Source: Goleter apudmare HA4340-LM2 (lineage in GTDB: Bacteria > Cyanobacteriota > Cyanobacteriia > Cyanobacteriales > Nostocaceae). From it: a DNA stretch of 64,000 nt. The notes below the pieces were generated by a model, which did no database searches, had not been told where the DNA came from, and saw only the letters and a program-made list of their open reading frames with translations. Numbering within the stretch: position 1 is the first letter of the stretch; every line of letters begins with the position of its first letter. This document shows, in pieces, positions 1 to 64,000 of the stretch. A program made the translations under genes and the position numbers. Location of the stretch: positions 1 to 64,000 of the forward strand of contig JAHHHF010000076.1 of assembly GCA_019359495.1 (NCBI GenBank), written 5' to 3'.

Positions 1-159
1 TGTATGTGTCAGAAAATCAGTTATGTTCACTGGTTTGAGGAGATTATGTTTTGTTGACTAATTTCAGCTTTTTAGGCTTAGTCTTAATAAAAATGTAAAG
101 TTTTATATCAGCATTCAACATTTGTGCTTCATATCCTATATCAATCCAATCATCATGGG
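1..159. other. Window edge downstream of topA, no clear gene
   Basis: No gene can be supported here. A reading frame on the minus strand, shifted relative to topA, stays open across the topA stop from about 265 down to 44 and reads VKWLAHDDWIDIGYEAQ in its middle. It has no credible start of its own. It may be chance, or a C-terminal tail of an ancestral longer protein lost by frameshift. Confidence 0.3.
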
Positions 160-2325
160 CTAACCATTTAACTCGCCAAACTTGGGACTCCACCAGCCTT
201 TTGCAGTGCTGAAATAAGCTGCATCTTTGTGTTTTTGGTCGTTGCGGGACTGGGAAGCAGAACAACGCAGCAGAGTTTTACTCTGTCCTTCTTTGATATA
301 ACTGTATTCTTCCAGAGGTTGCTTACACACTGGGCAAGGGTATTTTGTCAACTTGGGTGCAGACTTTGGGGAGTTTACGGCTTTGGCGGTTTGAGTTCGG
401 GGTGGTTCCCAGATTTTGGTGTATTCATTCCAAAACAGGACTGTATCTGCACAGCCACTGACACATTTAAGGAAGTATTTCTTTTTGACTTTGCTGCTCT
501 TGATTTTAGCTAAATAGTTGTGGCATTGAGGACAGCGAGTTCTGGAAGTCGGCAATTTTTGCTCGAATACGGTATTTGCTTTGGGTGGAAGTGCTGAACT
601 GACAACTACAGTTTTCGCCTTAGTCAAAGCTGGTGCAAAGTAATTTTGGTTCCAAGTGGTGAGATACTGTTGCCAAGGCTGTTTTCCTTGGGCGATCGCA
701 TCTAGAGCATCTTCCATTTTTGCAGTAAATTCTGTTTCTAATAAATCTGGTAAGGCCTTTTGCAAGAAAGCATCGACTTCCAAGCCCAAAGCAGTCGGTT
801 GGAGGTTGTCTTTGATTAGCTGGACATAGTCGCGTTTCTTCAGGGTGGCGATCGTGGGAGAATAGGTACTGGGGCGACCGATGCCTTTCCGTTCCATTAG
901 TTGCACTAGTTTGGGTTCGCTGTAACGAGGTGGCGGTTGGGTTTGTTTCTGCTCATCACCTGCGTTCTCGAAAGTTAGCATCTGTCCCTGTTGCAAGTTG
1001 GGCAAGATTGTATCCTTACTGAGGTTAGGCCAGTAGCGAGCATAACCCAAAAACTCTACCACTTGTCCTCTAGCTTGCCACAACAGCGTTCCTGATTGGG
1101 TGATGATCACAGTTTTCCGGAGTTGGGCTGCACCACACTGGGAAGCCACCGCCCGTTTCCAAATCAGCACATACAGGCTAAACTCATCTGGTAAAAGTTC
1201 TATGCGTAACTGGCTAGAAGGACGAAAGACATCTGTGGGGCGAATCGCTTCGTGGGCTTCTTGAGCAGTTTTGCGGCTGCGATGTTTAGTAGTCTGTTGG
1301 GGTAGATTCTGCGGGTCATTTTGCTCTAACCACTGGCGGACACTGGCGCAAAATTCGGGACTCAGCATCACTGAGTCTGTTCGCATATATGTAATTAACC
1401 CTGCCTCATAAAGCTTTTGGGCTAATTGCATGGTCTTCTCAGGGGCAAACTTCAACCTGGAACCCGCAGCTTGCTGAAGAGTAGAGGTGATGAAGGGTGG
1501 CGGTGGTTGGCGGTTGACGACTTTGCCTTCAAATTGCACTATTTGGTGAGGATAACGCCGCGCCTCTTCCACCAGGCGTGTGGCTTCGGCTTGGGAAAGC
1601 ACACGGGTAGACTCTGGGGCTGCTTGGTTATTCCCGGCGGCGTCATCATTGACTTCTGTTTCTGCTTCTGATGTGGTTTGACGCCCGTTGACTGGGCCTT
1701 GATAGAAAGCCCGGAAACCTTCAACATAGTCCACCCAAACACTCCAGTAGTCTTGGGGAACGAAAGACTGAATTTCTCTTTCTCGTTGGCAAATTAGGTG
1801 CAGGGTGGCGCTTTGGACTCGTCCGACACTCTTAGCGCCGTTATTTAATGCCCATACCAAGGGACTACCCTTATAACCTACTAGTTTGTCTAGACAATCT
1901 CGGCAAAGTCCCGCCCCCACCAAATTAGCATCAAGTTTTCTGGGATTAGCGATCGCATTCCGTACCGCCGACTCGGTAATCTCAGTGTAAACAACTCGTT
2001 TCGGTTCCCGCAAACCCAAGGCTTCCTTGAGATGCCAAGCAATGGTTTCGCCTTCCCGGTCTGGGTCGGTTGCTAAAACCACTTCATTCACTTGCTTCAG
2101 CGTCGCCTTTAACTGTTGAATTGTCTCCTGAGCTTTTTGGTCACGGGGGACATAGCGGCACTGCACACTACTACCCTCCATAGTAAAACCCAGAGAATCA
2201 TCACCTTCATTACTGAGTTCTCGAATGTGACCACAACTAGCCCGGACAATCCACTCTGAACCGAGGATTTGACTGAGCTTCTTAACTTTACCAGGAGATT
2301 CTACTACCAGAAGGCGTTTGGCCAT
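160..2325 (-). CDS. topA: Type IA DNA topoisomerase (topoisomerase I)
   Basis: Relaxes negatively supercoiled DNA by cutting and resealing one strand through a 5'-phosphotyrosine. The 721-residue protein opens with a TOPRIM domain (LLVVESPGKVKKL, acidic triad around TDPDREGE at 86-93). The catalytic tyrosine is Y313 in GLITYMRTDS. Residues about 213-245 form a low-complexity insert. The C-terminus holds two cysteine clusters, CPQC...C...C near 610-635 and CPVC near 667, typical of topoisomerase I zinc ribbons. It is shorter than E. coli TopA (865 aa), so it could be a second type IA enzyme beside a longer housekeeping copy elsewhere in the genome. It lies 78 bp downstream of the cas6-like gene on the same strand and could be co-transcribed with it. 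Identity as a type IA enzyme is secure; the paralogue question is inference. Confidence 0.96.
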   Translation of the reverse strand: MAKRLLVVESPGKVKKLSQILGSEWIVRASCGHIRELSNEGDDSLGFTMEGSSVQCRYVPRDQKAQETIQQLKATLKQVNEVVLATDPDREGETIAWHLKEALGLREPKRVVYTEITESAVRNAIANPRKLDANLVGAGLCRDCLDKLVGYKGSPLVWALNNGAKSVGRVQSATLHLICQREREIQSFVPQDYWSVWVDYVEGFRAFYQGPVNGRQTTSEAETEVNDDAAGNNQAAPESTRVLSQAEATRLVEEARRYPHQIVQFEGKVVNRQPPPPFITSTLQQAAGSRLKFAPEKTMQLAQKLYEAGLITYMRTDSVMLSPEFCASVRQWLEQNDPQNLPQQTTKHRSRKTAQEAHEAIRPTDVFRPSSQLRIELLPDEFSLYVLIWKRAVASQCGAAQLRKTVIITQSGTLLWQARGQVVEFLGYARYWPNLSKDTILPNLQQGQMLTFENAGDEQKQTQPPPRYSEPKLVQLMERKGIGRPSTYSPTIATLKKRDYVQLIKDNLQPTALGLEVDAFLQKALPDLLETEFTAKMEDALDAIAQGKQPWQQYLTTWNQNYFAPALTKAKTVVVSSALPPKANTVFEQKLPTSRTRCPQCHNYLAKIKSSKVKKKYFLKCVSGCADTVLFWNEYTKIWEPPRTQTAKAVNSPKSAPKLTKYPCPVCKQPLEEYSYIKEGQSKTLLRCSASQSRNDQKHKDAAYFSTAKGWWSPKFGELNG

Positions 2326-2403
2326 GACACCTGATTTTTAGATGCAACCTACATCAGCTTTCTGTTTTTTATAGTACATTTGTTTGGTAATTGATTACCA
2401 ACA

Positions 2404-3552
2404 TTAAGTGGAAATACTCCGCAAATGGCGACGGGCTAATTTGACGTAAGTTTTTACTGTAGTGTATGGCATTTCTAAATCTGTAGCGATCGCTTGCAAT
2501 GATTCGCCCATTTCTCGCCTTGCCAAAATTGTCGCCCAAGTAGAAGCAATTTTATCAGTGCGATCGCCCCCTGTGCGTTTTCTTTGGGCGGTAAATAAGG
2601 CCGTCAATTCAGCAATGCGTTCTCCTAGCAGATTTGTTAATAGTTGCACTGAATCACTCGCCTCTGGTTCCACCCAATCTAGGCGGGTTTGTCCTAGCCC
2701 AAATGTGGTTTTGTGCCCCGTACCGCAGTAAGGGGCGAGTTTTACCAAAGCATAAAACAACTGGGTAAACTCAGCGTTAGCCAAAGCTGCTTTACTCAAC
2801 CCACAAGCAATTGCTCCTGTAAACCCAGTCACCGAACCCCGTTTACCTGCGGCTACTTTCACTGATTCCAAGCGGTGTTGATGGATAATCACCCCTGCAT
2901 CTATCCAGTCCAGAAAGGCTTCTTGTGCAACTGGAATTCCCGAAAAGTCATTCCAGCGACGCAGGTAGCTGTGGAAGAGATTCACGGGAACAGGGAGGGG
3001 GAAATGATGACCTTTGCGGCGAAAGCTGGTAGGCGAGACAAAGCTAAGGCTGATGTAAGAGTGTTTCTCTGAGGATGGCTGCAACAGTTGGGCGTAGGTA
3101 GTGGGTGGATGGGCTATCCTCACCTGTTTGATTTGCAGAGGTGCATCTTTTAAGTCGAGAATTGGGGGTAGTTGGGTTAACCATTGACTCAGAAATTGGG
3201 CAACTTTTGGAGAAAGGGCATTGACATGCCAGCTGTAAATTTGGTTCGCTTCTAAATGTAGTTGTCTCCCACTGGCGAGGAGTTGACCTGCCAGCGCTGA
3301 GATATTGAAAGGCTTCTCTGACTCTCCATCATGGAGATAGGCAGAAAGATCAGGGTCAAATTGCCGTACTTGGTCAAGAAACCAGGCATGGAGTCCGATA
3401 GTGTATTGAGAATAAAGTGAACAGGAAGTAGTTGGTTCCAGGTCAAATACCAATCCTACTAATTCAGTATCATTTGACCACACAGGGAACGCAGAGGGAG
3501 ATACTGACTTAGGCTTGGCTTTGCGCCCAGGAGATGTAGCTGCTCTTGCCAT
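2404..3552 (-). CDS. cas6: Cas6-family CRISPR endoribonuclease with C-terminal HTH
   Basis: Cas6 proteins cut CRISPR precursor RNA within each repeat. The 382-residue protein has the N-terminal Cas6 signature (GLHAWFLDQ at 53-61 and YLHDGESEKPFNISAL at 72-87; H55 and H74 are candidate catalytic histidines). The central block SFRRKGHHFPLPVP is at 176-189. The family glycine-rich loop is CGTGHKTTFGLGQT at 276-289. Residues about 300-382 are an addition not found in ordinary Cas6; the last 45 (REMGESLQAIATDLEMPY, then TTVKTYVKLARRHL) look like a sigma-region-4 or LuxR type helix-turn-helix. No cas neighbour and no repeat array is visible in the window, so this is an orphan. A CRISPR-repeat-like hairpin sits 39 bp upstream of the start, on the transcribed strand. 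Family assignment is good; nuclease activity is inferred. Confidence 0.85.
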   Translation of the reverse strand: MARAATSPGRKAKPKSVSPSAFPVWSNDTELVGLVFDLEPTTSCSLYSQYTIGLHAWFLDQVRQFDPDLSAYLHDGESEKPFNISALAGQLLASGRQLHLEANQIYSWHVNALSPKVAQFLSQWLTQLPPILDLKDAPLQIKQVRIAHPPTTYAQLLQPSSEKHSYISLSFVSPTSFRRKGHHFPLPVPVNLFHSYLRRWNDFSGIPVAQEAFLDWIDAGVIIHQHRLESVKVAAGKRGSVTGFTGAIACGLSKAALANAEFTQLFYALVKLAPYCGTGHKTTFGLGQTRLDWVEPEASDSVQLLTNLLGERIAELTALFTAQRKRTGGDRTDKIASTWATILARREMGESLQAIATDLEMPYTTVKTYVKLARRHLRSIST

Positions 3553-3590
3553 CGCCGGATACTATGGAAATTATGTTAAATATTTTACTT

Positions 3591-3618
3591 GTTTTCCATC
3601 CCCTTGTGGGGAAATTAG
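3591..3618 (-). repeat. Solitary CRISPR-repeat-like hairpin in the cas6 leader
   Basis: Read on the minus strand, the element has an AATT-containing left flank, a 5-bp stem TCCCC/GGGGA with an ACAA loop (stem arms 3599-3603 and 3608-3612), and the 3' tail TGGAAAAC. This is the general form of many cyanobacterial CRISPR repeats, which end in a hairpin followed by a GGAAAC or GAAAC handle. Only one copy is visible. The cas6 ATG lies 39 nt downstream, so the element would be in the mRNA leader if transcription starts further upstream. Resemblance is from memory of repeat form, not a database match. Confidence 0.5.
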
Positions 3619-3851
3619 CAGTAATCAAAAGCTATAATTTCAGTGTAGTAATACCAATGTCAGAAAAGTAGAGATGGGGATGATCAAGCACTAATTTGCT
3701 GAAAGTCTGGTGCGGTGTTAAAACTGTGTTCACCACTGCGGCATTCTCTTGGAGGTGCAGCCGTTGCTGAGTATTAATAATCGCATATCTTGTGTAGCAA
3801 TTAGTTTACAAATTGCCATGAGATATTGTCAGACAAAACAGGAATTTAAAC

Positions 3852-4598
3852 ATGTTGCTCAGACGTTCTTCAGAATCTCCTCTATTTATCGGTTTAATTA
3901 TTATTACTTTTACATTAATAACTTTTTCATCTTGGTTATCACCCAAACCATTTGCTTTAAAACCATTTGGAGTCAATGAAATTATGCAATTAATCTCATT
4001 GCCTTTGTTTATTTCTCTCTTGTTAGAGCGTTCTTTAGAAGTTTTTATCACCACTTGGCGAGGGCCGACTTCCGAGCAATTAAATATGGGAATTCAGCAA
4101 CAGAATGTGATCATTAGTCAAAAGCGCAAACTTATAGAAGAACTAGAAAAAGAAATATCTGCATTAGAAGCTAATCAAGTGAGATTCAATCAGTCGGGAG
4201 AAAATAGTTTAGGTCAGCAAGTGTTGCCAGATATTCCCCAATATCCCAGAGAATATTTAAATAAAGTCAGACCACAAATTGATGATTTAAATACCAGACT
4301 TAAGGATGTAAATGATCAAGAAAGCAAACTATTAGCTTACAAGTCCGATACACGTGTCATTGCTCTTTGGATATCTCTGTTATTTGGCTTATTAATCAGT
4401 ACAATTGGAGTTCGTTTAATTGAACCCCTGATGATGATTGATGATGTCAGTAATCCAGTTCAAATAACTATATTTCGTTGTTTAGATACATTTCTTACAG
4501 GAGGTTTAATTGCAGGAGGGAGTGAAGGGATTCATAAGCTTATACAAGTATTTGTCGATTTTCTAGAAGCTACTTCTAAACAAGTTAAAGACAGATAA
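3852..4598 (+). CDS. Membrane protein with central coiled coil, unknown function
   Basis: I do not recognise a named family. The 248-residue protein has an N-terminal hydrophobic segment (about 14-34, LFIGLIIITFTLITF), a second near 47-66 (LISLPLFISLLL), a charged helical stretch at 85-115 with heptad-like pattern (KRKLIEELEKEISALEANQ) that probably forms a coiled coil, and two further hydrophobic segments at about 175-197 and 215-240, the last glycine-rich (GGLIAGGSEGIHKL). The topology suggests an inner-membrane protein with a helical soluble domain. AGGAA at 3839-3843 is a fair ribosome binding site for the ATG. It lies between divergent cas6 and the trehalose genes, with no obvious link to either. 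Base composition is AT-rich relative to the treZ gene. Confidence 0.7.
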   Translation: MLLRRSSESPLFIGLIIITFTLITFSSWLSPKPFALKPFGVNEIMQLISLPLFISLLLERSLEVFITTWRGPTSEQLNMGIQQQNVIISQKRKLIEELEKEISALEANQVRFNQSGENSLGQQVLPDIPQYPREYLNKVRPQIDDLNTRLKDVNDQESKLLAYKSDTRVIALWISLLFGLLISTIGVRLIEPLMMIDDVSNPVQITIFRCLDTFLTGGLIAGGSEGIHKLIQVFVDFLEATSKQVKDR

Positions 4599-4766
4599 TA
4601 CCAATTCAACAAAAGTTTACTCCTTTTAGCTATTAAGAAATCTGTCTTTTGGTGGTAGTGAATTAACCAGAAAACCAACCATGATGCTATCTGGTGTGTT
4701 GCAAAATAGAGTGTAATTTGTTAACCACAGTTTGATATCACAGATAAGTTAACGGGAGGATACTGC

Positions 4767-6596
4767 GTGAGAATAGGCGCTCACTACTTGCGTAATGGAG
4801 AATGTGAATTTACAGTTTGGTGTCCAACATTAAACAGCGTTGCAGTGGAAATTTTAACGCCAGAACAGCAGTTAGTTGAGCTGAAACCCCAGGCAGAGGG
4901 ATACTGGCAAGGGAAAGTCAATGATGTTTATCCAGATGCGCTGTATCAGTATGTATTAAATCAGCAAGCCGCCTTTGCTGATCCGGCTTCTCAGTATCAA
5001 CCCCAAGGAGTACACGGGCCTTCTCAAGTTGTCGATCATCAGTGCGACTGGAGGGATGCAGGATGGACTGGCGTTCCCTTGGAATCGATGATTTTTTATG
5101 AACTTCATGTGGGTACATTCACCCCGGAGGGTACTTTCACAGCGATTATCCCCCGCTTACCAGAACTGAAGGAACTAGGAATTAACGCCATTGAAATCAT
5201 GCCGATCGCTCAATTTCCAGGCGATACTCATATTGAACCTGCCTTAGCATATCGCAACTGGGGATATGATGGTGTTTACCCCTTTGCTGTCCAAAATTCC
5301 TATGGTAGTCCCGCCGATTTCAAGGAACTGGTGAATGCTTGTCACCAACACGGGATTGCTGTGGTGCTGGATGTGGTTTATAACCACTTTGGCCCAGAAG
5401 GTAATTACATGAATCAATTTGCGCCCTACTTTACTCACACCTACAGGACACCGTGGGGCGACGCCATGAATTTTGACGATGCTCACTCTCAAGGCGTGCG
5501 AAATTATTTTATCCAAAATGCCCTATATTGGCTCAGAGAGTTTCACGTTGATGCGTTGCGATTAGATGCAATTCAAGCAATTTATGATTTAGGAGCCAAG
5601 CATTTCTTGTGGGAGTTAGGGGAAGCTGTGCATAGCTTTTGCCAAGGTAAGACATGGAAACGCCATTTAATTGCCGAAAGTGACCTAAATAATCCCCAAA
5701 TCATTCGTCCGCCGTCATTGGGTGGTTATGGATTGGATGCACAGTGGAGTGATGACTTTCACCATGCATTGCACACATTGCTAACAGGCGATCGCCAAGG
5801 TTACTATGAAGACTTTGGTAAATGTGCCGATTTAGCTAAAGCTTACACGGATACTTTTGTTTACGATTGGCAATACGCCCGACACCGTAAACGATATCAT
5901 GGGATTTCTTGCCGCGATCGCCCATTGTCTCAGTTTTTGGTGTGTATCCAAAATCACGACCAAATCGGCAATCAAATGAAGGGAGAGCGCCTGAGTGAGC
6001 GCATCTCGTTTGCGGGGTTAAAGTTGGCGGCTGGTGCGGTGTTACTATCACCTTACTTACCTTTGTTGTTCATGGGGGAAGAATACGGCGAAACCGCACC
6101 TTTTTTATACTTTGTCAGCCACTCTGATCCTGATTTAATTCAAGCTGTCCGCGCTGGACGTAAACAAGAATTTAAAGCTTTTCACTATGCAGAAGATCCA
6201 CCAGATCCGGAATCTGCATCAACATTTTTGCGTTGTCAACTCAACTGGGAATTGCGTCATCAAGGACAGCACAAGGTTTTATTAGATTGGTATCGCCAGT
6301 TAATTCAGTTACGCAAAACCCATCCAGCATTGTTGAATTACGACCGCAACGGTATTCAAGCAACTAGTGATGAAGAGAAAAAGTTAGTTGTGGTGCGTCG
6401 TTCTTCTGCGTCGAGGGAAGTGATCTTTGCGATGAATTTTAACTCATCTCCAGTCACGGTAACTCTGCCAATTGAGCGGGAGGCTGGCAAATTATTGGAT
6501 TCGGCAGATATACAAGCACCTGATAAGTTATCTGTGGGAGAGGAAGTGAGATTGGACGCTACGAGTTTGGTGATGTATGAGGTGGAATTTTTTTAA
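4767..6596 (+). CDS. treZ: Malto-oligosyltrehalose trehalohydrolase TreZ
   Basis: Releases trehalose from maltooligosyltrehalose made by TreY, the second step of the TreY/TreZ pathway from glycogen-type glucans. The 609-residue protein has an N-terminal CBM48-like beta domain (1-95) and a GH13 catalytic barrel: region I VLDVVYNHFGPEG, nucleophile aspartate in DALRLDAIQAIYD, acid/base glutamate in HLIAESDLNN, and the HD pair in IQNHDQIGNQ. Length fits the family. Translation starts at a GTG preceded by a strong GGGAGGA at 4754-4760. It is followed by treY and treH on the same strand, which points to one trehalose unit for synthesis and breakdown, as in desiccation-tolerant Nostocales. Identification is secure. 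Confidence 0.96.
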   Translation: MRIGAHYLRNGECEFTVWCPTLNSVAVEILTPEQQLVELKPQAEGYWQGKVNDVYPDALYQYVLNQQAAFADPASQYQPQGVHGPSQVVDHQCDWRDAGWTGVPLESMIFYELHVGTFTPEGTFTAIIPRLPELKELGINAIEIMPIAQFPGDTHIEPALAYRNWGYDGVYPFAVQNSYGSPADFKELVNACHQHGIAVVLDVVYNHFGPEGNYMNQFAPYFTHTYRTPWGDAMNFDDAHSQGVRNYFIQNALYWLREFHVDALRLDAIQAIYDLGAKHFLWELGEAVHSFCQGKTWKRHLIAESDLNNPQIIRPPSLGGYGLDAQWSDDFHHALHTLLTGDRQGYYEDFGKCADLAKAYTDTFVYDWQYARHRKRYHGISCRDRPLSQFLVCIQNHDQIGNQMKGERLSERISFAGLKLAAGAVLLSPYLPLLFMGEEYGETAPFLYFVSHSDPDLIQAVRAGRKQEFKAFHYAEDPPDPESASTFLRCQLNWELRHQGQHKVLLDWYRQLIQLRKTHPALLNYDRNGIQATSDEEKKLVVVRRSSASREVIFAMNFNSSPVTVTLPIEREAGKLLDSADIQAPDKLSVGEEVRLDATSLVMYEVEFF

Positions 6597-6650
6597 CGCA
6601 GAGGTACGCAAAGGTAGGCGCGGAGGTACGCGGAGTGTTTCTGTGGTCTA
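6597..6650. repeat. Dispersed CGCAGAGGTACGCGGAG-type repeat
   Basis: The treZ-treY spacer contains iterated variants of GGTACGCGGAG and CGCAGAGGTACGC. A clearly related block occurs at about 63909-63950 at the far end of the window, after an unrelated gene. Such purine-rich iterated units are common in intergenic DNA of Nostoc-type genomes. It sits between two genes of one pathway, so it is presumably transcribed. Confidence 0.6.
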
Positions 6651-6695
6651 TTGGCGGTGAATAATGATGTATGTTGAGTGGAGAAGAATTAAGAT

Positions 6696-9479
6696 ATGCG
6701 AATACCGACAGCGACTTATAGGATTCAGTTTACACCACAGTTTGGTTTTGAGAATGCGAGAGCGATCGCAGCTTATTTAGCAGATTTAGGCGTTTCTGAT
6801 CTTTATGCTTCCCCGATTTTTAGGGCGCGTACTGGTAGTACACATGGCTATGATGTTGTAGATGCTACACAGCTAAATCCACAATTAGGGACTAGTGAGT
6901 CTTTTGAGTCTTTGGTTGGTGAACTACAGTCTCTTGGTATGGGCTGGTTGCAAGATATTGTCCCCAACCACATGGCTTACAGTAGCGAAAATCCCTATTT
7001 GATGGATGTGTTAGAACATGGTCCGGATTCTAGCTACACGGACTACTTTGATGTATGTTGGAATTCGCCATTTGGTAGCTCTCAAGAGCGAATTCTCACG
7101 CCACTATTAGGAGATTTTTATGGCGCTTCCCTGGAAAAGGGAGATATTCAACTGCAATATTCACAGAGTGGTTTAACTGTCAACTATTACAGCTTAAAAT
7201 TGCCATTGCGGTTAGAGTCTTATACCAAATTTCTCACTTATAATCTCGGTAAACTGACGCGTACATTAGGCAGAAATCATCCTGATTTTATTAAACTATT
7301 AGGAATACTCTACATTCTTAAAAATGTGCCCTCGGAAGTTGCAGGAAAGCAGCGACAAGACCAAATCGCATTTATTAAAGGCTTGATTTGGGAACTATAC
7401 ACTGCAAATGATGACATACATGATTTTATAGAGGAGAACCTCAAAATATTTAATGGGGAACTAAGTAACGCTGATAGCTTTAATTTGCTAGATGACTTAC
7501 TCAAGGACCAATTTTATCGCCTCGCCTTCTGGAAAGTTGGGGCGGAAGAAATGAACTATCGCCGTTTCTTTACTGTGAATGAATTGATTTCTGTGAAAGT
7601 TGAAGAACTGCGGGTTTTTCATAACACCCATTCTTTAATTCAAAAGCTAGTAGAAGATGGTGTATTCACTGGCCTACGCATTGACCACATTGACGGACTT
7701 TATCATCCCACACAGTATCTAGAAAGGCTGCGAGAAAAATTAGGTGATGTTTATATCACCGTCGAAAAGATTTTAGAAATCACTGAATATTTGCCAGATA
7801 ATTGGCAAATTCAAGGTACTTCGGGATATGACTTCTTGAATTATGTAAATGGCGTATTTTGTCAATCAAAAAATCAAGCAACATTTGAAAATATTTACCA
7901 GACATTTATTGGTTCGCGTGTAAATTATCCGTCTCTGGTGAAGGAGAACAAGCACCTAATATTAGAAAAGAACTTGGCAGGCGATATTGATAATTTAGCG
8001 AGCTTGTTAAAGAATATTTCTAGTAAATACCGCTATGGTAATGACTTTACCTTAAACGGACTCAAAAGAGCGATCGCCGAAGTGCTCACTCTATTCCCAG
8101 TCTACCGGACTTATATCACCCCCGATGGCATTCAAGATAGCGATCGCCTCTGTATTCAACAAGTAATTCGCACCGCTAAAAAACAAATACCTCTGTTGCT
8201 GCATGAACTGACTTTTATTGAAAAATTAATGCTGTTGGAGTTTGATGATTCTCTTACCCAAGCAGAACGGGAACAGTGGATATATTTTGTTTTGCGAATG
8301 CAGCAATATAGCGGCCCTTTGATGGCTAAAGGCGTAGAAGACACCACATTATATGTTTACAACCGTCTCTTATCCCTGAATGAAGTCGGTGGAAATCCCA
8401 GTCATTTTGGGATTTCTGTAGAGCAATTTCACACCTTTAACCAGCAGCACCAAGCAAACTGGCCGCACACTATGAACGCCACAGCTACCCATGACACCAA
8501 GCGTGGTGAAGATGTCAGAGCCAGGTTAAATGTATTGTCAGAAATTCCCCAAGAATGGAAACAACAAGTTAATCTGTGGAGCGAACTGAATCAAGCACAT
8601 CACAGTCATGGCTACCCCGATCGCAACGATGAATATTTCCTTTATCAAACATTAGTAGGAGCATTTCCCTTTGCTGAACAAGAACAATCTGCATTCGTAC
8701 AAAGAGTACAGGAATACATGATTAAAGCCATTCGGGAAGCGAAAGTTCATACAGCATGGTTGCGACCTGATAATGACTACGAAGAAGCTTGTACCTCCTT
8801 TATCCACAAAGTACTTGACCCCAATGTATCCCAAAAGTTTTTAGAAACATTTCGCCCTTTGCAACAAAAAATTGCCGAGTATGGCATATTTAATTCTCTT
8901 TCCCAAACTCTACTAAAAATAGTAGCCCCAGGAGTACCTGACATCTACCAAGGAACAGAACTCTGGGATTTAAGTTTAGTTGACCCCGACAACCGCCGCC
9001 CCGTAGATTTTGAACAGCGACGTGTTTATCTGAGTAGCATTCAAGAGCAAATGAAGAATGATATTCTCAGTTTAATTCCAGAATTACTCCAGCACAAAAC
9101 CGACGGTAGAATCAAACTCTTTTTAACATTGCAAGCACTCAAAGCCAGAACAAAATACCTTTCATTATTCCAAACAGGCGACTATTTACCATTAAAAATT
9201 CAAGGAAACCACGCCAATCACATCATCGCCTTTGCCCGCCAACAAGACAAGCAAACAGCGATCGCCATCGCCCCACGATTCCTTACCAGCCTCATCCAAC
9301 CTGGAGAAGCACCCCTAGGTGAAGCCGTATGGCAAGATACACACTTGCAATTACCAACAGATGCTTCCAAATGGCACAACGTCCTCACTAATCAATCCTT
9401 ACACCTACAGGAAACCCTATCCATTAGCACCGCCCTTACCCATTTCCCAGTAGCCTTATTAATTAATAACGCCGAGTAA
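6696..9479 (+). CDS. treY: Maltooligosyl trehalose synthase TreY
   Basis: Isomerises the reducing-end alpha-1,4 link of maltodextrins to alpha,alpha-1,1, giving maltooligosyltrehalose for TreZ. The 927-residue protein starts with the family signature IPTATYRIQFTPQFGFENA and contains GH13 motifs: IVPNHMAYSSENPYLMDVLE, the nucleophile aspartate in GLRIDHIDGLYHP (about 325-337), a downstream VEKILEITEYLP with the acid/base glutamate, and the TreY-typical GTSGYDFLN and MAKGVEDTTLYVYNRL segments. PGVPDIYQGTELWDLSLVDP near 750 is a hallmark of the family. GGAGAAG at about 6680 precedes the ATG. It is the middle gene of treZ-treY-treH. Confidence 0.96.
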   Translation: MRIPTATYRIQFTPQFGFENARAIAAYLADLGVSDLYASPIFRARTGSTHGYDVVDATQLNPQLGTSESFESLVGELQSLGMGWLQDIVPNHMAYSSENPYLMDVLEHGPDSSYTDYFDVCWNSPFGSSQERILTPLLGDFYGASLEKGDIQLQYSQSGLTVNYYSLKLPLRLESYTKFLTYNLGKLTRTLGRNHPDFIKLLGILYILKNVPSEVAGKQRQDQIAFIKGLIWELYTANDDIHDFIEENLKIFNGELSNADSFNLLDDLLKDQFYRLAFWKVGAEEMNYRRFFTVNELISVKVEELRVFHNTHSLIQKLVEDGVFTGLRIDHIDGLYHPTQYLERLREKLGDVYITVEKILEITEYLPDNWQIQGTSGYDFLNYVNGVFCQSKNQATFENIYQTFIGSRVNYPSLVKENKHLILEKNLAGDIDNLASLLKNISSKYRYGNDFTLNGLKRAIAEVLTLFPVYRTYITPDGIQDSDRLCIQQVIRTAKKQIPLLLHELTFIEKLMLLEFDDSLTQAEREQWIYFVLRMQQYSGPLMAKGVEDTTLYVYNRLLSLNEVGGNPSHFGISVEQFHTFNQQHQANWPHTMNATATHDTKRGEDVRARLNVLSEIPQEWKQQVNLWSELNQAHHSHGYPDRNDEYFLYQTLVGAFPFAEQEQSAFVQRVQEYMIKAIREAKVHTAWLRPDNDYEEACTSFIHKVLDPNVSQKFLETFRPLQQKIAEYGIFNSLSQTLLKIVAPGVPDIYQGTELWDLSLVDPDNRRPVDFEQRRVYLSSIQEQMKNDILSLIPELLQHKTDGRIKLFLTLQALKARTKYLSLFQTGDYLPLKIQGNHANHIIAFARQQDKQTAIAIAPRFLTSLIQPGEAPLGEAVWQDTHLQLPTDASKWHNVLTNQSLHLQETLSISTALTHFPVALLINNAE

Positions 9480-9547
9480 GAAATAACTCAACGATAAATT
9501 CCTGTATCACTTCTTACATCTGCTTCCTCTGCGTGAGAAAAATTTCT

Positions 9548-11041
9548 ATGATCACCACATCCCAAATCCAAGCCGTCCGCGCTTACATCAAAAAGACCTG
9601 GAAAACCCTAACAAGATCGCACACCCACTTACTACAATCCGTCAAAGATACGAAGCTAGAACACCAAAAAGATATTCCTTGGATTCTCTATATTTCCCTC
9701 CAAGAAGACTATGAAACTGTAAAATCCGTCTTAGAGCGATCGCTATCTCCACAAGACTTACAACAAATTGATATTCGCAACTTACCCAGTGAAGTCGAAG
9801 CCACCCGCGAACATGGGTTACTCTATTTACCAGGCCCTTACGTTGTCCCTGGTGGTCGCTTTAACGAAATGTACGGTTGGGATAGCTACTTTATCTTGTT
9901 AGGACTATTGCGAGACGAAGAGTGGGAGTTAGCACAAAGTCAAGTTGACCAGTTACTCTACCAAATGGATCATTACGGTACGATTTTGAACGCTAACCGT
10001 ACCTATATGCTGTCACGCTCCCAACCCCCCGTCTTGAGCATGATGGTTGTAGCGCTGTTCCAGCACACCCAGGATGAAGCATGGCTGAGGAAAACAGTAC
10101 CACTACTAGAACAGTTTTATTACTATTGGGTAGTGCCGCCACACTTGAATGCAGCCACAGGTTTATCTAGATATTATGCCTTGGGGGAAGGCCCAGCACC
10201 AGAAGTCTTGTACTCAGAACGGGATGAGCAGGGACGCAGCCACTATGAGCGTGTCAAGCAATATTATCAAACCTTTGAGATTGATGATTATGATGTCAGT
10301 CTTTTCTATGACCGAGAGAAAGACGAACTGACAGATTTATTTTACAAAGGCGATCGCTCCATGCGCGAATCTGGCTTTGATATCACCAACCGCTTTGGCC
10401 CTTTTAGTGTTGATATCATCCACTATGCACCGATTTGCTTAAACAGCTTACTTTATCAAGTAGAACAAGATATAGCGCAAATTCATGATATCTTTGGCAG
10501 CAAAGAACTAGTACAACAATGGAGCGATCGCGCTGCTAAACGGCGCGAGTATATCGATAAGTATCTCTGGGATGAAGCACAGGGGCTATATCTGGACTAT
10601 CACTTCGACGGTGGCGATCGTCGCCCTTATGAATTTGTTACCACCTTCTACCCTCTGTGGACAGGACTAGCTTCTCCAGAACAAGCCCAGCGCGTAGTCA
10701 AAAATCTCGACCTATTTGAAGCCCCAGGGGGAATCTTCACCAGTACACGCGTCACTGGTTCCCAGTGGGATGCACCTTTTGGCTGGGCACCCCTGACCTT
10801 AATTGCCGTCCAGGGACTGCATCGTTATGGATATCATACAGAAGGCGATCGCATTGCCCGGAAATTCTTGGCTATGGCTATTAAAGAATTTGAGCAACAT
10901 GGCACATTGGTGGAAAAATATGATGTTGAACGCTGTTCTGCTCAAGTGAGTGACGAAATCTGCTTTGGATATAGTTCTAATGAAATCGGTTTTGGTTGGA
11001 CTAATGGAACCATCTTAGAACTCTTGGCACAATTGCACTGA
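9548..11041 (+). CDS. treH: Trehalase TreH (GH37)
   Basis: Hydrolyses trehalose to two glucoses. Both GH37 trehalase signatures are visible: PGGRFNEMYGWDSYF about 105-120 and QWDAPFGWAPL in the C-terminal third. There is no signal peptide, so a cytoplasmic enzyme is expected. The open frame extends to a GTG at 9533, five codons earlier; neither start has a clear ribosome binding site, and I chose the ATG giving MITTSQIQAVRAY. It lies 68 bp after treY. Having the degrading enzyme next to the two synthetic ones suggests trehalose level is set by the balance of the three, as described for Anabaena treH mutants that accumulate trehalose and tolerate drying better. Confidence 0.93.
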   Translation: MITTSQIQAVRAYIKKTWKTLTRSHTHLLQSVKDTKLEHQKDIPWILYISLQEDYETVKSVLERSLSPQDLQQIDIRNLPSEVEATREHGLLYLPGPYVVPGGRFNEMYGWDSYFILLGLLRDEEWELAQSQVDQLLYQMDHYGTILNANRTYMLSRSQPPVLSMMVVALFQHTQDEAWLRKTVPLLEQFYYYWVVPPHLNAATGLSRYYALGEGPAPEVLYSERDEQGRSHYERVKQYYQTFEIDDYDVSLFYDREKDELTDLFYKGDRSMRESGFDITNRFGPFSVDIIHYAPICLNSLLYQVEQDIAQIHDIFGSKELVQQWSDRAAKRREYIDKYLWDEAQGLYLDYHFDGGDRRPYEFVTTFYPLWTGLASPEQAQRVVKNLDLFEAPGGIFTSTRVTGSQWDAPFGWAPLTLIAVQGLHRYGYHTEGDRIARKFLAMAIKEFEQHGTLVEKYDVERCSAQVSDEICFGYSSNEIGFGWTNGTILELLAQLH

Positions 11042-11086
11042 GTTCATGACTCCCCGTCTTAGACTTCATAGGATTGACAGAATTTT

Positions 11087-11194
11087 TTATTTTTTTTGTG
11101 CAGCAAATACAAACCAGATAATTAATACTGTGAATCCTAAATAACCACAGACCGTCACCCATTCTTGCCAGTTACTGGACATATCGTTGATCAT
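11087..11194 (-). CDS. Possible 35-residue single-pass membrane protein
   Basis: This short frame begins MINDMSSNWQEWVTVCGYLG and continues with a hydrophobic helix (FTVLIIWFVFAA) ending in QKK. One transmembrane segment with a lysine tail is the pattern of small cyanobacterial membrane subunits. No good ribosome binding site is visible; an internal ATG four codons in is an alternative start. It is convergent with treH and lies just downstream of the 136-residue exported protein on the same strand. It could be a chance frame; conservation would decide. Confidence 0.4.
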   Translation of the reverse strand: MINDMSSNWQEWVTVCGYLGFTVLIIWFVFAAQKK

Positions 11195-11240
11195 TGGCAA
11201 TGGAGATTATTACTTTTTGTATTTTAATCAAATGGTTGTC

Positions 11241-11651
11241 TCAAAATTTTGTGACGGTCAAATTCAGCAGACCTGAATCAAGCCGAGGTACTTTCAAATA
11301 TTCTACCGGCTCACTACTTTGAAGTATTTGGTCATTATTTGATGCTTGACACTGCTCAAAAAAAGCAGATGGATTGTTAATCAAATCAAGTGGATTCAGC
11401 TTCTTACATCCCTGCTCACGTAGTAATAAAGTTGAGCCGACAGTTTGTTGTGAATTATTGGTTTGGTTGATCGCTTGATTCCAGTTACTATTGATTGTGG
11501 CTGGTTCTGTAAGTAAATTTACTGCCTGATTGCTTTCGTCTAGAGTATTCACTAAATTCTCTTGATTGGCATAGGCACTTTGAGTCATAGCGATCGCACT
11601 AATTACAATCAATAAGCTTACGGGAAAGAGTTTCATCATTATATTACTCAA
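11241..11651 (-). CDS. Small exported protein of unknown function
   Basis: The 136-residue product begins with a typical signal peptide: a basic start (MSNIMMK), a hydrophobic core LFPVSLLIVISAIAM, and a likely cleavage after QSAYA near residue 28. The mature part is asparagine- and glutamine-rich, contains two cysteines (in EQGCKKLNP and FEQCQASN) that could pair, and ends in TVTKF. I recognise no domain. A periplasmic or outer-membrane-associated role is possible from export alone. A HIP1-like cgatcgc occurs inside the signal region. Confidence 0.6.
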   Translation of the reverse strand: MSNIMMKLFPVSLLIVISAIAMTQSAYANQENLVNTLDESNQAVNLLTEPATINSNWNQAINQTNNSQQTVGSTLLLREQGCKKLNPLDLINNPSAFFEQCQASNNDQILQSSEPVEYLKVPRLDSGLLNLTVTKF

Positions 11652-12121
11652 AATTTAATCCTGATTTAAAACTTAGAATTAGCTATATGTAAAAAAGTTG
11701 ATCACAGCAATTTTTGCATCATATCAGTATAGTTATAGCAAATGATACGAGTTTATAATGATAATTTCCGGAAACCATCTACCGATAATTTTTACTTATC
11801 AGTGACTTAATATACATAAAATCAAGTGTTTGCCTTACCAAAATAAGAATCTTTCTGGCAGATGCACAAGCTATTTTTCTGGAGTATGGTATAGATTATT
11901 TTCTCTAAATAAGTTTTGAGGTTTAACAAAAAGCTACTCCTCGGCTCGTCTGGATTGTTGCGGCAACATTAGCATGTGGTTCAACTGTAACATTTACTAC
12001 ATTATAGTTGTCGCAACATTATTCACAGTGCCATAAAGAAAAGGTAAAGGGTTCACCTTTGGCGTATCCCTGACCTCAGAGGTGTCAATACTCCTAATTC
12101 CAGGACTGATCTATCATACCC
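11652..12121. other. 470-bp divergent intergenic region upstream of the cyclase
   Basis: No gene is seen. The region separates the minus-strand exported protein from the plus-strand cyclase and should hold promoters for both. Its notable content is a pair of similar palindromic sites at 11957-11971 and 12007-12021, listed separately. Confidence 0.6.
11957..12021. promoter_or_regulatory. Paired GTTGnnGCAACATTA sites 50 bp apart
   Basis: GTTGCGGCAACATTA at 11957-11971 and GTTGTCGCAACATTA at 12007-12021 share 13 of 15 positions, start exactly 50 bp apart, and each contains a short palindrome (the first is TGTTGC-G-GCAACA). Two such sites on nearly the same DNA face, 100-165 bp upstream of the cyclase start, look like a bipartite operator. 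The binding protein is unknown. Confidence 0.4.
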
Positions 12122-13741
12122 ATGACTGAACTCAAACTACGTCTACAAGAGGGAGATACTGAAACTATAGTTTCAGTGGATCAAGATATATTCACCATTG
12201 GTCGTTTACCAGAATGTAGCTTGTACTTACCTTTTGGTGGAGTTTCTCGTAACCATGCGAGGCTGCGAAAAACAGCTGATGGTACTTGGATCATTGAGGA
12301 TTTATGTAGCAAAAATGGCACACAACTCAATGAATGTCTTGTTACCTGTCCACAAGAGTTAAATCATGGTGACATTATTTGCTTAGGTAATGTGAATTTG
12401 GTGGTGTTGTTTGCAACTGCTGGAACACAGGTGGCAATAAAGCCCACACCAACTGTAGAAACTGCTGAACAAAGAACAATTTTTCGTAATGTCAAACAAT
12501 TACAGCAGCAGTGGATAGAAGCTAATAGCAAGGATAGTGGCATCAGTAACAAAGACAAAACTATTGCCAGGCTGAAAGATTTGGTGGACATAGCCAAAAA
12601 TCTCTGTGCAGCCACCTCCATAGAAGAAATTTTCTCCCAGGTGCAACAAGTAGTTTTTCGTTACCTCGATAGTATTGATCGCTTGGCATTATTAATTGAT
12701 GTCACAGGGAACGGGAATCTAGAGTTAATGAATGCTGCGACTAGAAACGTTGCCCAGCAACAAGATTTGGCAGCTGATGGCAGTTGGATTAGCCGTAGTA
12801 TCTGTCAAAAGGTATTTGACGAAAAAGTTGTGATCCAAACTGCTGACACCCAAAAAGATGAACGATTTTCTGGAGAGCACAGTATTTTAGTTAAAGGCAT
12901 TCTCAGTGCGATGGCGGTGCCCTTGTGGGATGAAAATAAAGTGGTTGGGGTTCTTTATGCAGATGCTTGCCTTTCTTCTTACCATTGGGAGAGAGAAGGC
13001 GAAGAAGAACTCAGCTTTTTTTCGGCTTTGGCGAACCTTGTCGCTTCTAGTGTGCAGCGTTGGTTATTGGTAGAGAAACTCAAAACCGAAGAGGTAATTC
13101 GCCACAGACTAGAACGCTATCATTCTCCTTCTGTAGTGCAGCAGTTAATATCTGTAGGTGGTTTACCAGATGGTCGTTTACTTCCCACAGAAAGCGAAAT
13201 CAGTATTTTGTTTGCAGATTTGGTGGGGTTTACAGCAATTTCTGAACGGTTAAAACCAACAGCGATCGCACAATTATTAAATAATTTATTTGAAGAAATG
13301 CTGCAAGAAGTGTTCACCTATGGTGGCACTTTAGATAAGTATATTGGCGATTGTATCATGGCATTTTTTGGCGCTCCTGAAATACAACCAGACCACGCTG
13401 ATCGCGCCACATCTGCGGCTAAGGGTATGCTAACCCGTTTAGAAAAACTTAATTTGAATGGTTTTTGGCAAGAACCTCTACAATTACGAATTGCGATTAA
13501 TAGTGGTAAAGCTGTCGTGGGAGACGTAGGCAGCTCCCAACGGGTAGACTACACGGCTTTAGGAGCTACGATTAATCTGGCGGCTCGCATGGAAGCAGTC
13601 TGTCCTCCTGGTGAATGCGTTATTAGTGAAGTGACTTATAAAATGCTTTCCCAACCTTCAGATTTCCATGAAATGGGCGAGCATCGCTTCAAAGGAATTA
13701 ATCGATTGGTAAAGGTTTATCAGACGATAATGCATGAATAG
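12122..13741 (+). CDS. FHA-GAF class III adenylate cyclase
   Basis: Predicted to make cyclic AMP in response to a phosphothreonine partner and a small ligand. The 539-residue protein has an FHA domain at about 20-98 (GR at 27-28 and SRNHARL at 42-48, the phosphopeptide-binding residues), a GAF domain at about 160-315, and a class III cyclase domain from 355. The two metal aspartates are D366 (LFADLVGFTA) and D410 (LDKYIGDCIMAFFG). K406 and D476 are the adenine-selecting pair, N485 and R489 the transition-state residues in ATINLAARM. All catalytic residues are present, so it should be active and ATP-specific. No membrane segment is seen. It belongs with the multi-domain cyclases of Anabaena (possibly CyaD-like), but I cannot tell which one. 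Confidence 0.92.
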   Translation: MTELKLRLQEGDTETIVSVDQDIFTIGRLPECSLYLPFGGVSRNHARLRKTADGTWIIEDLCSKNGTQLNECLVTCPQELNHGDIICLGNVNLVVLFATAGTQVAIKPTPTVETAEQRTIFRNVKQLQQQWIEANSKDSGISNKDKTIARLKDLVDIAKNLCAATSIEEIFSQVQQVVFRYLDSIDRLALLIDVTGNGNLELMNAATRNVAQQQDLAADGSWISRSICQKVFDEKVVIQTADTQKDERFSGEHSILVKGILSAMAVPLWDENKVVGVLYADACLSSYHWEREGEEELSFFSALANLVASSVQRWLLVEKLKTEEVIRHRLERYHSPSVVQQLISVGGLPDGRLLPTESEISILFADLVGFTAISERLKPTAIAQLLNNLFEEMLQEVFTYGGTLDKYIGDCIMAFFGAPEIQPDHADRATSAAKGMLTRLEKLNLNGFWQEPLQLRIAINSGKAVVGDVGSSQRVDYTALGATINLAARMEAVCPPGECVISEVTYKMLSQPSDFHEMGEHRFKGINRLVKVYQTIMHE

Positions 13742-13939
13742 TCATAATATCAATTCAAACTTCAAAATTCCAGATTTGATAAGGGTTTTTAGATTTGTCT
13801 CTGTTACAGAATTTCGGTAAATTGGTATAAGTGGTTGAACAAAATTAAATTTATTCGCAAAGACAGGGATCACTTCCACAGGCTCAGTGATCACAGGTAA
13901 CAGGAAAACTATGAATCAAACACGATTGCTATCGATACC

Positions 13940-14425
13940 ATGAAACGAGATTTATTTGGTGAATCTTTACTCAACATTTTGCTACCTCTGGGATTAATTT
14001 TTGGACTAGTTTTACTTTTAAATCTCAATGTCGAATCAGGTAACCCAGTGGAAGCATCTCAGCAACCAATAGAGTTATGGTTGAAGATTATCGTCGGCTA
14101 CTTAGCGGCTGGGGCAGAAATTGCGGCTGCGTCTGTGATCGGACTAGCAGTAATTCGTGGGATTTTCGTTTATTTCCGGCAAGTATTTTCCAGTTCTCGA
14201 CAACATTTTGATGCTACTGAAATAGTACGCTTGCAATTAGGAAGAGTTTTGGTATTAGGATTAGAATTTGCTGTTGCTAGTGATATTCTGCGGACGGCAG
14301 TTGCACCTACACGCCAAGATATCTCTAATTTGGCAGCGATCGTGCTATTGCGAACTTTGCTGAATTACTTCTTAGAGCAGGAGATTAGGCAGGTAGAACA
14401 AAGCCGCTTACAAGATAGAGAATAA
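13940..14425 (+). CDS. DUF1622 family membrane protein
   Basis: The 161-residue protein has three hydrophobic helices: residues about 13-28 (ILLPLGLIFGLVLLL), 48-75 (IIVGYLAAGAEIAAASVIGL) and 105-130 around LQLGRVLVLGLEFAVASDIL, followed by a conserved AAIVLLRTLLNYFLEQEI segment. This arrangement, especially LGLEFAVASDILRT and LLRTLLNYFLE, is that of DUF1622 proteins, which have no established function. It follows the cyclase by 198 bp on the same strand, but the gap makes co-transcription uncertain. Confidence 0.8.
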   Translation: MKRDLFGESLLNILLPLGLIFGLVLLLNLNVESGNPVEASQQPIELWLKIIVGYLAAGAEIAAASVIGLAVIRGIFVYFRQVFSSSRQHFDATEIVRLQLGRVLVLGLEFAVASDILRTAVAPTRQDISNLAAIVLLRTLLNYFLEQEIRQVEQSRLQDRE

Positions 14426-14843
14426 TATATGCAATAGTTTATTTGAATAATTCATCTCAATTAATTATTTTTTCGTTTTCCTACTACACACATTTAGTAA
14501 ATTTCTAATCTGCCTACCCACAAGGTTTAATGACCTAACCCTATAAACGGTGCGTTAGGCTGACGTCAGAATACACGCTACAAAGGTAATTGAGAATAGT
14601 GCTAAATGTCAAATTCAACCTGTTATTAGTCTAGGAAAAATACCTACTTCCCCATTTTTACTAGCAATTATCGTAGTTATTACTTGGCAAGTAAGTATAT
14701 TTTTATTCAAGATTGGTTGCAAAAATTTAATATTAAGAAACTACTTCCTGTCTAAAAGACTAGAATTTGGGTGTGGCTTCCAAATTTGATCTGTGTAACA
14801 CTAAGAAGCTACCTCAAGCTATTTATGAACGGGAGGTTAGGTC
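14426..14843. other. 418-bp intergenic region upstream of gabD
   Basis: No gene is seen. Around 14547-14570 is a stretch (ACGGTGCGTTAGGCTGACG) resembling a decayed dispersed cyanobacterial repeat. The last 15 bases hold a strong ribosome binding site, GGGAGG at 14831-14836, for the following ATG. Confidence 0.5.
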
Positions 14844-16211
14844 ATGGCTATCGCCACCATTAATCCCGCAACTGGGGAGACGCTCAAAACCTTTGAGCCG
14901 TTAAATGATGCAGAAATTGCCGCTAAACTAGATTTGGCTGGTCAAGCATTTGAGCATTACCGTTGGACTAGTTTCACTGAGCGATCGCACTGGCTGCAAA
15001 AGGCTGCGGACATCTTAGAGCAAGAGAAAGCAGATTTTGCCAAGTTGATGACCCTGGAAATGGGCAAGCCTTACAAAGCCGCGATCGCCGAAGCCGAAAA
15101 ATGCGCCCTGGTTTGTCGCTACTACGCTGAACACGCCCCTGGTTTTCTAGCTGATGTGCCCGTAAAAACCGATGGTAGCCATAGTTTTGTCCGCTACCAA
15201 CCATTGGGTGTGATTCTGGCTGTAATGCCGTGGAATTTCCCCTTCTGGCAAGTGTTCCGTTTTGTCGCACCTACTCTCATGGCGGGAAATGTCGGCTTAT
15301 TGAAACATGCTTCTAATGTGCCACAGTGTGCTTTGGCAATTGAAGACATTATCACACGAGCTGGTTTTCCCCCTGGAGTATTTCAAACACTGTTAATTGG
15401 TGCTGCCAAGGTAGCCGATTTAATGGCTGATGACAGGGTGAAAGCTGCTACCTTAACCGGAAGTGAACCCGCCGGCGCATCCTTAGCCGCCGCATCTGGG
15501 AAACAACTCAAAAAAACTGTTTTGGAATTAGGAGGTAGTGACCCGTTTATCGTGTTAGCAAGCGCTGATATAGAAGCAGCAGTTGTTGCAGCTACTACAG
15601 CACGAATGTTGAATAACGGGCAATCTTGTATAGCAGCGAAACGCTTCATTGTGGCAGAAGCGATCGCTGACAAATTTGAAAAGCTGTTGTTAAATAAATT
15701 CCTGGCGTTGAAAGTTGGCGATCCTATGCAACCAGACACCGACTTAGGCCCCTTGGCAACTCCAGATATTCTCCAGGATTTAGACCAGCAAGTACAAGCG
15801 GCTGTAGCTAGCGGTGGCAAAGTCCTCACGGGTGGAGAACCTGTATCTGATCGTCCCGGTAACTTCTATCCGCCGACGATCATCACAGATATCCCCCAAG
15901 ACAGTCCCATCGCCCAAGAAGAATTCTTTGGCCCAGTCGCCTTAGTATTTCGGGTTCCTGATCTCGATGCTGCCATCAAACTAGCTAATGCTACACCATT
16001 TGGCTTGGGTGCCAGCGCTTGGACAACCAACGACCAAGAACGCGATCGCTTGATTGCGGAAATCGCAGCAGGTTCAGTATTTATCAATGGCTTAGTTAAA
16101 TCTGACCCCCGTTTGCCCTTTGGTGGGATTAAACGTTCTGGATACGGCAGAGAATTAAGTATCCAGGGCATACATGAGTTTGTCAATGTTAAAACTGTGT
16201 GGGTCAAGTAA
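14844..16211 (+). CDS. gabD: Succinate-semialdehyde dehydrogenase
   Basis: Oxidises succinic semialdehyde to succinate with NAD(P)+. The 455-residue aldehyde dehydrogenase carries the general-base glutamate in LELGGSDPF, the nucleophile cysteine in NNGQSCIAAKRF, and the VMPWNFPFWQ motif. Length and the start MAIATINPATGETL fit the family. The next gene, 86 bp downstream, is the acetolactate-synthase-like 2-oxoglutarate decarboxylase. Together they form the pair shown in Synechococcus PCC 7002 (Zhang and Bryant) to convert 2-oxoglutarate to succinate without 2-oxoglutarate dehydrogenase, closing the cyanobacterial TCA cycle. The function in this organism is inferred from the pairing. Confidence 0.92.
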   Translation: MAIATINPATGETLKTFEPLNDAEIAAKLDLAGQAFEHYRWTSFTERSHWLQKAADILEQEKADFAKLMTLEMGKPYKAAIAEAEKCALVCRYYAEHAPGFLADVPVKTDGSHSFVRYQPLGVILAVMPWNFPFWQVFRFVAPTLMAGNVGLLKHASNVPQCALAIEDIITRAGFPPGVFQTLLIGAAKVADLMADDRVKAATLTGSEPAGASLAAASGKQLKKTVLELGGSDPFIVLASADIEAAVVAATTARMLNNGQSCIAAKRFIVAEAIADKFEKLLLNKFLALKVGDPMQPDTDLGPLATPDILQDLDQQVQAAVASGGKVLTGGEPVSDRPGNFYPPTIITDIPQDSPIAQEEFFGPVALVFRVPDLDAAIKLANATPFGLGASAWTTNDQERDRLIAEIAAGSVFINGLVKSDPRLPFGGIKRSGYGRELSIQGIHEFVNVKTVWVK

Positions 16212-16231
16212 TTAGTTATTGGTCATTGGTC

Positions 16232-16259
16232 AAATAACAAATAACAAATAACAAATAAC
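16232..16259. repeat. Four perfect tandem AAATAAC heptamers
   Basis: AAATAAC is repeated four times without a mismatch between gabD and the decarboxylase gene, flanked by roughly inverted TTATTGGTCATTGG and CCAATGACTAATGAC segments. Heptameric short tandem repeats (STRR) are characteristic of heterocystous cyanobacteria. A related stretch occurs at about 34161-34192. Confidence 0.75.
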
Positions 16260-16297
16260 CAATGACTAATGACAACGGACAAAATTGAGGAAATCAA

Positions 16298-17941
16298 ATG
16301 AATACGGCAGACCTGTTAGTACAGTGTTTAGAAAATGAAGGGGTGCAATATGTTTTTGGACTTCCTGGTGAAGAAAACCTGCACGTTTTAGAAGCATTAA
16401 AAAATTCTTCTATTCAATTTATTACTACCCGTCATGAACAGGGTGCAGCATTCATGGCGGATGTCTACGGACGCCTCACAGGTAAAGCCGGAGTTTGTCT
16501 TTCGACTCTGGGCCCTGGGGCCACAAATTTGATGACTGGGGTAGCAGATGCTAACCTCGATGGTGCGCCTTTGGTGGCAATTACTGGGCAAGTGGGAACC
16601 GATAGAATGCATATCGAATCCCACCAATATCTAGATTTGGTGGCGATGTTTGCCCCCGTAACTAAGTGGAATAAACAGATTGTGCGCCCCAGTATCACAC
16701 CAGAAGTGGTGCGGAAAGCATTTAAGCTGGCACAAACTGAAAAACCCGGTGCTGTGCATATCGATTTGCCAGAAAATATTGCTGCTATGCCAGTGGAAGG
16801 CAAGGCTTTGCATAAGGATAATATCCAAAAAACCTATGCTTCCTTTGCCAGTATTCGGGCCGCAGCCGCAGCAATTTCTCAGGCAGTTAATCCATTAATT
16901 TTAGTAGGAAATGGCGCTATCCGTGCCCAGGCTAGTGATGCGGTGACGCAATTTGCTACTCAGATGAATATTCCTGCTGCTAATACTTTTATGGGTAAAG
17001 GCGTCATCCCTTATACTCATCACTTGGCCTTGTGGTCAGTGGGATTACAGCAACGAGATTTTATTACCTGCGGCTTTGACAATGCAGATTTAGTAATTGC
17101 TATTGGCTATGATTTGATTGAATTTTCTCCTAAAAAGTGGAATCCTGATAGCAAGATTCCTATTGTACATATTGCCGCCAATTCTGCGGAAATCGATAGT
17201 AGTTATATTCCCCAAGTTGAAGTGGTCGGAGATATTTCTGATTCCCTCAATGAAATCTTAAAGCTAGCGGATAGACAGGGGAAAGCCAATCCTTACTCTA
17301 TCAGTTTACGGGGAAATATTCGCGCTGACTATGAAGAACATGCCCATGATGATGGTTTTCCCATTAAGCCACAAAAGTTAATTTATGACTTGCGGCAAGT
17401 GATGGGCCCAGATGATATTGTCATCTCTGATGTCGGCGCACATAAAATGTGGATTGCCCGTCATTATCACTGTCATAGCCCCAATACTTGCCTGATTTCT
17501 AATGGCTTTGCGGCGATGGGGATTGCTATTCCCGGTGCTTTAGCTGCCAAACTTGTGCATCCTCACCGCAAAGTTGTAGCTGCAACTGGTGATGGTGGCT
17601 TTATGATGAATTGCCAAGAATTAGAAACGGCTTTGCGTGTTGGTACGCCTTTTGTCACCTTAATTTTTAATGATGGTGGCTATGGTTTAATTGAATGGAA
17701 GCAAGAAAACCAATTTGGGAAAGGAAACTCATCTTTTGTGCATTTTGGTAATCCTGATTTTGTGAAATTAGCTGAAAGCATGGGTTTAAAAGGTTATCGA
17801 GTTGAGTCAGCTACCGATTTAATTCCTGTACTCAAAGAAGCCTTAGCGCAAGATGTGCCTGCGGTGATTGATTGCCCCGTAGACTATCGGGAGAATCGCC
17901 GCTTTACGCAAAAAGCCGGCGAGTTGAATTGCGTTGTGTAA
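16298..17941 (+). CDS. 2-oxoglutarate decarboxylase (acetolactate synthase-like ThDP enzyme)
   Basis: A thiamine-diphosphate enzyme expected to decarboxylate 2-oxoglutarate to succinic semialdehyde. The 547-residue protein has the catalytic glutamate in TTRHEQGAAFMADVYGR (about residue 49), the central domain with ITGQVGTDRMHIESHQ, and the ThDP-binding motif GDGGFMMNCQELETAL ending in FNDGGYG. It would often be annotated as acetolactate synthase large subunit, but it has no small-subunit gene nearby and directly follows succinate-semialdehyde dehydrogenase, the arrangement of the characterised Synechococcus PCC 7002 decarboxylase. The substrate assignment therefore rests on gene context and homology, not on a residue I can point to. 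Confidence 0.85.
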   Translation: MNTADLLVQCLENEGVQYVFGLPGEENLHVLEALKNSSIQFITTRHEQGAAFMADVYGRLTGKAGVCLSTLGPGATNLMTGVADANLDGAPLVAITGQVGTDRMHIESHQYLDLVAMFAPVTKWNKQIVRPSITPEVVRKAFKLAQTEKPGAVHIDLPENIAAMPVEGKALHKDNIQKTYASFASIRAAAAAISQAVNPLILVGNGAIRAQASDAVTQFATQMNIPAANTFMGKGVIPYTHHLALWSVGLQQRDFITCGFDNADLVIAIGYDLIEFSPKKWNPDSKIPIVHIAANSAEIDSSYIPQVEVVGDISDSLNEILKLADRQGKANPYSISLRGNIRADYEEHAHDDGFPIKPQKLIYDLRQVMGPDDIVISDVGAHKMWIARHYHCHSPNTCLISNGFAAMGIAIPGALAAKLVHPHRKVVAATGDGGFMMNCQELETALRVGTPFVTLIFNDGGYGLIEWKQENQFGKGNSSFVHFGNPDFVKLAESMGLKGYRVESATDLIPVLKEALAQDVPAVIDCPVDYRENRRFTQKAGELNCVV

Positions 17942-17985
17942 ATAGTTAGGAGTAATATAGCAGTCCTCAATTATTTATGAACGCA

Positions 17986-18015
17986 AGATCCCCGATTTCT
18001 TTAAGTCGGGGATCT
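17986..18015 (+). terminator. Hairpin after the decarboxylase gene
   Basis: A perfect 10-bp inverted repeat AGATCCCCGA/TCGGGGATCT with a 10-nt loop lies 45 bp after the stop. No T-run follows on the plus strand, so it is either a processing or stability hairpin or a weak terminator. Confidence 0.5.
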
Positions 18016-18235
18016 GATTATTGTGATCAGTAAGTCGGCGAGAATAAACCCAACTACTCCTAATTGCTGATAGCTATGCCTATCGCCCGCCGCAAATAAC
18101 CCTGAACATCAATCAATAACCTCTCGGTGGTTAAGTGCATGGGCATTGTTATGCTGTTCCACACTACAAAAATATCTCAATTTCTTGGATAAAGTTAATA
18201 TTTTTCTACGGAAAATCAGATATTTCAGGCTGTGG

Positions 18236-19651
18236 TTAATGCTGATTTCCCAACCATTGCAAGCACAATTGCCGGAAATGGTCGCCCCGTACTTCAAAAT
18301 TAGGATACTGGTCAAAACTCGCACAAGCTGGGGATAGCAACACTACAGCCGCTTGATACTGTTTGGCTAATTCTGCGGATCTAGGGATAGCCTTCTCCAT
18401 TGTTTCCACAATTTCGTAATTACTGTACCCAACTGCTTGCAGGCGTTGGGCAAATACGGGAGCCGCAGTACCAATCAATAAAACAGCAGCTGCTTGTGCT
18501 TGAATTTTTGCTAGCCAGCCGGTGTCATCACCTGCTTTCGCTTCACCACCGGCAATCAAAATTGCTGGACTACTAACGGATGCTAAACCAACTTCGGCTG
18601 CATCATAGTTGGTGGCTTTGCTGTCGTTAATAAAATCAATGCCTTCCCAAGTACAGATGTGTTCTAGACGATGGGGAACACCAGGGAATTCTCGAACTCC
18701 GCGCTCAATCGCCTCAGGTGCAATTCCTGCTAACCGCGCTGCGGCTACAGCCATGAGTAAGTTTTGCTGGTTGTGTTCTCCCACCATCCGCAAAGCAGAT
18801 ACTTCTACGATCGCTTTTGGGGCACTATTTGCAGTTAATTTTTCCACAACCCAACCATTTTCAATATAAAAGCCTTGTTCGCCAATGAGATACTCTTTAC
18901 CTTTGGCACTTGTCCAATAAGCATGAGGCCAATGACTTAAACCGACTTTGTTTAAGTAAACATCATCGCTATTGAACACTTGCGATTGAGACTGATGCAG
19001 TAGTTTAGCTTTGATGTTGTAGTAATTGTCTAAAGTCTTGTGGCGACTGAGGTGATCTGGTGTGAACGTTGTCCAAACGCCGATACGAGGGGCAAGAGTA
19101 GTGGAAGATTCTATTTGATAACTGCTGACTTCGGCAATCACCCAGTCAATTGAGGGTGAGGGGGTATTATCAATGCTTACTTCCTTATCTCCCCCCTGAG
19201 ATAGGGCAACTTCACAGGCAGCGTGGCCAATGTTACCACAAGCGGGGGCGTTTAATCCGGCTGCTTGAAAGATGGCAGCAATCAAGGCGGTGGTAGTAGT
19301 TTTGCCGTTAGTACCAGTAATTCCTACCCAAGGTAGATGTTGCAAATGTCGCCAAGCTAGCTCCATTTCACCAATAGTTTCAATGCCTAATCCTCGTGCC
19401 TTGATTAGTAAGGGAATATCCCAAGGCACGCCAGGACTGACGACTATTAATTGGGGTAAATCAGTAACAGTAAATTCTAGGGTGTGTCCTAGTTTAACGG
19501 TGATTTGTTCGGCAGCGAGTTCTTGTTGTTGTTTGAGGAGGGTCAGGGAGGTATTGGCATCACTTAGCTCCACCTCCCAGCCTTCCTGTTGCAACAATCT
19601 CGCCGCAGCAATACCGGACTTTCCCAATCCAATAACAGAAGCTCTGGGCAT
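18236..19651 (-). CDS. murD: UDP-N-acetylmuramoylalanine--D-glutamate ligase MurD
   Basis: Adds D-glutamate to UDP-MurNAc-L-Ala in cytoplasmic peptidoglycan precursor synthesis. The protein (471 aa from the ATG at 19651) begins [20 protein letters not shown], a Rossmann-like UDP-binding fold, contains the Mur ligase ATP loop [28 protein letters not shown] in the central domain, and the C-terminal [19 protein letters not shown]. The frame runs 12 codons further upstream to 19687, but the added residues do not belong to MurD. A leftover variable insert ([16 protein letters not shown]) lies near 165. It is followed downstream by no co-directional gene and preceded by glyS at 88 bp. Confidence 0.95.
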
Positions 19652-19738
19652 AGACTGTACGTAGCAGAGATCCCTGGTTAAGCACATCTTATCGTAACGT
19701 TTATTGGCAGAAATTACACCACCTTTTGTTGACTTATG

Positions 19739-21889
19739 CTACAGATTTTTGACGATCGCACCAAAGTCAGCTAAAACACGGGCATGATTGCGAAGTAATC
19801 CGAGTAAATTTAACCGATTCCGCTTGATTTCTGGATCGGGGTCCATTACTAAAACACTATCTTCTCCATCAAAAAAGTTACTAACAGTAGGCGTAATTTT
19901 TCCTAACGCTGTTACTAACAGTTGATAATCTCGTGATTGCTGGGCTGCTTTTGTTTGCGGCACTAAATCAACTATGGCATCATAAAAAGCGGCTTCGGAA
20001 GATTTTTGGAATAGTTCTTTTTTAACTACGGCTGCGGGTTCTAGTTGTTGTGTATCCAAATCGCCTTGGGCGGCTAGCCTGGTGGAACGATTCACAGTTT
20101 CATAGATGTGATCTAGAGTGCTATCTTGGCGAATTTGTTGCAGGTATAAAGCGCGATCGCGTACATCTAATAAATCTTTCAATGCTCTTTCGGTATACTC
20201 AGGATCATTCTCTCCTAGAACTGCATTCACTAGGTCATAATCAATCTGCTTTTCTTCTTGGAGTAAGGTGCGGACACGTTGTAAGAAGAAGTCTCTTAAA
20301 GCAGCAATTAATGCTTTCTGATCTTTGTGATACGCAGCCACAAAATCTGTAGTAATTTGCTCTAACAAATGTGCCAAATTCACAGGTAAATTAGCAAACC
20401 ATGTAATGTTAATTACCGCATTCGCTGCCCTGCGTAATGCAAAAGGATCTGAAGAACCAGAAGGTATCAAGCCGAGTCCAAAGATACTAACTAAGGTGTC
20501 TAATTTATCTGCCAAAGCGACAATTTGACCTGTGATAGTTTGGGGTAAAATATCATCAGCATTCCTTGGTAAATAATGTTCAAAAATTGCTTTGGCGACT
20601 GCTTCTGGTTCACCACTGGCTAAAGCATACTTTTCTCCCATGACACCTTGCAATTCGGGGAATTCATAGACCATTTGGGTAACTAGGTCAGCTTTACACA
20701 GCAAAGCGGCTCTGTGAATATTTTGGCGTTGATCTGCTGCTAGTTGTAGTTGTTCAGCGATTTGCTCGGCAATTTTAACTATTCTGTCTACCTTGGTACG
20801 CAGTGAACCTAAATCTTCTTGAAAGGTGACTTTTTCTAATTGTGGTAAAAAGCTTTCTAAGGGCTTGGCTAAATCAGTTTTGTAGAAAAATTGTCCATCT
20901 GCTAGCCTAGCGCGGATGACTCTTTCATTACCAACAGCGATGATATCTGCTTTCTTGGGATCACCGTTGGCAATGGTGATAAAATTGGGCAGTAATTCCT
21001 TGCTATCTGCGGTTGTGAATACAGGAAAATAACGCTGATGACTGACCATCACGGTGGTAATTACTTCCGTTGGTAAGTTCAAAAATTCAGCCTCAAATTT
21101 GCCAACCACTGACGAAGGCCACTCTACTAAATTCGTGACTTCTTCCAACAAATCGGGGTAGATTTCGGCATAGCCATGAAGCTTTTGCACAGATGATTTG
21201 ACTTGTTCTTTGATAGTTTTTGTCCGTTCCTCGGCATCAACTACAACATAAGCAGAGCGGAGTGTGGTAACGTAATCAATAGCTTGGGCAATTGTCACCA
21301 ATTCTGGATGTAAAACCCGATGAACGTGAGAAATGCGATCGCTTTTCACGATTTTAGAAGCATTCACCAATTCAATCGGCAATACCTCCGCATCCAACAA
21401 AGCCACCAGCCAGCGAATCGGGCGCGAGAACCTGACATCACCATCACCCCAACGCATCAACCGCTTACCTTCCAAACCCAAAATCCACTGGGGAACCAGT
21501 TCTGTGAGAATTTCCGCCACGGGACGACCGGGAATGCTTTTGTTGATAAACACAAATTCCCCTTTGTCAGTGGGGCGGACTTGGAGGGCGTCGATTTCTA
21601 CACCTTGCTTTTTGGCAAAACCTATAGCAGCTGGTGTGGGTTGACCATTTTTAAAAGCGGCTTGGGCGGGAGGGCCTTTAATTTCTTCTTCCCGGTCTGG
21701 TTGCTGGAATGGTAGACCTTTAATCAGTACTGCTAGACGGCGAGGAGTACCGTAAACTTCCACAGCATCACTGGTGAGACTGTGATCTGATAGACTTTGG
21801 GGAATACGAGATCGCCATTGTGCGATCGCATCCCTGAGAAAGCTTGCAGGTAGTTCTTCTGTACCAACTTCTAATAAAAATGCAGGCAT
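19739..21889 (-). CDS. glyS: Glycyl-tRNA synthetase beta subunit
   Basis: The beta chain of the alpha2beta2 bacterial glycyl-tRNA synthetase, needed with GlyQ to charge tRNA-Gly. The 716-residue sequence begins with the family signature [17 protein letters not shown] and contains [26 protein letters not shown] and [19 protein letters not shown] (HD-like region). The C-terminus has the anticodon-binding DALR-like helices ([19 protein letters not shown]). Length is standard. glyQ is not in the window, as is usual for cyanobacteria where the two genes are separated. Confidence 0.96.
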
Positions 21890-21991
21890 AGGACAATATG
21901 ATGTAAAACAGCCAATTCCAACAGTTTACCTTGCCTGTAATGCTGACGGATTGTCTTTGATGTAGAGGTATGAGGGGAAAAGGTACAAAGG

Positions 21992-22283
21992 TCATGCTGC
22001 CCAATCTTTACACAGTAACTCAGCCTGTTGCAGCACTGTCACCATCGCCTTCTCCTGCTTTTCTGGGATAACCATATTTCCGCAGCAGGCGTTTGACTAA
22101 ACGGCGGAGGTTCGCTATTTATTGTGTGCAGACAAGGGTTCCTACTCTGGGTTCTGTACCATCTGAAATTACTAAAATTTCGTTATGAGGAAATAAGCTA
22201 GGGATATCTTGTTTGTAGGTTTGGAGTTGGTTAAATGCACCTTTAATGGTGCGGCTACCTTTCCAGCAGGACAAGGTGGGGAG
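21992..22283 (-). pseudogene. hsdR: Remnant of a type I restriction HsdR subunit
   Basis: Two collapsed pieces of an HsdR protein can be read on the minus strand. The upstream piece (about 22135-22265) gives [19 protein letters not shown] followed by [18 protein letters not shown], typical of the HsdR N-terminal nuclease domain. After a stop and a large deletion, the downstream piece (21992-22110) gives ANLRRLVKRLLRKYGYP and, after a frameshift, EKQEKAMVTVLQQAELLCKD with a final stop, matching the HsdR C-terminus. More than 90% of the gene is missing. It marks a former type I restriction-modification locus and cannot be functional. Confidence 0.75.
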
Positions 22284-22502
22284 TTAAACCAATAATTTTT
22301 TCTCACCGATGGGCTGATGATATAAAACCATTAGCTGACTAGCATTTAAAGTTTCTACTGCGTAAGCTTGTCCTCTGAAGTCGCTAAATTCTACTTCAAA
22401 GACTCCAGGTTCATATTCATCCACAATTGTTCCTACTTGACCGCGATATAATTCTAACTCTGGTAAGTCTTCGGTTAGAGCAACAACATCTAATAATTTC
22501 AT
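22284..22502 (-). CDS. DUF4926 domain small protein
   Basis: The 72-residue product MKLLDVVALTEDLPELELYR followed by GQVGTIVDEYEPGVFEVEF is a typical DUF4926 protein, a short SH3-like all-beta domain. It is acidic and cytoplasmic. Its ATG is 18 bp after the stop of the DUF6883 gene, and a ribosome site (GAGGTAAT) lies in that spacer, so the two are translated from one message. DUF4926 proteins often sit next to DUF6883 proteins; a toxin-antitoxin or immunity role has been suspected from such pairing but I know of no proof. Its stop abuts the hsdR remnant. Confidence 0.8.
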   Translation of the reverse strand: MKLLDVVALTEDLPELELYRGQVGTIVDEYEPGVFEVEFSDFRGQAYAVETLNASQLMVLYHQPIGEKKLLV

Positions 22503-22520
22503 GAGTATTACCTCAATGCT

Positions 22521-22853
22521 TTAGATTACATAACAGGTGACTAGGCGAGGAAAGTTTTCATCATTTCGCAGTATCCAAACACTCTGAATCATTGCTTGTT
22601 TGTTAGCGCGAGTAATAGGAAAGTCAATGATATATTTCTGTCCGTATGTATTGCTTTTACCAGGGATAGCATCATAATTAGCGACTGCTTGTAAAAGTAT
22701 GGTCTGTAGTTCTTCTGCATCATCTAAATTTAAGTCTAAGGCAGATTTGAATACACGAGCTTTGTGCTTTCCTTCTGGATGTTCAGGATTGAGACAGTAA
22801 GTTGCTATTTTGTCTATTTCAACGATAGTGCATTCTGGATTAGGCAGTTTCAT
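22521..22853 (-). CDS. DUF6883 domain protein, possible toxin of a gene pair
   Basis: The 110-residue product has the DUF6883 pattern: MKLPNPECTIVEIDKIATYC, HPEGKHKARVFKSALDL, YGQKYIIDFPITRANKQ and the final SVWILRNDENFPRLVTCYV. DUF6883 domains also occur at the C-termini of polymorphic toxins, with conserved H, K and R residues as here. The reading frame stays open upstream of the ATG without a start codon to a stop near 23010, reading DDLIFFEIVLDDYATKLISG, so the gene may have lost a 5' part or follow the remnant of another gene. Toxin function is inference from family and pairing. Confidence 0.75.
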   Translation of the reverse strand: MKLPNPECTIVEIDKIATYCLNPEHPEGKHKARVFKSALDLNLDDAEELQTILLQAVANYDAIPGKSNTYGQKYIIDFPITRANKQAMIQSVWILRNDENFPRLVTCYVI

Positions 22854-23063
22854 GAAACTTTCGCTACAACCTTCTCCACTTTTTTTGGCATAGATTTCAC
22901 CTGAGATGAGTTTAGTAGCATAATCGTCTAAAACTATTTCAAAAAATATCAGGTCATCTCTATCAATTGAGGTGTGTATAACAAATTTTTTGAGGACTAC
23001 CCCAAAAAATCATGAACGCATTAGCTTGTAGTAGCGCTGAGACGCTACTACCTCTATAAGTGC

Positions 23064-24950
23064 CTATTCTACCGTTACAGACTTAGCCAAATTTCTCGGC
23101 TGATCGACATCCAACCCACGACGGGCGGCGATATGATAAGCCAACAACTGCAAGGGAATCACTGTGAGGATGGGAGATAGCAATTCATCTACAGTTGCAA
23201 CTGGTAATAAATCGTTAAAGATTTCCGCCGCTTCGCCATCGTTGACTGTTGTTACCCCAATTAAACGGGAATCTCTGGCTTTGGCTTCCTGGGCATTAGA
23301 AATCACCTTTTCGTAAACACTACCAGGAACTGCGATCGCCACTACCGGTACTTTAGCATCTAACAAGGCGATTGGCCCATGCTTCATTTCGCCGGCGGGA
23401 TATCCTTCGGCGTGGATGTAGCTAATTTCTTTTAATTTCAATGCCCCTTCTAAAGCAATGGGGAAGTTAATTCCGCGTCCCAAAAAGATGAAGTCTTGGG
23501 TTTCGGCAAATTCATGGGCTAAGTGTTCAGTTAACTTTTCTTGACTTTCTAAAGTGGCTTCAATTTCTTTGGGAATTTGTCGCAGTCCATGAATAATGTC
23601 TGCTAATTTATCTGGGTTAATTGTTTGTCGCCGTGCTGCTAAATCCAACGCCAAGGCGTAAAATGCCATCAGTTGGGCAACAAAAGTTTTCGTTGCTGCT
23701 ACCCCAATTTCAATTCCTGCCAGAGTACTGATAATATGCGGTACTAGATGACCAAGGCTGCTTTCTGGACGATTGGTAATACCCAATAGTCGCGCTTGAT
23801 ACTTTGCTTCTTTGCCTTGGCGACGTTCTTTTTCCATCGCTAAAGCTGCCAGTGTATCGGCAGTTTCACCAGATTGTGTCACACCAATGGTCAAAGTATT
23901 AGGAAGCAAAGGTGATGGTGCATAACGATACTCAGAAGCATAGTGGACTTGAGTAGATATCCCTGCTAATTGTTCAATTAAATATTTCCCTACCAATGCG
24001 GCGTGCCAACTAGTACCACAAGCCACGATTTGAATTTGGTCGATGTCTGCGTAAAATTCTTTAGGTAAGCTGAGATTAATTGGTGATGGATTACCATCAT
24101 TATTGAAGTAGGCTTCTAAACTAGCCCTGACTACTCCTGGTTGCTCATAAATTTCTTTGAGCATGAAGTGTTTGAATCCCTGTTTCTCTACCATCATGGG
24201 ATGCAAGTTGAGTAGACGAGGTTGTTTTTTCAACCTGTCGCCAGCAAAGTTGTAAATCTCTACACCCAAAGGCGTCAAGCGGGCGATTTCGCCGTTTTCT
24301 AGGGGTAGTACTGCACGGGTATAAGCAACTATTGCTGGGGTGTCAGAAGCACAGAAAAATTCCCCTTGCCCAAAACCAATCACTAAAGGCGCTTGTTGTC
24401 GGACTACAATCAGTTCATCTGGGTAGTCAGCAGCAATGACTGCGATCGCAAATGCTCCTTCTAAGTGCTTAACAGCTTGACGAACTGCTTCTAGGAAGAA
24501 AGAGGGAGAAGTAGGTAGCGGAGGAGAGGGGAGGTTTTTTAAGAATTCTGCTATTAAATGGGGGATGACTTCTGTATCGGTTTCCGAACGAAACTGGTGT
24601 CCTTTTTGTTTGAGTTCTTCTCTTAACTCGCGGTAGTTTTCGATAATGCCATTTTGTACCACCGCTATCCGCATTGCTGTATCTAGGTGGGGATGGGCGT
24701 TGTGTTCTTCTGGTTTACCATGAGTTGCCCAGCGAGTGTGACCAATGCCAATTTGAGCCGGAATTTCTATATGTTCAAGTTTAGTACGTAGGTTGTGCAA
24801 TTTACCCTTAGCCCGCACACAATTAACATCACCTTCCCAAACCGTAGCGATTCCCGCAGAATCGTAACCTCTGTACTCTAATTTTTCTAGCCCAGCCAGT
24901 AAAATTTCTGTCGCCACTTGGGTGCCGATATATCCAACGATGCCACACAT
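23064..24950 (-). CDS. glmS: Glutamine--fructose-6-phosphate aminotransferase GlmS
   Basis: Makes glucosamine-6-phosphate from fructose-6-phosphate and glutamine, the entry to peptidoglycan and LPS amino sugars. The 628-residue enzyme begins MCGIVGYIGT with the N-terminal nucleophile Cys2 and the glutaminase motifs GIGHTRWATHGKP and NGIIENYREL. Two SIS domains follow (CGTSWHAALVGKYLIEQL, TQSGETADTL, LGRGINFPIALEGALKLKE) and the C-terminus DQPRNLAKSVTVE is canonical. A short low-complexity insert PSPPLPTSPS lies near 145. It lies 239 bp downstream of psaC on the same strand, with a terminator between, so it probably has its own promoter. I saw no glmS ribozyme. Confidence 0.96.
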   Translation of the reverse strand: MCGIVGYIGTQVATEILLAGLEKLEYRGYDSAGIATVWEGDVNCVRAKGKLHNLRTKLEHIEIPAQIGIGHTRWATHGKPEEHNAHPHLDTAMRIAVVQNGIIENYRELREELKQKGHQFRSETDTEVIPHLIAEFLKNLPSPPLPTSPSFFLEAVRQAVKHLEGAFAIAVIAADYPDELIVVRQQAPLVIGFGQGEFFCASDTPAIVAYTRAVLPLENGEIARLTPLGVEIYNFAGDRLKKQPRLLNLHPMMVEKQGFKHFMLKEIYEQPGVVRASLEAYFNNDGNPSPINLSLPKEFYADIDQIQIVACGTSWHAALVGKYLIEQLAGISTQVHYASEYRYAPSPLLPNTLTIGVTQSGETADTLAALAMEKERRQGKEAKYQARLLGITNRPESSLGHLVPHIISTLAGIEIGVAATKTFVAQLMAFYALALDLAARRQTINPDKLADIIHGLRQIPKEIEATLESQEKLTEHLAHEFAETQDFIFLGRGINFPIALEGALKLKEISYIHAEGYPAGEMKHGPIALLDAKVPVVAIAVPGSVYEKVISNAQEAKARDSRLIGVTTVNDGEAAEIFNDLLPVATVDELLSPILTVIPLQLLAYHIAARRGLDVDQPRNLAKSVTVE

Positions 24951-25025
24951 TGCTCACACCACTCCAGTTTCAGGATTATAAATCCAGTATAGTTGTTACC
25001 ATAAAGATGGCATTTTCGCCAAAAA

Positions 25026-25048
25026 AAAAGGAGCAATTTGCTCCTTTT
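25026..25048 (-). terminator. Rho-independent terminator of psaC
   Basis: The inverted repeat AAAAGGAGCA/TGCTCCTTTT with a 3-nt loop is followed on the minus strand by a further run of T (complement of the A-run at 25018-25025). It lies about 140 bp after the psaC stop and would separate psaC from glmS. Confidence 0.8.
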
Positions 25049-25189
25049 AACGGTATATCTTTATGGATTTTGAGCTTTTACAGTAAAAAAACAATGCTGT
25101 AGGGTAGGGATTACCCACCCTACAATGCTAAATGTGCTTGCTAATGAGACAGTTAATTGCGAGCCAAATGAGAAATTAAAATCAATTCC

Positions 25190-26050
<861 letters not shown>

Positions 26051-26419
26051 ATGGAGCCAGACTCTTTACCAACCGAGGTGATTCTGACACATCCGTCTCA
26101 GCAACTCGGTAGAGTGCAACTTGATTGGACACCCCAACCAGGAAACTATCTCGATTTTGAAGGTAAAACCTATGCGGTTTTAGAACGCCGCCACAGATAT
26201 CAACTCAAAGCAGGGCGCTATCATTTACACAAAGTAGCCCTTTATGTACAGTCTGCCCAAAGACCATCTGAAAAAAGTCTCGTAGGGGGACGCTGGGTAG
26301 TCGGCGATGCTACCTGTAGCTACAACGCTCATTCAGAAATCATTCGCTGTGCAGTCAACCCAGAAGGCCCTTGCGATTCCTGTCGTTTCTATGAAAATTT
26401 AACATTATCAAGTCAGTAA
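26051..26419 (+). CDS. DUF6464 family protein
   Basis: A 122-residue cytoplasmic protein of a cyanobacterial family without known function. The pattern YLDFEGKTYAVLERRHRYQ, the central KAGRYHLHKVALYVQ and the C-terminal cysteine-containing block ATCSYNAHSEIIRCAVNPEG then CDSCRFYE are family features. The four cysteines, two in CDSC, could bind a metal or a cluster, but this is inference. It is convergent with fmt, 42 bp away. Confidence 0.75.
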   Translation: MEPDSLPTEVILTHPSQQLGRVQLDWTPQPGNYLDFEGKTYAVLERRHRYQLKAGRYHLHKVALYVQSAQRPSEKSLVGGRWVVGDATCSYNAHSEIIRCAVNPEGPCDSCRFYENLTLSSQ

Positions 26420-26461
26420 ACACCAGCAAATCCCACAACCAAACATAAAACTCTCTTTTCC

Positions 26462-27466
26462 CTATTCCCCAGTGCCAAACACTTCTCCTACGGTTAAACG
26501 GGTACCATTAACAAAATCCCATCCCAACTGAGGACGTTTACCAGCCAACTGCACCTCTCGTAACAGCAACAAACCGTCACCAGTTTGGACAATCGCGCCG
26601 ATTCCCTTGGCAATGCTGATCACTTCTCCCGGTCTACCCGATGTATTTGATAAATCAGGTAGTTTATGGTAAGATTCTTGTAGCTTTGCTGGTAAATCTT
26701 GAACGTAAGCAAAACCAAGGGGAGCGGTTGCTACAACTTTTATTTGCTGGTTACGAAAAGTCGCAGTACAGTTAGGATAGAAGCCCCTAAGCTGGTTGTG
26801 TAGCTGTACAGCACTTTTTGACCAATCTAAACCATAGTCTTGCTTCTGAATTAGAGGTGCATAAGTCGCTTCAGAGTTATCTTGAGGAATTGGTGTAACC
26901 TCTTGGCTTTTTAGCTTTAACAAAGTTTCCACCAACAAATCAGCACCTATTTCCGCTAGCCTCACCGCTAAATCTTGGGCGTTATCCAATAATCCAATGG
27001 GTGTAGTGGCTTTGAGCAGCATTGCTCCAGTATCCATCCCTGCATCCATTAACATGGTCGTGATCCCCGTTTCTGGTTCACCATTGTGTAGACACCACTG
27101 AATCGGAGCTGCACCCCGATACTTGGGCAAAATCGACCCATGTACATTAATGCAACCAAACTGTGGCATGTTTAAGATTTTTTGAGATAAAATCTGCCCA
27201 TAGGCAACAACGACGAAGAAATCTGCGTCTAATTGCCTGAGATTGGTTAGGGTCTGCGTGTCTTTTTTGACTCGCTCTGGTTGCCATACTGGCACACCAG
27301 CCGCAATAGCCAAGGTTTTTACTGGTGAAGGTGTGAGTTTATTTCCTCTTTCCCGGCGTTTATCTGGTTGGGTGACAACTGCCAAAACCTCAAAATCTGG
27401 ATGTTTCAGTAATTTTTCTAAAGTAGGAACCGCAAAGTGGGGAGTGCCAAAAAATACAATTTTCAT
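26462..27466 (-). CDS. fmt: Methionyl-tRNA formyltransferase
   Basis: Formylates the initiator methionyl-tRNA using 10-formyltetrahydrofolate. The 334-residue protein begins [20 protein letters not shown] and has the catalytic Asn-His pair in [20 protein letters not shown] and the catalytic aspartate in [12 protein letters not shown]. The C-terminal tRNA-binding domain contains [18 protein letters not shown]. Length is standard. def is not adjacent. Identification is secure. Confidence 0.96.
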
Positions 27467-28390
27467 CGCATGATCTTTAGGAGTGTGGACTCAATCAAAT
27501 ATAGAACCTTCTTCTGACCAAGGAGAAATAAAGGCTAAATAAGTCTAGTTAGTATGAGTTCACTATCATCTGAGAAATGAGAGCACAATTTCATCAACCT
27601 TTTTGAAATAAATTGCTGATTTGGTGCTAAAGTGTTGTGGTATTGGTGAAAGCAAAAGTTCCCTAATCAACTTACAATAAGTTAGCAAGCAGATAAGCTA
27701 GTAATCACTGCTCTCTCTTAGCTCTGGCTAACCAAACTTTTTGTCGATGTCTAAAGACAAGCCGTTTTGCATCTACCAGCTAGTTTAGTTTCTGTGTTTC
27801 CCCCGAATTCTATTATGGATGTTAACTGCATCTGTAAAAAAATATTGTAGTCTGGCAATCATAGTTAAACTGGTTGCATTTTCTACAATGTGGTAGATTT
27901 TAGCAGGCTCGAATTACTACGGTGGTGCGTCAAATTTGCTAGATTTTCAAATAACGCCTCAATTTTTCCGTAACCGTAGACTGTGCTGTCATAACACCTT
28001 AAGAGAGTTAGCTTTTCTTGAGACGAGTTTCAATAGCCCAGTAGACTGAGTCCTAAAAGTTATTAGTACTAAATGAGCATTACAAAGTCTCGTTTAGGGA
28101 TATTTTGTCTTCTAACGCGATTAGCTAAACAAGATTCGGGAGAATTCTGTTTTGTAGTGATGACTCGCTCTACCTGTATCAGGTTAATGATCACAGGTAT
28201 TTGTTCGATTCAGTAAAATTTACTAGTAACAAGTTAATTAAGATACTAAAGTTTTGTAAAAGATTGCTAAAATCAAGCGACCGATCTCGTTAAAACTTTT
28301 AGTTTCTTGTTATACATGTAATTATAGCCAGCCTCCATTGCTGCATAGGCTGTTCCTCACACAGCAACCGCCACTCTAGAGACTCAACAA
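27467..28390. other. 924-bp gene-free divergent region
   Basis: No coding region, tRNA or known RNA is recognised. It lies between divergent fmt and the exported 443-residue protein. It contains a 7-bp stem TACCTGT/ACAGGTA around 28174-28202 and, just before the downstream gene, a small hairpin at 28349-28365. Its length leaves room for a long leader or an unannotated RNA. Confidence 0.5.
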
Positions 28391-29722
28391 ATGCTTAAAC
28401 CTCTTTTGCTGTCAGGATGGTTCCGCGTGCGACCATTTCTCAAATACGTTGTAGTTGTGATACTAATTGCTCCCTTAGTAGGGGCTTCAAATCACTCTAC
28501 TTCGGCTAGGCAATCGCAAGTAGTAAAAAATACGTTCAATAACGGACAATCTGGCCCATTGTCAACAGGAGTGGCTACTTTTGCTGGTATGGATTTAGCT
28601 GAAATCTTAAAGGTAGCTAAAGATATCTCCGTAATTGGAGAATCTGACTCTGCGGTCATAGGAATAGCATCTGTTGAGGAATCGCAACTATTACAAGCGC
28701 ACAAAATTGAGTCTTTGGAAGCAGAAGCAAATGATCCCACAGATGATTCTCTACCGAGCAGCAATTTAGCTAATATTGGACTATTGGCAGCAGTTGAACT
28801 TGCACCATCTGTTCAACTGCCTGTGAGTGAAGAGAATTTAGTAGCTAGGTTGAGAGCTTCTAGGATTCAATCATTGTCAGGCAAAAATATTTCTCCCACC
28901 AGAAATTTGTCTATTGCTCAATCATTAGCAGCAAATCAAATTGGGCCGAATCTGAATCAACGACAACCAAATTTTGCGAACGAAATACCAGTTTCCGAAC
29001 TATCTGAAGCAGAACAAGCAGCACAAACAGATCCTCTAGGTAGTCCTCATCCAATTCCTTGGAAATGGATCACAGCTACTCAAGAGGCTATTGGTTCTCA
29101 GGGGGGTTCCGCAGTGCGCTACTACCGTAGTGTACCGGTGGTGTCTCCTGATGGGAAGTATGTTGTTTACAGCAGGGTGAAACTAGAAGTCAAACCCGAA
29201 ATGTACAACAGCCGCGTTACCAGTGTTTTGTTTGTCGAGGATAGACAAACTAAGAAGTTACGGGTAATTGCTTCCACTTCTGTTGTTAACGATCCCCTAT
29301 TGCAGGTTAAAGCAGCGTCAGAGGCAAGTGAAACCAATGGCACAATTGGGGTATTAGTTCCTGTGAGCTGGTCAGAAAAAGGCGATCGCTTTTTAGCACG
29401 GAAGTTTGAAGGTGTATTCAATACAGCCGAGGCGACAGATCATGCAGTGATTTGGGATCGGCATAAAAATCACGCCAACACTGTTGCGCCTGCTAGTAAA
29501 CAAGATGACCATGAAAGGATTGCGATTTTGTTAGGTTGGAGTAAAAGCCAACCCGATAACGTGATCTTCCGCACCGGGGAACTAGGGGAAGAAGATTGGC
29601 CCTTAGTGAATGTTAATAGTGATGGTAAAACCGTGACTACAAACGCCGATAGAGATCAGGCGATTACTTTCGGTGAAAAGATTACAGAAGTTTGGGCAGG
29701 ACCACAAGTCGCTTCTCGATAA
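28391..29722 (+). CDS. Exported conserved protein, beta-propeller-like C-terminus
   Basis: The 443-residue protein has an N-terminal membrane or signal segment (FLKYVVVVILIAPLVGASNH, about 17-36). A poorly structured, serine- and leucine-rich middle follows (about 60-200). The C-terminal half begins at PIPWKWITATQEA and contains YRSVPVVSPDGKYVVYSRVK and RFLARKFEGVFNTAEATDHA. Phrases such as VVSPDGKYVVYSR resemble a TolB/WD-type propeller blade, but I see too few blades to call it. It is probably anchored in or secreted across the inner membrane. No family name is recognised. It ends before a good terminator. Confidence 0.65.
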   Translation: MLKPLLLSGWFRVRPFLKYVVVVILIAPLVGASNHSTSARQSQVVKNTFNNGQSGPLSTGVATFAGMDLAEILKVAKDISVIGESDSAVIGIASVEESQLLQAHKIESLEAEANDPTDDSLPSSNLANIGLLAAVELAPSVQLPVSEENLVARLRASRIQSLSGKNISPTRNLSIAQSLAANQIGPNLNQRQPNFANEIPVSELSEAEQAAQTDPLGSPHPIPWKWITATQEAIGSQGGSAVRYYRSVPVVSPDGKYVVYSRVKLEVKPEMYNSRVTSVLFVEDRQTKKLRVIASTSVVNDPLLQVKAASEASETNGTIGVLVPVSWSEKGDRFLARKFEGVFNTAEATDHAVIWDRHKNHANTVAPASKQDDHERIAILLGWSKSQPDNVIFRTGELGEEDWPLVNVNSDGKTVTTNADRDQAITFGEKITEVWAGPQVASR

Positions 29723-29744
29723 TTCATATGATATTTCTCAAAAT

Positions 29745-29782
29745 CCCGTTGTTGGTTATGCCTGACAACGGGAAATTTTTTT
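29745..29782 (+). terminator. Rho-independent terminator
   Basis: CCCGTTGT at 29745-29752 pairs with ACAACGGG at 29765-29772 and is followed by AAATTTTTTT. It ends the transcript of the 443-residue exported protein, whose stop is 23 bp upstream. Confidence 0.85.
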
Positions 29783-29902
29783 ATGGGGAATTGGGAATGG
29801 GAAAGAGTAGCAAAGAGTCGTATGATTTCAAAATAAGTTCTAATTTTGAGACTAAAACTCATATCTTTTGACTAGTGATGCCAATATTTATGAGGAATCA
29901 AG

Positions 29903-30415
29903 ATGATTGAAAATGCTGTTCCTATCTCGACACTCTTCATTGGATTGAATGGTCTGACGGGTTTTGCTCTCTCCTACATTGCCGCAGATGAACGGGTGAA
30001 AACCAGAGTTTGGCATGGTGAATCTAGGGAAGATGTGACTCAACAGCCTGATCCCTTGGCGAATCCTAATGCTTGGGCGGCTAGCGTGGAAAACATGACG
30101 CAAAAAATGTTCCCTAATGCTGGCAAGGATAATGGGTTACTGCAACGGAAGATTCGCGCTCATGGAAATTTTGCGGAGTATGTGCCGCATGGATTGCTGT
30201 TTGTGTTAGCACTGGAATTAATACAAACACAGACATGGTTGGTGTGGCTTGTCGGTAGTTTGTTGACAGTTGCTCGTGTTGCTCATGCATGGGGTCTGAT
30301 TAAGACTTATGGCCCTTCTCCTGGAAGAGCAATTGGTTTTTTTCTCACTTGGTTTGTATATTTGGTTGGGAGTTCAGCCTGCATCTATTACGGCTTGAAG
30401 TCTATAATCTCGTGA
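29903..30415 (+). CDS. MAPEG family membrane protein
   Basis: A 170-residue, four-helix membrane protein of the MAPEG family (membrane-associated proteins in eicosanoid and glutathione metabolism). The signature RKIRAHGNFAEYVPHGLLFV is at about 94-113; helices are at about 8-26, 108-124, 128-146 and 150-168. Between helix 1 and the signature is a loop of some 60 residues (PLANPNAWAASVENMTQKM), longer than in classic MAPEG enzymes. Bacterial members may have glutathione transferase or peroxidase activity, but the substrate is unknown. GAGGA six bases before the ATG supports this start. Confidence 0.85.
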   Translation: MIENAVPISTLFIGLNGLTGFALSYIAADERVKTRVWHGESREDVTQQPDPLANPNAWAASVENMTQKMFPNAGKDNGLLQRKIRAHGNFAEYVPHGLLFVLALELIQTQTWLVWLVGSLLTVARVAHAWGLIKTYGPSPGRAIGFFLTWFVYLVGSSACIYYGLKSIIS

Positions 30416-30523
30416 TGTTTGCCTAATCTAGCAGTGGTAGAAGTGAGTAATGAGTTTGAATGGAGTTATACTCCAAAGCCACCGACACCCCTAGAAACAA
30501 TTCATGTGTCACCAAAAATAAAA

Positions 30524-30835
30524 CTACAGTGATTGCTCAGTGCTTTCTAATTCAGGCTCTGGCGTAGCTTCAGTTTCCTTCACTCGCCGAATCGGCAAAT
30601 TGGCAATCAAAGCGGTAGTCCGTTGATTGCTTTCTAAAGAAAACTCTAAACCTTCGGTATCAACTTCCACATAGCGACAAACAATCTCTAGAATTTCTTG
30701 CCGCATTTTTTCTAATGTTTGAGGATCTAAGTCAGCACGATCATGAGCAATCACTAATTGCAGGCGACGTTTAACATGAGTGCGACTGGTGTCAGGGGGG
30801 CGATTAAAAAGTCGTTCTAGAAGTTCGAGAATCAT
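30524..30835 (-). CDS. minE: Cell division topological specificity factor MinE
   Basis: Stimulates the MinD ATPase and drives MinCD away from mid-cell. The 103-residue protein begins [19 protein letters not shown], includes the anti-MinCD helix region [19 protein letters not shown]-type sequence (here [18 protein letters not shown]) and the C-terminal dimer domain ([20 protein letters not shown]). It is the last gene of minC-minD-minE, 33 bp after minD. Confidence 0.93.
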
Positions 30836-30868
30836 TGCAAATAAGTCTGCACAGACGGAAAAGTGAAG

Positions 30869-31675
30869 TTAAACAATCTTAGTCCACAACAACCTTCTCA
30901 GGCGGCTAAAGATATTGTTGTGAGATGAGTCCAGCTCAAGAAAATCCACTGTTTCCCCTTCCAATCTCCGAGCAATGTTCTCAAAGGCTGTAGCAGCTAA
31001 AGATGGGGTATCCGATAATACTAAAGGCTCGCCGCGATTAGTAGAGACAATCACGCGCTCATCGTCAGGGATAACCCCGATTAGGGGAATGGCGAGGAGT
31101 TCCTGAACATCTTGCACAGACATCATATCATTTGCCCGTACCATTGCTGGTCTGATGCGGTTAATAATCAGATGAATGCGCTTAATGCCTTGTGCTTCTA
31201 ATAATCCGACTACCCGGTCAGCATCACGAACAGCAGAAATTTCTGGTGTGGTGACAATTAAAGCTTCTTTGGCGGGGGCGATCGCATTTTTAAACCCCAT
31301 TTCAATCCCGGCGGGGCTGTCGATGATCACGTACTGGTATTTTTGCGCTAGGGCGTTGACCAATAACTTCATCTGATCGGGGGTGACTGATTCTTTGGCG
31401 CGATTTTGGGCGGCTGGTAGCAGGACGAGATTGGGTTGTCGTTTATCTTTGACCAATGCTTGTTCTAAACGGCACTCTCTTGCTAAGACTTCCACTGCTG
31501 TATAAACAATGCGGTTTTCTAGCCCTAGCAACAAATCTAAATTTCTCAGCCCAAAATCCGCATCAACTAAGGCCACTTGACGCCCAATTTTGGCTATAGC
31601 CATGCCTAGGTTTGCGGAAACTGTGGTTTTACCCACTCCTCCTTTACCGGAGGTAATTACAATAATGCGAGTCAT
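30869..31675 (-). CDS. minD: Septum site-determining ATPase MinD
   Basis: Membrane-cycling ATPase that recruits MinC and thereby limits where FtsZ rings form. The 268-residue protein has the deviant Walker A motif SGKGGVGKTT at 8-17, switch I region DADFGLRNLDLLLGLENRI and switch II VIIDSPAGIEMG. The C-terminal amphipathic helix (NIFSRLRRLLWTKIV) is the membrane-targeting sequence. It lies 44 bp after minC and 33 bp before minE on the minus strand. Confidence 0.96.
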   Translation of the reverse strand: MTRIIVITSGKGGVGKTTVSANLGMAIAKIGRQVALVDADFGLRNLDLLLGLENRIVYTAVEVLARECRLEQALVKDKRQPNLVLLPAAQNRAKESVTPDQMKLLVNALAQKYQYVIIDSPAGIEMGFKNAIAPAKEALIVTTPEISAVRDADRVVGLLEAQGIKRIHLIINRIRPAMVRANDMMSVQDVQELLAIPLIGVIPDDERVIVSTNRGEPLVLSDTPSLAATAFENIARRLEGETVDFLELDSSHNNIFSRLRRLLWTKIV

Positions 31676-31719
31676 GATGGAAACGCGCTCGGTTAGGGTT
31701 CAGGGATTATAGTAAATTT

Positions 31720-32796
31720 TTATGGCTCCAGATTCATCCTGCTGAATTGGCTTCGGGAAAAATCAATCGCCCTGGTGATGCGGATGCCTTCCGGCGTCAC
31801 ATGCGCTACTTCTGGAGAAAACTGCAACGGTGATTTCTCTGGTGCCCTGGCGACAGCATCTGCGATCCGCAATTGGGTTGGTTCCATTTGCAAGGCCATA
31901 ATCAGACACTCACTGTTGCCAAGAGCGCCGGCATGAGCAACTCCTCGTAGACGACCCCAAACTAAAATATCTCCATCTGCCACTACGATACCACCTGGAT
32001 TTAAATCCCCCAAAATAATCACAGTTCCAGGGTGACGAATTTCTACACCAGAACGCACGGTCATTTCTAGATAGAGGGCATCTGCGGGGGCTTGGGGAGT
32101 AACTTTAGACACAGAACTTAAGGAAGTTTCTGGCTGTAGTTGTTCTACAGAATAGCCGGATGAGACAGCAGCGATCGCTGTTTGACGCCGACTAGTAGCT
32201 ACAGATTTTAGCTGAAGTTGGACTTCAGTCAAGACCTCGCTGAGTTGTTGTAGTTGTCTGGTATCCAACAAGCGGTCTTGGGCGAGCAGATTTACTGGTG
32301 TATTGGCACGACGAAAGCGATCGCCTGCTTGTAAGCGCTGTCTGATTTGTTGCTCAATTTCATCCCAACTGAATTCTGCCGCAGATACTTGAGATTCTGT
32401 GGGCAAAATTAAGCATAGTTTTCCTCCCTCAGTTTTAAACTGGACTTGGACATGTTTGTTGACCCTATTTTCTGGTGATAATGGCTCCAGGGTATTTAAA
32501 TCAGCCAGTGTCGAAATTGCATCGATATCAGGGACGAAAGTATGAGTATCTGCTTCAATGGGAGGAGCAATTAACTCAACAACATCAATGATCGCCGATG
32601 ATTCTAACTCAGGAGGCGCAGGATGGGACTGTAAATAAAGCAGGACAGAATTTAGCTCGGCATCAGGCAAAATAGAATTTGAGTCAAAATCAGCATCGAT
32701 AGAATTTACCTCGACATGAGAATCGGTAGGTGTTAACTCTGCATCAGGAAGTGCAGAAGTTGATTCTAAATCAGGGGTAGCAGGATCAGAAGTCAT
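31720..32796 (-). CDS. minC: Septum formation inhibitor MinC
   Basis: Inhibits FtsZ polymerisation where MinD places it. From the ATG at 32796 it has 358 residues. The first ~110 are an acidic, low-complexity region rich in PDAEL- and PDLES-like phrases, typical of the long cyanobacterial MinC N-terminus. An FtsZ-interacting domain follows (VQVQFKTEGGKLCLILPT, then SWDEIEQQIRQRLQAGDRF). The C-terminal beta-helix dimer domain is clear (VRSGVEIRHPGTVIILGDLN, GGIVVADGDILVWGRLRG). The open frame reaches a TTG at 32823, nine codons earlier; the ATG is preferred. It follows the sugar acid kinase gene by about 50 bp. Confidence 0.92.
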   Translation of the reverse strand: MTSDPATPDLESTSALPDAELTPTDSHVEVNSIDADFDSNSILPDAELNSVLLYLQSHPAPPELESSAIIDVVELIAPPIEADTHTFVPDIDAISTLADLNTLEPLSPENRVNKHVQVQFKTEGGKLCLILPTESQVSAAEFSWDEIEQQIRQRLQAGDRFRRANTPVNLLAQDRLLDTRQLQQLSEVLTEVQLQLKSVATSRRQTAIAAVSSGYSVEQLQPETSLSSVSKVTPQAPADALYLEMTVRSGVEIRHPGTVIILGDLNPGGIVVADGDILVWGRLRGVAHAGALGNSECLIMALQMEPTQLRIADAVARAPEKSPLQFSPEVAHVTPEGIRITRAIDFSRSQFSRMNLEP

Positions 32797-32847
32797 GCAG
32801 CACCAGCCAAAGGAAGCGAACAATCTGAGTAATAGAGGCGTAAAATT

Positions 32848-34179
32848 TTACGTCTGGGTTTTGGTTAATCTTCGATAAATTGTACCTAAAGCATCGGCAT
32901 CGCCCACATTACCTGGAAACAGCACTACTGGCAAGTTGGGAAACTGCGGATGATCAGAGGGTGTTAAAATCATTGAACATCCAGCTAAGATTTGACCAAG
33001 TAACCGAGCAGAAGTTAAAGCCAGTCCAGTACTCAAGACATCGTTTGATGTGATCCCGCCTTTGCTGATTAAGAATCCTATCTCAGATGGTAAACCTTGC
33101 ACAATCTCCATCAATAAACTTGAAACTTTTGTACCAAAATACAACCGTGTTTTCACATCATTAAAAGTTAGTTCCTGACGACTGGTATAAACCACTGGTG
33201 TTTTACCTGCATCATGTATTGAGTAGATATTTTCTAATACTTCGGTTAGCAGTGTAGCAGATTGGTCTGCACCATCATCCAGTAAGCGGGATACGTTCAC
33301 TTCTACCCCCACTGTCCCTTCTACTTGCAACAAAGCCGTCAACTGTTGTGTTGTCTTTTTAACATGGGAACCAACAATCACTGCACCTGGTTTACCACCA
33401 CGGACATACTCTGCCATATTTTCGGCGGCGATGGGTTGGGGCGGTAAAGCTGCCAAAGCAGTTAAAATGCTGGCAGCAGAGCGAAACAAAAATCGTTTCC
33501 CTTGACTAGCGGCGGCTAACAAGTCTACAGCAAAGCGGTTCAGGTCAGCTTGAGTTTCACTATCCACCACTGCACACTGATGATCACTAAGTTGCAACAA
33601 CCGTTCTAGACTACCTGAGCGGATATCGGGGAGTAAAAATCTTGCTACTGCTTCGGCGCTGATTCGCCCTTGAGTTTTTTCTTCTACATACTTAGGCAAA
33701 TAACTGTGATAGTAGCTGAAGACAGAATCACGGGCAAACTCAGTTTCATGCACTGGGGTAGGCACGCCATCAATAATTAGGTAATGTATGCTGTCGCGGG
33801 TGATGCGTCCGCCCTCAAAAAACGCTGGAACCAGGAAGTGAGCATCAAATGGCCCTAGTTCTGCGGCAATGACATCAGTTTCAATGGGATAATGTCCGCG
33901 CAAAGTAGAATCAGAACGACTGACAATGATAAAGTCATGAATTTCTGCCGCTTTTAAGGCGATTTTTAAGTTTTGGCAAACTTCTTTGGTAACAGATGCG
34001 GCTGCTTCTGGAGTCAGAGAACGTGTATTAGTCAGTACAAAGAAAATCGGCGAATCATCCTGCAACCCGATGCATAAAGTGTTTACATCCCAGTGCATCA
34101 GCAGCAAACAGCTGTGGACTGTTTGAGAACCCGTAGGGTCATCATCCAGGACGATGATTTTTGGTTTGTTATTTGTCAT
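32848..34179 (-). CDS. Four-carbon acid sugar kinase family protein
   Basis: A 443-residue member of the DUF1537/OtnK-DtnK family, ATP-dependent kinases of four-carbon sugar acids such as erythronate and threonate. The N-terminal substrate domain has IIVLDDDPTGSQTVHSCLLL and SRSDSTLRGHYPIETDVI. The C-terminal nucleotide domain contains LISKGGITSNDVLSTGLAL and VLFPGNVGDADALGTIYR. The usual partner genes (epimerase, decarboxylase) are absent; instead it lies just upstream of minCDE in the same direction. The true substrate is unknown. The start codon and the first six codons (MTNNKP) fall within an AAATAAC-type repeat stretch. Confidence 0.85.
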   Translation of the reverse strand: MTNNKPKIIVLDDDPTGSQTVHSCLLLMHWDVNTLCIGLQDDSPIFFVLTNTRSLTPEAAASVTKEVCQNLKIALKAAEIHDFIIVSRSDSTLRGHYPIETDVIAAELGPFDAHFLVPAFFEGGRITRDSIHYLIIDGVPTPVHETEFARDSVFSYYHSYLPKYVEEKTQGRISAEAVARFLLPDIRSGSLERLLQLSDHQCAVVDSETQADLNRFAVDLLAAASQGKRFLFRSAASILTALAALPPQPIAAENMAEYVRGGKPGAVIVGSHVKKTTQQLTALLQVEGTVGVEVNVSRLLDDGADQSATLLTEVLENIYSIHDAGKTPVVYTSRQELTFNDVKTRLYFGTKVSSLLMEIVQGLPSEIGFLISKGGITSNDVLSTGLALTSARLLGQILAGCSMILTPSDHPQFPNLPVVLFPGNVGDADALGTIYRRLTKTQT

Positions 34180-34240
34180 TTGTTATTTGTTTTTTGGTAG
34201 AGACGTTGCAGTAGAGATGTTGCAATGCAACGTCTCTACA
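34161..34240. repeat. AAATAAC-type repeat and GTAGAGACGTTGCA palindrome
   Basis: Read on the minus strand, 34161-34192 contains several imperfect ACAAATAAC units that overlap the start of the kinase gene. At 34197-34239 is a palindromic repeat: GTAGAGACGTTGCA is followed by a second partial copy and the inverse TGCAACGTCTCTAC. The left arm, read on the minus strand, supplies the TAG stop (34236-34238) of the upstream membrane-protein gene. Such GTAGAGACG palindromes are widespread in cyanobacterial intergenic DNA. Confidence 0.75.
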
Positions 34241-34922
34241 ACTCCCCTTGGTGCAATTTTCTGATTTGGGCTTGCACATCCAGGGCAATCTGCAATGATT
34301 GATTTAAAAGTTGAGCATATTCGCCTGCCTGACTACTAAGTTGTAAGGTTTGCAGATTGGCTAGATTATTGACAAACAACTCTTGATTATTAGCAAGCAA
34401 CTTTTTATTATCCCGTAAAATTCGTTCAGTTTTCAAAGCACGGACTAAATCTTCTCTAATTAGTTGTAGGGCGGCGATGACTTGTTCGCGGTCATTGATA
34501 CTGCTTTCTATATTGCCAGATGTTGCGAGTTGGTCGTGAACATCTATGGCTTGCACCACTTGATGATATTGATCAACTTCATCTAAAAGTATGGTCAGTG
34601 CATGGGGACAGGTTTGGCGACGCCATAGCGATCGCCCAATGAAGACTGCGATCGGTACTAAAATTAATAAAAGTATTCCTAGTTTAATAGAAGAACCAAT
34701 TACTGGTCTAATGATAAAGGCGTAAATAAAACCCACAATTATCGGGGTTAAAGCCAACGCCACCAGTCCTTCACTCATCAAGAACCCCAATCGCTTTTGA
34801 CGATCTGCCAAAATTGAAGGACGAAAAACGTCTTCTGGATCAAACCCAGTCAAGCGTCTCAGTTCTCCCTTACTAATTTCCAAGCCTACTAAGTCCGGCT
34901 GCACTGGTCGACACTCCTTCAT
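34236..34922 (-). CDS. Two-helix membrane protein of unknown function
   Basis: The 228-residue protein starts with a soluble segment (EISKGELRRLTGFDPEDVF), has two adjacent hydrophobic helices at about 52-72 (GLVALALTPIIVGFIYAFII) and 78-96 (IKLGILLLILVPIAVFIGRS), and then a long helical cytoplasmic region (100-228) with heptad character (TERILRDNKKLLANNQELFV). It resembles uncharacterised cyanobacterial proteins but I cannot name a family. It is the first gene of the unit that continues into the sugar acid kinase and minCDE. Its stop codon is provided by a palindromic repeat. Confidence 0.65.
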   Translation of the reverse strand: MKECRPVQPDLVGLEISKGELRRLTGFDPEDVFRPSILADRQKRLGFLMSEGLVALALTPIIVGFIYAFIIRPVIGSSIKLGILLLILVPIAVFIGRSLWRRQTCPHALTILLDEVDQYHQVVQAIDVHDQLATSGNIESSINDREQVIAALQLIREDLVRALKTERILRDNKKLLANNQELFVNNLANLQTLQLSSQAGEYAQLLNQSLQIALDVQAQIRKLHQGEL

Positions 34923-34967
34923 GCAAAAAAACTATAACCCCTTTTCATGATTCAGTTTTTCACTGAT

Positions 34968-35669
34968 TCACCTTTGCAAACTCAAAGTAACCAGGGTCTT
35001 TAAATCTGGTACTGTTAAGTCATCTTGAGCATCTGTTGGTACAGCCGCACCAACTCCTATTTGACCTGCTTTCCGGTTTACCCAGACTGTTGATAAGCCC
35101 AAAGATTTGGCTGCAACTATATCATGGTAAATACTGCCTGCAATATGTAATATATGATTCAATGGTTGGTTGATTCTAGTAATTGCAACCCTGAAGTTAT
35201 TGAGAGCAGGTTTGTAGCTTTTTACCTGCTCTGCGGTGATGATTTGGTCAAATTCAACCTCTAAATGTTTTGCCGAGTCAGCAAAGAGGTCATCATCTAC
35301 ATTGGAGATAATTACCAGTTGATACTTTTGCTTGAGAGATTTCAGCGCCTCAACTGTATCAGGAAACGGTAGCCAATACTGAATGGAGTCAGCGAGTGAA
35401 TTGAGTTCTTTAGTGGTTGGCTCAAAACCAAATCTTTCACCAAACTTCTCAACTACTCTGCCTAAAACTTCTCGATACTTGATGTATTCTCCCTGCTGGA
35501 TTTCTGCCTCAAATTCAGCAAAAAGTTGCAAAATTTGCTTATGATCAACTACGTTAACATTGTGAGCAAGCAGCAGTCGCTGGATTGCTCCCAAGATACC
35601 ACTTTCCCAATCGATTAGGGTGCCGTAACAATCAAAAGTTAAAGTCTTGTACTGATTCAAGTCAATCAA
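34968..35669 (-). CDS. HAD superfamily hydrolase, haloacid dehalogenase type II
   Basis: The 233-residue protein has HAD motif I FDCYGTLIDWESGI (nucleophile aspartate in TFDCYGTL), motif II around VIISNVDDDLF, the lysine in QVKSYKPALNNF, and motif III/IV HIAGSIYHDIVAAKSLGLST. The arrangement is that of L-2-haloacid dehalogenase-like (type II) proteins. The usual aspartate pair of motif IV is partly kept (YHDIVAAK). A house-cleaning phosphatase or dehalogenase role is possible; the substrate is unknown. Confidence 0.88.
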   Translation of the reverse strand: MIDLNQYKTLTFDCYGTLIDWESGILGAIQRLLLAHNVNVVDHKQILQLFAEFEAEIQQGEYIKYREVLGRVVEKFGERFGFEPTTKELNSLADSIQYWLPFPDTVEALKSLKQKYQLVIISNVDDDLFADSAKHLEVEFDQIITAEQVKSYKPALNNFRVAITRINQPLNHILHIAGSIYHDIVAAKSLGLSTVWVNRKAGQIGVGAAVPTDAQDDLTVPDLKTLVTLSLQR

Positions 35670-36505
35670 ATTCTTTTACTCCCATGCTCAACCGCCTCAT
35701 TGTACTTATAGTAGAGCGGCATAAATAATTAAAGGTATGTAGTCAGGCTTTGTCTATACTTGGCTCAAAATTTGCAGCCAAATCTAGCGACGATGGGAGC
35801 GATGTCTGCGACTGGCTTTGCCGATGCTGCGGCCTCCATAATCGGACAAATTTCCATCTTGTGCATGATTTCAGCAAATTTGGCAACGAGTTGAGCCACT
35901 TAGCTGATAAATTTTAGAGAGAATCTTAACCTAAATTTGTACCATTATTAACTCAACCTTTGCTAATACCGTCAGCCTTAGTCAGAAGATTGTGAGGTTA
36001 CTATGGCCAAATACAATATCCAATTGGGGTTTAGATGTCTCAATTCCATCAACCCAGAGCCAAGATCCAAGTTGGAGGCTCTTTCAAGTTGCTGTTCAAT
36101 GCGTTTAGGACAAAAATTCATGAAATTGCAACTTCCTAAAATTACATAGGTCATGAGCACTCTAATGAAGTGGAGCGTTAATCCACAAGCTGCTTAGATG
36201 CTAAACCCAGAGGACACTGCGTTGAGGCAAAATGATGACTGGAGGTTTTCTCCTAATAAAACTTTTAGAGGGTTGGCAAGGCAGCGCGTTGTCAAGCCAT
36301 TACTATCTGAGGGTTTCCCTCCTAGCGAATTTATCCTTTGGATATGTCGAGGTGAACAAAGAGGTTAGCTCAATCCAGGTGACTAACATCTCGCCATCGG
36401 CAAAATGCCTTTCCGACGGGTAGCAAGTGTCCATAGCATCTGGGCAACTAACATAAAACTTGCATTTTTTCTGTGGAGTTTTTTTACTAAAATTGAGGAG
36501 TACAA
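35670..36505. other. 836-bp intergenic region with repeat-like debris
   Basis: No gene is supported. Around 35790-35835 is a stretch with GCGATGTCTGCGACTGG that resembles a Nostoc dispersed repeat. Short open frames at 35978-36160 (minus) and 36232-36423 (plus) have no recognisable content. The region may contain decayed genes. A ribosome site GAGGAG at 36496-36501 precedes the next gene. Confidence 0.5.
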
Positions 36506-37012
36506 ATGCTTGAGGCTATCGCTGTTGCTTGGCTATTACTATTTTTTGGCGATTTCCTTTCTACCTTCGTTTATCACGTACCCGAGCATGTCTTTGGTAG
36601 CCTCCACCTGAAAACACACCACTCTTGGAAGAAAGACTTCCGCCACTATGCTATTTTGACCCTCAATGCCCAAGTTCTTTTGGATGGTATCTTGGGTGCT
36701 TTGCCTTATGTGCTGATGGGAGTAGTTTTGTGGTCTTTCTCTCCAATCGGCGTGGTGGCTGGATTGCTATTGGGTCAGTTTCATGTTTGGTGGAGACACG
36801 TGAGTGTATTAGATTGGCAAACTCCCAAGTTTGTAAATTTCGTATGTCAGATTCTATTCATCACCACTCCTGAGAGACATTGGCTGCACCATCAAAAAAC
36901 TAATCATGGTTTTGGCGATATTTTTACCTTTTTTGAGCAACCATCACTAGTTTGGATGCGTTGGCTGCGCTTGCTAAGAGTTTATTTTCGTTACTCCCGT
37001 GTTACGAATTAA
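36506..37012 (+). CDS. Fatty acid hydroxylase-like di-iron membrane protein
   Basis: The 168-residue protein carries the histidine boxes of the fatty acid hydroxylase/sterol desaturase superfamily: HVPEHVFGSLHLKTHHSW (24-41), QFHVWWRHVS (about 91-100) and ERHWLHHQKTNHGFGD (123-138). Two or three membrane helices lie between them (LLDGILGALPYVLMGVVLWS). It is shorter than most characterised members (about 200-280 aa) but keeps all boxes. A di-iron oxygenase acting on a lipid or carotenoid is the likely activity; the substrate is not known. It is convergent with nifH. Confidence 0.8.
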   Translation: MLEAIAVAWLLLFFGDFLSTFVYHVPEHVFGSLHLKTHHSWKKDFRHYAILTLNAQVLLDGILGALPYVLMGVVLWSFSPIGVVAGLLLGQFHVWWRHVSVLDWQTPKFVNFVCQILFITTPERHWLHHQKTNHGFGDIFTFFEQPSLVWMRWLRLLRVYFRYSRVTN

Positions 37013-37212
37013 TCTTGTCAGCAGGGTATTCAACCAACTTCCCAAATTAGTAGAAAAGGGATACAATCTTGAAATTTTTTTTTAAAACGATGATTGTAGA
37101 TTTGGGGTTGATGAGAGTGATTAAAAAGAGAAGATTTTACAACTCATAGTTACTCTCTGAGGAACTTACAAATAAAAAAATCTCCAATTTGTAGGCTATT
37201 GGGATATGCGAA

Positions 37213-37236
37213 TTGCTACCCATTTTTGGGTAGCAA
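37213..37236. terminator. Perfect 10-bp hairpin between convergent genes
   Basis: TTGCTACCCA (37213-37222) and TGGGTAGCAA (37227-37236) form a perfect stem with a TTTT loop. It lies between the convergent hydroxylase-like gene and nifH. No T-run adjoins it, so it may serve as a transcription roadblock or a repeat. Confidence 0.5.
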
Positions 37237-37270
37237 GATCGATTGTTCCATACCTGGAAACAATTGAGGA

Positions 37271-37291
37271 AGGGTGAGCTATAGTCACCCT
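37271..37291 (-). terminator. Hairpin directly after nifH
   Basis: AGGGTGA/TCACCCT with a 7-nt loop lies ten bases after the nifH stop on the minus strand. No long T-run follows; it could protect the 3' end of the nifH message. Confidence 0.5.
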
Positions 37292-37301
37292 GTCACATTA
37301 T

Positions 37302-38249
<948 letters not shown>

Positions 38250-38520
38250 CTAACCCTTGGTAGTGTTGGCACATAAGACTTGCCGAGGAACACACCGGGT
38301 AAAAATAGTAAGAGGCTGCATAGACGAGGAGATGATTTGCGTTTCAGGAATATTGCCAGTAATACCAAAGGCATACGGTAGAAGATGTTTTCCAAGCTAT
38401 TTTATGTCAGGAAAAATATCTGTCTACTGATACTGGTTGAAGCGGAAAAATCTTGACATAAGCACTGTAGGTCGTTGTAACTAAATTCCCATTGGTTGCT
38501 CAAGCCTTAAGAGTGCTTAC

Positions 38521-38600
38521 AGTAGCAATTTTAATCTGTACAGGTTTTTCCCCTGTACCCAACCAACCAAAATTGCAATTCACTCTGAATGGTTGCTACA
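38521..38600. ncRNA. Candidate structured RNA or regulatory element
   Basis: Nested inverted repeats: GTAGCAA (38522-38528) with TTGCTAC (38593-38599), alternatively GCAATTTT (38525-38532) with AAAATTGC (3869-76 of the same block, that is 38569-38576), and an inner GTACAGG (38538-38544) with CCTGTAC (38552-38558). The two outer pairings share bases and exclude each other, as in a switch. No function is known; transcription is unproven. Confidence 0.35.
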
Positions 38601-39178
38601 ACTTTCCTGATGTTGCTTGTGTCATAGCTGCTCAGAATTTCGACATCCTAAAATACTGAGAGCGAGCGATCGCTTTTGGTGTTTCTTCCAGTTATTCCTG
38701 ACAAATCACTTGACCATATCGCTATTCATGCAGATACACAGATCCTTGATTACAAGGTGAAACTCTGCATTAGCAACCCCTAACACTACGGTTTGGGCAG
38801 TGTATTGGTGACTTTTGACAATATGGTGAAATTCCTGAATTTTTTGAACGGTATCTACTCTGCTTGAAGTTTACATTTTCACAGTCAGTAGATACTAAAA
38901 CATAGTTAGAGCGATTAAAAGTCTTTAATTTCGCTTGTACTAAGTTCAGTAACCGTTCTAATTTATTTCAGATTTTCATGCTGCACTCAGAGCCTTTTTT
39001 CCTCGGCTCTAAGAGTAATTGTATCTGGCATTTAGACTATAGGCTAGCCAAATATCACTAGCTATTACCTAAGTAAGCCATTATTGACTTCAAGTTTTAA
39101 CTAAGGTGTTAGTCTTGCCTATCTGGCTTTTATTTATCGTTACTAAAAGCATAACGATATTGAAGTGGATTTACCAGA

Positions 39179-39230
39179 GCAAAAGGACTTTATTGAGTTT
39201 ACCTCAATATTTGTCTTGAAGTCTTTTTGC
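39179..39230. ncRNA. Candidate long hairpin RNA element
   Basis: GCAAAAGGACTT (39179-39190) pairs with AAGTCTTTTTGC (39219-39230) through 12 bp including one G-U wobble on the plus strand, and an inner hairpin ATTGAG/CTCAAT (39192-39197, 39203-39208) lies inside. The fold is much stronger than expected in AT-rich intergenic DNA. It may belong to an unannotated small RNA or the leader of a longer transcript. Confidence 0.35.
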
Positions 39231-39901
39231 ATGATTATTTTTTGATTCCTGCTTTCAGCTTAACATAGATTTACTAATTTCTTGCTTCAGAATCAAATTA
39301 TTTTTTATAGTTAAGGATATTGTGAGGAAATGGCAACATACTTAGCAGTATAATACTAAAAGTTTGCAGTTTTTTAAAACGATTGCTGACATCTATAGGA
39401 ATCGAAGAACTCACCTGAATAAGCAGATAATAGACAATAGGCAATAGGAAAGGAGACTATTCAAGACCTACTGAGTTTAAAATAAAATCAAATACTAGTC
39501 GTATATGTTTTATATTTGTTTAGTATTTTCTTAATATATAAAGCTTAAAATCTAAGAGTTTTTAGTAGTAAAATGCTTGAGCATTACTATCATCCAAGCT
39601 CTCAGTCACGCGTAAATTTGTTGTTTATAATACCTTATGCATACTGAGAATATTGCGCGATCGCACAAGAGTTAGCTAAAAGCTTAGATATGAAAGGAAA
39701 ACTTATCCTGTGAACATCTGCGGCTCAAACCTGAGCAAGAAATTATGTAGAGTAACTAGATATCGTGTTAAGGTTAAAGACGAGAATAAAAATCGGAACA
39801 CAAATTTTGTTTTTAGTATCAACAGGCTTTTACTCTTTGTTATTGACAGGCTTGTTTCCGAAATTTAAATCTCTACACACTTTTAATTTTGGAAGCAATT
39901 T

Positions 39902-40201
39902 ATGTCACTTTATGTAGGTAACCTTTCATATGAAGTTACACAAGAGAATCTAAGTACTGTTTTTGCAAACTATGGTTCTGTAAAGCAGATTTCCCTACCC
40001 ACTGACCGCGAAACAGGCCGTGTGCGTGGCTTTGCTTTTGTAGAAATGGGATCAGAAACTGAAGAAGCATCTGCCATTGAGGCTCTTGATGGTGCTGAGT
40101 GGATGGGACGTAACCTGAAAGTGAACAAAGCTAGACCGAGAGAAGATAGAGGTTCGTTTGATGGGAACCGAGGTAACTACGGATCTCGGAACCGTTACTA
40201 A
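39902..40201 (+). CDS. rbp: RRM-type RNA-binding protein (cold-inducible Rbp family)
   Basis: A single RRM domain fills residues 1-80, with RNP2 LYVGNLSY at 3-10 and RNP1 RGFAFVEM at about 42-49. The 19-residue tail is glycine-, arginine- and asparagine-rich ([15 protein letters not shown]), the short form of the glycine-rich tail of cyanobacterial Rbp proteins. Family members bind single-stranded RNA and several are cold-induced in Anabaena variabilis. The gene is followed by rpsU as in the described rbpA1-rps21 arrangement, with an attenuator-like terminator between. The long upstream region may hold a regulated leader. Confidence 0.94.
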
Positions 40202-40223
40202 ACTTTAAAACTCTAACGTCTTC

Positions 40224-40253
40224 AGGACAGACAACGAGTCTGTCCTTTTTTTT
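40224..40253 (+). terminator. Rho-independent terminator between rbp and rpsU
   Basis: AGGACAGAC (40224-40232) and GTCTGTCCT (40238-40246) form a 9-bp stem followed by a run of eight T. It is a strong terminator, so rpsU expression needs either read-through or its own promoter. Confidence 0.9.
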
Positions 40254-40332
40254 CTCAGATTTACTCAAATCAACTTGTATCTATACGGTAGCCTCTCAAG
40301 AGACGCTGTTTCCAAACCCCCGTGAGGTTTTT

Positions 40333-40527
40333 ATGGCCCAAATAGTAGTAAATGATAATGAAGGAATTGAATCAGCCTTGCGTCGTTTTAAACGCAAAGT
40401 TTCTCACGCAGGTATTTTTCCGGACATGAAAAAGAATCGTCATTTTGAAACGCCAGAGCAAAAACGTAAACGGAAAGAGGTTGCTAGGCACAGACAGCGT
40501 AAGAGAAATTTTCGTAGGGAAACTTAG
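40333..40527 (+). CDS. rpsU: 30S ribosomal protein S21
   Basis: A 64-residue basic protein of the small ribosomal subunit, needed for early initiation steps. The pattern [20 protein letters not shown], the middle [18 protein letters not shown] and the basic tail RKRNFRRET are characteristic. GTGAGG at 40322-40327 precedes the ATG. Placement after rbp is conserved in Anabaena-type cyanobacteria and suggests joint response to cold. Confidence 0.95.
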
Positions 40528-40785
40528 GCGTTTAAATGCTTCAAAAGGAGACCATAAATTGCCACATTAACCTGATAATAGTTGCCTCACCCCACAACAA
40601 TACCGTGGGAGAAGGTTCTCATTAACAAGATCGCCAAATAAATTAAGAGCATAAAGCTCACCTGTTAAACTCATTCATTAGGCAGATAAATTAATTCAGG
40701 ATGTCGCCTCGTTAGTCAGAGGACAGAGAATTTTTGAGTTTATAAAATCAGTTTAGAAGATGACACCAGTAACCAGAATTTCATC

Positions 40786-41451
40786 ATGTTATTTAAAGAC
40801 CGCAGGGTCGCTGGTCAATTATTAGCTCAAGAATTAGCTGGTTTTGCTAACCGTCCGGATGTATGGGTGTTTGCCTTACCTAGAGGTGGCGTACCTGTCG
40901 CCTATGAAATTGCTCAAAGGTTAAACCTTCCTTTAGATGTGATTGTAGTTCGTAAACTTGGCGTGCCCAATCAAGAAGAATTGGCGATGGGCGCGATCGC
41001 ATCTGGTGGTGTCCGGATACTTAATGAACAAATTCTCAGCCAGCTAGATATCTCTGATGATCGAATTGCCCGAATTGCACTCAATGAAGAACGGGAGTTA
41101 GAGCGACGGGAAAGGCTTTATAGAAACGACAAACCCTTCCCAGATTTGCAAGGACATACAGTTATTTTAGTAGATGATGGTTTGGCAACAGGTGCAACCA
41201 TGTGGGCAGCGATCGTGGCTTTACGAAAACTGCAACCCGCGCGGATTGTAATTGCAGTACCAGTCGCCGCACCCCAAACCTGTGAAGACCTAGAAACTCA
41301 AGTAGATGAAATTGCATGTATTGCGGCACCCAGTCCTTTTTATAGTGTTGGTCTCTGGTACGAAGACTTTCCCCAAACTACGGATGATGAAGTCCGAGAC
41401 TTGCTGATTAAAGCAGCAAACAGCCATCAACCATTATCACTTGGTACGTAG
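40786..41451 (+). CDS. Phosphoribosyltransferase family protein
   Basis: A 221-residue type I PRTase fold protein. The N-terminal part has VWVFALPRGGVPVAYEIAQR and VIVVRKLGVPNQEELAMGAI; the PRPP-binding loop is HTVILVDDGLATGATMWAAI (about 128-147). Such proteins are often stand-alone and may act on nucleobases or be regulators; the substrate is not known. The hibernation factor gene starts 15 bp after its stop, so the two form a translational pair. It opens a run of stress-type genes. Confidence 0.88.
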   Translation: MLFKDRRVAGQLLAQELAGFANRPDVWVFALPRGGVPVAYEIAQRLNLPLDVIVVRKLGVPNQEELAMGAIASGGVRILNEQILSQLDISDDRIARIALNEERELERRERLYRNDKPFPDLQGHTVILVDDGLATGATMWAAIVALRKLQPARIVIAVPVAAPQTCEDLETQVDEIACIAAPSPFYSVGLWYEDFPQTTDDEVRDLLIKAANSHQPLSLGT

Positions 41452-41466
41452 ACTTGTGAAAAACTG

Positions 41467-42081
41467 ATGAAAGTTCCCCCAGAAATTAGTTATCGGAATG
41501 TCGATAAAACAGATGCGATCGCTAACTTAGTTGCAGAAAAAATAGCTAAACTGGAGCGAGTTTGTAGTTACATTAGTAGCTGCCATATCGCTATTGAAAA
41601 GATACACGATCGCCCACGCAGCGGCTCTCCCTACCGAGTGCGGATTGATCTCACAGTTCCGCCTGGTCATGAACTTGTAGCTGAGAGTAATCCTGAACAG
41701 GGTACTCAGTATGAGCCACTAGATGCAGTGATTAGAGATGCTTTTAATGCGGCTCGTCAACAACTTGTCAAACTCACAGAGCGTCAGCATGAAAGCGACC
41801 AATCCAAGAACTATGAACAATTACAGGAAACCACGGCGCTAGTCACCAAACTATTTCGAGACAAGGGCTATGGGTTCTTGAAAACTTTGGACGGGCGGGA
41901 AATTTACTTCCACCGCCACAGTGTTTTACATAACGACTTTGATCGTTTAGAAATTGGTACTGGTGTACATTTCTCTCAAGAACAGGGTGAAGAAGGCCCT
42001 CAAGCTTCCACTGTCAAGATTGTTGACAAGCCCGGTGTCCGCGCTGGTAAGTCAGATCAAACACTCATCGAACCACCATGA
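41467..42081 (+). CDS. Ribosome hibernation factor (HPF/RaiA) fused to a cold-shock domain
   Basis: Residues 1-105 match the HPF/RaiA fold (SYRNVDKTDAIANLVAEKIA, RPRSGSPYRVRIDLTVPPGH, DAVIRDAFNAARQQLVKLTE), which binds the 30S decoding centre and silences ribosomes. Residues about 122-185 are a cold-shock domain (VTKLFRDKGYGFLKTLDGRE, IYFHRHSVL) with the RNP-like KGYGFL and YFHRHS motifs. The fusion is a known but uncommon architecture. The predicted role is ribosome protection or mRNA handling under stress, possibly cold. It lies 15 bp after the phosphoribosyltransferase gene. Confidence 0.88.
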   Translation: MKVPPEISYRNVDKTDAIANLVAEKIAKLERVCSYISSCHIAIEKIHDRPRSGSPYRVRIDLTVPPGHELVAESNPEQGTQYEPLDAVIRDAFNAARQQLVKLTERQHESDQSKNYEQLQETTALVTKLFRDKGYGFLKTLDGREIYFHRHSVLHNDFDRLEIGTGVHFSQEQGEEGPQASTVKIVDKPGVRAGKSDQTLIEPP

Positions 42082-42324
42082 GATTAGAAGTAGTAATACC
42101 AATTCAGGCGTTGCTGATTGGTGAGATGATTTTTGGATCACGCAGAGGAGCCACTGCTCGGCTAGAGTTCTCCGACTTGTAGACGCAAAGCGGCTTTCCG
42201 CAGGGTGCAAAGTGTCCGTCTCGCTCCAGGCGCTCCAGAGCAAGAGATTGAATTTTTAATTTTCATCCCCAGATTTAGCAACACCGAAATTTGTTATCTT
42301 CTTTGAGAATATTGGTATCAGTGC
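42082..42324. repeat. Intergenic dispersed repeat
   Basis: The spacer contains GACGCAAAGCGGCTTTCCGC followed by AGGGTGCAAAGTG and a preceding GCTCGGCTAGAGTTCTCCGA block, GC-rich compared with surrounding intergenic DNA. Similar CTTCCCGCAGGGTA words occur near 58211. It is probably part of a Nostoc dispersed repeat; no gene is seen. Confidence 0.4.
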
Positions 42325-42519
42325 ATGAATTCACAAGTTGATGAATTAAAACAAACAGCATTACAATTGCTAGCAGCTATGCTATCTAATCCCCATATTT
42401 ATCCTCAAATCAGTGATGAAGGGGGTGATGGAAATATGGAACAACAACTAATCAGCATCGCTATTGAAATGGCCCAGAGCTTCATTCACCAGGTCGAAAA
42501 TACTTATCCTCAAGGTTAG
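42325..42519 (+). CDS. Small helical protein of unknown function
   Basis: The 64-residue product MNSQVDELKQTALQLLAAML to the tail HQVENTYPQG is predicted helical at both ends around a glycine-rich turn (DEGGDGNMEQ). It is acidic and has no cysteine. I know no function. Codon use looks coding, and similar short proteins occur in Nostocales stress clusters, so I keep it as a likely gene. Confidence 0.55.
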   Translation: MNSQVDELKQTALQLLAAMLSNPHIYPQISDEGGDGNMEQQLISIAIEMAQSFIHQVENTYPQG

Positions 42520-42530
42520 TGGGAAAAACT

Positions 42531-43076
42531 CTAAGAGCCGAAAATTTGCTTACCTTGCGGTGATTTACTCTGGAAATCTGTATAACCTTGAATATGTTCT
42601 GGTTCAAATTGCCGCAGTACGCCAGTAGCTTCGCGGATTGCGTCTTCATTACCAGTAACTACAATTAAATATTTGCCAGCATTGAGACGATTACGGTAAG
42701 GTAGGGCATCTCCACTACCAACGCTTAAGCCAACGGTTCTACCAATTAACACCGCACCCAAAGCACCAGCTATACACCCTAGTAAACCAGCCATTATTTG
42801 ATTTCCAAAGGCAGTAGCCTGAGGAAAAATAGCAATTTTTGTCAGCCAGTTAAAGACATAACCTGCGACAAACCCAAAGGGTACTAGCCAGTATAAAAGT
42901 CGATTTATCTGTTTTTGTGCCTGCTTGTTAGGGTCAATTAGTCCAAACTCATCAGCACTTTTATAACCCTTGCCTAAAATGCTAACTTCTGTAGTTGATA
43001 AACCTGCTTGTGCTAAAGCAGAGTATGCAGCTTCTACTTGAGTTCGGTCTGGTAATACGGCAACAAGGTAATTCAT
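42531..43076 (-). CDS. GSP17M-like membrane stress protein
   Basis: The 181-residue protein begins with the domain seen in general stress protein 17M/YflT (LVAVLPDRTQVEAAYSALAQ, AGLSTTEVSILGKGY). Two membrane helices follow: about 64-80 (VPFGFVAGYVFNWL) and 93-118 (IMAGLLGCIAGALGAVLIGR). The C-terminus repeats a ferredoxin-like strand (GKYLIVVTGNEDAIREATGV). Such proteins are induced by osmotic or oxidative stress in other bacteria; no reaction is known. It is convergent with the small 64-residue gene, 12 bp apart. Confidence 0.75.
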   Translation of the reverse strand: MNYLVAVLPDRTQVEAAYSALAQAGLSTTEVSILGKGYKSADEFGLIDPNKQAQKQINRLLYWLVPFGFVAGYVFNWLTKIAIFPQATAFGNQIMAGLLGCIAGALGAVLIGRTVGLSVGSGDALPYRNRLNAGKYLIVVTGNEDAIREATGVLRQFEPEHIQGYTDFQSKSPQGKQIFGS

Positions 43077-43353
43077 AAAATTATGCGATCGCTATTAATT
43101 ATAGCTACTACATAGCGAATAAAGAAGTATCCCAGGATGCTTTAAAATATCTAGTGAAAATGTCCGAATTTTAACTATTTTTACTTTGAGGTTTTAAAGA
43201 TCCCAGGATAATTAACTTTTACTACTACTGCTACTTATAAGCAAAATAACTGCAAATATTGCTGTTTGCTTCTAACTTAAGAAGTAGTTTTATCTTAAAA
43301 TTATCATAGTAATGCTTAATACCCGCAGGCTCAATTTTTTAGCTTTAATCAAG

Positions 43354-43557
43354 CTATTGTGGTTTTTCATGCCATTGACCATCGTCACCTTTTTCATAAA
43401 CGCGTTTTACTGCACTCCAAGCAACACGAAAAGCACGCTCTTCTTCACCATACTGTGCTTCAGCGCTGTTAAACGCAGCACGAAAAATTTCCTGGGCGTG
43501 CTGGGGTAAGTTCTCTTTCACTGTATCTGGTAAGTCTTGAAGTTGGTGGTAAGGCAT
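43354..43557 (-). CDS. ChaB family protein
   Basis: The 67-residue protein has the ChaB pattern: LQDLPDTVKENLPQHAQEIF, FNSAEAQYGEEERAFRVAWS, AVKRVYEKGDDGQW. ChaB was first named as a regulator of the ChaA cation/proton antiporter in E. coli, but its mechanism is uncertain; short ChaB proteins are common in cyanobacteria and their phages. Its presence beside a cation ATPase in this cluster may be meaningful. Stress association is inference. Confidence 0.9.
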   Translation of the reverse strand: MPYHQLQDLPDTVKENLPQHAQEIFRAAFNSAEAQYGEEERAFRVAWSAVKRVYEKGDDGQWHEKPQ

Positions 43558-43599
43558 ATATTTTATAAGTAGTTGTAGCTAACAAATATCTCATGGCTT

Positions 43600-43648
43600 C
43601 TTGTGGGGTGAGCGTAACCAGAAGCTAGCAAGATGCCCACTCCACAAG
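43600..43648. repeat. Inverted repeat between chaB-like and PPOX genes
   Basis: CTTGTGGGGTG (43600-43610) pairs with CACTCCACAAG (43638-43648) with one G-T wobble. A second small hairpin ACTCAG/CTGAGT lies at 43663-43678. They may be 3' structures of the PPOX-like gene transcribed leftward, or a dispersed repeat. Confidence 0.45.
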
Positions 43649-43707
43649 ATAGGATAATTTATACTCAGTTTACTGAGTTGGGTTTTTGCTATTTTTTCCC
43701 TAAATTT

Positions 43708-44151
43708 TCACAACCTAATTGTTTTCGGTGAAAAGCTAGAGTTACTATCCCAATAATCAGCCTTTTTTATATTGACTTTGAGCAAAATCAAATCTGGATC
43801 ATTTAGCCCTTGTGGAAACCAAGTTTGTAGTTTTGGCTGCCATAGTTCTTGCATTTTGTTTTGGTCTTTTACTAGTTCTGCTGTCCCTGATATAGAGATA
43901 TATCGCTGTGAATCCGATGTTGAAAAACTAACATTGACCTGCTGATGGCGTTCAATTTCAAAGACTTTATGGGAACTAGCAGAGGTAAAGAACCAGAGTG
44001 TAGGCTCAGAATGCAAATCACCACCCCTAGACATAGGGCGACTGTGTAAGCTGCCATCTTCATCGACTGTGGTTAACATACCACAGTCAATATCTGTAAT
44101 TAATTGACTGAGTTGCCGAATATTTTGACTACGATCTGTAGAAGTTGTCAT
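43708..44151 (-). CDS. Pyridoxamine 5'-phosphate oxidase-like flavoprotein (GSP26-like)
   Basis: The 147-residue split-barrel protein shows the PPOX pattern: DIDCGMLTTVDEDGSLHSRP, MSRGGDLHSEPTLWFFTSAS, HKVFEIERHQQVNVSFSTSD and SISGTAELVKDQNKMQELW. It resembles general stress protein 26 proteins, which bind FMN or FAD. Activity and substrate are unknown. It is one of several general-stress-type genes here. Confidence 0.85.
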   Translation of the reverse strand: MTTSTDRSQNIRQLSQLITDIDCGMLTTVDEDGSLHSRPMSRGGDLHSEPTLWFFTSASSHKVFEIERHQQVNVSFSTSDSQRYISISGTAELVKDQNKMQELWQPKLQTWFPQGLNDPDLILLKVNIKKADYWDSNSSFSPKTIRL

Positions 44152-44410
44152 TATTACAAAATTTGGAAATTACCTCCTCACTGGTAACATTTTAGATTTG
44201 TAATTACGTGAGTCTAGAGGTGTAATTCAAGAAATAGCTAGCATACCTAAAGATATACTTTTAGAGAGGGGTAATAGATGTTCTAAATCAATATTCATAG
44301 GATTTTAAGAATAGCCATAAACTGCCTCTGTAACTTTAGGCTGATGGATCTAGAGTGATATCTAATTTATGCTTTGAAATTAATTACCTGCTTCCAAAGG
44401 ATATTTGCAG

Positions 44411-44953
44411 ATGGCATCAACATTAAAATCACAAGAAGTTAATGTGTCTGAAATTGTTGAGAGTTTCACAGCAATAATTTTTGCACCCCTAATTCTTCCT
44501 GTTGCAGCAGCAGTAAAACAGCCTGTAGTCCAAACTGTGATTAGAGGAGGAATTACTCTGTCTGAAAGATGTAAAGAAGCCGTTGGGGAAGTGGCGGAGG
44601 TTTTTGAAAATGTCGCAGCAGAGGTAAATACCGATTTAATTCAAGAAAGACGGCAACAATTGCAGCAATTAGAAATGAATTCTAGAAATGGCTATACTTA
44701 TCAAATCTATTTCCAAGATGATATATCAGAGGTGTCTAGAGATGTGATCAATGTGATGTCTGACCTCAACGAAGATGTGGGACGACTCACAAATGGTGTT
44801 GCTGATTTGCGCTTGCTTGTACCTCTAGGACTAGGTTTACTTGCTATGAGACAATTTATTGATCGGGGTCTCCAACTCGAAGAAATACCCTGGTATGCAT
44901 TAGCTTGGTATGCCTTTGATGCCTTCGTAAAACTTAATCTAGAAGGTGATTGA
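44411..44953 (+). CDS. DUF5132 family protein linked to the P-type ATPase
   Basis: From the ATG at 44411 the protein has 180 residues (a TTG at 44405 is an alternative; AAGG at 44397-44400 favours the ATG). The N-terminal hydrophobic stretch FAPLILPVAAAVKQPVVQTV and the acidic helix CKEAVGEVAEVFENVAAEVN fit DUF5132. The C-terminal part (DISEVSRDVINVMSDLNEDVGR-type; ending ALAWYAFDAFVKLNLEGD) with LRLLVPLGLGLLAMRQF is the HMA-associated region found beside P-type ATPases. It precedes the ATPase by 185 bp on the same strand and is probably a partner or chaperone of it. Function is inferred from context. Confidence 0.7.
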   Translation: MASTLKSQEVNVSEIVESFTAIIFAPLILPVAAAVKQPVVQTVIRGGITLSERCKEAVGEVAEVFENVAAEVNTDLIQERRQQLQQLEMNSRNGYTYQIYFQDDISEVSRDVINVMSDLNEDVGRLTNGVADLRLLVPLGLGLLAMRQFIDRGLQLEEIPWYALAWYAFDAFVKLNLEGD

Positions 44954-45138
44954 TCTTTATCAGATTTATCAAGCAGTTAGCTAAAACTGCCCTATCACTA
45001 ATCAATTCTTGATAGAGAACTTGGAAATTCATAACATAGGCTGATTCAGAAAACTAAGCCAGATATTTATAATTATAAGAGTAGTTAAATCTTGATTCCA
45101 ACAAATGGTTATGTAACTTGTTAGGAGTTAAAAATGCT

Positions 45139-48105
45139 GTGATTCAAGCAATACATACTAGTGTCAAAGGGCGAACCAGATTTAAAGTCAAGCAACTTTA
45201 TCGATCACCATCTTTAAAAACGTTATTAGAGCGATCGCTCTCCCAAATAGACGTCATCACTTATGTTTGGGCCAATCCCTTGACGGGTAATATTCTCGTG
45301 CTGTTTCACGAAAATATCAGTTATCATGACATAGCTAATTATATAGAAGAAATTATCTCAGACTGCCAAAAAGAAAAACCCGTTATCACTACCCCGCAAA
45401 CAGAAGCAAGTTGGCATTTACAAGCAGTAGATAGAGTCTTAGATACCTTCAACACTTCAAAAATATCAGGACTATCTAGTGAATTAGCTAGACAAAACCT
45501 CCATAAGTATGGATTGAATATCCTCTCAGAAACTGCAATTCGTTCCAATTTTAGTATCTTCATTGAACAGTTTCAATCTTTGCCCGTGGCTTTACTAGGC
45601 GTTGCGGCTGGTGTTTCAATTTGCACTGGGGGAATTGTCGATGCAGTCGTGATTCTGGGTGTTGTTGGTTTAAATGCAGCCATTGGTTACATTACAGAAA
45701 CCCAGTCAGAAAGAATCATCCAGTCCCTAAAAAGTCGGGAGCAAAAAGCAACATCAGTAACAAGAGATTACACCCAACTAGAAATCCCGACAGAAAATGT
45801 TGTCTTGGGAGATATCTTAGTTCTCAAGTCCGGTATTTATGTAGCAGCAGATGCTCGACTCATTGATACAGATAACCTAAGTATTGATGAATCAGCCCTG
45901 ACTGGGGAAAGTTTACCTGTTACCAAAAACATTGAACCCTTGACTGGGATGGATATTCCTTTAGGCGATCGCCTGAACATGGTATACAAAGGAACCTTAG
46001 TCACCAGTGGTCAAGGACTGGCTGTGGTTGTATCCACAGGCAAATTCACAGAAATGGGTAAAATTCAACAACTGGTTGGTGAAGCTACAGCAATGGCCAC
46101 ACCCCTAACTAAACAACTAGACCAGGTAGGAAGTCAACTAGTTTTGCTTAGTATGGGGATTTGTGGTTTAGTCTTTGGTTTGGGTGCGGTGCGGGGATAT
46201 GGCTTAGTAGCAATGCTGACCACATCCATATCTTTAGCGGTAGCTGCGGTACCAGAAGGATTACCCACAATCGCTACTACTACCCTAGCCCTGGGTATCC
46301 AAGACATGAGAAAGAATCATGTCCTCGTCCGTAGTCTCAGTGCGGTAGAAGCCTTGGGCGCGGTACAGACAATCTGTCTGGATAAAACTGGGACAATCAC
46401 AGAAAACAGGATGTCTGTGGTAGAAATCCAATTAAATTCCACACAAATTAATGTCTCTGACGGTGAGTTAATTGCCAATGGTGAGCAGATTAACCCATAT
46501 AATTGCGATCGCTTATTAAAGCTGATGCATGTATTAGTTCTCTGCAACGAAAGTCAAGTCAGCCAAGCAGCCAATGGTGAGTATGTAGTTACAGGTTCAG
46601 CCACAGAAAATGCCTTGATTTACATGGCAATTAATGCTGGAGTCAATATCATCGACCTGCGACAACAATATCCCCTATGGCAAACTAACCTCCGTACAGA
46701 AAACCGTAACATCATGAGTACAATTCATCAAACTCATGATTACCAGAAATTTGTAGCTGTCAAGGGAAGCCCCGCCGAAGTCGTACAAATCTGTCAATGG
46801 CGGCTAAAAGAGGGACAGGTTGTACCTTTAACCGAAGAAGACCGACAGACTATAGAAATTGCCAACGATCGCATGGCGGGTAAAGCATTACGAGTATTAG
46901 GAGTAGCATATAACTATAGGGATCACAGCAACAATGGCAATAATCACGAATCAGACCTGATCTGGTTGGGTTTGGTGGGTATGGCAGACCCCATCAGAAA
47001 AGGTGTCAAAGCATTGATTGCTGACTTTCATCAAGCTGGTATTGATACGGTAATGATTACTGGTGACCAAAGCCCCACAGCTTATGCGATCGCCAAAGAA
47101 CTAGAATTAAACAGAAATCCGGAAATAGAAATTCTCGATTCCAGCAACCTGAATAACCTCACACCAGAGGCGAGGATTGCACTCAGCGACAAAGTCGATG
47201 TCTTCGCCCGCATCAGTCCTAGCAATAAATTACAAATTGTCCAAGCCTTGCAAACAGTCGGTAAAGTTGTCGCCATGACTGGTGATGGCATTAATGATGC
47301 CCCAGCTTTGAAAGCTGCACAAGTAGGGGTAGCAATGGGTAAAGGTGGTACTGATGTAGCGCGGGAAGTTGCAGACATCGTTTTAGAAGACGACCAACTC
47401 GAAACCATGATTATTGCTGTCAGTCGAGGACGGACAATCTACAACAACATTCGCAAATCTGTACATTTCCTCTTAGCTACCAACCTGAGTGAAATCATGG
47501 TGATGACCACCGCTACCGCCATTGGTATCGGTGAACCCTTAAATGCTATCCAACTCCTGTGGCTAAATTTAGTTACCGACATCTTCCCTGGACTTTCCCT
47601 GGCGATGGAAGCACCAGAACCTGATGTCTTGTCTCAGCCGCCCCGTAGCCCAGACGAACCAATCATCAAGAATTCTGACTTTGGCAGAATAGCCTTAGAG
47701 TCAGCCATCATCTCTGCCAGTACTCTAGCAGCATATAGCTGGGCGATCGCCAAATATGGCATTAGTCCTCGTGCTAGTACCATTGCCTTTATGAGTTTGA
47801 CATCAGGACAACTACTGCATACTATTAGCAGCCGTTCTGAAAAACACAGTATTTTTAGTTCAGAAAAACTACCACATAATCCCTATTTATCTGCTGCTGT
47901 AGTTGGGTCTTTTTCTATTCAACTCTTAGCCATAGGTATACCACAATTGAGGAGTTTATTAAAGATAACACCCCTAAATCTAGTCGATACTTTAGTAATA
48001 GCTGCTAGTGCTTTACTACCCTTATTAGTAAATGAAAGTACAAAAGATACGCAATACAATCAACTAGTTAATTCTCCAGAGATAGCAGTTATAAATCATT
48101 TGTGA
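45139..48105 (+). CDS. P2-type cation-transporting ATPase with HMA-like N-terminus
   Basis: A membrane pump that forms an aspartyl phosphate. After a ~95-residue HMA-like domain (VIQAIHTSVKGRTRFKVKQL) come the cation ATPase N-terminal domain (SGLSSELARQNLHKYGLNIL), actuator motif LTGESLPV, phosphorylation site DKTGTITENRM, and hinge MTGDGINDAPALKAAQVGVA. M4 has PEGLP, M5 NLSEIM and M6 NLVTDIFPG, the N/E and N/D residues that bind Ca2+ in SERCA/PMR1-type pumps, so a P2A-like Ca2+ or related cation pump is likely. Four more C-terminal helices are present. I start at GTG 45139, matching the domain start and a GGAG at 45124; a TTG at 45118 is possible. An out-of-frame ATG-CTG-TGA overlaps this GTG. 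Confidence 0.9.
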   Translation: MIQAIHTSVKGRTRFKVKQLYRSPSLKTLLERSLSQIDVITYVWANPLTGNILVLFHENISYHDIANYIEEIISDCQKEKPVITTPQTEASWHLQAVDRVLDTFNTSKISGLSSELARQNLHKYGLNILSETAIRSNFSIFIEQFQSLPVALLGVAAGVSICTGGIVDAVVILGVVGLNAAIGYITETQSERIIQSLKSREQKATSVTRDYTQLEIPTENVVLGDILVLKSGIYVAADARLIDTDNLSIDESALTGESLPVTKNIEPLTGMDIPLGDRLNMVYKGTLVTSGQGLAVVVSTGKFTEMGKIQQLVGEATAMATPLTKQLDQVGSQLVLLSMGICGLVFGLGAVRGYGLVAMLTTSISLAVAAVPEGLPTIATTTLALGIQDMRKNHVLVRSLSAVEALGAVQTICLDKTGTITENRMSVVEIQLNSTQINVSDGELIANGEQINPYNCDRLLKLMHVLVLCNESQVSQAANGEYVVTGSATENALIYMAINAGVNIIDLRQQYPLWQTNLRTENRNIMSTIHQTHDYQKFVAVKGSPAEVVQICQWRLKEGQVVPLTEEDRQTIEIANDRMAGKALRVLGVAYNYRDHSNNGNNHESDLIWLGLVGMADPIRKGVKALIADFHQAGIDTVMITGDQSPTAYAIAKELELNRNPEIEILDSSNLNNLTPEARIALSDKVDVFARISPSNKLQIVQALQTVGKVVAMTGDGINDAPALKAAQVGVAMGKGGTDVAREVADIVLEDDQLETMIIAVSRGRTIYNNIRKSVHFLLATNLSEIMVMTTATAIGIGEPLNAIQLLWLNLVTDIFPGLSLAMEAPEPDVLSQPPRSPDEPIIKNSDFGRIALESAIISASTLAAYSWAIAKYGISPRASTIAFMSLTSGQLLHTISSRSEKHSIFSSEKLPHNPYLSAAVVGSFSIQLLAIGIPQLRSLLKITPLNLVDTLVIAASALLPLLVNESTKDTQYNQLVNSPEIAVINHL

Positions 48106-48298
48106 AATTTACCATTTCTCAATTTTCTCTTACCCTATCCTACAAAAAGCATATCCGCGTCTAATGTGTCCTTGGCTATTTATCAAAAAAATCACATATA
48201 CAAACACAGATTAACACTGACATTTATCGATAGCAATCCTCAACTATCCCTAAAAATTTTCTTGCCAATGCCCCATTCCCTATACCCCATTTCCAAAT

Positions 48299-49483
48299 AT
48301 GAAAAAAGACTTTATGTTTACATCAGAATCAGTCACAGAAGGACATCCTGATAAACTTTGTGATCAAATCAGTGATGCAATTGTAGACCGATTTCTACAG
48401 CAAGACCAATATGCCAGAGTCATTACAGAATGTGCCGTATCCACAGGCATTGTTTTCATCGCTGCCAGATTTGAACCAAATGCCAACGTCGATTTTACTA
48501 CTATAGCTAGACAAGTTATCGATCAAGTCGGCTATGAACAATCTGACTTTAATGGTAAGACCTGTAGTATTTTGACAAGTTTAAGAGAATTACCCTCTGA
48601 ACATAAACATTTATTTGATGAAAAAAGTTTATCTCATGAAGAAATAGAACAAATCACAGTTAATAATCAAGCCACAGTCTTTGGTTTTGCTTGCAATCAA
48701 ACATCTGCCTTCATGCCACTACCAATCTGGTTGGCACATAAGCTAGCTAGACAAATTAGTGATGTCAGACGCCATAATATCCTGCCATATCTCACCCCTG
48801 ACGGCAAAACTCAGGTAGGAGTTGAATACAAGAATCGTCGGCCTTATAGAATCCATAGCATTACAATTATTGCTAGTCAAAATAAGGCAAAAAAACCTGA
48901 TTTGCAGCAATTACAGCATGATATTCGAGAAAATGTCATTTATCCTGTATTTGAAGATGAAGATATTAAACCTGATGAAAATACTAGAATATTTATTAAT
49001 CCGGATGGTGCTTTTATTAAAGGAGGACCAGCCGTTCACGCTGGATTAACAGGGAGAAAAAATGCCATAGATACCTATGGCGAATATTCCAAGCATAGTG
49101 GTTCAGCTTTGAGCGGGAAAGATCCCATTAGAATAGATCGAGTAGGGGCATATGCTGCCCGTTATGCAGCCAAAAATGTCGTAGCAGCACAACTGGCTGA
49201 TGAGTGTGAAGTGCAGCTAAGTTACTCTATAGGTCTGTCTCGACCTGTTAGCATCCAAGTAGAAACTTTTGGCACAGGCAGAATTTCTGACGAAGAAATT
49301 ACAACGCTTCTGGAGAAGCATTTTGATTTTCGCCTTGCAGGAATCATCAAACAGTTCAATTTGCGATATTTACCCTTACTGAATAAAGGTGGTTTTTACA
49401 GGAAACTTGCCGCCTATGGTCACGTCGGTAGGACAGATATAGACCTACCTTGGGAAAAAGTTGATAAAGTTGGTGTTTTTTGA
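48299..49483 (+). CDS. metK: S-adenosylmethionine synthetase, divergent clade
   Basis: Makes S-adenosylmethionine from ATP and methionine. The 394-residue protein keeps the methionine/ATP motifs FTSESVTEGHPDKLCDQISD and GFACNQTSAFMPLPI, PYLTPDGKTQVGVEY and ALSGKDPIRIDRVGAYAARY. It differs from the standard cyanobacterial MetK: the loop GGPxGDxGLTGRK reads GGPAVHAGLTGRK and HGGGAFSGKD reads HSGSALSGKD, features of another MetK clade. It is therefore probably a second MetK beside a housekeeping copy elsewhere, possibly acquired by transfer. It follows the cation ATPase by 193 bp. Its last 64 bases overlap the 3' end of the convergent histidine kinase gene. Confidence 0.9.
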   Translation: MKKDFMFTSESVTEGHPDKLCDQISDAIVDRFLQQDQYARVITECAVSTGIVFIAARFEPNANVDFTTIARQVIDQVGYEQSDFNGKTCSILTSLRELPSEHKHLFDEKSLSHEEIEQITVNNQATVFGFACNQTSAFMPLPIWLAHKLARQISDVRRHNILPYLTPDGKTQVGVEYKNRRPYRIHSITIIASQNKAKKPDLQQLQHDIRENVIYPVFEDEDIKPDENTRIFINPDGAFIKGGPAVHAGLTGRKNAIDTYGEYSKHSGSALSGKDPIRIDRVGAYAARYAAKNVVAAQLADECEVQLSYSIGLSRPVSIQVETFGTGRISDEEITTLLEKHFDFRLAGIIKQFNLRYLPLLNKGGFYRKLAAYGHVGRTDIDLPWEKVDKVGVF

Positions 49484-50835
49484 GGAAATTTTACCATAAA
49501 ACTTGTGCCATTCCCTACCTCACTCTCCACAAAAATTTCTCCTCGATGCACTTCTAAACACTTTTTCACCACAGCTAACCCTAGACCACTACCAACAATC
49601 TTGCCCACATTATTAGCACGATTAAAAGGTTCAAATAAATGCTGTTGAAATTCGGCAGGAATTCCTATTCCGGCATCTTTAACTTGAAAAATTATTGTGT
49701 CAGTTTCACAGTTGAGAAGCAAAAAAATGGTTTTTTCAGGAACTGAATATTTTATAGCATTGGAGAGTAAATTACTAAGAATCGAGTATAGTAAATTCTC
49801 GTCTAACTTGGCATGAGTACAGTCACTTTGATTGAGAAACTTAATAGTATGCTGTTGTGGATTACAAAATTGTAAGTCCTCTATTAAATTAATACAAAAT
49901 GCTTCCAAATCCATCAGTTCTGGATTAAAATCTAGTTTACCAGCTTCTGCCCTAGTCAAAGTTAAGATATCCGTCAGTAATTGATTCATTGATCTAGCTG
50001 AAGATTGAATCCGATGTAGATTTTTAACTTTTTTTTCTTCTGTCCACTGCTGATTACTTTGGGCTAACAGTTGAGCTGAACCCAAGATAATACTCAATGG
50101 TGTCCGAAATTCATGGGATACCATTGAAAAAAAGCGCAATTTTAATTCACTAAGTTCTTTTTCTTGAGCTAAAGTCCTTTGAATAGCTTCTGCTTGCTGA
50201 CGCTTCAATAGTTGTTGATATAGTAAAGCATAAACACCTATTAAAATAGCAAAACTGAGGGAAGTACCGAGGAATTCTATCAACATCCGGTTCTGGAAAT
50301 TGTCTTGGGACTGTCTAACTGATATTTCCAGTAACTGCTTTTCCCTTTCTTGCATGTGTGTGAGTATTTCACGAATTTGACTCCTGTTTTTATTACTTTG
50401 AGGAACTAAGGAGTCTTGAACAGTAAGGGTGGAATTGACTAGTTTCTTGAGATTAATTGACTTGTTAGATAGTTTATTTCTTTCAGTAATCAGAAATTTT
50501 AGTTTCTTCAGTTGCTGCTGTTGATAAGAGTCATTACCCAGCTGCTGCTGCAAGTTTTTAACTTTAGCATCCAAGCTTTGCATTGCCTGATAGTGACGGT
50601 TGAGTTCTAATTTTTCTCCATAGAGAATATAGCCCCTGCGTCCAGCTTCTGCATCCGTTATGGTAGCAAAGATATCGGTAAGATTTTTCATTACCTCATG
50701 CGTGTGCTTCACTTGATCGGCACTTTCAATTAACTGAGTAGCATTTTTGTAAGAAATGAAGCTAACAATACTCATTAATAATAAGGACAAGCCAAAGCCA
50801 GAGGCAATCCATTTCCCTTCTAATGACCATTTCAT
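49420..50835 (-). CDS. CHASE3 sensor histidine kinase
   Basis: A 471-residue membrane kinase. TM1 is at about 11-29, a CHASE3 extracytoplasmic sensor domain at 30-185 (IFATITDAEAGRRGYILYGE is diagnostic), TM2 at 186-207, a short coiled coil, HisKA with phospho-acceptor H241 (FFSMVSHEFRTPLSIILG), and the HATPase with N box LLSNAIKYS, G1 DAGIGIPAEF and G2 GSGLGLAVVKKCLEVHRGE. All catalytic motifs are intact. The signal is unknown. No regulator is directly adjacent in the same operon; the nearest OmpR-type regulator is 2.4 kb away on the other strand, behind a penicillin-binding protein gene. Confidence 0.93.
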   Translation of the reverse strand: MKWSLEGKWIASGFGLSLLLMSIVSFISYKNATQLIESADQVKHTHEVMKNLTDIFATITDAEAGRRGYILYGEKLELNRHYQAMQSLDAKVKNLQQQLGNDSYQQQQLKKLKFLITERNKLSNKSINLKKLVNSTLTVQDSLVPQSNKNRSQIREILTHMQEREKQLLEISVRQSQDNFQNRMLIEFLGTSLSFAILIGVYALLYQQLLKRQQAEAIQRTLAQEKELSELKLRFFSMVSHEFRTPLSIILGSAQLLAQSNQQWTEEKKVKNLHRIQSSARSMNQLLTDILTLTRAEAGKLDFNPELMDLEAFCINLIEDLQFCNPQQHTIKFLNQSDCTHAKLDENLLYSILSNLLSNAIKYSVPEKTIFLLLNCETDTIIFQVKDAGIGIPAEFQQHLFEPFNRANNVGKIVGSGLGLAVVKKCLEVHRGEIFVESEVGNGTSFMVKFPQKTPTLSTFSQGRSISVLPT

Positions 50836-51269
50836 AATAAAAAGGTGATTATAGCATTCCTATCTAATTTTAAAATTAAAATCTACTCATAGAGGTAGGT
50901 AGCGAGATATATACGGATTTTTTCTAAAATCCAATCAGATTTAAATTTCATTTAAAAATGAGATTTAAATTTAGTGAGAATCACCTATACTTCTAACCGA
51001 TTTCTAACCGATTTCTACCCAATATTTTAACTTCTAAAATTTAGAATAGTGAGAAACGAAAATACTTGAGTGAGATGTCGATTGCACTTTACATAAATTT
51101 AATGGTTTCCAAATTACTGATTCTATACAGTTTAAATATTTTCAAATATAGACAGGTCATTAATGAAAATTTTTTATAAAAGTACTTAATTTTTAATCAC
51201 ATACCAAATTACCTTAATCGTTAACAAACAAATTATAGCTATATTGATAAGTTAGGAAGTCCAATCACC
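50836..51269. other. 434-bp divergent intergenic region between kinase and PBP genes
   Basis: No gene is seen. The region contains two GATTTAAATTT direct repeats (about 50937-50970), the paired ACCGATTTCT sites at 50996-51016, and is otherwise very AT-rich. It should carry promoters for both flanking genes. Confidence 0.6.
50996..51026. promoter_or_regulatory. ACCGATTTCT direct repeats, 11-bp spacing
   Basis: ACCGATTTCT occurs at 50996-51005 and 51007-51016, exactly 11 bp apart, followed by a degenerate third unit (ACCCAATATT). OmpR/PhoB-type regulators bind direct repeats of this spacing. It lies between the histidine kinase and PBP genes, and matching repeats lie after the OmpR-type regulator gene. 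Confidence 0.5.
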
Positions 51270-53189
51270 GTGTCGTCATTTAAAGCTTTTGAAGAAAAAC
51301 AGTCACAAGTTAAAACTTTATCAAACTTTGAGTTTTTGCAAAGGGTCGGCCAAGTAACTGGTGGCACACTCTTATCAATCACTATGCTATCAAGTTCAGT
51401 GCTAGCAGGAAGTTTAGTCGGTTTAGCGATTAGTTTACGTAATCTACCAGATGTGAGAAAACTCCGAAATTTTTTCCCTTCAGAAACAACTTATATCTAT
51501 GACATCAAAGGCAAGCTTTTAGCACGCGTACACGGGGAAGCTAATCGACAAGTAGTGCCTCTAGATAAAATTTCACCTCATTTGAAACGAGCTGTATTAG
51601 CTAGTGAGGACAGTCACTTTTACGAGCATCAAGGTATTAGCCCCGCTAGTATTGGCCGTGCTGCTTTAGCTAACTGGGCTGCTGGAGAAGTGCGCGAGGG
51701 TGGTTCTACAATCACCATGCAGTTAGTCAAAAATCTGTTTTTATCTCAAAAGCGTGTTTTTACCCGAAAAATAGTAGAAGCAGTATTAGCAATTCGCCTA
51801 GAGCAAGTCTTCAGTAAAGATGAAATATTAGAGATGTACCTCAATCAAGTTTACTGGGGTCACAATAACTATGGTGTTCAAACAGCAGCACGTACTTACT
51901 TTAAAAAATCAGCACAAAATTTGACTTTGGGTGAGTCAGCAATGATGGCGGGTTTAATTCAAGCCCCCGAAGACTTTAGCCCATTTGTGAATATGAAGCT
52001 AGCAAAACAAAAACAACAAGAAGTTCTAGGGCGGATGTTGGAACTTAATTGGATTAGCCAGCAAGAATATGATGATGCCCTCAAACAAAAAATTCAACTG
52101 GGGAGAATCAGGTCATTCCAAGGTAGCGCTTTACCTTATGTTACCAATGCTGTATCACAGGAACTAATCAAAAAGTTTGGGCGAGAAACACTGCTTAAAG
52201 GTGGAATGCAAGTACAAACCACAGTAGATGCAGAGTTCCAAATGATGGCAGAAAAAACTATCAAAAAGTGGCATCAAACCCTTGAAAATCAAGGATTAAA
52301 CAATAATCAAATGGCCTTGGTGGCAATTGATCCTCGCACACAATTTATCAAAGCATTAGTCGGTGGCGTAGATGCAAAAACTAGTGAATTTAATCGAGCA
52401 ACTCAAGCACAGCGTCAACCAGGATCTGCTTTTAAACCATTCGTTTACTATACTGCCTTTGCTAGTGGCAAATTTACACCACAAACAACGGTGTTAGATA
52501 CTCCGGTTAGATATCGTGATGGCAACAGTTGGTATTATCCACGCAACTACGATAATAGCTTTATGGGAGGAATACCAATTCGTAAAGCTCTGGCGCTGTC
52601 ACGCAATATCCCTGCTATTAAGCTTGGCAAAGCTGTGGGTATGAATAAAGTAATTGAAACTTGCCGTGTCTTGGGAATTATGAGTCCAATGGTACCGGTG
52701 AGTTCTTTACCCTTAGGTGCAATTGGGGTGACACCACTAGAAATAACTAGCGCTTATGCGACTTTTGCTAATTACGGCTGGTATTCACCTCCGACAATTA
52801 TTGCCCGAATTACTGATAGTAGTGGCAATATATTGGTAGATAATACTCCTAGACCGCAACGAGTTCTTGACCCTTGGGCATCAGCAGCAACTTTAGATGT
52901 CATGCAAGCAGTAGTCACCGAAGGAACTGGTACAGGCGCAGCTATAGGCCGTCCAGTTGCAGGGAAGACGGGTACAACCTCCTCAGAAAAAGACATTTGG
53001 TTTATTGGTACTGTACCGCAGTTAACCACTGCCATTTGGGTTGGGAGAGATGATAACCAACAATTAGCTCGTCGTGCTACAGGTGGGGGTATGGTGGCGC
53101 CTATGTGGCGTGATTTTATGCAGCAAGCACTTAAGGGTGTACCTGTGGAAAACTTTCAGCCACCTGCTAAGTTTCCTCGTCCCAGATAA
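51270..53189 (+). CDS. Class A penicillin-binding protein (PBP1A type)
   Basis: Polymerises and cross-links peptidoglycan in the periplasm. The 639-residue protein has one N-terminal membrane helix (about 31-56), a GT51 transglycosylase domain with catalytic E113 (ASEDSHFYEHQGI) and EGGSTITMQLVKNLF, and a transpeptidase domain with S386-A-F-K (RQPGSAFKPF), S444-R-N and K566-TGT. All catalytic residues are present. The start is a GTG with GGAAG upstream at about 51255. The response regulator gene follows by 102 bp on the same strand, so cell wall synthesis and the regulator may be co-expressed. Confidence 0.94.
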   Translation: MSSFKAFEEKQSQVKTLSNFEFLQRVGQVTGGTLLSITMLSSSVLAGSLVGLAISLRNLPDVRKLRNFFPSETTYIYDIKGKLLARVHGEANRQVVPLDKISPHLKRAVLASEDSHFYEHQGISPASIGRAALANWAAGEVREGGSTITMQLVKNLFLSQKRVFTRKIVEAVLAIRLEQVFSKDEILEMYLNQVYWGHNNYGVQTAARTYFKKSAQNLTLGESAMMAGLIQAPEDFSPFVNMKLAKQKQQEVLGRMLELNWISQQEYDDALKQKIQLGRIRSFQGSALPYVTNAVSQELIKKFGRETLLKGGMQVQTTVDAEFQMMAEKTIKKWHQTLENQGLNNNQMALVAIDPRTQFIKALVGGVDAKTSEFNRATQAQRQPGSAFKPFVYYTAFASGKFTPQTTVLDTPVRYRDGNSWYYPRNYDNSFMGGIPIRKALALSRNIPAIKLGKAVGMNKVIETCRVLGIMSPMVPVSSLPLGAIGVTPLEITSAYATFANYGWYSPPTIIARITDSSGNILVDNTPRPQRVLDPWASAATLDVMQAVVTEGTGTGAAIGRPVAGKTGTTSSEKDIWFIGTVPQLTTAIWVGRDDNQQLARRATGGGMVAPMWRDFMQQALKGVPVENFQPPAKFPRPR

Positions 53190-53291
53190 ATAATTATGCC
53201 CAGCCACTAAATTGGATTTGAAATCAAAGTTAAGATCTTTCCCAAGAGTCTATGATGGCTGCTGTTTTTTAATTGACAAATATTCTGAACA

Positions 53292-53993
53292 ATGCGGATT
53301 TTGGTAGTCGAAGATGATGTCCAGCTAGCAGAAATGCTCATGGAAGCCCTGACTGACCGTCAATATATGGTGGATGTGGCTCAAGATGGAGAAGAAGCAT
53401 GGGATTTTATCAAGGCTTTAGAATATGACTTGGTAGTGCTAGATATTACGTTACCCAAATTGGATGGTATCAGTTTTTGCCAACGTTTGCGATCGCCTAG
53501 GACAGGGCGTAGCCCATCGCACAACAGTAACTTACCTGTCCTCATGTTAACTGCCCGCGATACCCTGGCCGACAAGGTGATTGGGTTGGATGCAGGGGCA
53601 GATGACTATATGGTCAAACCTTTTGAAATGCCAGAACTCATGGCTCGTGTTCGCGCGGTGTTGCGCCGTAATAGCGCCGCCGCATCTTTTCCAGACCTCG
53701 GTTGGGGTAGTTTGCGTTTAAATCCCAGCACTTATGAAGTTACCTATGCAGACCGACTTCTACACTTAACACCCAAAGAATTTGCTCTCTTAGAACTAAT
53801 GGTTTCTAGCGGTCGGCGGGTACTAAGTCGAGCCGGAATTATTGAGCGCATCTGGTCACTGGATGACCCACCCAGTGAAGAAACAGTGAAGTCTCACATT
53901 AAAAGTTTACGACATAAACTTAAAGACGCAGGTGCTGCTGATGATTTTATTGAAACAGTTCACGGACTAGGCTATCGGTTAAAGCAGCTTTAA
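53292..53993 (+). CDS. OmpR-family response regulator
   Basis: A 233-residue two-component regulator. The receiver domain has the acidic pair E7-D8-D9, phospho-acceptor D51 (LVVLDITLPKLDG) and K in YMVKPFEMPELMARVRAVLR. The winged-helix DNA-binding domain follows (LHLTPKEFALLELMVSSGRR, SEETVKSHIKSLRHKLKDAG). Residues about 67-77 (RSPRTGRSPSH) are an insertion into the beta4 approach of the receiver domain, encoded by a GCGATCGC-bearing repeat at 53489-53520. The matching kinase is unknown; the CHASE3 kinase upstream is a candidate. Confidence 0.93.
   Translation: MRILVVEDDVQLAEMLMEALTDRQYMVDVAQDGEEAWDFIKALEYDLVVLDITLPKLDGISFCQRLRSPRTGRSPSHNSNLPVLMLTARDTLADKVIGLDAGADDYMVKPFEMPELMARVRAVLRRNSAAASFPDLGWGSLRLNPSTYEVTYADRLLHLTPKEFALLELMVSSGRRVLSRAGIIERIWSLDDPPSEETVKSHIKSLRHKLKDAGAADDFIETVHGLGYRLKQL
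53489..53520. repeat. HIP1-containing palindromic repeat inside a coding region
   Basis: The stretch begins GCGATCGCCTAGGACAGGGC and ends GTAGCCCATCGC. Its ends are related (GCGATCGCC and CCCATCGC) and its middle holds a short GGGC/GCCC pairing. It resembles Nostoc intergenic repeats, yet it lies in frame in the receiver domain of the regulator, adding about ten residues. Confidence 0.5.
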
Positions 53994-54000
53994 AAACTAC

Positions 54001-54027
54001 CCGATTTTTCCCCGATTTATTCCCGAT
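54001..54027. promoter_or_regulatory. Triple CCGAT direct repeat, 11-bp spacing
   Basis: CCGAT starts at 54001, 54012 and 54023, a strict 11-bp period, within CCCGATTT-like units. It begins eight bases after the stop of the OmpR-type regulator gene. The same word at the same spacing occurs at 50997 and 51008. This is the form of an OmpR-family operator. Confidence 0.55.
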
Positions 54028-54168
54028 ACTTACACAACTTGCTCCTATCATTTCAATCATAGATAGGTTTGCAACCAACCTAGCTCGATTTTCCCCACAT
54101 GATTTTATTTGTGGCATTCACACATCATTGTTAAACTCACAACTAAAGCAACTCCTTTTGCACCATAT

Positions 54169-54207
54169 TTCTCCAAACCAATCTAACTAATTGGTTTGGA
54201 GAATTTT
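54169..54207 (+). terminator. Strong Rho-independent terminator
   Basis: A perfect 14-bp stem (TTCTCCAAACCAAT with ATTGGTTTGGAGAA) and a 7-nt loop, followed by TTTTAAT. It lies 175 bp after the regulator gene and could end that message or a separate small RNA. Confidence 0.85.
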
Positions 54208-54458
54208 AATATTAAACATTCGTAATACGTTTCTCCGTGCAGAAGGAAGCTACATAATTAACAAATACTGTACAAGTATTGATCAAGATTTTTGTCATAT
54301 ACTTGACCATCTTCCTCAACGAATAAGTACCTACACATAAATTTTTAACTATTTTTCAATACTACCCAAATCGTTGTATCTCATTACTCTTGCCCCTCTC
54401 AACTAGATAAATTTATTTTGCACGACTACTTACTACTTCTACTAACTTCGCATTACTA

Positions 54459-54487
54459 CCCGATTTCTCCCTAAAATGCTGCCCGAT
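54459..54487. promoter_or_regulatory. CCGAT cluster upstream of the RHH-like gene
   Basis: CCCGATTTCT at 54459-54468, a degenerate CCCTAAAA unit, and CCCGATAT at 54482-54489 repeat the CCGAT theme with spacing near 11 and 23 bp. It lies about 75 bp before the start of the small gene that precedes the sucrose genes. Confidence 0.4.
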
Positions 54488-54563
54488 ATGTCAACTTATA
54501 AAGTGTAATCTTTTTAAAGGACAAACATCTTTGCAATATTGTTTTAGTCTTAGGGAAATGCCT

Positions 54564-54794
54564 ATGTCTCGTTTTGCAGTAAATATTGCCAATATTGTGC
54601 TTACTAATGAGCAATATCGCAAGCTTAGAGTTTATGCAGAAGCTCAGGAAATATCAATTCATGAAGCCCTGCGATTACTAATTGATTCTCTTCCAGAATC
54701 TTCTCCAACTAATAAACAAATCAGCAAAAACTATAAAAACTATCCATTTCTATTTTCTAGAAGGGTTTTGCACGCTTTTTTTAATATTAAATAA
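54564..54794 (+). CDS. Small ribbon-helix-helix-like protein
   Basis: From the ATG at 54564, with AGGGA seven bases upstream, the product has 76 residues. MSRFAVNIANIVLTNEQYRK followed by LRVYAEAQEISIHEALRLLI has the strand-helix-helix pattern of RHH (CopG/Arc) DNA-binding proteins. The tail is basic and aromatic (KNYKNYPFLFSRRVLHAFF). It could be a small regulator of the following sucrose genes, 95 bp downstream, or an orphan antitoxin; neither is shown. An upstream TTG at 54531 would add 11 residues. Confidence 0.5.
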   Translation: MSRFAVNIANIVLTNEQYRKLRVYAEAQEISIHEALRLLIDSLPESSPTNKQISKNYKNYPFLFSRRVLHAFFNIK

Positions 54795-54889
54795 CTGCAA
54801 ATCTTGTGAATTTACCATAAATAAAATTCTAAATTTTTACCAGAAATTAATTTAGTTTGTGTTGTTTTACTACAAGTAAAGATTTGATC

Positions 54890-56332
54890 ATGAATACTCT
54901 CAGTTCTTTAAATTTAGTTAAATCCCTGGAAAACCTGAATCCAGAAACACCAAATTCTCAAGCCACTTACGCACTAATTTCAGTTCACGGCGACCCTACA
55001 GCAGAAATTGGTAAAGAAGGGGCAGGTGGACAAAATGTTTATGTGCGAGAATTGGGATTAGCATTAGCAAAACGAGGCTGCCAGGTTGATATGTTCACCC
55101 GACGTGAACACCCCAATCAAGAGGAAATTGTGGAACTAGCGCCAGGGTGTCGCACAATTCGTCTGACCGCCGGCCCAGTAGAATTTGTTACCAGAAACAG
55201 TTTATTTGAATATTTACCGGAATTTGTGGAAGCTTGGCTCAATTTCCAACAACAAACAGGACGTAACTATACACTAATTCATACTAATTACTGGCTTTCT
55301 GGTTGGGTGGGATTAGAACTTAAATCTCGATTGGGGCTACCCCAAGTTCATACCTATCACTCCATAGGAGCAGTTAAATACCGCAATGTGGAAAATCCAC
55401 CGCAGATTGCAGCCATTCGTCACTGTGTAGAGAGGGCAATTTTAGAGCAAGCAGATTGTGTAATTTCCACCAGCCCCCAAGAAGCAGAAGACCTCCGTCA
55501 GTTAATTTCACAACATGGACGGATAAAAGTCATTCCCTGCGGGATTAATACGGAACATTTTGGTTCTCTTAGTAAACAAGTTGCTCGCCAAAAGTTAGGA
55601 ATTACTCCAGATGCTCAGATTATCTTGTATGTAGGTCGCTTTGATCCCCGCAAGGGGGTTGAGACTCTTGTAAAAGCTTGCGCTAATCTACCTGATTCAT
55701 TTCAACTGTATCTAGTTGGTGGTAGCCGCGAAGATGGAGCAGACCTCCAAGAACAACTACGGATTCAAGCCTTGGTCAACAAATTGGGATTGAAAGCCGT
55801 TACAGTTTTTACCGGACGAATTTCTCAAGCATTGCTACCTGCTTACTATGCTGCCGGGGATATCTGCGTTGTACCAAGCTATTATGAGCCTTTTGGTTTA
55901 GTTGCTATTGAAGCAATGGCAGCCGGAACACCTGTAATTGCCAGTAATGTAGGAGGATTACAGCATACGGTAGTGCATGGTGAAACCGGGTTGTTAGTTC
56001 CTCCTCGTGATTTTCAAGCTTTGCAAAGCGCTATTCACAAACTCCTAGAAAAGCCTATCTTAAGGGAAAACTACGGCAATGTGGCACAGAATTGGGTTCA
56101 GTCTCGTTTTAGCACGTCAGGAGTTGCTGCCCAAATTGACGAACTTTACCAATCCCTCACACTTTCTACGTTTGTGCAAGAAATAATTCAAAGACAAAAG
56201 TTAACTCCAGAGTTGGAAAAGCAAATCCAAAATTTGTTGAAATCAAAAGTTTTGAAGTCCAGTGAAATAAAGGCTTTAGAAAAATTAATTGACTCATTTT
56301 CTAATGGCATTGTGCAGTGGGCAACTAGTTAG
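54890..56332 (+). CDS. Sucrose-phosphate synthase-type glycosyltransferase (GT4)
   Basis: Expected to transfer glucose from UDP- or ADP-glucose to fructose-6-phosphate. The 480-residue protein has the sucrose synthase/SPS-type N-terminus (ISVHGDPTAEIGKEGAGGQN, VYVRELGLALAKRGCQVDMF) and the GT-B C-terminal domain (ILYVGRFDPRKGVETLVKAC and the E-x7-E block PSYYEPFGLVAIEAMAAGTP). The last ~60 residues (TPELEKQIQNLLKSKVLKSS) form an extra helical tail. A TTG at 54857 would extend the frame by 11 codons, but the ATG is preferred. A phosphatase-like gene follows 20 bp later, the common order for sucrose synthesis. Confidence 0.85.
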   Translation: MNTLSSLNLVKSLENLNPETPNSQATYALISVHGDPTAEIGKEGAGGQNVYVRELGLALAKRGCQVDMFTRREHPNQEEIVELAPGCRTIRLTAGPVEFVTRNSLFEYLPEFVEAWLNFQQQTGRNYTLIHTNYWLSGWVGLELKSRLGLPQVHTYHSIGAVKYRNVENPPQIAAIRHCVERAILEQADCVISTSPQEAEDLRQLISQHGRIKVIPCGINTEHFGSLSKQVARQKLGITPDAQIILYVGRFDPRKGVETLVKACANLPDSFQLYLVGGSREDGADLQEQLRIQALVNKLGLKAVTVFTGRISQALLPAYYAAGDICVVPSYYEPFGLVAIEAMAAGTPVIASNVGGLQHTVVHGETGLLVPPRDFQALQSAIHKLLEKPILRENYGNVAQNWVQSRFSTSGVAAQIDELYQSLTLSTFVQEIIQRQKLTPELEKQIQNLLKSKVLKSSEIKALEKLIDSFSNGIVQWATS

Positions 56333-56352
56333 ATATGTAGAAATCAAGAAAC

Positions 56353-57123
56353 ATGAAACTGCTTTTAGTTATTGAATTGGATAATACTTTGATTGTTGGC
56401 GATCGCGCTACTGCCACTTTGAACAAAAGTTTAGCAGCCATACGTCATGAGATCTATTTGGTCTATGTTACTGGTCGCTCTTATGCTTCTAGCCGCCAGC
56501 TACTAGCACCAGCACAACTTCTACCACCAGATTATCTAATTACTGGTGTAGGTAGTGAGATTTATCAACAGGGTGTGACTTTAGACCAGAACTGGGCAAA
56601 TTACATCTCAAAAGACTGGTTCAGGGATGAAGTGTGGGCAGTTGTCAGCAACTTTGCAGCCCTCAAACCTCAACCTGCTGATGAACAAACCCCTGGGAAA
56701 ATCAGTTTTTGCTTAGATATGACTGCATCACTGGAAGTGATCCAAGATTTGCATGATTTATTAACTTTTGCGGGATTGCGGGCCCAGGTAATTTTCAGTA
56801 ATGGGCGGGACATTGATATTATCCCCAAGAGTAGTAACAAGGGAAAAGCAGTTGCTTATCTACAACAGCTGCTGCAAGTGGAATCAGTTGCAACCATTGT
56901 CTGTGGAGGTTCTGGAAATGACATCAGTTTATTTCAACTCTCATCACCTGGGATTATTGTTGCTAATGCCCAGACGGAACTACTTTGGTGGTACTACAAG
57001 ACAAAATACCCTTGGCACTATCTAACTCACTACCCTAATGCTCAAGGCATTCTGGAAGGACTGATCTATTTTAATGTTTTGCCATTCCCCAACACTTGGC
57101 GATCGCAACCCATTTCCAATTAA
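56353..57123 (+). CDS. Sucrose-phosphate phosphatase-like HAD protein with altered active site
   Basis: The 256-residue protein aligns throughout with cyanobacterial sucrose-6-phosphate phosphatase (VTGRSYASSRQLL, ITGVGSEIYQQG, VIFSNGRDIDIIPKSSNKGK, SGNDISLFQLSSPGIIVANA). Two catalytic positions differ: the nucleophile aspartate of the DLDNT motif is glutamate (E8 in VIELDNTL), and the Mg2+-binding aspartate of GDSGND is glycine (G186 in CGGSGND). T40, K163 and D190 are kept. In known HAD phosphatases the first change abolishes the phosphoaspartate route, so this copy may be inactive, altered in activity or a regulatory subunit of the synthase encoded 20 bp upstream. Family membership is secure; loss of activity is inference. 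Confidence 0.85.
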   Translation: MKLLLVIELDNTLIVGDRATATLNKSLAAIRHEIYLVYVTGRSYASSRQLLAPAQLLPPDYLITGVGSEIYQQGVTLDQNWANYISKDWFRDEVWAVVSNFAALKPQPADEQTPGKISFCLDMTASLEVIQDLHDLLTFAGLRAQVIFSNGRDIDIIPKSSNKGKAVAYLQQLLQVESVATIVCGGSGNDISLFQLSSPGIIVANAQTELLWWYYKTKYPWHYLTHYPNAQGILEGLIYFNVLPFPNTWRSQPISN

Positions 57124-57188
57124 AAAATTACCCCGCAAGCTTGTCAAAGTGCGGGGAGAGTGGCGAATTCAGCTTTTTAAAAGTTCTC

Positions 57189-58058
57189 TTAGCTTCTACG
57201 GTTGCGATCGCGCGATTTTGGATCATCTCTATCAATGTCTAGTTCCTCACGGCGAACCGTATCTTGAGCCTCCACTGTATCTTGTTCAGTAACTTTCTTA
57301 ACTCTCACTTCCTCACGCAAAACTGCTTCCTTGCGAATATCAGGGGTTTCTTCATAAACATCCATCCGAGTAACTTCTCCTTCACGGAAGTCTGCCTCAG
57401 CAGGTGATACAGTTCTAGCGCCCGCTTCTGGAGTAGTGCGTTCAATCACTACCCGTTCTTTTTCAATTGGAACAGAGACTCTTTCTGTGTCTGTTTCAAC
57501 GTGCTTACCAACAGATACCTCTCCTGTTTTCACACGAGATTTATTAGCAACTAAACGCTCTTCGTATAGTTTCAGGTTTTCGTGATCCCGCTCATTCATC
57601 TGGTAAAGATTCGGTTCATTTTCATAGGTATAAGTATTACGATCATGAGCAACTCTTGATTCGCGCGTTGGTGTAGACCCTACAGGTGCTTGGGTGATGG
57701 GAGTACTATAAATTCCACGCACCTGTTCTTCATAGTCGTAATCAATTGTTTCCAAATCCTTAAAATCTGGCAGGCTTTCTACTTGCTCCCTAGTCAGCCC
57801 ACTAGCATACACGCGCTGATTACGGTAGTCTATTCGGGAACGCCCAATTGGTAACAACACTTGCCTGCCAAAGAACCAAAAACCTGTATCTACAACTAAA
57901 TAGCGGAAATGACCTGAATCATCCACCAAGATATGTTTGACAGTACCAACTTTATCGTCATCTATGTCTGAATAGACATCCAAATCCCTAACATCATAGT
58001 TATCGAAATCTGCATCACCATAGTTGGCAGCAAACTCTTCCAATTTATATAAAGCCAT
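57189..58058 (-). CDS. PRC-barrel and DUF2382 (YsnF-type) stress protein
   Basis: From the ATG at 58058 the protein has 289 residues: an N-terminal PRC-barrel (about 5-95: VYSDIDDDKVGTVKHILVDD, RYLVVDTGFWFFGRQVLLP) and a C-terminal DUF2382 domain (about 165-280: LYEERLVANKSRVKTGEVSV, GKHVETDTERVSVPIEKERV). Such fusions are typical stress proteins in cyanobacteria and Deinococcus; the molecular role is unknown. The very charged C-terminus (EELDIDRDDPKSRDRNRRS) is notable. The frame extends 11 codons to a TTG at 58091; I prefer MALYKLEEF with GGAG upstream. Confidence 0.85.
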   Translation of the reverse strand: MALYKLEEFAANYGDADFDNYDVRDLDVYSDIDDDKVGTVKHILVDDSGHFRYLVVDTGFWFFGRQVLLPIGRSRIDYRNQRVYASGLTREQVESLPDFKDLETIDYDYEEQVRGIYSTPITQAPVGSTPTRESRVAHDRNTYTYENEPNLYQMNERDHENLKLYEERLVANKSRVKTGEVSVGKHVETDTERVSVPIEKERVVIERTTPEAGARTVSPAEADFREGEVTRMDVYEETPDIRKEAVLREEVRVKKVTEQDTVEAQDTVRREELDIDRDDPKSRDRNRRS

Positions 58059-58184
58059 ATTACTTTTGCTCCAACGTCTATCATTTACCAATTTATAAAA
58101 GATAGTTTTTTATTCCTTCTTTCTCAAGAAAGATATTAATTTTTATAAAAAAATAATACCAATTTACAAAAAGAATACAACAGA

Positions 58185-58223
58185 TACCCTGTAGGGGCGT
58201 AGGCTCTGCCTTCCCGCAGGGTA
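58185..58223. repeat. GC-rich palindromic repeat TACCCTG...CAGGGTA
   Basis: TACCCTG (58185-58191) and CAGGGTA (58217-58223) bracket the GC-rich GGGGCGTAGGCTCTGCCTTC. The block stands out from AT-rich flanks and is followed by two GGTTGTTCGC units. It resembles dispersed repeats of Nostoc genomes. Confidence 0.55.
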
Positions 58224-58275
58224 CGGTTGGTTGTTCGCCCGGTTGTTCGCTGAAAAATTTTAGACGCACATCAGC

Positions 58276-59223
58276 TTATTGAGCATTTTGGTTATTAGTA
58301 GGAATACGAACAATAAACTGATTGGCAGGTAAATCCTCTGCAAGTGGTTCTATTTTATTTTGGGCAACCAAAGTTTGATGAACTAAAGCTGTGATATCTG
58401 CTCTAGTTGCAGGTCTTTTGGGATCAAGAAGTTCGGGATTTGGATAATTGACCACGATATTTTTTTTTGTGGCTGCTGCTACATCTCCAACAGCATATTG
58501 TGGAATCTGATCGGCATCTGTATAAGTTTTAGAAAGTATCAATGATGCAGGGCGATTCAGAGGTAACGCCTGTTGATCAGTTGTTGGAGGAGTCACAGTC
58601 GGAGCTGTTGCAGCCTGCGCTTTTGCTGTTAATAAAGGCTGCATTAAACTAGTAATTGCCAACGGTAAGAAAATAGGTCTTCTTGTGGCTCTGCGTGACT
58701 CTACGTCAGGAATTGTCCTCTGTTTAACAGTAGGTTCAGTAACTGCTGACGACGCGCGAGGCATTAAATTTAAACCTCTGCTTAAGGAAACTATCGCCTC
58801 AACCCTAGAAACAGGTTGATTGGGTCGAAAATAACCACCAGGATAACCTGACATAAATCCTTGTTGATATGCTTCTTCAATGGGACGAGTTGCCCAATAG
58901 TTAGTAGGAACATCTTGATAGACAGCGCCGCTTTCTATCTGACGAACTGGCGGTTGGTCAAAAGCTTGGCGAATAATTGCTGCGAACTCATCCCGGTCTA
59001 CTGGCTGTTCTGGTCGAAATGTGCCATCTGGATATCCAGCTACAATCTCTCTTGCAGCTAAACTCTTAATAAATGGCTGTGCCCAGTAATTAGATGGAAC
59101 ATCTGTAAAGGTAGTTGTCGGAGAAGATTGAGCATAGGTTTTCGACGCTCCAACTGCAATTACTGTTAAATTCAAAGCTAGTAAAGATACACTTGCTGAT
59201 AGTAACTTAGCTAATCGGTTCAT
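58276..59223 (-). CDS. Exported SLH-domain protein
   Basis: A 315-residue secreted protein with a signal peptide (ASVSLLALNLTVIAVGASKTYA, cleaved near 31). SLH repeats are at about 38-90 (FTDVPSNYWAQPFIKSLAAR, GYPDGTFRPEQPVDRDEFAA) and 102-150 (YQDVPTNYWATRPIEEAYQQ, GYPGGYFRPNQPVSRVEA); a third, weaker unit is at about 240-300. Between them is a proline- and threonine-rich linker with a hydrophobic patch (PIFLPLAITSLMQPLL). SLH domains bind peptidoglycan-linked polymers, so a cell-envelope role is likely. No porin barrel follows, unlike the large SLH-OprB proteins of cyanobacteria. Confidence 0.88.
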   Translation of the reverse strand: MNRLAKLLSASVSLLALNLTVIAVGASKTYAQSSPTTTFTDVPSNYWAQPFIKSLAAREIVAGYPDGTFRPEQPVDRDEFAAIIRQAFDQPPVRQIESGAVYQDVPTNYWATRPIEEAYQQGFMSGYPGGYFRPNQPVSRVEAIVSLSRGLNLMPRASSAVTEPTVKQRTIPDVESRRATRRPIFLPLAITSLMQPLLTAKAQAATAPTVTPPTTDQQALPLNRPASLILSKTYTDADQIPQYAVGDVAAATKKNIVVNYPNPELLDPKRPATRADITALVHQTLVAQNKIEPLAEDLPANQFIVRIPTNNQNAQ

Positions 59224-59805
59224 TTTTCCTACCTCCTGTTTTTTCTATAATCCAGTTGTCTAATAATTCAATTTTAATCAGTAAATATTGGATACTTGAT
59301 CAAGAAGTTAATCCCTCAGAAAAAAATACTACCAGGGTTTGAACTTATCTTATGTCTTTAGGAATATATATTGATTTCATATATTTTTTTGTCATAATCT
59401 GCGTTATTGCCTCAATAGCTAATAATTTAGCTCGGCTCATAATCACATGCTTAGACTAGGCAAAAAAGTAAACGGGCATTTCGAGAATTTCATGCACATA
59501 TTTCCTGTGGGTAACTTGACCCCCATTATTATTGCCGTGATCTTTTTAAGGGGTATTACTCTCTATTCCCCAGACGCATCCTGCAAGAAGTCGGCTATCT
59601 TAAGCTGGCAAGAGGAATCTCGACATTAAAATTTACTGTGTTATTATTGGTGGCTGTTAGCTTTTTTCACTAAATATCTATAGGACTAGTATTTAATCTT
59701 TGAAAAAATCAGTACGTTTTGAAGAGACTTCTTTCCTATTGCCTTTTGCTTGCCTCTGCCAGTAATTTCAAAAATCAAACCAGATTAGTATATTCATGGG
59801 CTACT
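59224..59805. other. 580-bp divergent intergenic region before the polysaccharide genes
   Basis: No gene is convincing. A 60-codon frame at 59447-59629 (starting MLRLGKKVNGHFENF) has a single hydrophobic patch but no recognisable family or ribosome site. The region should contain promoters for the SLH gene and for the polysaccharide group. Confidence 0.5.
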
Positions 59806-61464
59806 ATGCCTAAATTAAAATCAAAAACTCAGAAATCCCAAAAATCAAAAAAGTCAGCTAAAGATGCAACCCCCGCCCTTAGCCTTAAGGAACGGTTAGC
59901 CGAAAAGCGCAAAGCCACCCTAGCACGTCAAGAATTTACGAGCTTATTAACTAAATCCCTCTCGGCTGGTTTGTTTTTAGGGATGATTCTTTTTTTTGTA
60001 GGTGGTATCAAGGCGGCTGTTCCGGGTGTCTTGGCAATTCTCATCTTAGCTTTATCATACAAATATCCCCGCCCAGCCTTGTATGCTTTCATCATTTACG
60101 TACCCTTGGGTGGGACAATCACCTACTACATTGGCAATAGTCCCATCCTTCAATTAGCTAAAGATGCTTTCTATGTCCCCGCCCTAATTGGACTTTGGCA
60201 GAGTTGTCGTCAACAAGGACTGCCTCTAATTCCTGTCAAAGCTATCAAGACACCATTATTTATTTTACTAGGTTTATGTTTGCTAACGCTGGTCTTTATC
60301 AACGGTGGACAACAGCTAAACCCGCCTATTCCGGCTTTTGGAGAACCAGTAGATAAAGACATACCTATAGGTGTAGGTATTTTGGGACTGAAAGTATTTT
60401 TAGGCTATATACCGCTAATTGGTTGTACTTATTATTTAATTCGTGACAAGCGAGATTTCTTACTATTATCTCGTCTACAAATTGGACTTATACTTAGCTG
60501 TTGCATTCTGGGTTTTATTCAATATTTATTACTCTTAACTGGCATATGTGAAGGCACTAGAAATGCTGAAGGCTCAGATTTATTTAAAGCCACACTAGAC
60601 GCCCGATGTTATTTTGGTGGTTCTTTAGTTTATAGTCCTAGTCAGGGAATGATTCGCCTCCCAGGAACCTTTGTTGCCCCTTGGCAATGGGCATGGTTTT
60701 TAATTTCTAGTACATTTTTTACCTTTGCTACTGGCTTTACTGATCCCTCAATTATTTGGCGATTGGTCGGTTTAGGTTCTTTGGCAATGGTCTTTGTGAA
60801 TGCAGTGATTTCAGGTCAAAGAATTGCCTTAGCTTTAGTACCAACTTGCTTCGTAATTTTGCTCTTACTCACCGGTCAAATTGCCAACCTCAAACGGTTT
60901 ATTCCCATAGGGATAGGACTCGCTTTAGTTTTGGGAATTGCAATGGTATCTAACCCAGCTGTTGTGGAAGAGAGGCTGAATAGTTTTAGCAGTCGTTGGG
61001 AAGCTTCACCACCCCAGGCGTTTATTGTTGATCAATTTGAAGAAAATTGGCACAACGTAGATACTCCCATAGGGAGTGGTTTGGGTCGAGCTACTAATTC
61101 CGCCCGTGCAATGGGTAAAACTAAATTGGTAGAAACTTATTACCCCAAAGTACTCTATGAAGTGGGTATTTTGGGAGTACTGGCATTTTTCGCTTTCGTC
61201 ACTACCTTGACTGTCGCTGGCTTTAAAACCTATCGCCCGATCAAAAACCGTAGTTTCCGCAGTTACGGAGCTGCTTTGTGGGTGTTTATATTATTCATTA
61301 GTTACAACACCTACTATTACCCTTTAGATGTCGATCCGGTGGCTGTCTATTATTGGTTAGCTGCGGGAGTTCTTTTCAAATTACCAGTATTGGATCAGCA
61401 AGAAAAGGAAGATGCAGAACCGGACGCAACAACTAAGAAAAAACGCCGACAACCAAAATTTTAA
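59806..61464 (+). CDS. hpsL: O-antigen ligase/polymerase-like protein HpsL
   Basis: A 552-residue multi-pass membrane protein: a basic, lysine-rich N-terminus (MPKLKSKTQKSQKSKKSA), about 10-12 hydrophobic helices, and a large loop containing FVAPWQWAWFLIS and the final part with IGSGLGRATNSARAM and ETYYPKVLYEVGILGVLAF, the pattern of the Wzy/WaaL superfamily. It best fits HpsL of the hormogonium polysaccharide loci of Nostoc, a probable polymerase. The frame extends 29 codons upstream to a TTG at 59719, but the ATG is more likely. Two glycosyltransferase genes follow on the same strand. The name rests on memory of the family and order, so it is moderately certain. Confidence 0.75.
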   Translation: MPKLKSKTQKSQKSKKSAKDATPALSLKERLAEKRKATLARQEFTSLLTKSLSAGLFLGMILFFVGGIKAAVPGVLAILILALSYKYPRPALYAFIIYVPLGGTITYYIGNSPILQLAKDAFYVPALIGLWQSCRQQGLPLIPVKAIKTPLFILLGLCLLTLVFINGGQQLNPPIPAFGEPVDKDIPIGVGILGLKVFLGYIPLIGCTYYLIRDKRDFLLLSRLQIGLILSCCILGFIQYLLLLTGICEGTRNAEGSDLFKATLDARCYFGGSLVYSPSQGMIRLPGTFVAPWQWAWFLISSTFFTFATGFTDPSIIWRLVGLGSLAMVFVNAVISGQRIALALVPTCFVILLLLTGQIANLKRFIPIGIGLALVLGIAMVSNPAVVEERLNSFSSRWEASPPQAFIVDQFEENWHNVDTPIGSGLGRATNSARAMGKTKLVETYYPKVLYEVGILGVLAFFAFVTTLTVAGFKTYRPIKNRSFRSYGAALWVFILFISYNTYYYPLDVDPVAVYYWLAAGVLFKLPVLDQQEKEDAEPDATTKKKRRQPKF

Positions 61465-61554
61465 CGCATACGACTCTGATTATAGGTGAGATCCGAATGG
61501 CACATATGGATATAGTAGGCTATCCTATGAGCAAGGTAAATTTAATGTATAAAA

Positions 61555-62559
61555 ATGAATAATTATCCTATAATTTCAGTAATTATACCGACTTATGGTC
61601 GAGAAGAAACCTTATGTGATAGCGTTAAGGATGTTTTAAATCAAGACTATCCCAACTTTGAGGTTTTGGTGGTAGATCAAACTCCTCAACACAAACCAGA
61701 AATTCAAACTTACCTGGAAGAACTGGTAACAGCAGGTAAAATACAATGGTTTCGCTTAGATTGGGCGAGTTTACCAGGGGCGCGTAATTATGGTGTGCGG
61801 CGATCGCAGGGTGAGATAATTTTATTTATTGATGATGATGTAGAATTAACTCCGGAATTTCTCGCCACTCATGCCAAAAATTATGTGCAAAACCCCGAAG
61901 TCGGGGCTGTTGCGGGTAGGGTATTTGATCGGATGAAGTTGGCGGATGCGGCTGAGGGGAAAACCCAAGGCGATAGTACTTACAAAGCTATTGAATATCT
62001 CCCACCCCAAGCAATGGACCCAGGAATTGCTTGGTATTACATTGATTTGGTACATACAGTCAAACCCCAGCAAGTCCTCACCGCTAGGGGTTGTAATATG
62101 TCCTTCCGACGGGAAATTTTTAGTAAGTATGGGCTAAGGTTTGATGAGAGGTTTCGCGGGAGTGCGGTACGGGAAGAATCAGATTTTTGCTTGCGGTTGC
62201 GGCAGACGGGATATAAGATTTGGTACGACCCGGATGCGGCTTTAGTGCATTTAGGGGAAGAGACGGGAGGTTGTCATGATATTAGTATGCGATCGCTCAA
62301 ATATCAACTGACTTTCTACCACAACCATTTCTTGCTGGGGCTAAAAAATCTCAGCGTCACTCAAGCTTTACGTCTCTTTGCTCGTTTATTTGACTGTCAT
62401 GTCTTAGGACGACCACCTTGTCACAAAAGTGGTTCCCCAATAAAAATTCTCACTCGCGGCTGTTTCTACACTCTAGGTTTCATCAAGGCTTTAGGTACTG
62501 TCATTCAGTCAATCTGGAATGATGGTCAAATTTATAGTCGATTGGATCAACAAGTTTAG
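61555..62559 (+). CDS. Family 2 glycosyltransferase, polysaccharide synthesis
   Basis: The 334-residue protein has a GT-A fold with ISVIIPTYGREETLCDSVKD at the N-terminus, the metal-binding DDD in ILFIDDDVELTPEF (about 91-104), and the acceptor region ARGCNMSFRREIFSKYGLRF then REESDFCLRLRQTGYKI. No membrane helix is needed apart from a weakly hydrophobic C-terminus. It lies 90 bp after the hpsL-like gene and probably belongs to the same exopolysaccharide unit (an HpsN-like role is possible). The donor sugar is unknown. Confidence 0.88.
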   Translation: MNNYPIISVIIPTYGREETLCDSVKDVLNQDYPNFEVLVVDQTPQHKPEIQTYLEELVTAGKIQWFRLDWASLPGARNYGVRRSQGEIILFIDDDVELTPEFLATHAKNYVQNPEVGAVAGRVFDRMKLADAAEGKTQGDSTYKAIEYLPPQAMDPGIAWYYIDLVHTVKPQQVLTARGCNMSFRREIFSKYGLRFDERFRGSAVREESDFCLRLRQTGYKIWYDPDAALVHLGEETGGCHDISMRSLKYQLTFYHNHFLLGLKNLSVTQALRLFARLFDCHVLGRPPCHKSGSPIKILTRGCFYTLGFIKALGTVIQSIWNDGQIYSRLDQQV

Positions 62560-62714
62560 CTTTTTTTACCGCAGATAAACATAGCAGTTTTCAAACGAGT
62601 GAAATAGATTTGTAAATTGCAAAACCCGTATCTCCCCGCCCTTGATCATGTTTCATCCAACCGAGAAACGTTATATCTGTGGTTTAATTGTTCAAATTTA
62701 TCAAACTAATAGTG

Positions 62715-63887
62715 ATGAAAATCTTAGTTGCCAGTCATACCTATATTGTAGATTTAAACTGTGAGAAACTACGCGCCTTATCTCAACTTGAACCTGGAAT
62801 AGAAGTTACGGTTGTAGTTCCTAAATGTTGGAAACCTGGTGGTGTACAAAACAAAGTTATTACAACTCAATATCGTGATGAAGATGCATTTAAAATAGTT
62901 CCAATTACTAATTTTAGCCAAAATCATCAAGGACTACTGACCTTTGGTGCTGATTTGATATCTTTGCTGAACAAGTTTCGCCCCCACATCATCCATGTAG
63001 AGCAAGGTTCTAGGGGATTGGCTTATACTCAAATGATTATGTTAAATCAGTTATTAAATTTAAAGGCTAAGAATGTATTTTTTACTTGGTGGAATTTACC
63101 CTATGAATTGAAATTACCAATTGCTTTATTAGAAAAATATAACCTCAAGCATAGCCACGGAATTATTTCTGGTAATCAAGATGGCGCGACAATATTACAG
63201 CAACGGGGATATCAAGGTAAAATTAAGGTCATGCCGCAATTGGGTGTAGATGAGAGTTTATTTACACCCCGTCCCGAACCGGAATTAGCAGCAAGTTTGG
63301 GTATTGAACGAGGTGAATTTGTTGTGGGATTTGTCGGGAGGTTTGTTGAAGAGAAGGGTTTATTAACGCTACTCAAAGCATTAGTAATTTTACGAGATAA
63401 ACCTTGGAAGTTATTACTGTTAGGGCGGGGTAAATTACAATCAGAAATTATCGAAATAGCCACAGAAAATAATATTCATGACAGATTGATTTTAGTAGAA
63501 AGTGTCCCCCATGATGCAGTTCCTAACTATATCAATTTAATGAGTACCTTGGTACTGCCTTCAGAAACAACCTACAATATCAAAACTTTAACAGCTATTG
63601 GTTGGAAAGAACAATTCGGACATGTTCTGATTGAGGCGATGGCTTGTAAAGTACCTGTTATTGGTTCTGATTCTGGTGAAATTCCTCATGTGATTGGTGA
63701 TGCTGGTTTAGTGTTTCCGGAAGGTGATGCTCAAGCTTTAGCTAATTGCTTGGTTGAATTGATGGAGAAACCAGAATTTGCTCAAGGTATTAGTGCTAAG
63801 GGTTATGAAAGGGTAATGGAGAAATACACTAATAAAGCATTAGCAAGGCAACAATTAGAGTTTTATCAAGAATTGGTGAGTAGTTAA
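62715..63887 (+). CDS. Family 4 glycosyltransferase, polysaccharide synthesis
   Basis: From the ATG at 62715 (MKILVASHTYIVDLNCEKLR) the protein has 390 residues and a GT-B fold. The C-terminal nucleotide-sugar domain has VVGFVGRFVEEKGLLTLLKA and the E-x7-E block FGHVLIEAMACKVPVIGSDS. A leftover upstream frame begins at 62688 and adds nine residues without a ribosome site. It is third in the hpsL-like gene group; HpsO is a possible counterpart. The donor and acceptor are unknown. Confidence 0.87.
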   Translation: MKILVASHTYIVDLNCEKLRALSQLEPGIEVTVVVPKCWKPGGVQNKVITTQYRDEDAFKIVPITNFSQNHQGLLTFGADLISLLNKFRPHIIHVEQGSRGLAYTQMIMLNQLLNLKAKNVFFTWWNLPYELKLPIALLEKYNLKHSHGIISGNQDGATILQQRGYQGKIKVMPQLGVDESLFTPRPEPELAASLGIERGEFVVGFVGRFVEEKGLLTLLKALVILRDKPWKLLLLGRGKLQSEIIEIATENNIHDRLILVESVPHDAVPNYINLMSTLVLPSETTYNIKTLTAIGWKEQFGHVLIEAMACKVPVIGSDSGEIPHVIGDAGLVFPEGDAQALANCLVELMEKPEFAQGISAKGYERVMEKYTNKALARQQLEFYQELVSS

Positions 63888-63904
63888 TAAGTATTTTCTC
63901 TTTT

Positions 63905-63950
63905 TTTAACGCAGAGGGGCGCTAAGGTAGCGCGGAGGTACGCGGAGGTG
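63905..63950. repeat. Second copy of the GGTACGCGGAG-type repeat
   Basis: Just after the last glycosyltransferase, AACGCAGAGGGGCGCTAAGG followed by GCGCGGAGGTACGCGGAGG repeats the theme seen in the treZ-treY spacer at 6597-6650. The remaining bases to the window end hold no gene that I can see. Confidence 0.6.
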
Positions 63951-64000
63951 TTTGGAAGTTTGTGATGTTTCATAATGCTAAATCAATAAAAAAATGAGAA

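Follow-up and report, generated by a model that had tools for sequence, protein, structure and literature searches.

A lone CRISPR-type repeat before cas6 in cyanobacteria is apparently part of the cas6 promoter rather than of its message

A single CRISPR-repeat-like hairpin stands directly before a cas6 gene of the cyanobacterium Goleter apudmare HA4340-LM2, in the first 64,000 nucleotides of contig JAHHHF010000076.1 (assembly GCA_019359495.1), the stretch referred to here as the window. Why is a repeat core found alone before the gene of a repeat-processing enzyme, and does it act there as RNA or as DNA? A preliminary description of the window placed the hairpin in the cas6 message, where Cas6 could bind or cleave it, or else regarded it as the last relic of an array. 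Comparison of orthologous loci suggests that a lone CRISPR-type repeat precedes cas6 in many cyanobacteria, and that it is apparently part of the promoter, not of the message. The locus comprises the following features:

2404..3552, minus strand: cas6 with a C-terminal sigma-region-4-like helix-turn-helix (HTH, approximately residues 306-380)
3553..3574, minus strand: predicted short cas6 leader without the hairpin, as suggested by the -10-like box
3582..3587, minus strand: TAAAAT, conserved -10-like box (consensus; putative function)
3588..3598, minus strand: 11-nt tail TGGAAAACAAG, the first part of which resembles the 3' handle of array repeats
3599..3612, minus strand: CRISPR-repeat-like palindrome TCCCC-ACAA-GGGGA, with a predicted position of about -25 to -38 in the promoter of cas6

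The hairpin is real and its coordinates were verified. On the minus strand, the TCCCC arm (3612-3608), preceded by AATT, is followed by the four-nucleotide loop ACAA (3607-3604) and the GGGGA arm (3603-3599), directly 3' of which lies TGGAAAAC (3598-3591); 38 nt separate the end of this stretch at 3591 from the cas6 ATG at 3552. The unit is also alone, as had been claimed, with no direct repeat partner of at least 20 nt within 200 nt. A search with TCCCCNNNNGGGGANGGAAA, allowing up to two mismatches, gave one match in the 64-kb window, compared with 0.04 expected in shuffled sequences. In the genome itself, TCCCCNNNNGGGGATGGAAAAC, with the four loop bases left free, has one exact match, the window element; five repeats of the array on contig C7 rank next with two mismatches, and the remaining six matches carry three mismatches each. 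Since the best non-self matches are the C7 array repeats, the window unit has the core of this genome's own repeat, which bears out the proposed kinship. The C7 repeat (GTTTTTAAATCACTTCCCCTCACGGGGATGGAAAC) and the window element have the stem and TGGAAA in common and differ in the loop. Being a single copy, with a degenerate 5' half unlike that of the C7 repeat, the window element is not a full-length repeat within an array. The 39-nt strand folds unexceptionally (-8.5 kcal/mol, z -1.67; 13 of 200 shuffles fold equally well), and an Rfam scan of the window returned zero matches. A second CCCC-N4-GGGG in the window (55646-55657, CCCCGCAAGGGG) encodes GRFDPRKG and is probably a coding coincidence despite its repeat-core look.

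The open reading frame at 2404-3552 encodes Cas6, with matches to PF10040 (5.7e-20) and TIGR01877 (1.3e-28); PF10040 and PF19308 were both matched in 52 of 52 relatives' proteins. The protein has a Cas6 fold with a C-terminal glycine-rich loop, and GTGHKTTFGLGQT is invariant. H55 and further residues are also invariant. The closest solved relatives of the Cas6 part are the Cas6 proteins of Thermus thermophilus (TTHA0078, TTHB231): that part of the predicted model matches Thermus Cas6 at Z 18-20, and the matched chains, of 243 and 268 residues, cover the Cas6 part only. The last 80 residues are predicted to form an HTH, the pLDDT being 76.8 for the full-length model and 87.6 for the C-terminal part alone. 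Pfam Sigma70_r4_2 matches 44 of the 52 relatives at E <= 0.01, and the window protein scores 22.7 bits, below the curated cut-off of 25.7. The HTH model matches the sigma region 4 structures 3hug, 2h27, 6jhe and 1ku3 at Z 6-7, a middling match tied with other HTHs and some unrelated helical folds; Foldseek places 3hug and 2h27 best (E 0.26-0.29), a profile search places SigW first at 0.11 with unrelated proteins next, and phmmer with the HTH alone against the PDB gave no match at E <= 1. The HTH core is the best conserved part of the protein, with a mean majority residue of 87%; the two halves of the Cas6 part reach 72% and 81%. A note to the PADLOC model states that an HTH of this kind is commonly found joined to Cas6, and the fusion as such is therefore not new.

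The term orphan, applied earlier to this cas6, agrees with a PADLOC scan of five neighbouring open reading frames, none of which was named as cas, two of them having DpdF-like and GlgB-like matches. The gene upstream of cas6 is divergent, and on one side of cas6 the contig ends one gene further on. The GlgB-like match is among three consecutive plus-strand genes at 4767-11041, which resemble genes of trehalose metabolism. By PF10040 the genome has two cas6 genes, that of the window and Cas6d, the latter belonging to a I-D locus on contig C84, close to repeats of a different core, TCCCTATTAGGGATTGAAAC. A III-D locus on contig C2 of the same genome (L232, G000 contig C2, 4500-24400) comprises Cas10, Csx10, four Csm3-type proteins, CARF-RelE, Csx3 and Csx21; no cas6 was found in the ten open reading frames scanned there, and two repeat-like CCCC..GGGG units adjoin the locus. 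The situation resembles that of Anabaena PCC 7120, which has two Cas6 enzymes and whose arrays were allocated to III-D or I-D on the basis of Cas6 specificity, according to the available part of PMC9938897: here too a I-D system has Cas6d and a III-D system is without cas6. By analogy with Anabaena 7120, the orphan Cas6-HTH may serve the III-D arrays in trans.

A protein search over 192 genomes of the family matched 177, other Cas6 families counted. From the matches listed we assembled 90 orthologous loci, namely 58 close ones (group A, 70-100% identical), consisting of the first 30 and all 28 further full-length close orthologues listed, and 32 distant ones (group B, 56-67%), hand-picked from about 59. 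The composite TCCCC-N4-GGGGA-N10/11-TAnAAT is present in 62 of the 90 loci (group A, 50/58; group B, 12/32), with palindrome and box 11 nt apart in 55 loci and 10 nt apart in the other 7, so that conservation of the element before cas6-HTH orthologues, on which its significance had been made to depend, is borne out. These 62 loci were selected on the element itself, and base-by-base invariance within them is therefore inflated. A fairer count uses the -10-like box as anchor and ignores the palindrome; at least four of five bases were then found for the 5' arm in 49 and for the 3' arm in 50 of the 58 group A loci, with the anchor misplaced in L075 and in many group B loci and one-base shifts uncorrected. 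Furthermore, CCCC-N3-5-GGGG lies near the start in 44 of 58 group A loci versus 0.19 expected and in 18 of 32 group B loci versus 0.12, array loci counted, where the expectation is calculated from how often isolated hairpins occur in other parts of these loci. As judged by eye, no such element precedes five distant HTH-less cas6 genes of relatives or the genome's own cas6d. The element is thus a repeat outside arrays that is conserved in related cas loci, as befits a standalone repeat. Among 43 further named loci (L185-L227, taken from 80 and partly from the same genomes as group B), the hairpin is near the start in 12 versus 0.28 expected; the canonical geometry is found in only L203 (Symplocastrum) and L189, which is the same organism locus as L082. 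We therefore rejected a rule that would cover every Cas6 of this kind. A wider regulon was rejected as well: of the exact matches listed away from a full cas6, nine were opened, seven of them lying in arrays and two (L119, L121) having no clear gene behind.

The preliminary description made no mention of TAAAAT at 3587-3582, between the hairpin and the ATG. In the simplest reading of these sequences, TAnAAT would be a -10 box, with transcription starting about 7 nt further on (approximately 3574) and the palindrome lying at about -25 to -38; that the palindrome occupies a promoter position we regard, taken alone, as likely. In 37 array-less, upstream-diverse loci, a set selected on the element, information does not exceed 0.33 bit at any position from -60 to -6 before the hairpin, and amounts to 1.6-2.0 bit in the stem, 1.5-2.0 bit in TAnAAT and approximately 1.5-1.6 bit at the two central A of the tail. 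A promoter further upstream should have left a trace in close relatives, and none is seen. Moreover, three lineages (L045/L052, L051 and L106) have lost the 5' arm and kept the 3' arm, the tail and the -10-like box, which speaks for the proximal half having a function in the promoter. Given a -10-like box 11 nt 3' of the hairpin, an unconserved upstream stretch and a divergent neighbour, a start downstream of 3591 is the likely state, and the claim that the cas6 message carries the hairpin is probably wrong.

These same observations weigh against a leader RNA, in which the hairpin, carried by the cas6 message or by array read-through, would be bound or cut by Cas6 and so limit Cas6 synthesis; we consider this unlikely, the more so as lineages without the 5' arm keep the remainder. 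It is kept alive by two findings. A consensus promoter scan of the minus strand gave a weak match at 3663-3634, upstream of the hairpin, alongside another at 3598-3570, downstream of or overlapping the element. In six Fischerella-type loci (L098, L101, L102, L198, L199, L202), the order is inverted: TTAAAAT comes first and TTCCCC-N4-GGGGAA follows about 9 nt later, so that the palindrome would be transcribed. In its favour, too, the stem and GAAA tail resemble a Cas6 substrate and were retained after array loss, and the stem pairs well: in 60 of the 62 element sequences (selected on the hairpin; L056 and L067 left out for length), 98% of 300 cells are paired, a value reached in 18 of 500 shuffles. 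The covariation score of 0.049 was also reached in 18 of 500, and the single two-sided change among the 60 sequences in 142 of 500. The stem is nearly invariant, which makes pairing hard to test by covariation, and compensatory change cannot decide between the RNA and DNA readings.

Where the element came from is indicated by the relatives in which an array adjoins cas6. With an array defined as three hairpins in 700 nt, 89 loci could be scored, L071, with two more repeats before its element, being left out. An array runs up to cas6 in 21 of the 89, 20 of them in group A, and in most the element is the last repeat; four of the 20 group A array loci (L045, L052, L063, L067) fail the element definition. 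The protein tree requires 10 or more switches of the array state, and the element is kept in 34 of 37 scorable array-less group A loci (35 of 38 with L071), where L026, L028, L035 and L043 were scored array-less despite one further hairpin within 600 nt. In G116 and G039, a leader is followed by 8 and 9 repeats, respectively, and then by cas6. In G079, which is closely related to both, what resembles the end of a leader is followed by a single repeat and cas6. From that repeat through cas6 it is like them; the stretch before the repeat can be aligned to the last part of the G116 leader together with the first repeat (84% over 90 columns), and no leader match to G039 was found. In G102, a further relative, a full repeat stands alone, and no stretch resembling a leader was seen. 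The state of G079 is best explained by loss through repeat-to-repeat recombination. Thus, the earlier idea of an array relic fits the origin of the element, with 20 close relatives in which an array ends at cas6 and G079 with its single repeat, and we consider an array origin very probable. The promoter hairpin of L026 and L028 (also of L025, as judged by eye) is preceded at only about 43 nt by another repeat-like hairpin, a shorter distance than between the repeats of an array.

We propose that a CRISPR array, since lost, formerly extended right up to cas6 and that the hairpin was its terminal repeat. The repeat core would have been kept because it now serves as upstream element of the cas6 promoter, in the order TCCCC-N4-GGGGA, 11 nt, TAAAAT and a start at about 3574, with the palindrome, as DNA, in the usual place of the -35 box. 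It would most likely be bound by the HTH of Cas6, a domain similar to the one with which sigma factors bind the -35 box, so that Cas6 would control its own gene. As the palindrome overlaps the sigma contact site, control would probably be negative feedback; the near-fixed spacing fits an activator or a sigma-like contact better than a simple repressor. Where the array is still attached, Cas6 would also cut read-through RNA at the terminal repeat. We assign a probability of about 0.5 to this reading as a whole, a promoter-embedded terminal repeat bound as DNA most likely by the HTH of Cas6 itself; binding of the palindrome by the HTH, taken alone, is tentative and falls somewhat short of even odds. 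Counterpoints are the lack of the canonical element in 20 of the 32 group B loci, the four array loci that fail and the middling fold matches of the HTH. In a more speculative and rather doubtful extension, Cas6-HTH would read one repeat twice, as RNA through its nuclease domain and as double-stranded DNA through its sigma-4-like domain. Its own promoter carrying a repeat instead of a -35 box, array repeats (as DNA, RNA or both) would then titrate Cas6 away from that promoter, and the amount of Cas6 would track how many repeats the cell contains.

The promoter element might instead be bound by another regulator, or contacted by RNA polymerase alone, with the HTH serving, for example, arrays or effector complexes. 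The HTH is equally conserved in the group B loci lacking the canonical element, Cas6-HTH binding is only proposed and the sigma-like match is middling, all of which agree with such an arrangement; yet the element is specific to this gene, having one exact match in its genome, and the nine matches opened elsewhere fall in arrays or lack a clear gene, which makes it improbable. That the hairpin is a functionless, decaying last repeat would agree with the array origin in relatives and with the degenerate 5' half in the window, but core and spacing are retained amid random flanks in those 34 of 37 array-less close orthologues, and a neutral relic is very unlikely. A CreR-like mini-array, whose guide RNA would repress cas6 through an effector complex, is known for other types (from the accessible portion of PMC13131331) but hardly credible here, since no second repeat is present near 3600 and no conserved stretch lies upstream as a candidate for the spacer, partly complementary to a cas promoter, that such a unit carries.

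Standalone repeats acting via guide RNAs are reportedly the subject of Shmakov 2023. The window element adds a case that differs from the known ones in its setting. Standalone or ectopic repeats (CreTA, CreR and mini-arrays) regulate cas or toxin genes and, like the window element, lie outside arrays, are linked to cas genes and keep the core with degenerate flanks, as far as the available parts of PMC9458426 and PMC13131331 describe them. They differ in that guide RNAs, together with Cascade or another effector, mediate their action, whereas the window element, unlike CreTA and CreR, consists of one repeat without a conserved spacer at a fixed core-promoter place. Cbp1 of Sulfolobales is an HTH protein that binds CRISPR-repeat DNA, including repeat-like sites outside arrays, and affects transcription (PMC10883916, in the part available); it is not a Cas6 and has three HTHs, and the binding by Cas6-HTH is only proposed. 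Single repeats of phages, the solitary repeat units and Racr, mimic array repeats and engage Cas6 (PMC10651486, likewise in part); these are viral, transcribed and inhibitory, whereas the window element is chromosomal and linked to cas6. Standalone regulatory repeats, HTH binding of repeat DNA and the Cas6-HTH fusion are therefore already known; the literature searched, whose scope did not extend to the main Anabaena Cas6 papers (Reimann 2020, Hou 2019), yielded neither a description of a repeat within the promoter or leader of a cas6 gene nor a function for the fusion. If the proposed reading is true, a CRISPR system would adjust how much processing enzyme it makes with no need for a guide RNA, through the leftover repeat of a lost array used as a promoter element. 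This would suggest a purpose for the sigma-like HTH of a widespread cyanobacterial Cas6, and array loss would have left a selected remnant rather than a scar.

A stand-alone HTH regulator was also considered and rejected: the nine HTH-homologue loci opened appeared to hold pieces of broken or split cas6-HTH copies, with no regulator gene. Cas6-HTH copies are often broken and sometimes several per genome (L114, L116), with fragments in L108-L113 and L115; in L115, an HTH remnant comes directly after array repeats.
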